34,512 nucleotides of DNA from Opitutales bacterium (GTDB lineage: Bacteria; Verrucomicrobiota; Verrucomicrobiia; Opitutales; Oceanipulchritudinaceae), in the NCBI GenBank assembly GCA_020831525.1, contig JAFIGH010000054.1, positions 1 to 34,512 on the forward strand, given 5' to 3'. Shown here piece by piece: positions 1 through 34,512 of the stretch. The first letter of the stretch is position 1. Each line of letters starts with the position of its first letter. A program made the position numbers and the translations under genes. The notes under the pieces are model-generated. The model did not search any database. It had not been told where the DNA came from and saw nothing but the letters and a program-made list of their open reading frames with translations.

Positions 1-52
1 AAGTTTTTTCACCCGCACGGTGAACCTTTTCCTGCGTCGCTAATGATTAGGG
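1..52. repeat. Left copy of 52-bp terminal inverted repeat
   Basis: The first 52 bases are the exact reverse complement of 34458-34509; the two copies diverge at base 53. The unit contains two short palindromic motifs: CACC-CGCAC-GGTG near its start and CTAAT-G-ATTAG near its inner end. It carries in-frame stops for the first gene, so the ATG-less start of that gene lies just inside it. The sequences between the copies are ordinary housekeeping genes, so this looks like a dispersed repeat at which the contig ended and not like a transposon end. Confidence 0.9.
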
Positions 53-70
53 TTTGCGTGGGCGGAGGGC

Positions 71-403
71 GTGCCGTGGACGACCTACATCTACTGGGAC
101 CTCTGGCCGGTGGCGCATGTCTGGCTGGGGTGGGCATTGCTGCGGCGGCCGTGGTATACCCGTCCGCTGGCTATCGGTATGTCCGTTGTCGAGATCGTCA
201 TCATTCTGTCGCTCTTCGCATGGTTTCTGGCGGATCCGAACTGGAGCATCTGGCGGACGAATTGGTTCATCAACAAGATCTTCGTCCTGCTTGCTTTCGT
301 GCTTGTTCTTTCGATCGCCCTTTTCCGTGCGGATCTTACCGGCCCCGCGCCGCGCGGCAAACAAACGGGGCCGACAAGCAAAACCGGAAGGCAATTCCCA
401 TGA
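71..403 (+). CDS. Small integral membrane protein, 110 aa
   Basis: The protein is not recognised by name. It shows about three hydrophobic segments (roughly residues 7-25, 36-54 and 67-87), is rich in Trp and Tyr near its start, and has a short basic tail. Its stop codon overlaps the ATG of the Tat-exported aldo/keto reductase (ATGA at 400-403), which points to translational coupling. The only upstream start in frame is GTG at 71; a GGAGG lies only 2 nt before it, too close for a normal ribosome site. An in-frame TGA sits inside the terminal repeat at 44-46. The N-terminus may therefore be truncated or start differently; an internal ATG at 179 is an alternative. The hydropathy pattern and the coupled stop make it likely to be a real gene. 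Confidence 0.6.
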   Translation: MPWTTYIYWDLWPVAHVWLGWALLRRPWYTRPLAIGMSVVEIVIILSLFAWFLADPNWSIWRTNWFINKIFVLLAFVLVLSIALFRADLTGPAPRGKQTGPTSKTGRQFP

Positions 404-1341
404 AAAACGAACACCGCATTTCCCGGCGGGGCGCCCTCAAGTGGATGGGCACGGGCCTCGCGACCGTCGCATTGTATTCGCCCGTCCCCGCGGCACCGGA
501 CAAGGGGAAGGCTTTGCTCAAGCCGATTCCCTCCACGGGCGAGAAGCTGCCTGTTATCGGGCTCGGCACATGGCGGACCTTCAACGTGGGCGACGACCGC
601 GAGCTGATGCTGGCGCGCACGGAGGTGGTGAAGGCCTTCTTCGACGAGGGCGGCGGCATGGTGGACTGCTCGCCGATGTATGGTTCTGCGCGCGAACTCA
701 TGGGTTTTGCATTCCGCCGTATGGATGTGCCGGATACATTGTTTTCGGCGGAGAAAGTGTGGACGCGTGACGGAGGGAAGACCCGCGAACAGGTGGCGGA
801 GTCCTCGGAGCTTTGGGGCATTGAGCGATTCGACCTCATGCAGGTGCACAACCTTGTCGCGTGGGAAGCTCATCTGGAGACGCTCAAGGAGATGAAGGAG
901 GCGGGCGAGGTCCGCTACATCGGCATCACCACTTCCCACGGACGGCGCCACGGCGAAATGGAACGCATCATGGAGCGGGGCGGTATCGATTTTGTGCAGT
1001 TGACCTACAATATCACGCACCGGGCGGTGGAGGAACGTCTTCTCCCGCTCGCGCGCGAGGCGGGCATCGCCGTCATTGCCAACCGGCCCTACGACGGCGG
1101 CTCACTGATCCGCGGCCTCAAGGACGGACACCCGGTTCCCGATTGGGCTGTCGAGGCGTTCGACTGCAAGGACTGGGCGGACTTTCTTCTCAAGTTCATC
1201 GTCTCGCATCCCGCGGTGACCTGCGCGATTCCGGCGACAACCCGGGTCGAACACCTGCGCGAAAACATGGCCGCAGGGCGGGGCGAGCTTCCCGACGCCG
1301 ATTTGCGCAGACGCATGATCCGCCACGTGGAGTCGATATGA
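400..1341 (+). CDS. Tat-exported aldo/keto reductase
   Basis: The 313-residue protein has an aldo/keto reductase fold and would reduce carbonyls with NAD(P)H. The four catalytic AKR residues are visible: Asp89 and Tyr94 in VDCSPMY, Lys119 in SAEKV and His150 in QVHN. The N-terminus carries a twin-arginine signal (SRRGALK followed by a hydrophobic stretch ending near PVPAA), so the folded enzyme is probably exported. The ATG at 400 is chosen because it begins exactly this signal and overlaps the preceding stop; the open frame extends upstream without conserved content. The gene is coupled at both ends: ATGA with the small membrane protein and ATGATG with the DUF6064-type protein. The substrate is unknown. 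Confidence 0.9.
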   Translation: MKNEHRISRRGALKWMGTGLATVALYSPVPAAPDKGKALLKPIPSTGEKLPVIGLGTWRTFNVGDDRELMLARTEVVKAFFDEGGGMVDCSPMYGSARELMGFAFRRMDVPDTLFSAEKVWTRDGGKTREQVAESSELWGIERFDLMQVHNLVAWEAHLETLKEMKEAGEVRYIGITTSHGRRHGEMERIMERGGIDFVQLTYNITHRAVEERLLPLAREAGIAVIANRPYDGGSLIRGLKDGHPVPDWAVEAFDCKDWADFLLKFIVSHPAVTCAIPATTRVEHLRENMAAGRGELPDADLRRRMIRHVESI

Positions 1342-2030
1342 TGGCGGAGTGGAGAACCTACGCGGTGGAGGACTTCATCCCCTTCACCCCGGAGGTCTAT
1401 TTCCGGATGATCGAGCGGACGAATGAAGCGCAGTGGCCCCTGCAATTCTTTGCCTTGGCTGGTGGAGCGACGGTCGTTGTCCTGATTCTCTCGGGTCGGG
1501 TTCGCCCGGCGCTCGCCGTTCTCTCGGCAGCGTGGTTTTGGTCGGGCGGCGCGTTTCTCATCCATCGTTACGCGGATCTGAATTGGGCGGGCGTGTATTT
1601 CGGTTGGGCGTATTTCGCTCAAGGCGTGATACTGCTGGGCCTTGCCGTGGCGCCGTGGACGCCCGGCGGCGACCGGATGGCCCGCGCTCTCGATCCGCGG
1701 TGGCTCGGTCTGGCGGTGGCAACGGGCGGGGTCTTGCTTTGGCCGGGGATCACCGCCTTGGCGGGGGGCGGGTGGGCGCGTGCCGAGGTTGTCGGGCTGT
1801 TGCCCGACCCCACCGCCGTGGCCACGCTCGGCATTCTTCTCATGGCCCTGAAGGGCTGGCGTCTGTGGGCGGCGTCGGTCATTCCGCTGCTGTGGTGCGG
1901 TGTCACCGCACTGATGCTCCGGGTTCTCGAGGCTCCATGGGCTGCGCTTCCGCTTGCGTCCGCGGTTTTGGTCGTGGCGGGGATGGTGTGGAGCGCTGTC
2001 GCGCGCGCGCCGGCTGCGGCAGACGATTGA
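1338..2030 (+). CDS. DUF6064-like multispanning membrane protein
   Basis: The 230-residue protein has about six hydrophobic segments. Its N-terminal pattern (FTPEVYFRMIERTNEAQWPLQ, then a hydrophobic helix and a segment with Trp and FGWAYFAQG) resembles the DUF6064 family, whose function is not known. The start ATG at 1338 overlaps the reductase stop, and a second ATG follows at 1341. Together with the upstream small membrane protein and the exported reductase it forms a three-gene coupled unit, so a membrane partner role for the periplasmic reductase is a reasonable inference. The family assignment comes from sequence memory and is moderately sure; the membrane nature is clear. Confidence 0.75.
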   Translation: MMAEWRTYAVEDFIPFTPEVYFRMIERTNEAQWPLQFFALAGGATVVVLILSGRVRPALAVLSAAWFWSGGAFLIHRYADLNWAGVYFGWAYFAQGVILLGLAVAPWTPGGDRMARALDPRWLGLAVATGGVLLWPGITALAGGGWARAEVVGLLPDPTAVATLGILLMALKGWRLWAASVIPLLWCGVTALMLRVLEAPWAALPLASAVLVVAGMVWSAVARAPAAADD

Positions 2031-2062
2031 CGTGTGCGAATTCTCTCCGGCATAAGTTGGCC

Positions 2063-3031
2063 ATGAACATACTCCTCACAGGAGCTGCCGGATTCATCGG
2101 CTGGCGCACCGCCGAACTTCTGTTGGATGCCGGATACACGGTCGTCGGCGTCGACAATTTCAACGACTACTACGATGTGCGACTCAAAAAGTGGCGCGCG
2201 GCGCAGCTCGACGGTCGTGCGGGTTACACGCCCGTCGACCTCGACATCGAGGACCGCGATGGGGTCGAGGCGCTTTTCGAGGGGCACCGCTTCGATGCTG
2301 TCGTCAATCTCGCGGCGCGGGCCGGGGTGCGCGCCAGCATCGAGAATCCGTATGTGTATTTCACGACGAATGTAACCGGAACGCTGAACCTTCTCGAGTG
2401 CATGCGCATTCACGAGGTGGGCAAGCTCGTGCTCGCCTCGACCAGCTCCCTCTACGCGGGGCTGCCCATGCCCTTCAAAGAAGATTTGCCGGTCAACACA
2501 CCGATTTCGCCCTACGCCGCTTCGAAGAAAGCCGCTGAGGTGCTCGCTTACACCTACCATTACCTCTGCAAGATCGATGTCTCGGTCGTGCGGTATTTCA
2601 CCGTTTACGGCCCGGCCTGCCGTCCGGACATGTCCATCCTCCGCTTCATCCGCTGGATTGACGACGGACGGCCCCTCACGCTCTACGGCGACGGCACGCA
2701 GACGCGGGATTTCACCTACGTGGACGACATTGCCAGCGGAACGGTAGCTGCCCTCAAGCGGGTGGGCTACGAGATTTTCAACCTCGGGGGCGGGCGCGAA
2801 CCCGTCTCCATCAACACGATGATCCGGACGTTCGAGGAGCTGCTCGGGAAGAAGGCCGTCTTCGATCCGCAACCTTTCCACAGCGCCGACATGCAACACA
2901 CCAGCGCGGACATTACCAAGGCCCGCCGACTCCTCGGTTGGGAGCCGGAGACATCCGCCGCCGACGGTTTCGCCAAGACGGTGGCGTGGTACAAAGAGCA
3001 CCGCGAATGGGTGCGGGTGCTGGATCTTTGA
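2063..3031 (+). CDS. UDP-glucuronate 4-epimerase-like NAD-dependent epimerase
   Basis: The 322-residue protein is an extended short-chain dehydrogenase/reductase. It has the Rossmann motif GAAGFIG at residues 7-13, a TSS catalytic stretch near 127-130 and the YxxxK pair Tyr151/Lys155 in YAASK. The stretch DNFNDYYDVRLKK at 31-43 is the hallmark of bacterial UDP-glucuronate 4-epimerases (CapI/LpsL type), which make UDP-galacturonate. The start at 2063 places the Rossmann fold at the normal N-terminal position. It lies 32 bp after the DUF6064-type gene and is followed, after a 175-bp gap with a GC-rich hairpin, by a UDP-glucuronate decarboxylase that uses the same substrate. Exact sugar specificity is inferred. 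Confidence 0.88.
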   Translation: MNILLTGAAGFIGWRTAELLLDAGYTVVGVDNFNDYYDVRLKKWRAAQLDGRAGYTPVDLDIEDRDGVEALFEGHRFDAVVNLAARAGVRASIENPYVYFTTNVTGTLNLLECMRIHEVGKLVLASTSSLYAGLPMPFKEDLPVNTPISPYAASKKAAEVLAYTYHYLCKIDVSVVRYFTVYGPACRPDMSILRFIRWIDDGRPLTLYGDGTQTRDFTYVDDIASGTVAALKRVGYEIFNLGGGREPVSINTMIRTFEELLGKKAVFDPQPFHSADMQHTSADITKARRLLGWEPETSAADGFAKTVAWYKEHREWVRVLDL

Positions 3032-3138
3032 TCACCCGCCCGCGGCGCCCGCCCGCCGGGATTTTCCGTCAAGCCGCAACGAAGGCTCGCCATTTCGGAA
3101 ATCGTTCTCCATCCAGAGAGCCGAATCGCCGGAAAACC

Positions 3139-3158
3139 CCGGCGGTTCCCCCCGCCGG
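3139..3158 (+). terminator. GC-rich hairpin after the epimerase gene
   Basis: A perfect 7-bp stem, CCGGCGG/CCGCCGG, encloses a 6-nt loop in the 175-bp gap between the two sugar-nucleotide genes. No T-run follows, so it is a weak terminator candidate or an mRNA-stabilising structure. Nothing else is evident in the gap. Confidence 0.35.
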
Positions 3159-3206
3159 ACAGAAGCCGACCCACCTCAATCACAAACCACACAATAAGAA
3201 TCCACC

Positions 3207-4139
<933 letters not shown>

Positions 4140-4219
4140 TCGCGGGCAAATTTTTGGGACCACGGGCCGTCACGGGCATTGCCTGCGGCGGAAGAGCCCT
4201 GCCATTGTGCGCGGCAACC

Positions 4220-5125
4220 ATGGCAGCTCTTCCGTTTCCTTTTCTCCGCGAAAATGTGTCCCTCGCGCCCTTTACGACATGGCGCATCGGCGGCCCGGCG
4301 CGGTTCCTTGCCGAACCGCCGGCGGAGGCGTTGCCGGGCCTGCTCGCATGGGCGCGCGCCGGGGGGCTTCCGGTGTGGATTCTCGGGCGCGGCTCGAATG
4401 TGCTGATTGACGACGACGGACTGCCCGGACTCATCATTCTCACGCGTAATATTTGGCAGGACATCCGGCGGGAGGGCGACTGCCTCGTCGCGGGCGCGGG
4501 CGCGTCGTTGCCTCGTCTGAGCAAAGCGGCGGCGGCGGAAGGATTCTCCGGATACGAGTTTTACATTGGCATTCCGGGCACAGTGGGCGGCGCCGTCTTC
4601 ATGAACGCGGGCTTCGGCCCCGGTGACCCACGCGACACCCGCGCCGTGCTTGTGGATGTCGAATTGGTGAGACCCGACGGGGATTCTGTGCGCGCGGCGG
4701 TGGCGGACCTGCACATGGACTATCGTCACAGCATCTTGCAGGACGCGGACGGACCCTTCGCGGACGCTATCGTGACGCGCGCGCGCTTCCGCCTCGAGCA
4801 CCCTGGCGATGCCGCGTCCATTCGCGACGAGACCCGCGAACACCTTGCCGACCGCAAACGCAAGCAGCCGCTCACACGGCCCACGGCGGGGAGCGTCTTC
4901 CGCGCCAGCGACGGGGTGCCCGCCGCCATCCATATCGACCGCGCGGGCCTCAAGGGATTCCGGATCGGCGACGCCTGCGTCAGCCCCAAGCACGCCAACT
5001 GGATCGAAAACCTCGGCAAGGCCTCCGCCGCCGACGTGCGCGCCCTCATCCGCCATGTGCGCGAAACCGTTCACGCAATCTTTGGCGTGACGCTCGAACC
5101 GGAAGTGAGGGAAATGGGCGGTTGA
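4220..5125 (+). CDS. murB: UDP-N-acetylenolpyruvoylglucosamine reductase
   Basis: MurB makes UDP-N-acetylmuramate from the enolpyruvyl precursor using FAD and NADPH, an early cytoplasmic step of peptidoglycan synthesis. Visible motifs are the FAD-binding GRGSN (57-61) and GIPGTVGGAVFMNAG (117-131), YRHS with Arg169, the proton-donating Ser225 in AGSVF, AGLKGFRIG and the final catalytic Glu293 in LEPEV. At 301 residues and with a compact C-terminal part it matches type II MurB. The frame is open from 4154, but the extra 22 residues look unconserved, so the ATG at 4220 is preferred. It stands apart from other cell-wall genes here. Confidence 0.93.
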   Translation: MAALPFPFLRENVSLAPFTTWRIGGPARFLAEPPAEALPGLLAWARAGGLPVWILGRGSNVLIDDDGLPGLIILTRNIWQDIRREGDCLVAGAGASLPRLSKAAAAEGFSGYEFYIGIPGTVGGAVFMNAGFGPGDPRDTRAVLVDVELVRPDGDSVRAAVADLHMDYRHSILQDADGPFADAIVTRARFRLEHPGDAASIRDETREHLADRKRKQPLTRPTAGSVFRASDGVPAAIHIDRAGLKGFRIGDACVSPKHANWIENLGKASAADVRALIRHVRETVHAIFGVTLEPEVREMGG

Positions 5126-5282
5126 GCTTGGAAACCATGGGTTGATGGGCGACGTTTATTGATGCCGTGGAGCCCCTTGCCCAGTGGTTTGTTTCTTCGC
5201 AGCCTTGGGGCCTGCGCTTCTGTACATTAAAACCGGGGCCGCATTTGTCTTGGCCGTTCCCGTCGGCGCACTATGCAGGGGA

Positions 5283-7310
5283 ATGGACTTATCAATCGAC
5301 CCGTTGCCCGCGCGGCAGATCCACCTCGACTTTCACACATCGCCTTTCATTGATGGCGTGGCGGCGGACTTTGATGCACCGACCTTTGCGCGGCGGATGC
5401 GCGAGGCGCACGTCAACAGTGTGACGGTGTTCGCCAAGTGCCACCACGGGATGAGCTACTACCCGACGGTGCTCGGCGAGGTCCATCCGTATTTGGACGG
5501 GCGCGATCTGTTGGGCGAGGCGATTGAAGCGCTGCACCGCGAGGGGATACGCGCCCCGGTTTACACGACCGTGGTGTGGGAGGAACGCGTCGCCGACCTC
5601 TACCCGGAGTGGCGGCAGATGTACGCCAACGGGCGTTTCGCGCAGGTGGCGTCTTCGGCGGATATGAAAACGGTGCAGCCCGGCGGTTGGCGCTTCAACA
5701 ATTTCGCCCATCCCGACTATCAGGATTACTTCGAGGCCCACCTTGCGGAGATCCTCGAGGCCTATCCCGTGGACGGATTCTTTATTGATATCCTCTTTAT
5801 GGACGGCGGCGCGTGTTTCAGCGAGGCCTCCATGAAAAAACGCGCGAAGCTTGGCCTCACGGAGGACACGGCGCGGGACAACGCGCTCTTCGAGTCCGCC
5901 ATGCAGGGTGAATTCGCGGAGCGGTTCACCAAGTTCATCCGCGGGCGCGCGCCCAAGGCGAGCGTCTTCTACAACTCCAGTAACAAGTCGTTTGTCGACA
6001 ACCGCGCGGGCTGGCGGGTGCGCGCGCGGCGGGAGACACACATTGAGTTGGAATCCCTGCCTTCCGGATTCTGGGGGTATTACCACTATCCGCGCTTTGC
6101 GCGCCAGCTCATGATGTGGGATATGCCATGGTTGGGAATGACGGGGCGTTTTCAAAAAATGTGGGGAGACTTCGGCGGGCTCAAGCCGCCTCCCGCCTTG
6201 GAATTCGAGTGCTTCCGTGCGCAGGCGATGGGCGGTGCCTGCTCGGTGGGCGACCAGTTGCATCCGCGCGGCACGCTCGACGAAGGGGCCTACCGGCTCA
6301 TCGGTTCCGTCTTTGCGCAGGTCGAAGCGGCTGAGGCGACTTACGCCGGTTCGGTCCCGTGTCCGACGGTCGGCGTCGTCCCGGCGGCCAACCCCGGCAG
6401 CGACATGGATGTGGCCGGAAAGAGCGAAGAGGGTGTCATTCTCATGCTCGAGGAACTGAAATACGACGCCGCCGTGCTGGATGACGACAGCGACCTCGCC
6501 GGATACGCCGCCGTTGTCCTGCCGGACTCGACGGTCGTCACGCCGCCGTTGCGCGAGCGGTTGAAGTCCTATTGCGCGGAAGGCGGCAAGCTCGTCCTCA
6601 GCGATGCGGCGGGTTTTGACGAAAACGGAGAATGGACGTTGGACTGGCTGCCGGTCCGGCCGGGCGCGCCGTTGTCGTTGTATCCCTCATACTGGCGGGC
6701 GCGGGAGGTGTTTTATCCGGAATACGCCGGTGACTGCCGTGTTCACTACGCGCAGGGCAGGGAAGTGGAAGCGGGCGATGGAGCCGAGGTATGGGTCGAC
6801 CGGATACAACCTTATTTCAAGCGCAGCGACCTGAAGTTCTGTTCGCACTTCCAGACCCCTCCGGACACGACGGCCGCGCCGACGCCCGCCGTCGCCGGCA
6901 ACGATTCGTTCGCGTATTTCAGCGACCCGCTCTTCCTCGATTACAGGCAGTCGGGCAACCGGCACTTGCGGGACTTTTTTGCGCGGGCGCTGGAGCGGCT
7001 CGGCGCTCGTCCGCTGCTTGCGCCGGGCCTGCCCGCCCATGTTCTCGCTCTGCCGCGCCGCAAGGGCGAAGATCTCGTTCTGACCCTGCTCAATTACCTC
7101 CCAACACGGAAGAGCCACGATATCGACGTCATCGAGGACGCTCTGTCCTTCGCGGGCATGAGCCTCGGGCTGAATGCTTTCTCGCTTGAAGTGCTTGTGC
7201 CGGAAGGGACGGAGCTAAAGGCCGTCGACGGGGGGGGGCGGTGGATTCTGCCCGATGTAAAAGGCCGCCTTATCCTCCGCGCTCCGGGGTATTTCGCGGG
7301 CAAGGACTGA
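5283..7310 (+). CDS. Glycoside-hydrolase-like protein with trimerisation-type domain
   Basis: The 675-residue protein looks like the hypothetical glycosyl hydrolase 6 type (GHL6, related to alpha-fucosidase and beta-galactosidase TIM barrels). The N-terminal half has HLDFHTSP, an Asn/Ser-rich strand, HHGMSYYPT and VDGFFIDILFMDGG, which could hold an acidic active-site residue. The middle (about residues 365-470 and beyond) resembles the beta-galactosidase trimerisation domain, with a glutamine-amidotransferase-like fold (YAAVVLPDSTVVTPPLRERLKSY). The C-terminus is a beta-rich cap. No signal peptide is seen from ATG 5283, though an AGGGG lies only 1 nt before it. A GTG at 5184 would add a hydrophobic 33-residue leader. 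Substrate and catalysis are unproven. Confidence 0.75.
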   Translation: MDLSIDPLPARQIHLDFHTSPFIDGVAADFDAPTFARRMREAHVNSVTVFAKCHHGMSYYPTVLGEVHPYLDGRDLLGEAIEALHREGIRAPVYTTVVWEERVADLYPEWRQMYANGRFAQVASSADMKTVQPGGWRFNNFAHPDYQDYFEAHLAEILEAYPVDGFFIDILFMDGGACFSEASMKKRAKLGLTEDTARDNALFESAMQGEFAERFTKFIRGRAPKASVFYNSSNKSFVDNRAGWRVRARRETHIELESLPSGFWGYYHYPRFARQLMMWDMPWLGMTGRFQKMWGDFGGLKPPPALEFECFRAQAMGGACSVGDQLHPRGTLDEGAYRLIGSVFAQVEAAEATYAGSVPCPTVGVVPAANPGSDMDVAGKSEEGVILMLEELKYDAAVLDDDSDLAGYAAVVLPDSTVVTPPLRERLKSYCAEGGKLVLSDAAGFDENGEWTLDWLPVRPGAPLSLYPSYWRAREVFYPEYAGDCRVHYAQGREVEAGDGAEVWVDRIQPYFKRSDLKFCSHFQTPPDTTAAPTPAVAGNDSFAYFSDPLFLDYRQSGNRHLRDFFARALERLGARPLLAPGLPAHVLALPRRKGEDLVLTLLNYLPTRKSHDIDVIEDALSFAGMSLGLNAFSLEVLVPEGTELKAVDGGGRWILPDVKGRLILRAPGYFAGKD

Positions 7311-7377
7311 GCGGCGGTCCGGCAGCGCATGCCGCGCGCTTGCTTCCCGCCGGGGCGGTGCCAAGGATGCGCGGGAT

Positions 7378-8241
7378 ATGTCCCATTCGTCGACAGTTGT
7401 CGTGGCGACGCGGCGTTCGCCGCTCGCCCGCGCGCAGACACGCGAAGCCATCGAATTTCTCTCCGTGCGCATGCCCGGTGTGGCGTTTGAGGAGCGCACG
7501 TTTTCGACCGAGGGCGACGAACGCCTCGAGTGGTCGCTGGAGGCGAAGGGCGGCAAGGGGCTGTTCACTTCGGAGCTGGAACGGGCGCTCTCCGCGGGCG
7601 AGGCCGATCTCGCGGTGCATTCGTCGAAGGATTTGCCGACGGAATTGCCCGACGGGCTCGCACTCGCGGGCTTCCTGCCGCGCGAGCCGGCGGAGGACGT
7701 TCTCGTGCTGCGCGATGGGGTTGCGCGGGTGCGGAGGCTGGCGACGGGCAGCCCCCGGCGGCGCGCTCAGATCGGACGCTTCTTTCCCGATGTGGAATGG
7801 ACGGAGATCCGCGGCAACGTGGGTACGCGCCTCGACAAAGTTGCGGACGGCGCGGCGGACGGGACGGTGATGGCGCTGGCCGGTCTGCGCCGCCTCGGCA
7901 TTCGCCGCTGGAAGGGTCTGGTCTTTCAGCCGCTCGGTGTCCGCCAATGTGTGCCTGCGGCGGGGCAGGGGGCGATTGCCGTGGAGTGCCGCGCCGGGGA
8001 CGCTGCGCTATGGGCACCCTTTTTGTGTGCGGCAACAGCGCACGCCGTCGGGTTGGAGCGGCTCGCTTTGTCGGCGATGGGCGGTGGATGCCACGCCGCC
8101 GCCGCCGCCCATGTGCGCGGCGGGCGTCTTCATGTATTTGAGGAGTCGGTCGGCACGGCCGCGATGGATCTTCCGCGGGAGGGAGCACGGGACGCCGTTG
8201 CGCGCTGGTTGCGCGGTTTGCTCGGCGGGGCTAGGGTGTGA
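7378..8241 (+). CDS. hemC: Hydroxymethylbilane synthase (porphobilinogen deaminase)
   Basis: HemC joins four porphobilinogens into hydroxymethylbilane on a covalently held dipyrromethane cofactor. Family motifs are ATRRSPLA at the N-terminus, GKGLFTSELE, the catalytic aspartate in AVHSSKDLP, GSPRRRAQI, IRGNVGTRL and the cofactor cysteine Cys238 in MGGGCH. The protein is 287 residues, somewhat shorter than the usual 300-315, with a short C-terminal domain. The start ATG follows a 67-bp gap after the hydrolase-like gene. No hemD or other heme gene is adjacent. A cysteine desulfurase begins 3 nt after its stop, so the two are probably co-transcribed. Confidence 0.95.
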   Translation: MSHSSTVVVATRRSPLARAQTREAIEFLSVRMPGVAFEERTFSTEGDERLEWSLEAKGGKGLFTSELERALSAGEADLAVHSSKDLPTELPDGLALAGFLPREPAEDVLVLRDGVARVRRLATGSPRRRAQIGRFFPDVEWTEIRGNVGTRLDKVADGAADGTVMALAGLRRLGIRRWKGLVFQPLGVRQCVPAAGQGAIAVECRAGDAALWAPFLCAATAHAVGLERLALSAMGGGCHAAAAAHVRGGRLHVFEESVGTAAMDLPREGARDAVARWLRGLLGGARV

Positions 8242-8244
8242 GTC

Positions 8245-9399
8245 ATGGTCTACTTCGACCACAACGCGACCGCGCCCATGCTGCCGCAGGCGGAAGCCGC
8301 CTTCGTGGCGGCGGCGCGGGAACACTTTGCCAACCCGTCGAGTCCCCACCGGGCCGGTGCCCGTGCGCGGGCGGAGCTGGACCGGTGCCGCGAGCGGGTG
8401 GCGGGCCGGCTCGGCGCGGAACCGGAGGAGATTGTCTTCACCTCGGGGGCGACGGAAGGGGCGAACGCCGTCCTCCGGCACTTCGCGGGGGCCGCAGGCG
8501 GGGCGGCCTGCCTTATCTCTGCGGTGGAACATCCGTGTGTGCGTGCCGCGGCGGATGCCTTTTGGAAGGAGCGTGTGCATTCCCTTGAGGTGGATGACGC
8601 CGGGCGGGTGGAGATGGACCGGTTCGGTGCGCGGCTTCGTGACGTTCGCCCCGCGCTTGTCGCGGTTATGGCGGCGAACAACGAAACGGGGGTGCTCCAG
8701 CCATGGGAGGAAATTGCCGGGGTTTGCCGGTCAAGCGATGCCGTCTATCTCTGCGATGCTGTGCAATGGGCGGGCCGCCTGCCGCTCCGTGTTCCCGCAG
8801 GCAGGACTTTTCTTGTCGGTAGCGGGCATAAATTCGGCGGTCCCAAGGGCGTCGGGTTTCTCCGCGTCCCGCGCGGGGTAGAGGGATTCGCCGCCATGGT
8901 CGGCGGCGAGCAGGAAGGCGGACGGCGGGCGGGCACGGAAAACCTGCCCGGAGTTGCCGCGATGACGGCGGCGCTGGAACACACGGCCTCGCTTGCCGAC
9001 GACACCACGGAAGCCGCCGCGCGCCGCGCGTGGCGGCGGGATTTCGTCGAACGCCTCGCGCCATCGGGCGTAAAGGCTGCGACGGGCGAAGCCAAGGCGC
9101 TATGGAACACAGTGTCGCTTGTCATGCCGCACGCGCTGAATCACCGCTGGGTCAACCGCCTGAGCCGCCGTGGCTTTATGGTGTCGACGGGGAGCGCCTG
9201 CGCGACGGGCCGCGAAGGGCCGTCGCATGTCCTTTCCGCCATGGGCCTCGCGGCAGGGGAAGCGCGCCGCACGATCCGCGTGAGTTCCGGTTGGGAGACG
9301 AAGGAAAGAGACTGGCAAGCCCTCGCCGACGCCGTCGGAGAGATCGCGGGCGAGTTACGGAGCGAAGGGTCCTCTGCTGTTGTGGAGATTCCCGATTAG
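8245..9399 (+). CDS. Cysteine desulfurase (NifS/IscS family)
   Basis: This PLP enzyme takes sulfur from cysteine for Fe-S clusters or thiolation. The 384-residue protein begins YFDHNATAP, has FTSGATEG, the PLP-binding Lys196 in SGHKFGGPKG, and the persulfide-carrying Cys319 in STGSACATG followed by GPSHVLSAMG, the longer loop typical of group I (NifS/IscS) enzymes. RAGTENLPG is also intact. No iscU, iscR or other Fe-S assembly gene is next to it, so its sulfur acceptor is not shown by context. It starts 3 nt after hemC. Its stop overlaps the stop of the convergent S9 peptidase by 4 bp (9396-9399). Confidence 0.93.
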   Translation: MVYFDHNATAPMLPQAEAAFVAAAREHFANPSSPHRAGARARAELDRCRERVAGRLGAEPEEIVFTSGATEGANAVLRHFAGAAGGAACLISAVEHPCVRAAADAFWKERVHSLEVDDAGRVEMDRFGARLRDVRPALVAVMAANNETGVLQPWEEIAGVCRSSDAVYLCDAVQWAGRLPLRVPAGRTFLVGSGHKFGGPKGVGFLRVPRGVEGFAAMVGGEQEGGRRAGTENLPGVAAMTAALEHTASLADDTTEAAARRAWRRDFVERLAPSGVKAATGEAKALWNTVSLVMPHALNHRWVNRLSRRGFMVSTGSACATGREGPSHVLSAMGLAAGEARRTIRVSSGWETKERDWQALADAVGEIAGELRSEGSSAVVEIPD

Positions 9400-11384
9400 C
9401 GGCTCCTTTCGGCACCGCCTCTGTCGGGTCCGAATACTTTCTCGATGAACGCGACGGTGACGAGGCGGTAGAGATCGGCGTTGCTCTTGCGGCGGAAACC
9501 GTGGCCCTCGTCGAGAGCGAGGAAATACCACGGTTCGATGCCGCTGGCGCGGATGCGCTCGACCATTTGCTCGGCCTCGGAAAGCGGGACTCGGGGATCG
9601 TTCGCACCCTGCGCGATGAGCATCGGCCGGTGGATTCGGTCGGCGTGGTTGAGCGGCGAAATGGACTCAAGGAAGGTACGCATCTCCGGATCGCGTTCGT
9701 CTCCGTATTCCACGCGCCGCAGGTCCCGGCGGTAGTCGGCCGTGTTTTCGAGGAATGTAACAAAATTGCTGATACCGACGGTGCTGATACCTCCGGCGAG
9801 GCGTTCGCCGTAGTGAATGTGGGAGGCATAAACCATATACCCTCCGTAGCTTCCTCCCATCGTGATGACGCGGTCGGCGTCGGGGTCTTCCTGTTCTCCG
9901 ATCCAGTCGAGGAGGGCGCCGATGTCGCGCACGCTGTCCTCGCGCAGGTAACCGTCGTCGAGGGAGACAAAGGTGCGTCCGTATCCCGTCGAGCCGCGGA
10001 CGTTCGGCGCGATGACGGCAGCGCCCATCTCGTTGGTGATGTATTGCCAGAGCGGAGAGAAACGCGGGCGGTACTGCGCCGCCGGCCCGCCGTGGATGAA
10101 AACAACGACGGGGTGCGGCCCTTCGGTTTCCGGACGGAACATCCATGCCGAGAGTTCGCGCGGCCGGCCATCCACTACGTCAAATGTGTTGAAGCGGATG
10201 AGTTCCGGAACGACAAAGCGTCCCGTGTCGAGTCCGCCGACCTCGGAGAACGTCCACTGCTCCAGTTCTCCGCTTTCCGTGTCGATCACGTAGGCATCGT
10301 TTGGCGAGCGCGGAGTCTCGAGCGCGAAAGCGATGCGGTTGCCGTCCGGATGCCAGCTGAGCCCGCTCACGATACCCACCGGTATGTCGGCGGGAGGACG
10401 GATCTTCATCGTCTTCGTATCGAGAAGGTAGAGACGCGATATGCCGTCTTCGTTGGCGGAAAAGGCAAGAATGTCACCGACGGGGGACAGGGCAATGGAT
10501 TCTATGTTCCAGTGAATGTGCTTGGTGAGGATTTGTTCGGCGCCGCTCTCAATATCGTGGTGGCGCAGGCGCATGAACTCGTCGTCGCGGTCTGAAACAA
10601 TGAAAAGGCTCTTCCCGTCGTGGGCCCACGCCGTGCGCCCGTAGGCGATTGTTTCGTTGATCTCCGGGGCGTCGTCGTCCACAGGCCGGATTTCTCCGCT
10701 TTCGGGATCGAGAAGGTGCAGGTAGGACTCCGTGGCGGAGAAGAACTGTGCGAGGAGGAGCCGGTTGTCGTCGGGTGAAAACTCCACGGGTATGAAGAAG
10801 CCGTCGGCTTCGTAGACGATGCGCCGGTTGTCCGGGTCCTCCGGGTCGACGAGATGAATGTCCCAGTCGCGGCCGGTGCGCTCTGTCGAGCTGTAGGCAA
10901 TGCGGCTCCCCGCGTTGTTCCATAGGGGAGCGGTGGCGCGGGACGCGTCGTCGCTCAGGAGCGTGGCCACGCCCGATTCCCGCCCAAAAAGGTAGAGCCG
11001 GTAGAGTTCGTCGCCGCCTCGGTCGCGGAGAAAGAGGAAGTCGCCCGGCGCGGAGTGGGGACGCACCCGCACCGACGTGATGTTTTCGGGAGAAAACGTG
11101 ATCTGATGGCGCGCCCCGCCCGCCATGCGGACTTCGTGTACCTGAGGCATCTCGCCGAATCGAGTGACAATAAGCAGCCCTTCGCCGTCCGGCCGCCAAT
11201 CGACCACGCCCGCCCCGCGCGTCTCCAAGTACGGACGGATGCGTTCCTCGTGGTGGGCCGGGATCTCCGGGATGCCTTCGAGGATAACGTTGCCCGCTTC
11301 GCGCCGTTCGGGCACACCCGCGACGGACGGAATGCACGGGTAGATGAGAGCGCCGAGAAGCAGTAGGGTGAGGATTCTTGCCAT
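9396..11384 (-). CDS. Exported S9 family prolyl-oligopeptidase-like peptidase
   Basis: The 662-residue protein has a hydrophobic signal peptide (ILTLLLLGALIYPCIPSVAG), a long WD/beta-propeller-type N-terminal domain with repeated LFxxDRDDE- and WHPDGNRIAF-like strands, and a C-terminal alpha/beta-hydrolase domain. The catalytic triad is visible as Ser512 in GGSYGGYM, Asp596 in ANDPRVPL and His628 in DEGHGF. VVFIHGGPAAQYRPRF supplies the oxyanion region. It probably cleaves short peptides outside the cytoplasm. It is a monocistronic-looking gene on the minus strand whose 3' end meets the cysteine desulfurase tail to tail. Its promoter must lie in the 495-bp gene-free stretch upstream. Confidence 0.92.
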   Translation of the reverse strand: MARILTLLLLGALIYPCIPSVAGVPERREAGNVILEGIPEIPAHHEERIRPYLETRGAGVVDWRPDGEGLLIVTRFGEMPQVHEVRMAGGARHQITFSPENITSVRVRPHSAPGDFLFLRDRGGDELYRLYLFGRESGVATLLSDDASRATAPLWNNAGSRIAYSSTERTGRDWDIHLVDPEDPDNRRIVYEADGFFIPVEFSPDDNRLLLAQFFSATESYLHLLDPESGEIRPVDDDAPEINETIAYGRTAWAHDGKSLFIVSDRDDEFMRLRHHDIESGAEQILTKHIHWNIESIALSPVGDILAFSANEDGISRLYLLDTKTMKIRPPADIPVGIVSGLSWHPDGNRIAFALETPRSPNDAYVIDTESGELEQWTFSEVGGLDTGRFVVPELIRFNTFDVVDGRPRELSAWMFRPETEGPHPVVVFIHGGPAAQYRPRFSPLWQYITNEMGAAVIAPNVRGSTGYGRTFVSLDDGYLREDSVRDIGALLDWIGEQEDPDADRVITMGGSYGGYMVYASHIHYGERLAGGISTVGISNFVTFLENTADYRRDLRRVEYGDERDPEMRTFLESISPLNHADRIHRPMLIAQGANDPRVPLSEAEQMVERIRASGIEPWYFLALDEGHGFRRKSNADLYRLVTVAFIEKVFGPDRGGAERSR

Positions 11385-11879
11385 GACGATGCAAGTGCAT
11401 GCTGTTTCCCGGGAGGGTCAACGACAGACGGCCCCGCCGCATCCTCCGTTGTCGCCCGCCCGCTTACCCCAATGGCGGAAAAGCCGGGTGCACGCGGGCA
11501 CCTACGGCCTCCCAACCGCGCACGCGCGCCGCGGTGTTCACCGAACGAGCCCGGCCACCGTAGCCGCCTGCCGTCCCGACCGGTCGGTCGAGAGTGCGCG
11601 AAGACCCGCAACCTTGCGATCCCTCGCCTGAACCGGCACCAAATTGCAGGGTCTTGATACATGCGCTAAAATTTTCCCGGAGAAATAAAAAATCATATTA
11701 ATTAAATCACAATTAAATTATTTGCGCACAAAATTCTGTCCCATAGTTATGAAATTCACTATATTTAAATCGCAGATATAATAGTTGCTCTAAAATTATC
11801 AGGAATAAATTATTTGCCTTTTGACGGAAGGGGGGCGTGGTGCCGGGATGGCCGGACTTTCGGGCGGGGAGCGCGCGGG
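11385..11879. other. 495-bp gene-free stretch
   Basis: This is the only gap longer than 300 bp. The part 11385-11650 is GC-rich; open frames there are continuations of frames shadowing the peptidase gene and have no signal of selection. I recognise no structured RNA in it on either strand. The part 11661-11820 is strikingly AT-rich and is listed separately. Both flanking genes are on the minus strand, so the stretch holds the end of the pilT transcript and the promoter of the S9 peptidase. Confidence 0.7.
11661..11820. other. AT-rich island with short direct repeats
   Basis: I count 41 G or C in these 160 bases (26%), against clearly GC-rich surroundings. It holds an 11-bp direct repeat AAATTATTTGC (11715-11725 and 11807-11817) and a repeated CTAAAATT (11666-11673 and 11790-11797), plus a TATAAT at 11777-11782. 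No DnaA-box series, coding frame or insertion-sequence end is visible. It could be a UP-element-rich promoter zone, a nucleoid-protein binding site or a remnant of foreign DNA. Confidence 0.6.
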
Positions 11880-12935
11880 TCAGTTGTCGAGGAGCTTTGC
11901 AAACGCGTCTTTGTCGGAGGCCTTGAGGTAGGCTTCTTCGGCGGTGATGTGGCCGGCGTCGTAGGCTTGGCGAATGGAGGTGTCCATGAGGCGCATGCCG
12001 CGGTCGGCGCCGTTTTCGATAATTCCGCGGATGGCGCTGATGCGTCCGGTGCGGATGGTGTTGGGCAGGGCTTCGTGGCGCAGAAGGATTTCGTGCACGG
12101 CGATGCGGCCCTTCGGCTGGCGTTTGCAGAGGAGTTGCGAGACGACGCAGGCGAGGCTGCCCGCGAGCATGACGCGGATCTGGTCCTGCTCCGCGGCGGG
12201 GAAGGCGTCAATGATGCGGTCGACAGTCTTCGGGGCGTTGTTGGTGTGGAGGGTGCCGAAGACGAGCATGCCCATGGAGGCGCAGTTGAGGGCGAGTTTG
12301 ATTGTCTCCAGTTCGCGCATTTCGCCGACGAGGACGATATCCGGGTCGGCGCGCATAGCCCCGCGCAGGGCATTGGCAAAGGACCCGGTGTGGGTGCCGA
12401 CCTCGCGATGGACGATGACGGAACGCTTGCGCGGGTGCACAAACTCGACGGGATCCTCGATGGTGATGATGTGTTTCTGGTAGTGCTCGTTGATGTAGTC
12501 GATCATCGCGGCGAGCGTCGTCGATTTGCCGCTGCCGGTGGGACCAGTGACGAGGACGAGTCCCCCCGTGTAGCCGCAAACGTCCTTCAAGACCCCCGGC
12601 AGTCCGAGCTTGTCGAAGGAAAGGATGTCGGCGGGGATTTGACGGAAGACGGCGCTTTGCCCCCAGAAGTTGTAGAGGTAGCTGCCGCGGAAGCGCGCAA
12701 GACCGGGGATTTCGTAGGCGAAGTCGAGGTCGCGTTTGCCGAGGTATTCGTCCCAGCGCTCTTCGGTGCAGATCTCGCGCAGGAGCGTGCGCATCGATTC
12801 TTCGGTGACGACGGTAGTGTCGAGGGCACGAATGGCACCGGAAGCGCGGATTTTCGGGGGTGCGCCGACGCTCAGGTGCAGGTCGGAGCCGTCGGCTTCG
12901 AGCATTGCGCGCAGGTAGGTGTCGATCTTTGCCAT
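11880..12935 (-). CDS. pilT: Type IV pilus retraction ATPase PilT
   Basis: This hexameric cytoplasmic ATPase depolymerises type IV pili and powers twitching. The 351-residue protein has the PilT N-terminal ASDLHL-type motif (here GSDLHLSVG, 16-24), Walker A GPTGSGKS at 131-138, the Asp box IITIEDPVEFVH near 156-167, Walker B DPDIVLVGEMRE near 197-208 and the His box GTLHTNNA at 227-234. An AIRNLIRE-like stretch (AIRGIIENG) lies near the C-terminus. Length is normal. It follows a second PilT-like ATPase gene after only 9 nt, so both are in one operon read on the minus strand. No other pilus structural gene is in this operon. Confidence 0.93.
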   Translation of the reverse strand: MAKIDTYLRAMLEADGSDLHLSVGAPPKIRASGAIRALDTTVVTEESMRTLLREICTEERWDEYLGKRDLDFAYEIPGLARFRGSYLYNFWGQSAVFRQIPADILSFDKLGLPGVLKDVCGYTGGLVLVTGPTGSGKSTTLAAMIDYINEHYQKHIITIEDPVEFVHPRKRSVIVHREVGTHTGSFANALRGAMRADPDIVLVGEMRELETIKLALNCASMGMLVFGTLHTNNAPKTVDRIIDAFPAAEQDQIRVMLAGSLACVVSQLLCKRQPKGRIAVHEILLRHEALPNTIRTGRISAIRGIIENGADRGMRLMDTSIRQAYDAGHITAEEAYLKASDKDAFAKLLDN

Positions 12936-12944
12936 GTGGTGTGT

Positions 12945-14492
12945 CTACCAGTTGATGAGCCGCCGGGCCTTGCCGACGGATTCGGAGTCGTCCGCTTCGG
13001 ACGTGGATTCGTCGTGCCCGCCGTGCAAGCGGATTTCACTGCGGGCGGATTCGCTCTTGAGATTGGCGAGCGCGACTTCGTCGAGGAGGCGCCCTTCGCG
13101 CCAGAGTTCCATGACGGAGCTGTCCATCGTGACCATGCCCTCGGCCTTGCCGGTTTCAATGATGTTGGAAAGCCCCTGTGTCTTGCCTTCCCGAATGAGC
13201 GCGGAGACCGCAAGATTGCGCAGAAGCACTTCGGTGGCGAGGACCATCCCGCCCGCCTTGGCCGGGAGAAGGCGCTGGCAGACAATCCCGCGCAGACTCT
13301 CTGCCACCATGGCGCGGATCTGACCTTGCTGAGCCGGGGGAAAGACATCGAGAAGACGGTTCAACGTCGTGGCGGCGTCGCTTGTGTGCATTGTGCCGAT
13401 GACAAGGTGGCCCGTCTCGGAAGCGCTGATCGCCATCTCAATGGTTTCGAGGTCCCGCATCTCGCCGATGACGATAATGTCCGGATCCTGCCGGAGGGCG
13501 CCTTTGAGCGCGTTGTGGAAGCTCTGCGTATGGGAGCCGACAGCGCGCTGGGTGATGATACACCGTTCCGACCGGTGGACGAACTCAATGGGATCCTCGA
13601 CGGAGATAAGGTGGTCGTCACGGGTTTGGTTGAGTTGCTGGACAAGGGCGGCAAGGGTGGTTGTCTTGCCGGAGCCGACCGGTCCTGTGACAAGGATAAG
13701 GCCGTTGTGGTAGGCGAGGAGCCGGTCGACGGTTTTGGCGTTGCGGAAGCCGAGTTCGCTCAGGGGTTGGATACTGCAGTTCACCGTCCGGTAGGTGCCG
13801 GCGTATCCGTCGCGGTGCCGCATGAGGTTGGCGCGGTAACGTTCGCCGGTGGAGAGAGGGAGTGCGAAATCGATGTCGTGGCGGTTCCGGAAATTGTCCC
13901 ATTCCGCAGGCGGCAGGAGAACCCGGTTGAGTCCCTCGGCCACACCCGCGGTGATTGGCCCCGGGTGCAGGTAGTGGGTTTTTCGGTCGCGCCGCACAAA
14001 CGGGCGCGCACCCGCGCTCACGTGCAGGTCGCTTGCCCGGCTGGCCGAGGCGTAGCGCAGCAGACCGATCATCGCCGCGAGGAGGACGTCGTCCGGTGCG
14101 CCTTCGAGGGCCGGAAAGTCGGGGAGGTCCGGCTCGACACCGTCCGCGGGGAGCGGCGATTCGGCGCAGCCGCCGGATGCAGAGGGCGCTGCCGCCGCAG
14201 TCGTGGAGGAATTTGGTGGAAGCAGCGCAGCTGTTTTGCTTTCGTCCGCCGTGGTGGCGGGACCGGCGGGAGGTTCGGTGCCGCTCGAGGCGGCATCGCA
14301 GGCGCTGTCCAACAGACTTTGAAGAAGCTCTGTGTCCGAAGTGATATTCAGGTCGAGAATCCGTTCCCCGTAGGCCACCGCATCGTCATCCGTGCCCGCA
14401 CCTTCGACAAGTTTATCAATGTCGGAAGGCACGAGCAGAGCGTGTTCGCGGCAGAGGCAGAGGTGGAGAAACCAGCGGGTAGTCAGATCCAT
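12945..14492 (-). CDS. PilT/PilU-like ATPase with N-terminal extension
   Basis: The 515-residue protein ends in a full PilT-type ATPase: ASDLHVSAG at 153-161, Walker A GPVGSGKT at 270-277, LISVEDPIEFVH, DPDIIVIGEMRD, GTMHTSDAA and a C-terminal SNIIETGK stretch. Before it lies an extension of about 138 residues: a helical first part with Cys-rich FLHLCLCREH, then a Ser/Ala/Pro-rich linker (about 66-130). A hydrophilic acidic tail of about 40 residues follows the ATPase. Sequence and pairing with pilT suggest a PilU-like accessory retraction motor; the extension may bind a regulator. The ATG at 14492 has no clear ribosome site. It lies divergent from the uracil-DNA glycosylase gene. Confidence 0.88.
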   Translation of the reverse strand: MDLTTRWFLHLCLCREHALLVPSDIDKLVEGAGTDDDAVAYGERILDLNITSDTELLQSLLDSACDAASSGTEPPAGPATTADESKTAALLPPNSSTTAAAAPSASGGCAESPLPADGVEPDLPDFPALEGAPDDVLLAAMIGLLRYASASRASDLHVSAGARPFVRRDRKTHYLHPGPITAGVAEGLNRVLLPPAEWDNFRNRHDIDFALPLSTGERYRANLMRHRDGYAGTYRTVNCSIQPLSELGFRNAKTVDRLLAYHNGLILVTGPVGSGKTTTLAALVQQLNQTRDDHLISVEDPIEFVHRSERCIITQRAVGSHTQSFHNALKGALRQDPDIIVIGEMRDLETIEMAISASETGHLVIGTMHTSDAATTLNRLLDVFPPAQQGQIRAMVAESLRGIVCQRLLPAKAGGMVLATEVLLRNLAVSALIREGKTQGLSNIIETGKAEGMVTMDSSVMELWREGRLLDEVALANLKSESARSEIRLHGGHDESTSEADDSESVGKARRLINW

Positions 14493-14625
14493 ATAGGGTA
14501 TTCAATTCAATGCAGAGGGGAGGGGGCAAGAAAAAAGGCCTTCTAATCGCCTTAAAATTAGTACTTATAGCGCCTAGCTAGAGCAACGTACCGAACGAAC
14601 ACCTAACGCGCTGGAGGTAGTGAAT

Positions 14626-14632
14626 AAAGGTG
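14626..14632 (+). promoter_or_regulatory. Ribosome binding site of the UDG-family gene
   Basis: AAAGGTG sits 7 nt before the ATG at 14640, a good Shine-Dalgarno match in a window where many starts lack one. It fixes the start of the long, otherwise unconserved N-terminus of the glycosylase-family protein. Confidence 0.6.
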
Positions 14633-14639
14633 TTATCGA

Positions 14640-15740
14640 ATGCCTGAAGTTCTGCAGACGACCGCCGCCAGTCTCCAAAGGCGGATTTTGAAGCCGGTTC
14701 CGGATGAATCCCGGTCCCCGCCGGGTGTTGCGGTTTTCGGGTGGACGGGCCGGGAAGCTGTGCCATCGTCGGACGGTATGCGAGAGGAATTGCAGGCCGT
14801 GGTCGAAGAGCTGAAGGCGATGCGCGATGCGGGTGTCTCCCATGTGTATCTGGCGGACGGGACGCTCGGGGATCTGCGCGCGGCCTTCGCGGCGGAGGCT
14901 TCGGCAGGGCGGACGCCAGTGGCCGCCTCCGGGCCGTCGCCTGCCGAAGTCGCGCGCGGCGGAGAGAAGGCGGTATCCTTCGGCGGAGCGCACGAGATGG
15001 TCCTGCCGATGGGTGAGGGGCGCACGCGGGAGCCGCGCAAAGCGGCGCCGAAGCCCGCTCGGCCGGGGCCGAGCGCGCCGATTCCACCGCCGCCGTCGGT
15101 GGAGTTGCCGGATGGAGCCGCGGCGGAGCGGTTGGCGTGGCTGCGCAAGCGGGTGCTGGATTGTCCGGTATGCAACGCGCATGTGAAGCCCGGCAAGAAG
15201 GTGGTTTTTGGTGTGGGTTCGGCGGAGGCGGATATCTTTTTCTGCGGGGAAGCACCGGGGGCGGACGAGGAAGAGCAGGGCGAGCCATTTGTCGGGCCGG
15301 CGGGACAATTGCTCACGAAGATCATCGGCGCGATGGATTTGTCGCGTGGTGACGTCTACATCGGCAACATCATGAACTGGCGGCCGGAAATGCCGACCTC
15401 CGTGGGCAACCGTCCGCCCACGGCGGAGGAAATGGCTTTTTGTCTGCCTTACCTGCGGGCCCAAGTGGAAGTTGTCGCTCCTAAGGTCATCGTGGCTCTC
15501 GGTAAGACGGCGGTGGACGGACTGCTCGGGCCCGACCCGAAGCGCAAGATGGGGCAGGTGCGCGGCCAATGGCACGAGTTCTCGGGAATTCCGCTTTTGC
15601 CTACCTTCCATCCCAGCTACCTCCTTCGCAATGACACCCTGCGCACAAAGCGCATGGTGTGGGAGGACATGATGCAGGTGATGGAGCGTGTGGGGATGCC
15701 CGTGAGTGAGCGGCAACGCCGTTACTTTCTCACGCGCTGA
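14640..15740 (+). CDS. Family 4-like uracil-DNA glycosylase with long N-terminus
   Basis: The 366-residue protein has its glycosylase domain after about residue 160. Visible are CPVC (Cys175, Cys178), VFGVGS, the active-site motif GEAPGADEEEQGEPFVG near 203-219, NRPPTAEEMAFC, VALGKTAVDGLLG and HPSYLLR near 324. Family 4 enzymes use four cysteines for a 4Fe-4S cluster; here the third position, normally NIVKCRPP, reads NIMNWRPEM, while the first two and the last Cys remain. Variants with NxxxWRP are known among UDG-like proteins, so cluster loss or an altered cluster is possible. The first 160 residues are a low-complexity Pro/Ala-rich region. The gene lies between pilus ATPase genes on the opposite strand, with no functional link visible. 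Confidence 0.88.
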   Translation: MPEVLQTTAASLQRRILKPVPDESRSPPGVAVFGWTGREAVPSSDGMREELQAVVEELKAMRDAGVSHVYLADGTLGDLRAAFAAEASAGRTPVAASGPSPAEVARGGEKAVSFGGAHEMVLPMGEGRTREPRKAAPKPARPGPSAPIPPPPSVELPDGAAAERLAWLRKRVLDCPVCNAHVKPGKKVVFGVGSAEADIFFCGEAPGADEEEQGEPFVGPAGQLLTKIIGAMDLSRGDVYIGNIMNWRPEMPTSVGNRPPTAEEMAFCLPYLRAQVEVVAPKVIVALGKTAVDGLLGPDPKRKMGQVRGQWHEFSGIPLLPTFHPSYLLRNDTLRTKRMVWEDMMQVMERVGMPVSERQRRYFLTR

Positions 15741-15765
15741 AACCTCGCGGCAAGGGTGGGTCCGC

Positions 15766-18009
15766 TTATTCGGCGGCAGCGGGCGTAGCTTGCTGGACCT
15801 TCATTTCGTGTTCGTGTTTTTTCGCGACGAAGAGGTCTGTGGGCACGGTGCCGAGCGCTTCCATAACCGTGGACACGCCTTCCTTCACCTTGAGCATGCT
15901 GTCCTGGTGGAGCGTTTTCATGCCGGTTTCCATGGCGACGCGCTTGATCGCGGCGGAGTCGCCGCCGGCGTTGATGATTTTGGTCAATTCGTCGTTGTTG
16001 CGCATGAGTTCGTGAATGCCGACGCGGCCTTTCATACCGTTGTCGCCGCATTTCGGGCAGCCGTATTCGCTCGCCCGCGGGACTTCGCCGAGCCAGCCGT
16101 CGAGGGCGCGCTGCACGATCTCGGCTTCATTGCCCTCCGGCGTGTAGTGGGTACAGCAACTTTTGCACACGCGGCGCATGAGCCGCTGGGCGCAGACGAC
16201 GAGCAGCGATGCGGAGATCATGAACGGTTCGATACCCATATCCGAAAAACGGGCGATGGACGAAGGGGCGTCGTTGGTGTGGAGAGTGGAGAGAAGGAGG
16301 TGACCGGTGAGCGCTGCTTCAACGGCGATCTCGGCGGTTTCCTGGTCGCGGATCTCACCGACGAGGATGACGTCGGGGTCCATCCGGAGGTAGGCGCGCA
16401 GAGCCCGTGCGAAGGTTAGGCCGATCTGCCGGTGCATCTGCATCTGGTTGATGCCCGGCACGGTGTACTCGATCGGATCTTCGGCGGTCTGGATGTTGAT
16501 GTCGGGAGCGGCGATCTCCCGCAGCGCGGAGAACAGGGTCATCGATTTACCGGAACCGGTCGGTCCGCAGTGGAGGATCATGCCGTAGGGCTGCACGATG
16601 CACTCGCGGTAGCGCTTCAGGTTTTCCTCGGAAAAACCAAGTGCGGTGATGGGCAGCGCCGACTTTGTCTTGTCGAGGATACGCATGACCACCTTTTCGC
16701 CGAAGTTCATTGGTCCGGTCGCAATACGCAGGTCGATGTCGATGTTCTTTTTTGTGAAGCGCTTGAAGATAATACGCCCGTCCTGGGGCAGTCGCTTTTC
16801 GGCGATGTCGAGGTCGGCCATGACTTTGAGGCGGGCGACAAGTGCGCCTGTCACTTTGCTCGGAAGATGCAGCTTTTCCGCGCATACGCCGTCCACGCGG
16901 TAGCGCACGACGAGTTCCTTCTCCTGGGGCTCAATGTGGATGTCGGAGGCACCGGAGATGTAGGCGTCTTCAATGATGCGGTTCGCCAACTGGATGATGG
17001 GCGCGGAGTCCTCGTCGGAGAAATCCTCGTCTTCGGAGCCATCCTTGGCTTCGGCGTATTCCACGCCGATGACATCGGCGATCTCGGCCATTTCCCCGCT
17101 GTCGATCGTCGGTCCCTCGTCCTCCGAGGCACCGGCACCGACGTGTTTTTTCAGCAGCGTATCGATGACGGAATGCGGTGCGACGGCGATTTCCTCGACC
17201 TTGAGATCGGTCGTAGTCTGGAACGCTTCCCGGTTCGGAAAATCGAGCGGGTTGGTCATCAGCGCGGCCACGGAGGTCGGCGACAGCCGTTTGTACGGAA
17301 GTATGTGGGTGCGGCGGATGATTGCCTCGCCGACGGCGGAGATGAGGTTTTCGTCAACTTCTAGATCCTCTTCGCCGAGGACGAGGCGGTTCTCTGTGAA
17401 GCGCGCGATAAACTTTGCTGTTTCGCGGTCGTCCGGGCGGTAACCGGGGTCGAGGGCGCGCTGCAGGAGGGGGGCCGAGTATTCCGCCACTTCCTCGAGA
17501 AAGGCGAGATCGGACTCCGTGAAGGCGTCCTCGTCGGCGAACGGCTCTTTGTTCAGCACTTGGATGGCACCGATGACCCGCGTCGATGTCTTGAGCGGAA
17601 CGGTGAGCATAGAACTGATCTCAAAACCTGTCTGCTGGGGCATGGAGTGCATGTTGCCGCCGTCCTCCTCGAAAAAGTAGAAGGCGGGTCGTCCGGTCGA
17701 GATAACCGAACCGACCACTCCCGTGTCTTTCGGCAGTCTTAATTTCAGAAGTTGCTCACGCTTCTGTACAAACTCGGACTCGCGCTCCGGGAAGTCCTCC
17801 CAGAGGGTGGGGGAGTAGTAGACATACTCGAAGGAAATCTGGTCGTCCTCCAGAAGGTAGAGCGTCATTGATTGCGCCTCGAGGGCCTCGACGACTCTGT
17901 TTGAGGTCAGCTCAATGACCGATTCCACATCCTCCCGGGTCGGTTGGGGCTTGGATATGACTTTGAGAAGGAGTGTGCGCCGGAGCGCACTGGACATGTT
18001 CTGATTCAT
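15766..18009 (-). CDS. GAF-domain PilB/GspE-type ATPase
   Basis: The 747-residue protein begins with a GAF-like domain (about residues 20-190: [67 protein letters not shown]). A linker with acidic stretches leads to a GspE/PilB motor. ASDIHIEP, the Arg-rich DGRI region, Walker A GPTGSGKS near 482, [19 protein letters not shown] near 542 and [10 protein letters not shown] are all present. A zinc-type set CKSCC...CPKC lies near 613-650. It would power pilus assembly or type II secretion, with the GAF domain sensing a small ligand. The start at 18009 is chosen because AGGAAA precedes it by 3 nt; the frame is open a further 9 codons. No pilM/N/O/P/Q or secretion genes are adjacent. Confidence 0.92.
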
Positions 18010-18012
18010 CAC

Positions 18013-18018
18013 TTTCCT
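18013..18018 (-). promoter_or_regulatory. Ribosome binding site deciding the GAF-PilB start
   Basis: On the minus strand AGGAAA is followed by GTG and then the ATG at 18009. This favours the start MNQNMSS over the upstream in-frame ATG at 18036. Confidence 0.6.
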
Positions 18019-18112
18019 GGATGGCTGCTGCCGCATCGGAGGGCTCGCCGCCGGGCGGAGATTGAAATGACGGTGGATACGGTTTTTGCATTTGGTGTAA
18101 AGGCCTACTGAA

Positions 18113-18124
18113 GTTTTGCAAAAC
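18113..18124. promoter_or_regulatory. 12-bp palindrome between divergent genes
   Basis: GTTTTGCAAAAC is a perfect palindrome in the 122-bp region between the GAF-PilB start (minus) and the YraN start (plus). Its symmetry and place fit an operator or a fold-back around a divergent promoter; no regulator is known. Confidence 0.3.
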
Positions 18125-18131
18125 CCTAAAC

Positions 18132-18620
18132 ATGCCGCAGGATTGGACGAAGAGCGGTTTTACAATGATCGGACATTTACAAAGCCTTTTCTCCCGCATT
18201 CGCCGCCGCGTGTCCGGCGGCGGAAGCAAGCCCGCCGGCGCCCGCACCGAGGCGCAGAGGCTCGGTGACGAAGGTGAGTCCCGCGCACTCGAAGCGCTGC
18301 GGAACCGGGGGCTGCGGCTGCTCGCGCGCAATTGGCGGGCGGACCGCGGCGAGTTGGACCTGATCATGCGCGAGGGCGGCATCGTGGTCTTTGTCGAAGT
18401 GCGCACGCACCACGGCTCACCCGTAAAGGCTTATGCCTCCGTGGGCCGGAAGAAACGGCGCGTTTTGCGGCGCACGGCCAAGGCCTACCTGCGGCAACTG
18501 CGTGACCGGCCCCGCACGGTCCGCTTTGACATCGTCGCGGTGGACCTCGATACGCCGGGCAGGGACGGCGTGCATCACTTCCGCGAGATACCGCTCTTCG
18601 GGAAGCATTTCGTCCCCTGA
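18132..18620 (+). CDS. YraN family (UPF0102) nuclease-like protein
   Basis: The 162-residue protein has the UPF0102 pattern: [26 protein letters not shown], then GELDLIM and VVFVEVR, the acidic and basic residues of a restriction-endonuclease-like fold. Its role is not firmly established; relatives are linked to DNA processing. Family members are about 120 residues, so the first 35 residues (basic, Gly-rich) are an extension. The start may be the ATG at 18132 or the ATG at 18165 ([11 protein letters not shown]); neither has a clear ribosome site. It is divergent from the GAF-PilB gene and convergent with a small membrane-protein gene 22 bp downstream. Confidence 0.88.
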
Positions 18621-18642
18621 GCGGTCCCCCGCTTGGAAGCGC

Positions 18643-18906
18643 CTAAAAGATGCCCAGCGCTCCGACGGATTCGTAGATGATCCAGACAACAAATGCGAGG
18701 AGGGCGGCTCCGCCGACGCAGGCTGCCCACAGGCGCCTCCGGCGTTTCCGGTAAAACATGTCGTCGTCCGACGACCAGAACTTGGATCGGTTGAGAAAGG
18801 TAAAAAAACCCGCGTTGAACGACCCCCGGTAGGCACGGTGGTCGATTTTGTAGCGGGGCTTGCCCATCTGCCTTTGGGCACGCCAAATGAAGAAGCGGCG
18901 GATCAT
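18643..18906 (-). CDS. Small single-span membrane protein, 87 aa
   Basis: The protein is not recognised. It has a basic, aromatic N-terminal region (MIRRFFIWRA, then GKPRYKIDHRAYRGSFNAGFF), a basic patch YRKRRRR, and one clear membrane span near residues 60-82, ending with a short outside tail. The ATG at 18906 is preferred to a GTG at 18918. Clean frame, typical membrane-anchor layout and convergent fit with the yraN gene suggest it is real. The N-terminal basic region faces the cytoplasm by the positive-inside rule. Confidence 0.6.
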   Translation of the reverse strand: MIRRFFIWRAQRQMGKPRYKIDHRAYRGSFNAGFFTFLNRSKFWSSDDDMFYRKRRRRLWAACVGGAALLAFVVWIIYESVGALGIF

Positions 18907-19035
18907 TTTCGGCCACACTAGGCAGGTGAATCGATTAAGCCAAGGTCAGTTTTTCTTTGCACGCGGCGGGCCGTGCGGCTTCAGTGGGCGTTGGCTTCAC
19001 CGTGGGGTGCAGGCCGGATAATTGAATTTACGACC

Positions 19036-20034
19036 ATGAATGTATGCATTTACCCGACCGGGGCGTGGGGAACGGCCATGGGCCTGCACCTCAACCGCAT
19101 CGGCCACACGGTGACGCTTGTGCCGCACACATCGGAGGAGGCGCTCGACATGGCATCGACGCGCGAGAACCGAGCCTTTCTCAAGGGGTTCACTTTGCCC
19201 GCCGATATCCAGGTGGGCGTCGAACTGGTGCCGTCCCTCATGGAGGCGGAGTTGCTCATCCTCGCCGCGCCTTCGCAATACCTGCGTTCGGCGTGCGGGC
19301 GCGTGCGCGGCTCTCTGGAAAAGGCGTGGCGGCTCGACGCCGTCCTCACGCTCTGCAAGGGGCTCGAGGAGGCGACCTACAAGCTGCCCGCCGATATCTT
19401 GGTCGAGGAACTGCCGCAATACGCCCACGGGGTGTTGAGCGGGCCGACCTTTGCCTCTCAGGTCGCGGAGGGCCAGCCTTCCGCGCTTGTCCTCGGGATG
19501 GAGGATGCCGCGCGCGCGGAGTCCCTGCAGGAGTCGCTCAGCGGCGGGGGCGTGCGCATCTACCGCACGGAGGATGTGAAGGGCGTCGAACTCGGCGGGT
19601 GCTTGAAAAACGTCTATGCAATCGCCGCCGGTATGTGCGACGGACTGGGCCTGCGCGACAACAGCAAGGCTGCTCTCCTCACCCGCGCCCTGCATGAGAT
19701 GGTGCGGCTCGGCCGGGACTGCGGCGGACGGGCGGAGACTTTCTACGGGCTCAGCGGCTTCGGCGATCTTTTCCTCACCTGCAACGGTCGGGAGAGCCGC
19801 AACCGCACTTTCGGCGAAGCCGTTGCAAACGGTCGAAGCGCTGACGAAATCCTCGCCGACGGGCGCACCGTGGAGGGCTACCACACGACCCGGATCTTCC
19901 ACAGCCTCTGCCGCGAACGCGGGATTGAGGCACCCATCCTTGCGGAGATTCACGCCGTCCTTTTTGAGGACAAGCCGGTTCGCGAAGCGATGGACGCGCT
20001 CATGAGCCGCGACCAGAAGGTGGAGTACGCCTGA
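19036..20034 (+). CDS. gpsA: Glycerol-3-phosphate dehydrogenase [NAD(P)+]
   Basis: GpsA reduces dihydroxyacetone phosphate to sn-glycerol 3-phosphate for phospholipid synthesis in the cytoplasm. The 332-residue protein has the cofactor motif YPTGAWGTAMGLHL near its start, LCKGLEE, SGPTFASQVAEGQPSA, the catalytic-lysine stretch LGGCLKNVYAIAAGMCDGL, LLTRALHEM and FYGLSGFGDLFLTCNGRESRNR. The usual GxGxWG glycine region reads PTGAWG, a mild variation. The ATG at 19036 is used because it starts the Rossmann strand; the frame is open from 18973. Its last 35 bp overlap, in antisense, the end of folA. Confidence 0.95.
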   Translation: MNVCIYPTGAWGTAMGLHLNRIGHTVTLVPHTSEEALDMASTRENRAFLKGFTLPADIQVGVELVPSLMEAELLILAAPSQYLRSACGRVRGSLEKAWRLDAVLTLCKGLEEATYKLPADILVEELPQYAHGVLSGPTFASQVAEGQPSALVLGMEDAARAESLQESLSGGGVRIYRTEDVKGVELGGCLKNVYAIAAGMCDGLGLRDNSKAALLTRALHEMVRLGRDCGGRAETFYGLSGFGDLFLTCNGRESRNRTFGEAVANGRSADEILADGRTVEGYHTTRIFHSLCRERGIEAPILAEIHAVLFEDKPVREAMDALMSRDQKVEYA

Positions 20035-20512
20035 CGTAGCGGCGGATCTCGTGTGTCGGATGCGACGCAATGACCTCCGCCAGCTCGAAGTCGTCTTCGA
20101 AGGGCGGGAAGAACGCGTCGCCCTCCGGTTCGGCGTGGACCATCGTGAGGAAGAGTTCGCTCACGCAAGGCAGCGCTTCGCGGTAGATTTCGCCGCCGCC
20201 GAAGATCCAGATGTCGCGCTCGGTCTGGTAGTCGGCGAGGGCGTCTACACCGGGCAGCACGACGCAGCCGTCGAGTTCTTTGAGGGAGCGGGAGAGAACG
20301 ATATTGAGGCGTCCGGGCAGGGGTCGGCCGATGGACTCGTAGGTCTTCCGTCCCATTGCGACGGTCTGCCCGAGGGTGCATTGACGCACCCACTTTAGGT
20401 CGCCCGGCAGCTTCCACGGCAGCTTGCCGCGACAGCCGATAACGCGGTTGTGTGCCATCGCGGCGATGGCTTTCCACGGGCGTGCCGGCGGATGGGCGTC
20501 GGGGCTGCTCAT
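20000..20512 (-). CDS. folA: Dihydrofolate reductase
   Basis: FolA reduces dihydrofolate to tetrahydrofolate with NADPH. The 170-residue protein has [29 protein letters not shown], with the Trp and acidic Asp of the substrate site, [18 protein letters not shown] and [13 protein letters not shown] for NADPH binding. The first 11 residues are a short polar extension. Its ATG overlaps the thyA stop (ATGA on the minus strand at 20509-20512), so the pair is translationally coupled, which makes sense because thymidylate synthase produces the dihydrofolate that FolA recycles. Its 3' end runs 35 bp into the end of convergent gpsA. Confidence 0.95.
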
Positions 20513-21309
20513 ACCGCGACGGGCGCCTTGATGGCGGGATGTGGATCGTAGTCGGTGAGGCGGAAGTCCTCCTCGCGGAAATCGTAGATGGAGCGCACTT
20601 CAGGGTTCAGCTCCATCTTCGGCAGGTGGCGCGGCTCGCGCGAGAGCTGGAGCCGTACCTGCTCCATGTGATTCGTGTAGATGTGGGTGTCGCCCATGGT
20701 GTGGACAAACTCGCCCGGCCGTAGGCCGCAGACCTGCGCGATCATCATGGTGAGCAGGCTGTAGGAGGCGATGTTGAAGGGCACGCCGAGAAAGAGATCG
20801 GCGCTGCGCTGGTAGAGCTGGCAGCTCAGCTCGCCGTTCTCCGTGTCCACGTAAAACTGGAAAAAGGCGTGGCACGGCGGGAGCGCCATTGTGTCCAGTT
20901 CACCCACATTCCACGCGCTCACGATGTGGCGGCGGCTCGACGGGTTGTGCCGGATGGACTCGATGACGGCGTCGATCTGGTTGATACAGCGACCGTCGGG
21001 CGCGCGCCACGCCGTCCACTGCGCTCCGTAAACAGGACCGAGATTGCCCTCCTCGTCCGCCCACTCATCCCAGATCCGCACCCGGTTGTCCCGCAGGTAA
21101 CCGATGTTGGTGTCGCCTTTGAGGAACCAGAGCAGCTCGTGAATGATGCCCCGCGTGTAGACTTTCTTCGTCGTCACGAGCGGAAATCCGGCGCGCAGAT
21201 CGTAGCGGCGCTGCGCCCCGAAGACGGCGAGTGTGCCGACACCGGTGCGGTCGGCGCGCGGCTTCCCGTGCCCGGCAACGTGCCGCAGAAGATCAAGGTA
21301 GGGCTCCAT
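20509..21309 (-). CDS. thyA: Thymidylate synthase
   Basis: ThyA methylates dUMP to dTMP with methylenetetrahydrofolate. The 266-residue protein is close to the E. coli enzyme throughout: [52 protein letters not shown], the catalytic cysteine in [25 protein letters not shown] and [13 protein letters not shown] at the end. The ATG at 21309 (MEPYLDLL) aligns with the usual start; an ATG at 21318 and a longer open frame upstream are less likely. It is the first gene of the thyA-folA pair and is preceded on its own strand by an unusual multi-hairpin region. Confidence 0.96.
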
Positions 21310-21350
21310 GGGCAGCATATTCCGACAATCCGCCCGTCCGTGGCAATGCT

Positions 21351-21496
21351 CCGTTCTCAAGCGGAACGGCCCCAAGGGAGCACGGACTTTCCAGTCCTGC
21401 AACCGCGCCGCGAGGCGGCGCAAAGCGACAACCAAGGGTGCAACCCTTGGTTGTCGGATAGGCGTGAATCCGTCCCGAAGCGGGGGCAAGTCCCGC
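21351..21496 (-). repeat. Five-hairpin intergenic element upstream of thyA-folA
   Basis: Within 146 bp there are five hairpins: CCGTTC/GAACGG (21351-21369); GGACT/AGTCC extended by GCA/TGC with one bulge (21380-21400); GCGCCGC/GCGGCGC with a 3-nt loop (21405-21421); a perfect 13-bp stem GACAACCAAGGGT with a 3-nt loop (21427-21455); and GCGGG/CCCGC (21480-21496). It lies between the aminotransferase stop and thyA, all on the minus strand. It may be a dispersed structured repeat or a leader RNA; I cannot tell which from one copy. Confidence 0.75.
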
Positions 21497-21534
21497 GCCC
21501 TTGCGCCGTCCACCGTCCGGTCCGCCGGCGCGCC

Positions 21535-22683
21535 TCAGCTTTCGCGGATTTCCTTCAGCGCCGTGATGAACGCCTGCATTTGCTCCATGTTGCCGAGACT
21601 CACGCGCGCCCAGTTCTCAAAGGTGCCGGGCTCCACACCGCTCTCGCGAGAGCCGCTGATGAGGATACCGCGGTCGGCCATGGCTTCGCGCAGGGCTTCG
21701 CCGTTCATCCCCGCGTAGAAGTAGACGAAGGCACCCTGCGGGTTGGCGTATTCGATGCCCATGTCGTCAAACTGTGCCGTCACATAATTCCGCACCTCTT
21801 GGTAGCTCCGCTTGCTGAACTCCATGAAATCGGTGTCGAGCAGGGCCTCGCGCGCGCCGATGGCGGAGAGGTAGGTGGGCGCACCGAGATAGTAGGGGCG
21901 CAGTTTGTCGAGAATGGCCGGATTGGCTACGGCGTAGCCCACGCGGAAGCCCGCCATGCCAAAGCACTTCGACATCGTCCGCGAGATGAGAACATTCGGC
22001 CGGAGACGTACGAGCGGGGCCATCGTGTTGGCCTCAAACGGCGGATCGGAGATTTCCAGATACGCCTCGTCTACAAAGACGAGAACGTCGCGGGGCACGG
22101 ACATAATGAACCGCCGTAGCTCCGCCGGATCGGCAAGTGTGCCAGTCGGGTTGTTCGGATTGCACAGGTAGACCACGGCGGTGTCTCCGTCGATGAGTTC
22201 AGACATCGCGGCGAAGTCGTAGCCCATGTCTTCCCCGAGCGGAGCGTAGCGGACTTCCCCGCCGCGCGCCTCGAAACGGCGTGTGAGTTGCGTGTAACCC
22301 ATCGCCGTGGTTACAACATTTTTGCCCTCTTCCGCGTAGGCGAGCGCTGTGATTTCCAAGACGGGGCCGGAACCCGGTGTCGTGAGAATGTGGCTCGTCG
22401 GCACATTCTCGCGCCGGGCAATGGTCTCCACCAGATCGGTGATGTTGTTGCGGTTGTAGTAACTGCCCGCGTCGATATTCTCGATCATTGCGGCGCGCGC
22501 CGCCGGTGAGAAACCGAACGCGTTTTCGTTGCTGCTCAGCCGAATCGGACTGTCGGGCTCGGTCGGCACCGGCTGGACCTGCGTGCCCGCGGCGGCGGGC
22601 GCGAAGGCGGCAAGGGCGAGAAACGGGCCGAAGCGGAAAATTCCGGTTCGGCGAAGGAAGGATACATGGTTCATTTTGGACAT
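21535..22683 (-). CDS. Exported HisC-like PLP aminotransferase
   Basis: The 382-residue protein is a fold-type I aminotransferase of the histidinol-phosphate aminotransferase group. It has LSSNENAFGFSP, TPGSGPVLEI, YLCNPNNPTGTL, FVDEAYLEI, the PLP-lysine stretch SRTMSKCFGMAGFRVGYA and NWARVSLG with the carboxylate-binding Arg. Unlike metabolic HisC it begins with a signal-like N-terminus (FLRRTGIFRFGPFLALAAFAPAAAG) containing paired arginines, so it may be exported, perhaps by Tat, with its PLP already bound. No other his genes are near. The ATG at 22683 (MSKMNHV) is chosen; 22674 is a near alternative. The natural amino acid is unknown. Confidence 0.88.
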   Translation of the reverse strand: MSKMNHVSFLRRTGIFRFGPFLALAAFAPAAAGTQVQPVPTEPDSPIRLSSNENAFGFSPAARAAMIENIDAGSYYNRNNITDLVETIARRENVPTSHILTTPGSGPVLEITALAYAEEGKNVVTTAMGYTQLTRRFEARGGEVRYAPLGEDMGYDFAAMSELIDGDTAVVYLCNPNNPTGTLADPAELRRFIMSVPRDVLVFVDEAYLEISDPPFEANTMAPLVRLRPNVLISRTMSKCFGMAGFRVGYAVANPAILDKLRPYYLGAPTYLSAIGAREALLDTDFMEFSKRSYQEVRNYVTAQFDDMGIEYANPQGAFVYFYAGMNGEALREAMADRGILISGSRESGVEPGTFENWARVSLGNMEQMQAFITALKEIRES

Positions 22684-22829
22684 CTTTTTGTTGTTAACCG
22701 GCCATTCCGGACCTCCGGAAAGGCTCGTTTCGTGGGCAGCACCTTTCATACCACGTCCCGCGTTTTTGCACATACCTGCCTTCGGGCTTGCCATGGGCAG
22801 CCGGTTGTGTGAGCTTCCGAGGTTACCAG

Positions 22830-22902
22830 CCAGCCACGAATTGACCGGAGTCCGCAGAGGATGCTGCCGGGCCGTTGCGGACTCCCGTGGATTCGTGGTT
22901 GG
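22830..22902 (+). promoter_or_regulatory. Long imperfect hairpin ahead of the DEAD-box gene
   Basis: Outer arms CCAGCCACGAAT (22830-22841) and ATTCGTGGTTGG (22891-22902) pair with one G-U, and inner arms GGAGTCCGCA (22847-22856) and TGCGGACTCC (22876-22885) pair perfectly. The structure lies 50 bp before the helicase ATG, in the 268-bp gap between two divergent genes. It could be part of a structured 5' leader of the helicase mRNA. Confidence 0.55.
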
Positions 22903-22909
22903 TTTGTTC

Positions 22910-22925
22910 CCCGCTTTGCCGCGGG
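22910..22925 (+). promoter_or_regulatory. Short GC hairpin with T-run before helicase start
   Basis: CCCGC, a 6-nt loop TTTGCC and GCGGG are followed by TTTCT, 27 bp before the helicase ATG. This is terminator-like and could act as an attenuator together with the larger hairpin just upstream. Confidence 0.35.
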
Positions 22926-22951
22926 TTTCTAAATCATAACCATCGAATTGT

Positions 22952-24208
22952 ATGTCAGAGATTCCTGTTGTAGAAACTGACACCCCGGTAGATGTGACGT
23001 TTGACTCGCTCAAACTTTCACCGGAGGTGCTCAAAGCGATTGAAGAAAAAGGCTACACACGGCCGACCCCTATCCAAGCCGAGGCCATTCCAGCCCTTCT
23101 CGAGGGGCGCGACCTCATCGGCGGCTCCCAGACCGGAACAGGCAAGACGGCGGCCTTCGCGCTGCCGATCCTCTCCCGCCTCGGAAAGCACCAAAAGACC
23201 CCGCGCTGCCTCATTATCGAGCCCACCCGCGAACTCGCGCGTCAAGTCATCGAACAGTTGGAGCTGTACGGCAAATACACGGGCCTGAAGAGCGTCCTGC
23301 TGCACGGCGGCGTGGGCTACGGCGCGCAGCGCGAAGCGCTGACAACCGGGGTGGACATCGTCGTCGCCACTCCGGGGCGCCTCCTCGACCATCTCGGTCA
23401 GAAGGCCATGACACTCTCCAAGGTGGAGTATCTGGTCCTCGACGAAGCGGACCGCATGCTCGACATGGGCTTCCTGCCGGATGTCCGCCGCATCATCGGA
23501 TATTGCCCGAAGAAGCGGCAGAGCCTCCTTTTCTCGGCGACAATTCCGCCGGAGATTGAGCGGCTCTCCAAGTGGATGCTCGATGATCCGCTGGAATTCA
23601 AGATCGGGGGCGGGCGCAAGCCGGCTGATACAATCAAGCACTCTATCTATCCCGTCGACGACCGGCAGAAGTTCGACCTCCTCGTCGCCCTGCTAAAGAA
23701 ACTCGATTATCATAGCGTCCTCATCTTTACCCGCACGCGCGTCGGGGCCGATGTCATTGCGCGCTGGCTCGACGCCACCGGCCACGGCAAGGTCGCCGTA
23801 CTCCATTCCGACCGCACGCAGAAAGAGCGGGACAAGGCCATGGCGGACTTCAAATCGGGCAAGTGCGAAATCCTCGTCGCCACCGACATCGTCGCCCGTG
23901 GCATCGATATCACCGACGTGAGCCACGTCATCAATTACGACATCCCGCAGCATCCCGAGGATTACGTGCACCGTATCGGCCGCACCGGCCGCGCCGACCG
24001 CTCCGGCGACGCCGTCACCATCTTCACCGCCGGAGAAAAGGACCACCTCGCTGCCATCGAGCGTTTCATTGGACAAGAGATCCCGAAGAGCAAGCTGGAA
24101 GATTTTGAGTATAATTGGTCGCCGGTCTTTGACGACGGCGCGCCCAAGAAGCGCAAGCGCAACCGCAACTACGGCGGCGAGATCAACTACCGGTGGACGA
24201 AACGTTGA
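22952..24208 (+). CDS. DEAD-box ATP-dependent RNA helicase (RhlE-like)
   Basis: The 418-residue protein has every core motif: the Q-motif region TFDSLKLSPEVLKAIEEKGYTRPTPIQ split over 16-42, motif I SQTGTGKT at 59-66, PTRELA, TPGR, DEAD at 164-167, SAT at 195-197, ARGID and HRIGRTGR. A short basic C-terminal tail (KKRKRNRN...) follows the core, as in RhlE-type helicases that remodel ribosome assembly or mRNA. It is not part of an operon here: it is divergent from the aminotransferase gene and convergent with the J-domain gene 18 bp downstream. Its leader is rich in hairpins, which suggests post-transcriptional control. Confidence 0.94.
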   Translation: MSEIPVVETDTPVDVTFDSLKLSPEVLKAIEEKGYTRPTPIQAEAIPALLEGRDLIGGSQTGTGKTAAFALPILSRLGKHQKTPRCLIIEPTRELARQVIEQLELYGKYTGLKSVLLHGGVGYGAQREALTTGVDIVVATPGRLLDHLGQKAMTLSKVEYLVLDEADRMLDMGFLPDVRRIIGYCPKKRQSLLFSATIPPEIERLSKWMLDDPLEFKIGGGRKPADTIKHSIYPVDDRQKFDLLVALLKKLDYHSVLIFTRTRVGADVIARWLDATGHGKVAVLHSDRTQKERDKAMADFKSGKCEILVATDIVARGIDITDVSHVINYDIPQHPEDYVHRIGRTGRADRSGDAVTIFTAGEKDHLAAIERFIGQEIPKSKLEDFEYNWSPVFDDGAPKKRKRNRNYGGEINYRWTKR

Positions 24209-24226
24209 GTGGCGGATTCCGCGTGT

Positions 24227-25432
24227 TCAGGAAAACACGAACTCCCTCTGGCCCGGCGCCGCGGCCTCGGCGGCTTTGCGCGTGCGCCCATTTGCTTTGC
24301 GGGCGGTAGCGCGCCGGGCACGCTCGGCTTCGTATGCCGTCCGCCGCGCGAGGTCTTCCTCGCGTTCGCGCCGCAGCGCTTCGTCCTCCTCTATCCCGCA
24401 ACGCTTTAGGTCATAGATGAACGCCTCGGCGGCCTCGAGCTGGTCCTCCATGCGGTCAAGATTCACGAAAAGCTCGCCCTTTGTATCGCTGTGCAGCGCC
24501 TTGATCTGGGTCGGCTTCTTGCGCGAGAATCCCCACGCCGGTTCCTCTTTGAGATCGCGGCGTTCCGCGGACAGCCCGCGGAAGCGTCGTTCATTGTGCA
24601 GGCGGATAGCTTCGAGGCGTGCGAGTCCGAGCTTCGCCGAGACGGGCACGCCTTCGACTTCGGACACGGTGTCGAGCGTGCGGAGGGCTTCCACGTCGCC
24701 CCGGCGGTAGGCTGCGTGCGCTTCCTCCCACTGTTCGCGTGCGAGGGCGGTCGCCCCTTCGCCGTCCGGGTGCAGGCGTCGGGCGAGGCGCCGGAAGAGC
24801 TTTTTCAGTTCACTTGCTTTTTCCGGAGGAGGGGCGGAGGGCGTTTTCCGCCGATGCGCGATGCGTTCCCATTCGTCTTCGTCTTCATCCTCGTCGTCGT
24901 CTTCGCCGCCGAATCTTTCATCGAAGAAGTCTTCAAACAAGCGCCGGAAAAACGCTTCCTCATCGCTCTCTTCCGTGTCGTCGGCAAATCCGTCCGGTTC
25001 GCCTTCCGTATCGACGGTGTCGTCCTCGGCGTCGTAGACGGGATGACGATATTCCGGATCGGCGCGGTGCCGCATGACGTATTCGTAGACTTCCTCCACG
25101 GGAACGCCCTTGGCGTGAAGCGCCCACTGCAAATGGTCGGCGAGGGAGGCCTTCTCGCCAAGCGCCTGCCCGGTCTCACGCAACTTTGTGAGGAGCGGGC
25201 CGAACTCGCGCGCCGTCCACGCCTCATAGGCGGGGCGGTCTTCCGCTTCGAAGGCCTCGATCTCCCGGCGGCACCGGTTGACCTTCGCGATGGTGCGTTT
25301 GCAGCGCGTCACTGCCGCTCTCAGAAATGGCGCCTGGTCCACGGCAAGGAGCGGCGCGGCTCCCTTCCAGAGAGGAATGCGGGTTGCGGGTGCCTTCTTT
25401 CCGCGGGGCGTCTTGCGTTTCCGTCGTGCCAC
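24227..25432 (-). CDS. J-domain protein with acidic central region
   Basis: The 401-residue protein is not a classical DnaJ. It has a very basic N-terminus (MARRKRKTPRGKK), a helical region (30-130), a strongly acidic stretch of Asp/Glu at about 135-188, and a J-domain-like helix pair SELKKLFRRLARRLHPDGEG with the HPD signature at 221-223, followed by an EEAHAAYRRGD helix. A long charged helical C-terminal part, predicted coiled coil, ends in a basic tail. The HPD motif indicates that it stimulates a DnaK ATPase; the client is unknown. There is no Gly/Phe or zinc-finger domain. It is convergent with the helicase gene. Confidence 0.8.
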   Translation of the reverse strand: MARRKRKTPRGKKAPATRIPLWKGAAPLLAVDQAPFLRAAVTRCKRTIAKVNRCRREIEAFEAEDRPAYEAWTAREFGPLLTKLRETGQALGEKASLADHLQWALHAKGVPVEEVYEYVMRHRADPEYRHPVYDAEDDTVDTEGEPDGFADDTEESDEEAFFRRLFEDFFDERFGGEDDDEDEDEDEWERIAHRRKTPSAPPPEKASELKKLFRRLARRLHPDGEGATALAREQWEEAHAAYRRGDVEALRTLDTVSEVEGVPVSAKLGLARLEAIRLHNERRFRGLSAERRDLKEEPAWGFSRKKPTQIKALHSDTKGELFVNLDRMEDQLEAAEAFIYDLKRCGIEEDEALRREREEDLARRTAYEAERARRATARKANGRTRKAAEAAAPGQREFVFS

Positions 25433-25650
25433 GGCTGTGAACGTCCAAGCGGAGTGCGGACGGATGCAAGCGGAAATTCCAGAGTATGAACCTGCCAGCT
25501 TCCGGTGCCGGGGCGGGAACTTATTTTCTGGACCTCGGCGGCACTGCCGTCACACGATTGTAACAGTTTAAAGGATTGAAGGTTGATTTTCTCTTGGAAA
25601 CGGTTGTGGCCGTGTGTGTCGGGACCGTCTCCGGATATTCTTTTCTGCGT

Positions 25651-25667
25651 TTGGCCGGGCGATTGCG
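25651..25667 (+). promoter_or_regulatory. Possible sigma-54-type promoter before the VTC gene
   Basis: TTGGC and TTGC are spaced so that GG and GC are 10 nt apart, as in the -24/-12 sigma-54 consensus; two core positions differ. It lies 25 bp before the VTC start, leaving only a short leader containing AGGAAGG. One match in GC-rich DNA may be chance. Confidence 0.25.
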
Positions 25668-25677
25668 CGGGTCGCGC

Positions 25678-25684
25678 AGGAAGG
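25678..25684 (+). promoter_or_regulatory. Ribosome binding site of the VTC gene
   Basis: AGGAAGG lies 7 nt before the ATG at 25692. It fixes that ATG as the start in place of the in-frame ATG at 25614. Confidence 0.7.
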
Positions 25685-25691
25685 TTGTTTT

Positions 25692-26540
25692 ATGGCGGAC
25701 CAACTACAGACGCAGCGCTTGGAACTGAAGTATATTGTGCCCGAAACGGTGATCGAACGGGTACGTGACTTTGTGCGCCCGCATTTGGTTCTCGATTCCT
25801 TTGGGCAAAGCCAGCCGGATCTATCGTATCCGGTGCACAGTCTGTACCTTGATTCGCGTGACTACGCGCTGCATCAAAGCACGATCAACGGTGACCGCAA
25901 CCGCTATAAACTGCGTATCCGCTTCTACGAGAACCGCCCGGGATCGCCGATTTTTCTGGAAATCAAGCGGCGCGAGGACAACGCGATCTACAAGGAGCGC
26001 TGCGCGGTGGCGCGCGAGGGGATCGAGGATGTGGCCGCCGGGCGCCTGCCGATGCGCGAGCACTTGGTCAACCCCACGCCGGACAACGAACGCGCCCTGC
26101 TTAATTTCACAAAGCTGGTGAATTCACTGCACGCCGGGCCGGTGGCCCATGTTTCCTACCGGCGTGAGGCGTGGTCGACGCCCGACAGCAACCGCTGCCG
26201 CGTGACTTTCGACCGCAATGTGACGACCTCGCCGGAGAACGCCTACCGTTTCGACCCCGGCCACCGGGATCCGGTGTCGGTCTTCGGCTCTGCGGTTGTC
26301 CTCGAGTTGAAATTCACCGGCCGCTTTCCCGGTTGGATGGTGGATATGGTGCGCATTTTCGGCCTGCGCCAGTGCTCCGCCGCCAAGTATGTGGACGGTC
26401 TCGTACGCATGGAAGAACTCCGTATCCTTGAACCCATCCTTTCCGATTCCTCTTTTGCCGCCCTCGAACGCCGTGTCGCCCGGCAGTTCATCCGCGCGCC
26501 TTTCCTGATGCAAAACCGCCCCGCTCCCGCCGCGCCATGA
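25692..26540 (+). CDS. VTC domain protein (polyphosphate polymerase-like)
   Basis: The 282-residue protein is a VTC domain, the triphosphate-tunnel fold that in yeast Vtc4 makes polyphosphate from ATP. The alternating charged strands of the tunnel are visible: RLELKY (9-14), HSLYLDS (49-55), KLRIRFYE (73-80), FLEIKRR (88-94) with Lys101/Arg103 following, SYRREAW, RVTFDRNV, VVLELKF and AAKYVDGL. No transmembrane helix is present, so it acts at the cytoplasmic face. The gene overlaps the DUF4956 membrane-protein gene by ATGA (26537-26540); such VTC-DUF4956 pairs are common in bacteria. Whether it truly makes polyphosphate is untested. Confidence 0.9.
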   Translation: MADQLQTQRLELKYIVPETVIERVRDFVRPHLVLDSFGQSQPDLSYPVHSLYLDSRDYALHQSTINGDRNRYKLRIRFYENRPGSPIFLEIKRREDNAIYKERCAVAREGIEDVAAGRLPMREHLVNPTPDNERALLNFTKLVNSLHAGPVAHVSYRREAWSTPDSNRCRVTFDRNVTTSPENAYRFDPGHRDPVSVFGSAVVLELKFTGRFPGWMVDMVRIFGLRQCSAAKYVDGLVRMEELRILEPILSDSSFAALERRVARQFIRAPFLMQNRPAPAAP

Positions 26541-27223
26541 TCGAGTCCTACCTATTTGCCGACCGAACCCTCGAACCTGTCAGCATCTATTCGATCCTGC
26601 TGAGCATGGTGCTCTCCTTCGTTTGCGGGCAGGCCCTCGCATGGACCTATATGGCCACGCACAGCGGACTGTCCTATTCGCGGACCTACGTGAATTCGCT
26701 CGTCGTCATCCCGTTTCTCGTCGCGACAGTGATGATGGTCCTCTCGGACAACCTAGTCACAGCATTCGGGTTGATGGCGCTTTTCGCGATCGTGCGCTTC
26801 CGCAACATTCTCCGCGACACGCTCGACACTTGTTACATCCTCGGCGGAATCACGCTGGGCATGGCCTGCGGCACAGGCCGCTACGGCACGGCGGTGATCG
26901 GCACGCTCCTGCTCGGGACGATGCTCTTCTACCTGTCCTACACATCCTTCGGCAGCCGCCAACGCTACGATATGATCCTCAACCTGCACTGGTCGCGTCC
27001 GCTGTCGGACCTTGGGCACTTTCTCCGGCTGCTCAGCCGCCACAGCCGCCGCACGACGTGTGCAAGCCAGCGTACGCACGAGGACGGGCAGGGCGCGGAC
27101 CTTTCCTACCGTCTCCTCCTGCGCGATCCGGAGCGAATGGACGAACTTCTCCAGGAAGTCCGGGGATTTCAGGGAACATCGCGTGTTACCGGGCTCGCCG
27201 CCCAGGATGAGTCGGAACTATGA
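26537..27223 (+). CDS. DUF4956 membrane protein
   Basis: The 228-residue protein has about four transmembrane segments (roughly residues 15-37, 53-70, 73-88 and 100-135), with the family-typical FGLMALFAIVRFRNILRDTLDTCYILGGITLGMACGTGRY, split here by its own hairpin turn at FRN. The C-terminal 75 residues are cytoplasmic and basic. DUF4956 proteins accompany VTC-domain proteins and are thought to anchor or regulate them at the membrane. It is translationally coupled to the VTC gene and followed 36 bp later by an HlyD-like gene. Confidence 0.9.
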   Translation: MIESYLFADRTLEPVSIYSILLSMVLSFVCGQALAWTYMATHSGLSYSRTYVNSLVVIPFLVATVMMVLSDNLVTAFGLMALFAIVRFRNILRDTLDTCYILGGITLGMACGTGRYGTAVIGTLLLGTMLFYLSYTSFGSRQRYDMILNLHWSRPLSDLGHFLRLLSRHSRRTTCASQRTHEDGQGADLSYRLLLRDPERMDELLQEVRGFQGTSRVTGLAAQDESEL

Positions 27224-27259
27224 CCGTAGACGCATCTGTATTTTTGCTACCTTCGAACA

Positions 27260-28342
27260 ATGTCTGATTTCCGACCAGTTCCGACCCCGTGGCGCTACCG
27301 TTGGCGCGAGCTTCGTATGCAGGTGCTGCCCCTCGCGGTCTTTGCCGCCGCCTTGGTTGCGGTGGTTTTTCTGTGGGAACGGGAAGTCGCGCCTCCTATA
27401 ATCACCGGCGAGGTCTACGGCTACCGCGGGGAAGTCGGCGCGCCGCGGAGCGGTACCCTCATCGAGCTTGCCGTCGCCCCTTTCGACGATGTCGAGGCGG
27501 GCGAGTTGATCGGACGGCTGCGTCTCCTGCCGGAGGAGCAGACGGCTGCGGCCCTCGACGTGCTGCGGGCGGAACTCGTTCTCGCGCGGGCCGGCGGCCT
27601 CGATCCCGTGCTCGACCAGGAGCGCAACCTGCTCAACCGGCAAGGGCTCCGGCGCGACTGGCTGCAGGCCCGAGCCGATCTCGCGGCCCTCACCGTGCGT
27701 GCGCGTGAGGCAGAGGTGGAACTTCGGCGGATGCGGCAACTCTTTGAGCGCAATCAGGTTTCGGAAGCGGAATTCGACCGCGCCAAGGCCAACTTCGACG
27801 CGCTTTCGGCCGAGAAGGAGGAGCGCCGCCAGCTTGTCCGCGAGTTGGAACAACTGGCGGAACAGTACGGGCCCGAGGAAACCGGTTCGGGCGAGCGCGC
27901 CCGTATGCTCGCGGCAACACTCGACTGGCAGGAGAAACGGCTGCGCCAGTTGGAACTCGAACTGCGTCCTGTGGAACTGCGCGCTCCCGTCGCCGGCACG
28001 GTCACCCGCCTGCACCGCAATGCGGGAGAGTTTGTGAGCGAGGGCGAAGCGGTGGTCGATTTGAGCGCGCGCACGGCCGAGTTTATCGTCGGCTATCTGC
28101 GAATGCCTGCAGTCATCGAACCGCGTGAGGGGATGGCCGTCAAAGTTGCGTCGCGCGGCGCGCGGCGAGTCGAAGGGGAAGCACGGGTGCTGCGCGTGGG
28201 CGCGGGCTTTGAAGCGCTCGGTCCGGCCTTCCGCCATCCCGTCGCTCTGCGGGAAGAACGGGCACTTCCGCTCATGATCAGCGTGCCGCCCGGCTTTCCC
28301 GTGCGTCCCGGCGAAGTCGTCGACGTGCATTTGGTCGAGTAG
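27260..28342 (+). CDS. HlyD-like membrane fusion (adaptor) protein
   Basis: The 360-residue protein has one N-terminal membrane anchor (residues 20-41), a short lipoyl-like beta region (GEVYGYRGEVGAPRSGTLIELAV...GELIGRL), a long coiled-coil hairpin rich in Arg/Glu/Leu (about 85-235) and a second half-motif PVELRAPVAGTVTRLHRNAGEFVSEGEAVVDL, then a beta-barrel domain. This is the layout of HlyD/EmrA-type periplasmic adaptors that link an inner-membrane transporter to an outer-membrane channel. No transporter or TolC-like gene is in the window. Its tight placement behind VTC-DUF4956 suggests a joint role, which is inference. Confidence 0.88.
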   Translation: MSDFRPVPTPWRYRWRELRMQVLPLAVFAAALVAVVFLWEREVAPPIITGEVYGYRGEVGAPRSGTLIELAVAPFDDVEAGELIGRLRLLPEEQTAAALDVLRAELVLARAGGLDPVLDQERNLLNRQGLRRDWLQARADLAALTVRAREAEVELRRMRQLFERNQVSEAEFDRAKANFDALSAEKEERRQLVRELEQLAEQYGPEETGSGERARMLAATLDWQEKRLRQLELELRPVELRAPVAGTVTRLHRNAGEFVSEGEAVVDLSARTAEFIVGYLRMPAVIEPREGMAVKVASRGARRVEGEARVLRVGAGFEALGPAFRHPVALREERALPLMISVPPGFPVRPGEVVDVHLVE

Positions 28343-28397
28343 GGCGGATTCTTTCCACTCGCTCCTTGTCTCTTCGGCGGCAAGATCTTCGAACAGC

Positions 28398-28904
28398 ATG
28401 AGCGTTTTATGCCTCGCCTTTTTCTTTGTCAGCGTGCTGGCGGTTGTGATGCGACTGGTGACAGGGCGGTTGGATTATGATGATGCGTATTTTGGGCCGG
28501 ACACATGGATGGTGGCCTTGCCGATGACATTGATACTGGTGTTTCCGCTGTTTGCCGCAGGAATGATCCGCAACCGCGCGGTTTTGCCAAAACACCGCTC
28601 TTTGCCAATCTACGATTTTGCCTGGACGCTCCTGGCACTCCTATTTTCTGCCGTTTTTCTTCTCAGCGGAATTTGGATCTCTCTTCTCGTTTTCTATGCC
28701 TTCGCCATCCTCTTTTGGCCCTTCGTCACTCCGACGAGCACGGGTGACGCGGCGGTGGCCGGAGCGGGCGCCTATTCGTCGCTCTCCGCTGTAGTCTTCA
28801 CCTCGACGACGTCGTGGGGGGCGCTCTCGCGCATGCCGGCGGGGCTGATGCGGATGAAGCGGGCGCGTTCGCGGAGTTCGGCGAGGTTGCGCGCGCCGAG
28901 GTAG
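28398..28904 (+). CDS. Small multispanning membrane protein running antisense into guaB
   Basis: The 168-residue frame is unrecognised. Residues 1-24, 37-57 and 75-113 are hydrophobic with three to four spans and look like a true membrane protein. The last 44 residues lie antisense to the end of guaB and are Arg/Ser-rich, as expected of a GC-rich shadow of that gene. The real gene may thus have acquired this tail when its own stop was lost, or the overlap may be genuine. It follows the HlyD-like gene by 55 bp, without a clear ribosome site, and may belong to the same transcript. Confidence 0.5.
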
Positions 28905-30349
28905 CCGAGTCCGCTCTGCACGCCGCCGATGAGTTGGCGGAGGGTATTGTCGAGGGTGCCGGAGACTTCTTTGAGGGCCTCGACGCCTTCGGCGGCGACT
29001 TTGTCGGTGGACTTTGCCGACTTGTCGTGGCCGTAGCGGGCGGCGCTGCCCGAGCGCATGGCGGCGAGGCTGCCCATGCCGCGGTATTGTTTGTAGAGTT
29101 TGCCGTTGATTTCGATGATGCTGCCGGGGGCCTCGCGGCAGCCTGCGAAGAGACCGCCGCAGATCACACCGTCGGCGAGGGTGAGCGCCTTGACGATGTC
29201 GCCGCTCTTGCTGATGCCGCCGTCGGCGAGGATACTCACGCCCTGGGCTTTGGCGGCTTGGGCGCATACGTAGAGGGCGGTGAGCTGCGGGATGCCGACG
29301 CCCGCGACAATGCGCGTGGTGCAGATGGATCCGGGGCCCTGGCCGATCTTGACGGCGTCGGCCCCGCACCCGGCGAGGTAGTCGACCCCGCCCGCGCTGG
29401 TGACGTTGCCGGCGATGAGCGTGAGTGCCGGGAATTCCTTGCGCAGCATGCGCACGACATCGCCGACGCCGCGCGAAAATCCATGGGCGGTGGAGACGGC
29501 GAGGGCATCGACCCCTTCGGCGACGAGGGCGTGGGCGTGGGCGAGGATGCGCGCTTGGTCGAGTTCGCCCGCGGCGGTGCGCGCGGCCGAGAGGGCGGCC
29601 CCGCACAGGAGGCGGAATTGGCTGTCGCGGGCGGGTTTCACGGGGGCCTTGGCTTCCTCGCGGATTCGCTCGATGTCGGTGAGGGTGAAGAGGCCCTGCA
29701 GCTGTTCGTCCTTGTCGAGGACGATGAGCTTGTGGATGCCCATGTGATCGGAGAAAAACTGGTCGGCGGCACCGATGGGGTCTTTCGCAATCTCGGTGTC
29801 GATGACGGTGAAGACCTCCTCGCGCGGGGTCATGGCCTCCGCCACTTGCACCGAACGGTAGCGTTCGCGCACGATGCGTCCGCGGAGCAGACCGGCGAAG
29901 CGGTTGTCTTCGCCCACGACGGGGAAGGTGCGGAATTTGTAGCCCTTCTCCTCCACCATGGCGAGGACATCGCCGATGAGCATGTCGGGACGCACGGTGA
30001 TGGGATCCTGGATGAGTCCGTGGACATCGTTTTTCACCCGCGCGACTTCCCGGACCTGGTCGCGCTCGGGCATGTTGTAGTGGATCAGGCCGAGACCACC
30101 GTTGCGCGCCATGGCCGCCGCCATTTTCGCCTCGGTGACGGTGTCCATATCCGCCGAAACGAGGGGAATATTGAGCTGAAGGGAAGGGGAGAGGCGCGTC
30201 TCCAGATTGGTGTCGCGCGGAAGGACTTCGCTGAAGCGTGTCGCAAGGGTGACGTCGTCGTACGTGAGGCCCGCGCTTTGCGCAGGGAAAAACGCGTCGG
30301 CGTCTTTGTAGAACTCGAGGTCGACGGAGTGGTTGTCCTGATACGCCAT
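28772..30349 (-). CDS. guaB: Inosine-5'-monophosphate dehydrogenase
   Basis: GuaB oxidises IMP to XMP with NAD, committing purines to GMP. The 525-residue protein has a CBS-pair region (about 115-235), [13 protein letters not shown], the catalytic Cys343 in [32 protein letters not shown], the YRGMGSL loop and an Arg-Tyr pair in AARYGH, then a normal [10 protein letters not shown] end. Two points are unusual: the NAD-site motif usually written DTAHG or DSSHG reads STAHG (Ser286), and the protein is about 35 residues longer than the common 490. ATG 30349 is chosen; the frame is open to 30550. It lies 197 bp downstream of purA. Confidence 0.92.
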
Positions 30350-30501
30350 TGTGAGGTTCAAAACGCTTTGTATCCCTGGATCAAGCCCGGAACGAGAATG
30401 CGCTTGGCGCGGTGGCGGAGCCGCAGGGCGAGGCGGCGGGGAACCTAACGCGCGGAATGCTTGCCGCATTGCTGCCGCGCTGGATCCGGTGCGGCTGGTT
30501 A

Positions 30502-30537
30502 GTGACAGCGCCATAAGGCTTATGGCACCGCTGTCAC
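30502..30537 (-). terminator. Two-part hairpin between purA and guaB
   Basis: A 9-bp outer stem GTGACAGCG/CGCTGTCAC encloses a 6-bp inner stem CCATAA/TTATGG with a 3-nt loop; a 3-nt bulge sits on one side. It begins 9 bp after the purA stop on the minus strand. There is no T-run, so it could be a terminator that needs Rho, an mRNA processing site or a guaB leader element. Confidence 0.5.
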
Positions 30538-30546
30538 GGCTCGCGC

Positions 30547-32103
30547 TCAAGTGAGGGTGAGCAGTTCTCGCGGAGGCGGTGTGTCGCGGATGATTTGTGA
30601 CGGGTCGGGCCCCACACCGATGTAGCGGAGGTGGGGCAGGTCGTCCGCGAGGAGCTGCTTTTCCCCGCCGAACGCGACCTGCACAGTGGCTTTGTAGAGG
30701 GTTGCGATGTAGCGGCGCGCGGCGGCGGGCAGATCAATGAAGCGGCGCATGGTGCTGATGTCTTCCGACCAGCCGGGCAGCTGGAGGTAGACGGGCTGCC
30801 ATGTCGCGTGCTGCGCGGCGGAGCGCGGCACGTGGTGGTGGATTGTGCCGTCGGGCGCGCGGTAGGCGACGCAGACGAGGAGTTCGCCGCCCTGCCAGTC
30901 GTCCCCGTAGGTGAGGGCGTCGAGCTTGTTGATGCAGATATCGTGGCAGCCCCCGTAGCGGATGGCGTCGCCCTTTTCCACGGCGTCATACCAGCCGACC
31001 ATTCGCTGGCGTCCGGTCGTGACACCGAATTCGAGTTTCTTCAGGCGCTCGCCGAGGGGGTGACCGTCGGGGATGCGGCTGATAAAGGTGTGTGTGCCGA
31101 CTTTGGTGTCGTAGGCCTTGCACGCGCCGACGATGTGGACGGGTTGCACGGGCATGCCCGCGCTGAGGAAGAACTCCGCCGGAAGGGTATGGGACGAGGT
31201 GACGTTTGGCGGAAAGCCGAAGCGTTTGTCGAGCCAGAAGGCCTGCCCGAACTCCCCGATGACGGCACGGCCTGCGTCGCGGGCCGCGAAGACTGCTTCT
31301 CGCACGTCGCCGATGTTCCGCGCGAGCCGGTTGCCGGCCGCCCAGTAGGCGTCGACGAGGGCCGTTTCATTAAGTGTGAAGGGCTCGTCGCCCTTGAATT
31401 TGGCGAAGTCGAATGCGTCCGCTGTGAAGAGACCGTCGTCTATCAGTGCCTGGTGCGCGCGGGTTTCGGCCCGTGTGAGGGTTTCGAAAAAGCGGTTCCA
31501 GTCCTCCGGCGATGCCTTGCAGACGTGCTGGATTGTGGCGCAGGCGCGGCGCAGGCGGGCCTTGAGTTTGTTTGCGAAGACTTCTTTGCCTTCGTGGAAG
31601 ACGGCGTAGTGGACCGGAAAGCACGCCGTCTCGTCGACGTAGGCGGGAGAGATCCCGCGTCCCGTCGATCCCCGCGGCTCCTCGCCAAGGACATCGACGC
31701 GGTAGGTCTCCCAAGCGAGGTCGAGGAGGCGGTGGCCAAGGTCGCTTACCATCGCGCGTTCGTCGATGAGCAGACGGTCGAGTACGGTGTAGCCGCGTGA
31801 CTCGATGTAGGCCGCTTCCCACAGGAATTTGTGCGGGTCGGCCACCACGCCGCTGCCGATGGCGAGGGTGGGGACATCGGCGCAGATCACCCCGGCGGGG
31901 AAGAGGTTGAGTTTTAGGCCGCCGGAGGTGTGCCCGGAGTTCGCCCCGCCGTTGACCTTGAGAACGACGCCCACGGGCGTCGGGTCGTCCGTGGACTCCC
32001 GCAGTTCGTCAACGATTTCCGGGACGAGCCGGCCTTTGCCCTCGTCGCCCATGCTCAGGCCGACGTCGAGGATGAGGCGGCTTTGAAAGGGTGGTGCTGC
32101 CAT
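30547..32103 (-). CDS. purA: Divergent long adenylosuccinate synthetase
   Basis: PurA makes adenylosuccinate from IMP, aspartate and GTP, committing purines to AMP. The 518-residue protein keeps GDEGKGR with catalytic Asp20, NGGANSGHT with His58, a [24 protein letters not shown] stretch in place of the usual EGAQGxxLDxxxGTYPYVTSS, [21 protein letters not shown] and [10 protein letters not shown] at the end. It is about 90 residues longer than typical PurA (about 430), with extra sequence between residues 150 and 260 and in the C-terminal third. It is clearly the same family but diverged. It is followed by guaB, so the two IMP-consuming branch enzymes are neighbours. Confidence 0.88.
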
Positions 32104-32117
32104 TTTGCTGTCGGATT

Positions 32118-32156
32118 AAAAAACGAAAATGCGCTCCCGAAGGGGAGGCGCATTTT
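32118..32156 (-). terminator. Terminator-like hairpin just before the purA start (attenuator candidate)
   Basis: On the minus strand an 8-bp stem AAAATGCG/CGCATTTT continues after a single bulged base into CTCCC/GGGAG with a 4-nt loop, then CG and six T (32123-32118). The purA ATG follows 14 nt later. A strong intrinsic terminator at this place on the coding strand would stop transcription before purA unless it is bypassed, which is the layout of an attenuator. No known riboswitch aptamer is recognised upstream. Confidence 0.7.
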
Positions 32157-32265
32157 GTTGAGTCAGCCACGCCCCGGCTCCGGTGGCAACCGAATTCACG
32201 CCTGCATACGGAATTGCTTGCGCTTCCCTGTTCCTTCCGGAAACTTCAGCATTTTCTTTCTCCGT

Positions 32266-32352
<87 letters not shown>

Positions 32353-32502
32353 GTTGGATTGCGGCTGAATCGAAACCCGCTCCCCCGTGAGCCCGCAACC
32401 TATCCGGGCACCATTGACCACCGACCGGTAGGATTCTGTTCTTCGCGGACCGACGATTGGTGTGGACGAATGCCTTAAGATACCCGATAGTGGGCGATGT
32501 CA

Positions 32503-32531
32503 GCCGAAACGTGTCTCGGCGGACGGTTTTT
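32503..32531 (+). terminator. Weak hairpin with T-run after tRNA-Leu
   Basis: GCCGA and TCGGC form a 5-bp stem with an 8-nt loop, followed six bases later by TTTTT. It lies 150 bp after the tRNA and before the 45-residue protein gene. It may end the tRNA transcript; the spacing makes this a low-confidence call. The rest of the 266-bp gap shows nothing I recognise. Confidence 0.25.
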
Positions 32532-32618
32532 ATTGAAATGCCGTTCTCTATGCGGTCGATCCCGGCTCTTCCGGATACACACTACACACAACACAAAAGA
32601 ACAAGAGGTATTACCACC

Positions 32619-32756
32619 ATGGGCGACAAATCACCGAAATCAAAGCAGAAGAATCAGAACCAGAAGCAAGGCAAAGCCGCTGCTGTGGCAAAAGAAAAAC
32701 AGCGCCAAATCGACAGCAAGAAGATCGGCGCGCCCACCGCCTCGAAGAAGAAGTAG
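32619..32756 (+). CDS. Small Lys/Gln-rich protein, 45 aa
   Basis: The protein begins MGDKSPKSKQKNQNQKQGK and continues with Ala, Lys and Gln to a KKK end; it is highly basic and probably disordered. Short proteins with the same MGDKSPK start are found as uncharacterised genes in diverse bacteria, which supports it being real. AAGAGG lies 10 nt before the ATG at 32619, and the frame upstream of that ATG is not protein-like. It may bind nucleic acid. It converges with a 53-residue membrane-protein gene 11 bp downstream. Confidence 0.75.
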   Translation: MGDKSPKSKQKNQNQKQGKAAAVAKEKQRQIDSKKIGAPTASKKK

Positions 32757-32767
32757 CGGTGCCTCGC

Positions 32768-32929
32768 CTAGACGCTTCTCCCGCCCCGGAATCCGCCCAT
32801 GAGGAAGATGACGAGGCAAACGAGGAGAATCAGGCCGAGGCCGCTGCCGCCAACGACAGGTCCGCCGACATAAAATCCACCGGCGCCGAAGAGAAGAAGC
32901 AATACAACGAGAAGAATGATTAAGTTCAT
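32768..32929 (-). CDS. Small glycine-rich double-hydrophobic protein, 53 aa
   Basis: The minus-strand frame from ATG 32929 encodes MNLIILLVVLLLLFGAGG, a Gly/Tyr-rich centre (FYVGGPVVGGSGLG), a second hydrophobic segment LILLVCLVIFLMGG and a short basic end. The layout resembles the DUF3309-type short membrane proteins of unknown function, often associated with stress conditions. The nearest AGGAG is about 13 nt before the ATG, slightly far. Third-position usage and the two clean spans make it a likely gene despite its size. Confidence 0.7.
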   Translation of the reverse strand: MNLIILLVVLLLLFGAGGFYVGGPVVGGSGLGLILLVCLVIFLMGGFRGGRSV

Positions 32930-32995
32930 AGTCTGCAGTGTAACTCCTGACGGTGTTCTCCGCTATGGGGTGATACCCGCAACGCGTCCGCAGCC

Positions 32996-33247
32996 TTAGA
33001 CGCCGGACGATGGCGCGAGTGCCGCGCGGATTTCGGCCCGCTCGTCGGCAAATGACTTCGTGGACGGCTCTTTGCCGGCCTTTGCATACCAGTAGGCGGC
33101 GTTGCCGTCGTCGCCCTCCTCGCGGTGGAGGTTGGCATGGACCCATGCGCCCGCCGCGTCATCGCGTGACTGCACGAGGGTGTGGGCGGTGTCCCACTCG
33201 CCGCGGTCGGCGAGATCGAGGGCTTGGAGGAGTTCGGATACATCCAT
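32996..33247 (-). CDS. Short conserved hypothetical helical protein, 83 aa
   Basis: The protein reads MDVSELLQALDLADRGEWDTAHTL..., then AAGAWVHANLHREEGDDGNAAYWYAKAGK, then a charged helical end. This alternation of short helices with WVHA-LHR and NAAYWYxxAG motifs resembles a small, widespread uncharacterised family whose members look like TPR-type helical hairpins. It has no signal peptide or membrane span. The ATG at 33247 is chosen over 33283. It is read from the same strand as the response regulator just upstream and separated from it by a hairpin. Confidence 0.75.
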   Translation of the reverse strand: MDVSELLQALDLADRGEWDTAHTLVQSRDDAAGAWVHANLHREEGDDGNAAYWYAKAGKEPSTKSFADERAEIRAALAPSSGV

Positions 33248-33300
33248 GAATGTGACCGAAGCACATTCCCGGAGATTTATCAAACACCTGTTGGAGCGGT

Positions 33301-33324
33301 ACCGGTCACCCGGTCTCGACCGGT
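33301..33324 (-). terminator. Hairpin directly after the response-regulator stop
   Basis: ACCGGTC and GACCGGT form a 7-bp stem with a 10-nt loop that contains a further CCGGTC. It begins 2 bp after the stop at 33326 on the minus strand. It lacks a T-run, so termination is only likely, not clear. Confidence 0.4.
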
Positions 33325-33325
33325 C

Positions 33326-34285
33326 TTACTTCTTTTTGGCGGCGGCCTTTTTCGCCGCCTTCTTCACGGCTTTCTTGGCAGCTGCTTTCTTTGCCGCCTT
33401 CTTGGCGGCTTTTTTCGCGGTTTTCTTGGAAGCTTTCTTTGCAGGTGTGCCGGTAATCTCTTCCTCCAGGCCGACGGGTTCGGCCTGAGCCTTCACGGCA
33501 TTCTTCGCCGCCGCTTGGCTGCGGAGGCGTTTGCCGCCGGTGTCGCTGTCGGCGCCCTCTTCGTCGATATTGTAGATGTAGCCGACGCCGTGGATCGTCT
33601 TGTAGGCTGTCATGGGCAGTCCGTGGTCCGCGTAGGTGCTGCGGATTTTGACGATATACTGGTCGAGACTGCGGCTGCGGACATCGGCGTGGATTCCCCA
33701 GACTGCGTGGATGAGGCTGCGCCGCGTGACGACGTTGTTCGAGTTCTGGTGGAGGTAGGTGAGTATGCCAAGCTCCTTGCGACCGATTTTCTCGACTGTG
33801 CCGTCGTCAAACTGCACTTCCATACGGATCGGATGCACGGTGGCACCGCAGAAGCGGAAGGGCTCCTGAGTGAGCGTGGCGTTCTTCGTCACGTGATAAT
33901 CGAAAGCGGTTTCCGCCCGGCGGAGCACAGCGTGGATGCGCGCGATGAGTTCCGGGAAGCTGAAGGGTTTGGTGATGTAGTCATCGCCGCCCATCTCCAG
34001 ACCCTTGACCTTGTAGATTTCGGAGTCGTCGGCGGTGAGGAAGATGATGGGCACGCGGATGTTTGCCTTGCGCAGGTCTTCGACAAGGGAAAATCCCGTC
34101 TGGTCGGGCAGGTTGACGTCGAGCAGCAGTAGATTGGCGAAATTGTTGCTCAGGAAGCGGATGGCGTTGTGGGCGCGGTGATACACCTGGGTGAGCATTC
34201 CGGAGGCTTCCAGTTGCTCGGAAATCATCTGGGCGATTTGTTTGTCGTCTTCGACGATAAGGATGAGTGGTTTCGGTTTTGCCAT
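33326..34285 (-). CDS. OmpR-type response regulator with histone-H1-like tail
   Basis: The 319-residue protein has a receiver domain (residues 5-120) with acidic pocket VEDD at 11-14, phospho-acceptor Asp56 in LLLLDVNLPD, Thr84 and Lys106 in YITKPF. A winged-helix DNA-binding domain follows (about 150-250: RKELGILTYLHQNSNNVVTRRSLIHAVWG... and TIHGVGYIYN). After a linker, residues 280-319 contain 19 Lys and 16 Ala in KKAAKK-type repeats, as in eukaryotic histone H1 and some bacterial nucleoid proteins. The tail should bind DNA without specificity and help the regulator stay on it. The ATG at 34285 is chosen over the upstream frame start. No sensor kinase is in the window. Confidence 0.93.
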   Translation of the reverse strand: MAKPKPLILIVEDDKQIAQMISEQLEASGMLTQVYHRAHNAIRFLSNNFANLLLLDVNLPDQTGFSLVEDLRKANIRVPIIFLTADDSEIYKVKGLEMGGDDYITKPFSFPELIARIHAVLRRAETAFDYHVTKNATLTQEPFRFCGATVHPIRMEVQFDDGTVEKIGRKELGILTYLHQNSNNVVTRRSLIHAVWGIHADVRSRSLDQYIVKIRSTYADHGLPMTAYKTIHGVGYIYNIDEEGADSDTGGKRLRSQAAAKNAVKAQAEPVGLEEEITGTPAKKASKKTAKKAAKKAAKKAAAKKAVKKAAKKAAAKKK

Positions 34286-34337
34286 GGCTGATGTGGTCTG
34301 TTTGTATTTAACGTGATCCTCGCACACGCAATTGGTT

Positions 34338-34392
34338 TTTACAAGTCTCTTTGCATGGCAATTTACAAATGTAAACCGGTCGAAAATTTACA
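34338..34392. promoter_or_regulatory. Three TTTACA repeats upstream of the response regulator
   Basis: TTTACA occurs at 34338-34343, 34362-34367 and 34387-34392, spaced 24 and 25 bp, and the middle copy is part of the palindrome TTTACA-AA-TGTAAA. On the minus strand they read (T)TGTAAA(A/T)(A/T). They sit 53-107 bp before the response-regulator start in an AT-rich stretch and are candidates for operator sites, possibly for autoregulation. Confidence 0.35.
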
Positions 34393-34457
34393 TTTCTTTA
34401 GAATTTATTCTCCGCAACTGAGGTATGCCGGCGGATGGAATTCAAATTTTAACCGTT

Positions 34458-34509
34458 CCCTAATCATTAGCGACGCAGGAAAAGGTTCACCGTGCGGGTG
34501 AAAAAACTT
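34458..34509. repeat. Right copy of 52-bp terminal inverted repeat
   Basis: This is the exact reverse complement of bases 1-52, followed by three further bases to the end of the window. It lies 173 bp before the response-regulator start. See the left copy for its internal palindromes. Confidence 0.9.
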
Positions 34510-34512
34510 GTC

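Follow-up and report, generated by a model that had tools for sequence, protein, structure and literature searches.

A response regulator with a lysine/alanine-rich, H1-like C-terminal tail in one genus of the Oceanipulchritudinaceae

A conserved response regulator of an Opitutales bacterium (family Oceanipulchritudinaceae) ends in a lysine/alanine-rich tail that resembles the C-terminal domain of linker histone H1. It is fairly probable that the regulator gained a linker together with this tail once, in its genus, and that the tail functions as a non-specific DNA tether beside the winged helix. Each part of this arrangement has a precedent: the regulator family is known, other bacterial DNA-binding proteins bear H1-like tails, and CarD is a transcription regulator that does so as well. 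The combination of a response regulator with an H1-like tail is unusual. The gene is located in the window, the whole stretch of 34,512 nucleotides that was analyzed, and its features are collected in Table 1.

Table 1. Positions of the regulator gene, its domains and its promoter elements in the window
Feature	Position	Strand	Basis
OmpR/PhoB-type response regulator gene, 319 amino acids, stop codon included	33326..34285	-	translation, Pfam, orthologues
Receiver domain, residues 8-117 (Asp13/14, Asp56, Thr84, Lys106)	33935..34264	-	PF00072, residues
Winged-helix DNA-binding domain Trans_reg_C, residues 166-237	33575..33790	-	PF00486, recognition residues
Linker, residues 240-279: acidic start, then basic KRLRSQAAAKNAVK stretch	33449..33568	-	sequences, dN/dS, pLDDT
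Lysine/alanine-rich H1-like tail, residues 280-319 (19 K, 16 A)	33329..33448	-	composition, congeners, model
Palindrome TTTACAAATGTAAA, candidate operator, own promoter region	34362..34375	.	site counts
Further TTTACA half-sites near the palindrome	34338-34343 and 34387-34392		

The regulator core and the composition of the tail

The frame is translated without an internal stop. Pfam assigns Response_reg (PF00072) to the N-terminal part with an E value of 1.1e-24, above the curated cut-off, and Trans_reg_C (PF00486) to the following part with an E value of 2.9e-13 and 50.1 bits against a cut-off of 26.2. The phosphorylation residues are in place: Asp56 is the Asp of LLLLD, Thr84 lies in FLTA and Lys106 in YITKP, and Asp13/14 make up the acidic pocket. 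The receiver of the OmpR/PhoB type is thereby complete in its acidic pocket, phospho-acceptor Asp, Thr/Ser and Lys. A preliminary description of this DNA had read the gene as an intact OmpR-type regulator with Asp56, Lys106 and a winged helix, which translation, Pfam and the residue check confirm; its count of 19 Lys and 16 Ala in the last 40 residues is exact. No named equivalog (PhoB, CreB, WalR/YycF and others) among the best 25 of 102 NCBIfam matches clears its curated cut-off, the top scores being 151.1 bits for the Bacteroidetes-type PhoB against 270 and 149.1 bits for CreB against 273.

The regulator was matched in 15 of the 17 genomes of the family (E<=1e-40). In the order, a search that scored at most eight candidates per genome, and may thus have missed some regulators, matched it at E<=1e-30 in 166 of 273 genomes, in 120 of the 183 good genomes and in 66 of 88 genera. 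The term "core" is too strong for the whole order, because 107 of the 273 genomes (63 of the 183 good ones) have no match at E 1e-30. Of 146 orthologue rows, 145 have Arg205, Ser206, Gln209 and Tyr210 and one has a gap; Asp56 is kept in 137 of these rows, among which some genomes are counted twice. Trans_reg_C and HisKA proteins were counted in 18 genomes that were chosen because the regulator is present; ten of them are of about 1.0 Mb or less, and several are incomplete. The regulator is the only Trans_reg_C protein found in nine of the ten small genomes, and the tenth has two, both matching the query. HisKA matches are absent from three of the ten, and the others have one or two. With its near-invariant recognition helix and broad retention, the protein appears to have been retained for a long time as a regulator with an unchanging DNA target.

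Asn replaces Asp56 in seven examined rows of family f28 (L172-L176, L178 and L179, from six small genomes), and Asp56 is lost in L171 and L180 as well. A HisKA match is absent from one genome of that family (G158), and another (G049) has one. In the orthologues lacking Asp56 the regulator has possibly been freed from phosphorylation. No partner kinase is seen beside the regulator gene in the window, where 227 bases of the contig remain upstream of the start codon. A HisKA match is found on the regulator's contig in the congener G010, at a distance of about 8 kb from the gene, and kinase-like neighbors, judged by eye only, are present in G005 and G008. Elsewhere in the window, positions 15769-18036 encode a type II/IV secretion ATPase with GAF and MshEN domains, and a possible 45-residue lysine/glutamine-rich small protein (MGDKSPKSKQ...) was read by eye at 32619-32753.

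The AlphaFold2 model, made with 16 sequences (mean pLDDT 73.5, pTM 0.43), has defined receiver and DNA-binding domains, and its pLDDT drops below 50 at residues 127-138 and 244-290. The tail is modelled as a single helix of modest confidence at residues 286-318 (block pLDDT 66-77). Disorder can be assigned to the linker but is a supposition for the tail, because the stretch below 50 runs through residues 244-290 but residues 286-318 are modelled as a helix. The basic KRLRSQAAAKNAVK stretch of the linker is common to the present gene and that of G010; between the two, linker residues 240-271 have a dN of 0.071 and a dS of 0.333.

Lysine and alanine account for 35 of the 40 tail residues and for a fraction of 0.126 in residues 1-239 of the same protein. 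With the latter as background, the binomial probability of at least 35 such residues in 40 is about 1e-26. The next richest of the 30 open reading frames that a simple codon-composition rule yields in the window, the regulator gene included, reaches 18 of 40. Tandem Repeats Finder reports a period of 12 with 69% matches in the tail, its best row having a period of 39 with 80%. The codons are mixed (AAG 11, AAA 8; GCC 7, GCG 4, GCA 3, GCT 2). DNA encoding the pattern KKAAKKA, with one mismatch at most, has 18 places in the present genome against one for the reversed control. The binomial probability, the weak periodicity, the mixed codons and the reversed control rule out chance or a fresh DNA repeat as the origin of the tail. 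An assembly artefact is unlikely, because G010, which belongs to the same genus, has the identical architecture.

As in the C-terminal domain of H1, the sequence is rich in lysine and alanine and strongly basic (net charge of residues 272-319, +16), its disorder being supposed. Motifs of the S/TPKK type are a feature of linker histone H1. The tail contains neither SPKK nor TPKK, its single Pro lying in TPAKK, and it has no KPAA repeats of the AlgP/PhaF type. Pfam gave no histone match, and hence no globular winged-helix H1 domain, for the whole protein (E<=1) or for the tail alone (E<=10), and the Hc2 model (PF07382) found no match in either at the same thresholds. Judged by its domains, the protein is not a histone, because it contains neither the globular H1 domain nor a region fitting the Hc2 model.

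Distribution and maintenance of the tail

The tail is present in all three congeners examined, namely the present genome, G010 and G009. The G009 copy is a fragment at contig ends: the regulator gene is cut at residue 177 by the end of one contig, and another contig (C98) starts inside a lysine/alanine tail, which is followed there by a small gene. A similar small gene, at 32999-33283, lies just downstream of the regulator in the window and has no Pfam match.

In seven other genera of the family the tail is absent from all 12 complete genes, the products of which extend for 13-37 residues, counted from where the GVGY motif starts. On the basis of these genes an ancestral tail in the family was rejected. 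The three congeners make up one side of a branch with a support of 100/99 in a maximum-likelihood tree calculated from 43 cores, and one change accounts for the tail. The simplest history would be a single gain in the ancestor of the genus; an older gain followed by several losses is less simple. The preliminary description had suggested looking for conservation of the tail in orthologues, and had named its absence from close orthologues as evidence against the proposed role. Such conservation holds for the three congeners and breaks down in the sister genera, so that this objection applies in part. Given this distribution, the function of the regulator in its many tail-less relatives cannot depend on the tail.

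An order-wide comparison was made with 158 best rows, drawn from a subset of the 166 matching genomes (100 fetched stretches plus loci from the family and order searches). Eleven rows were set aside: L011, cut at a contig end and with its tail on another contig, and ten without the G.GY motif, the C-termini of which are, by eye, not rich in lysine and alanine. The other 147 rows, in which some genomes occur twice and about a dozen are unrelated OmpR proteins from other phyla, have a median of 9 residues after GVGYIY. Only the present protein and that of G010 have at least 40 residues with a lysine plus alanine fraction of at least 0.5 after this motif in these rows. L122 has 24 residues with a fraction of 0.50. 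L046 (Verrucomicrobia bacterium WAS_Bin_16, JAGVUB010000128.1) has its own basic tail of 61 residues, rich in Pro, Thr, Lys and Ala (lysine plus alanine 0.38), which is probably independent, because L046 sits on a long branch within a different clade. L049 and L054, for which the tblastn match seemed to reach the tail, were rejected as carriers, since, counted from where GxGY starts, their frames run for 8 and 11 residues.

Between the congeners, the core has a dS of 0.42-0.65 and a dN of 0.002-0.014 (residues 1-177 or 1-239). The C-terminal 46-48 residues of the three proteins have lysine plus alanine fractions of 0.73, 0.79 and 0.83 and net charges of +16, +18 and +16, in a comparison that consists of three congeners, one of them in pieces. 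Neutral evolution of the present 40-residue tail was simulated 2000 times with point changes only, an assumed GC content of 0.62 and a transition bias of 2. The mean lysine plus alanine fraction fell to 0.47 at 0.3 changes per site, 0.34 at 0.5 and 0.23 at 0.8; at 0.5 its 5-95% range was 0.225-0.45, the net charge was 5.0, and a stop codon appeared in 62% of the runs. The composition and charge of the tail have been held, unlike under neutral point mutation, because the fractions of 0.73-0.83 in the congeners exceed the neutral 0.34. The main weakness of this test is that slippage or conversion between repeats, which lies outside the neutral model, could rebuild the lysine/alanine composition. 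The repeat register, the positions and the indels of the tail do vary, and its dN is 0.19-0.31 with a dS of at least 2.5, a high value that probably reflects shifted repeats. Variation in the manner of a neutral expansion had been named at the outset as another outcome that would speak against a function. The composition, as far as point mutation is concerned, does not behave in this manner.

These data bear directly on the alternative of a tolerated low-complexity extension that has hardly any effect or none, and that arose in a lineage prone to lysine/alanine repeats when the old stop codon was lost and repeats slipped. The absence of the tail from other genera of the family and its variable register and indels agree with such an origin, as do the lysine/alanine blocks on other proteins of the family and the 34 places of the KKAAKKA pattern in each of two congeners, against 18 in the present genome. 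However, the tail has retained its composition, its net charge and an open frame across a core dS of 0.42-0.65, where the neutral model predicts their loss and the appearance of stops. The tail codons are mixed rather than plainly copied, and the 18 places in the present genome are confined to five spots. A tolerated extension is considered unlikely.

Proposed role of the tail and lysine/alanine blocks on other proteins

The KKAAKKA pattern occurs in 15 of the 17 family genomes, with zero to two reversed-control hits per genome. One of the five spots in the present genome is a Fur-family protein (PF01475) with a lysine/alanine-rich tail, and the place on contig C24 (L019) has no lysine/alanine-rich open reading frame under the filter used. 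The Fur-family tail extends 63-64 residues past the Pfam match in all three congeners (L255, contig C147, 15595-16161, in the present genome; L256 in G010; L257 in G009). A comparable tail is found in none of the 17 other family rows, including two second Fur-family proteins of the same genus, and four of these rows have shorter basic ends (L258, L259, L263 and L274); the comparison covered 20 of the 24 matches. The genus therefore has lysine/alanine tails on two types of regulator, response regulator and Fur-family, that are without them elsewhere in the family. The parallel suggests that the way in which regulators hold DNA has shifted more broadly, beyond a peculiarity of one gene.

Further carriers were identified by Pfam from a single scanned protein of each kind: an RHH protein whose lysine/alanine tail is very long, a DksA-like zinc-finger protein with an N-terminal block, and ParB. 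Those recognized by eye are sigma-70, topoisomerase I, a short-chain dehydrogenase, an aminopeptidase, the linker of a dihydrolipoamide acyltransferase and a carbohydrate-binding-like protein. With carriers spread across the family genomes, the lysine/alanine block is, as far as sequence can tell, a habit of the family, mostly though not only on nucleic-acid-binding proteins. RHH proteins with lysine/alanine tails of about 100 residues or more and a histone-like make-up occur in seven family genomes (L238, L239, L248, L253, L213, L208 and L216).

By combining this information, it is possible to describe how the tail might work. A 3' extension encoding a flexible linker and a lysine/alanine-rich tail would have been gained in the ancestor of the genus. 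The free tail would be disordered and would cling to the DNA backbone by its charge, perhaps becoming helical once bound. Positioned next to the specific winged helix, it would act as a non-specific tether, raising the occupancy or residence of the regulator and helping its search for sites. DNA binding by the tail, longer residence and an effect on expression are all suggested by analogy with the systems compared below. A strong specific binding place might be the palindrome in the regulator's own promoter.

The exact sequence TTTACANNTGTAAA has 11 sites in 10 of the 17 family genomes, being almost unique in each, and ten of these sites lie just upstream of the regulator gene, the eleventh being elsewhere in G010. 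The reversed control gave no site in the 17 genomes. Counted by promoters, the exact site is present in 10 of the 15 family genomes that have the gene and in none of the other five. TGTAAA, on either strand, is found in 19 of 24 upstream stretches, extracted from 44 loci tried and possibly counting one genome twice, against 3.1 expected. The natural guess is that the palindrome would be an autoregulatory operator. Alternatively, the palindrome may be the operator of a different protein.

The tail may also have a partner other than DNA, because the blocks of the family are also found, by eye, on proteins that look enzymatic or carbohydrate-related. The tail might then bind another polyanion, such as polyphosphate, ribosomal RNA or other RNA, and thereby set where and when the regulator is available. 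AlgP, which has a KPAA tail, is reported to localize to polyphosphate granules (PMC9239181), and lysine-rich stretches of YihI and Rnr to bind polyphosphate (PMC12345225); in the family, too, blocks are carried by proteins without an evident DNA role. Against this, the protein that bears the tail is of a sequence-specific DNA-binding type, as are other carriers (Fur, RHH, ParB), and binding to a different polyanion is regarded as quite unlikely. It is very improbable that the tail is a regulated or sorting element, in which acetylation of lysines tunes DNA affinity or the tail drives condensates. Its 19 lysines in 40 residues would offer many modification sites, and a published study concerns the CobB1 deacetylase and HupS of Streptomyces (PMC11229371), but no result of the present analysis supports acetylation or condensates.

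Returning to the tether, a broader version of it may be considered, in which the lysine/alanine module has been added repeatedly to regulators as a general chromatin tether, and the response regulator and the Fur-family protein have become signal-gated nucleoid proteins whose phosphorylation or ligand state changes occupancy across the chromosome. This extension is doubtful. The coupling of signal input to nucleoid state that the preliminary description had proposed is likewise a conjecture. The distribution of the tail provides a clean natural experiment: one regulator, with a DNA-reading helix that is near-invariant among the relatives examined, exists with a tail in one genus and without it in sister genera. 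Such a pair allows the contribution of a non-specific tether to a sequence-specific bacterial regulator to be addressed directly. Should the tail turn out to leave DNA binding unchanged, the case would be a warning against inferring function from low-complexity tails.

Comparison with known systems

RegX3, DrrD, PhoP and MtrA of the OmpR/PhoB family share the receiver and the winged helix with the present regulator. The closest solved structure is that of RegX3 (2oqr, E 1.1e-31, residues 8-236). The tail is not covered by solved relatives, unlike the two domains: among 26 sequences (E<=1e-20), no best stretch extends past residue 242. A literature search of partial coverage found no published response regulator with an H1-like lysine/alanine tail.

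Long basic tails or proteins built from lysine-rich repeats are known from AlgP and PhaF, with their KPAA tails, and from chlamydial Hc2 (PMC9239181, PMC2848022), the latter varying in repeat number (PMC2848022). They differ from the present tail in having KPAA or other repeat units, and, in the available portions of these sources, they are not fused to a response regulator. Lysine is reported to be enriched in low-complexity regions of DNA-binding proteins (PMC6821194). In actinobacteria, TopA, HrdB, Ku and HupS have lysine repeats, and the domain of TopA that holds them confers high processivity (PMC7398561). As in the family described here, H1-like repeats are thus found on unrelated DNA-bound proteins of one lineage. 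The actinobacterial carriers, however, are an enzyme, a sigma factor, a repair protein and a nucleoid protein, and no response regulator is named in the part of that paper available.

PgFur of Porphyromonas gingivalis is a specific regulator with a lysine-rich C-terminal end, and is also a parallel to the tailed Fur-family protein of the present genus. This end is reported to have mattered in vivo and to have been unnecessary for promoter binding in vitro (PMC6613475), which calls for caution in reading the present tail as a tether. PgFur differs in its Fur fold, in the shortness of the end (4 or 13 residues were removed in the tests) and in having no response-regulator receiver.

The myxobacterial CarD (PMC8156234, PMC4374960) is a folded transcription factor with a disordered, basic, HMGA-like or H1-like C-terminal tail that is absent from the related CdnL. 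The C-terminal region of H1 can substitute for the basic tail of CarD, and without this tail CarD retains a reduced level of function. Only the tail of CarD binds DNA; the N-terminal part has RNA polymerase as its partner instead. In the present regulator, the domains of which are unrelated to those of CarD, the folded part is itself of a DNA-binding and phosphorylatable type.
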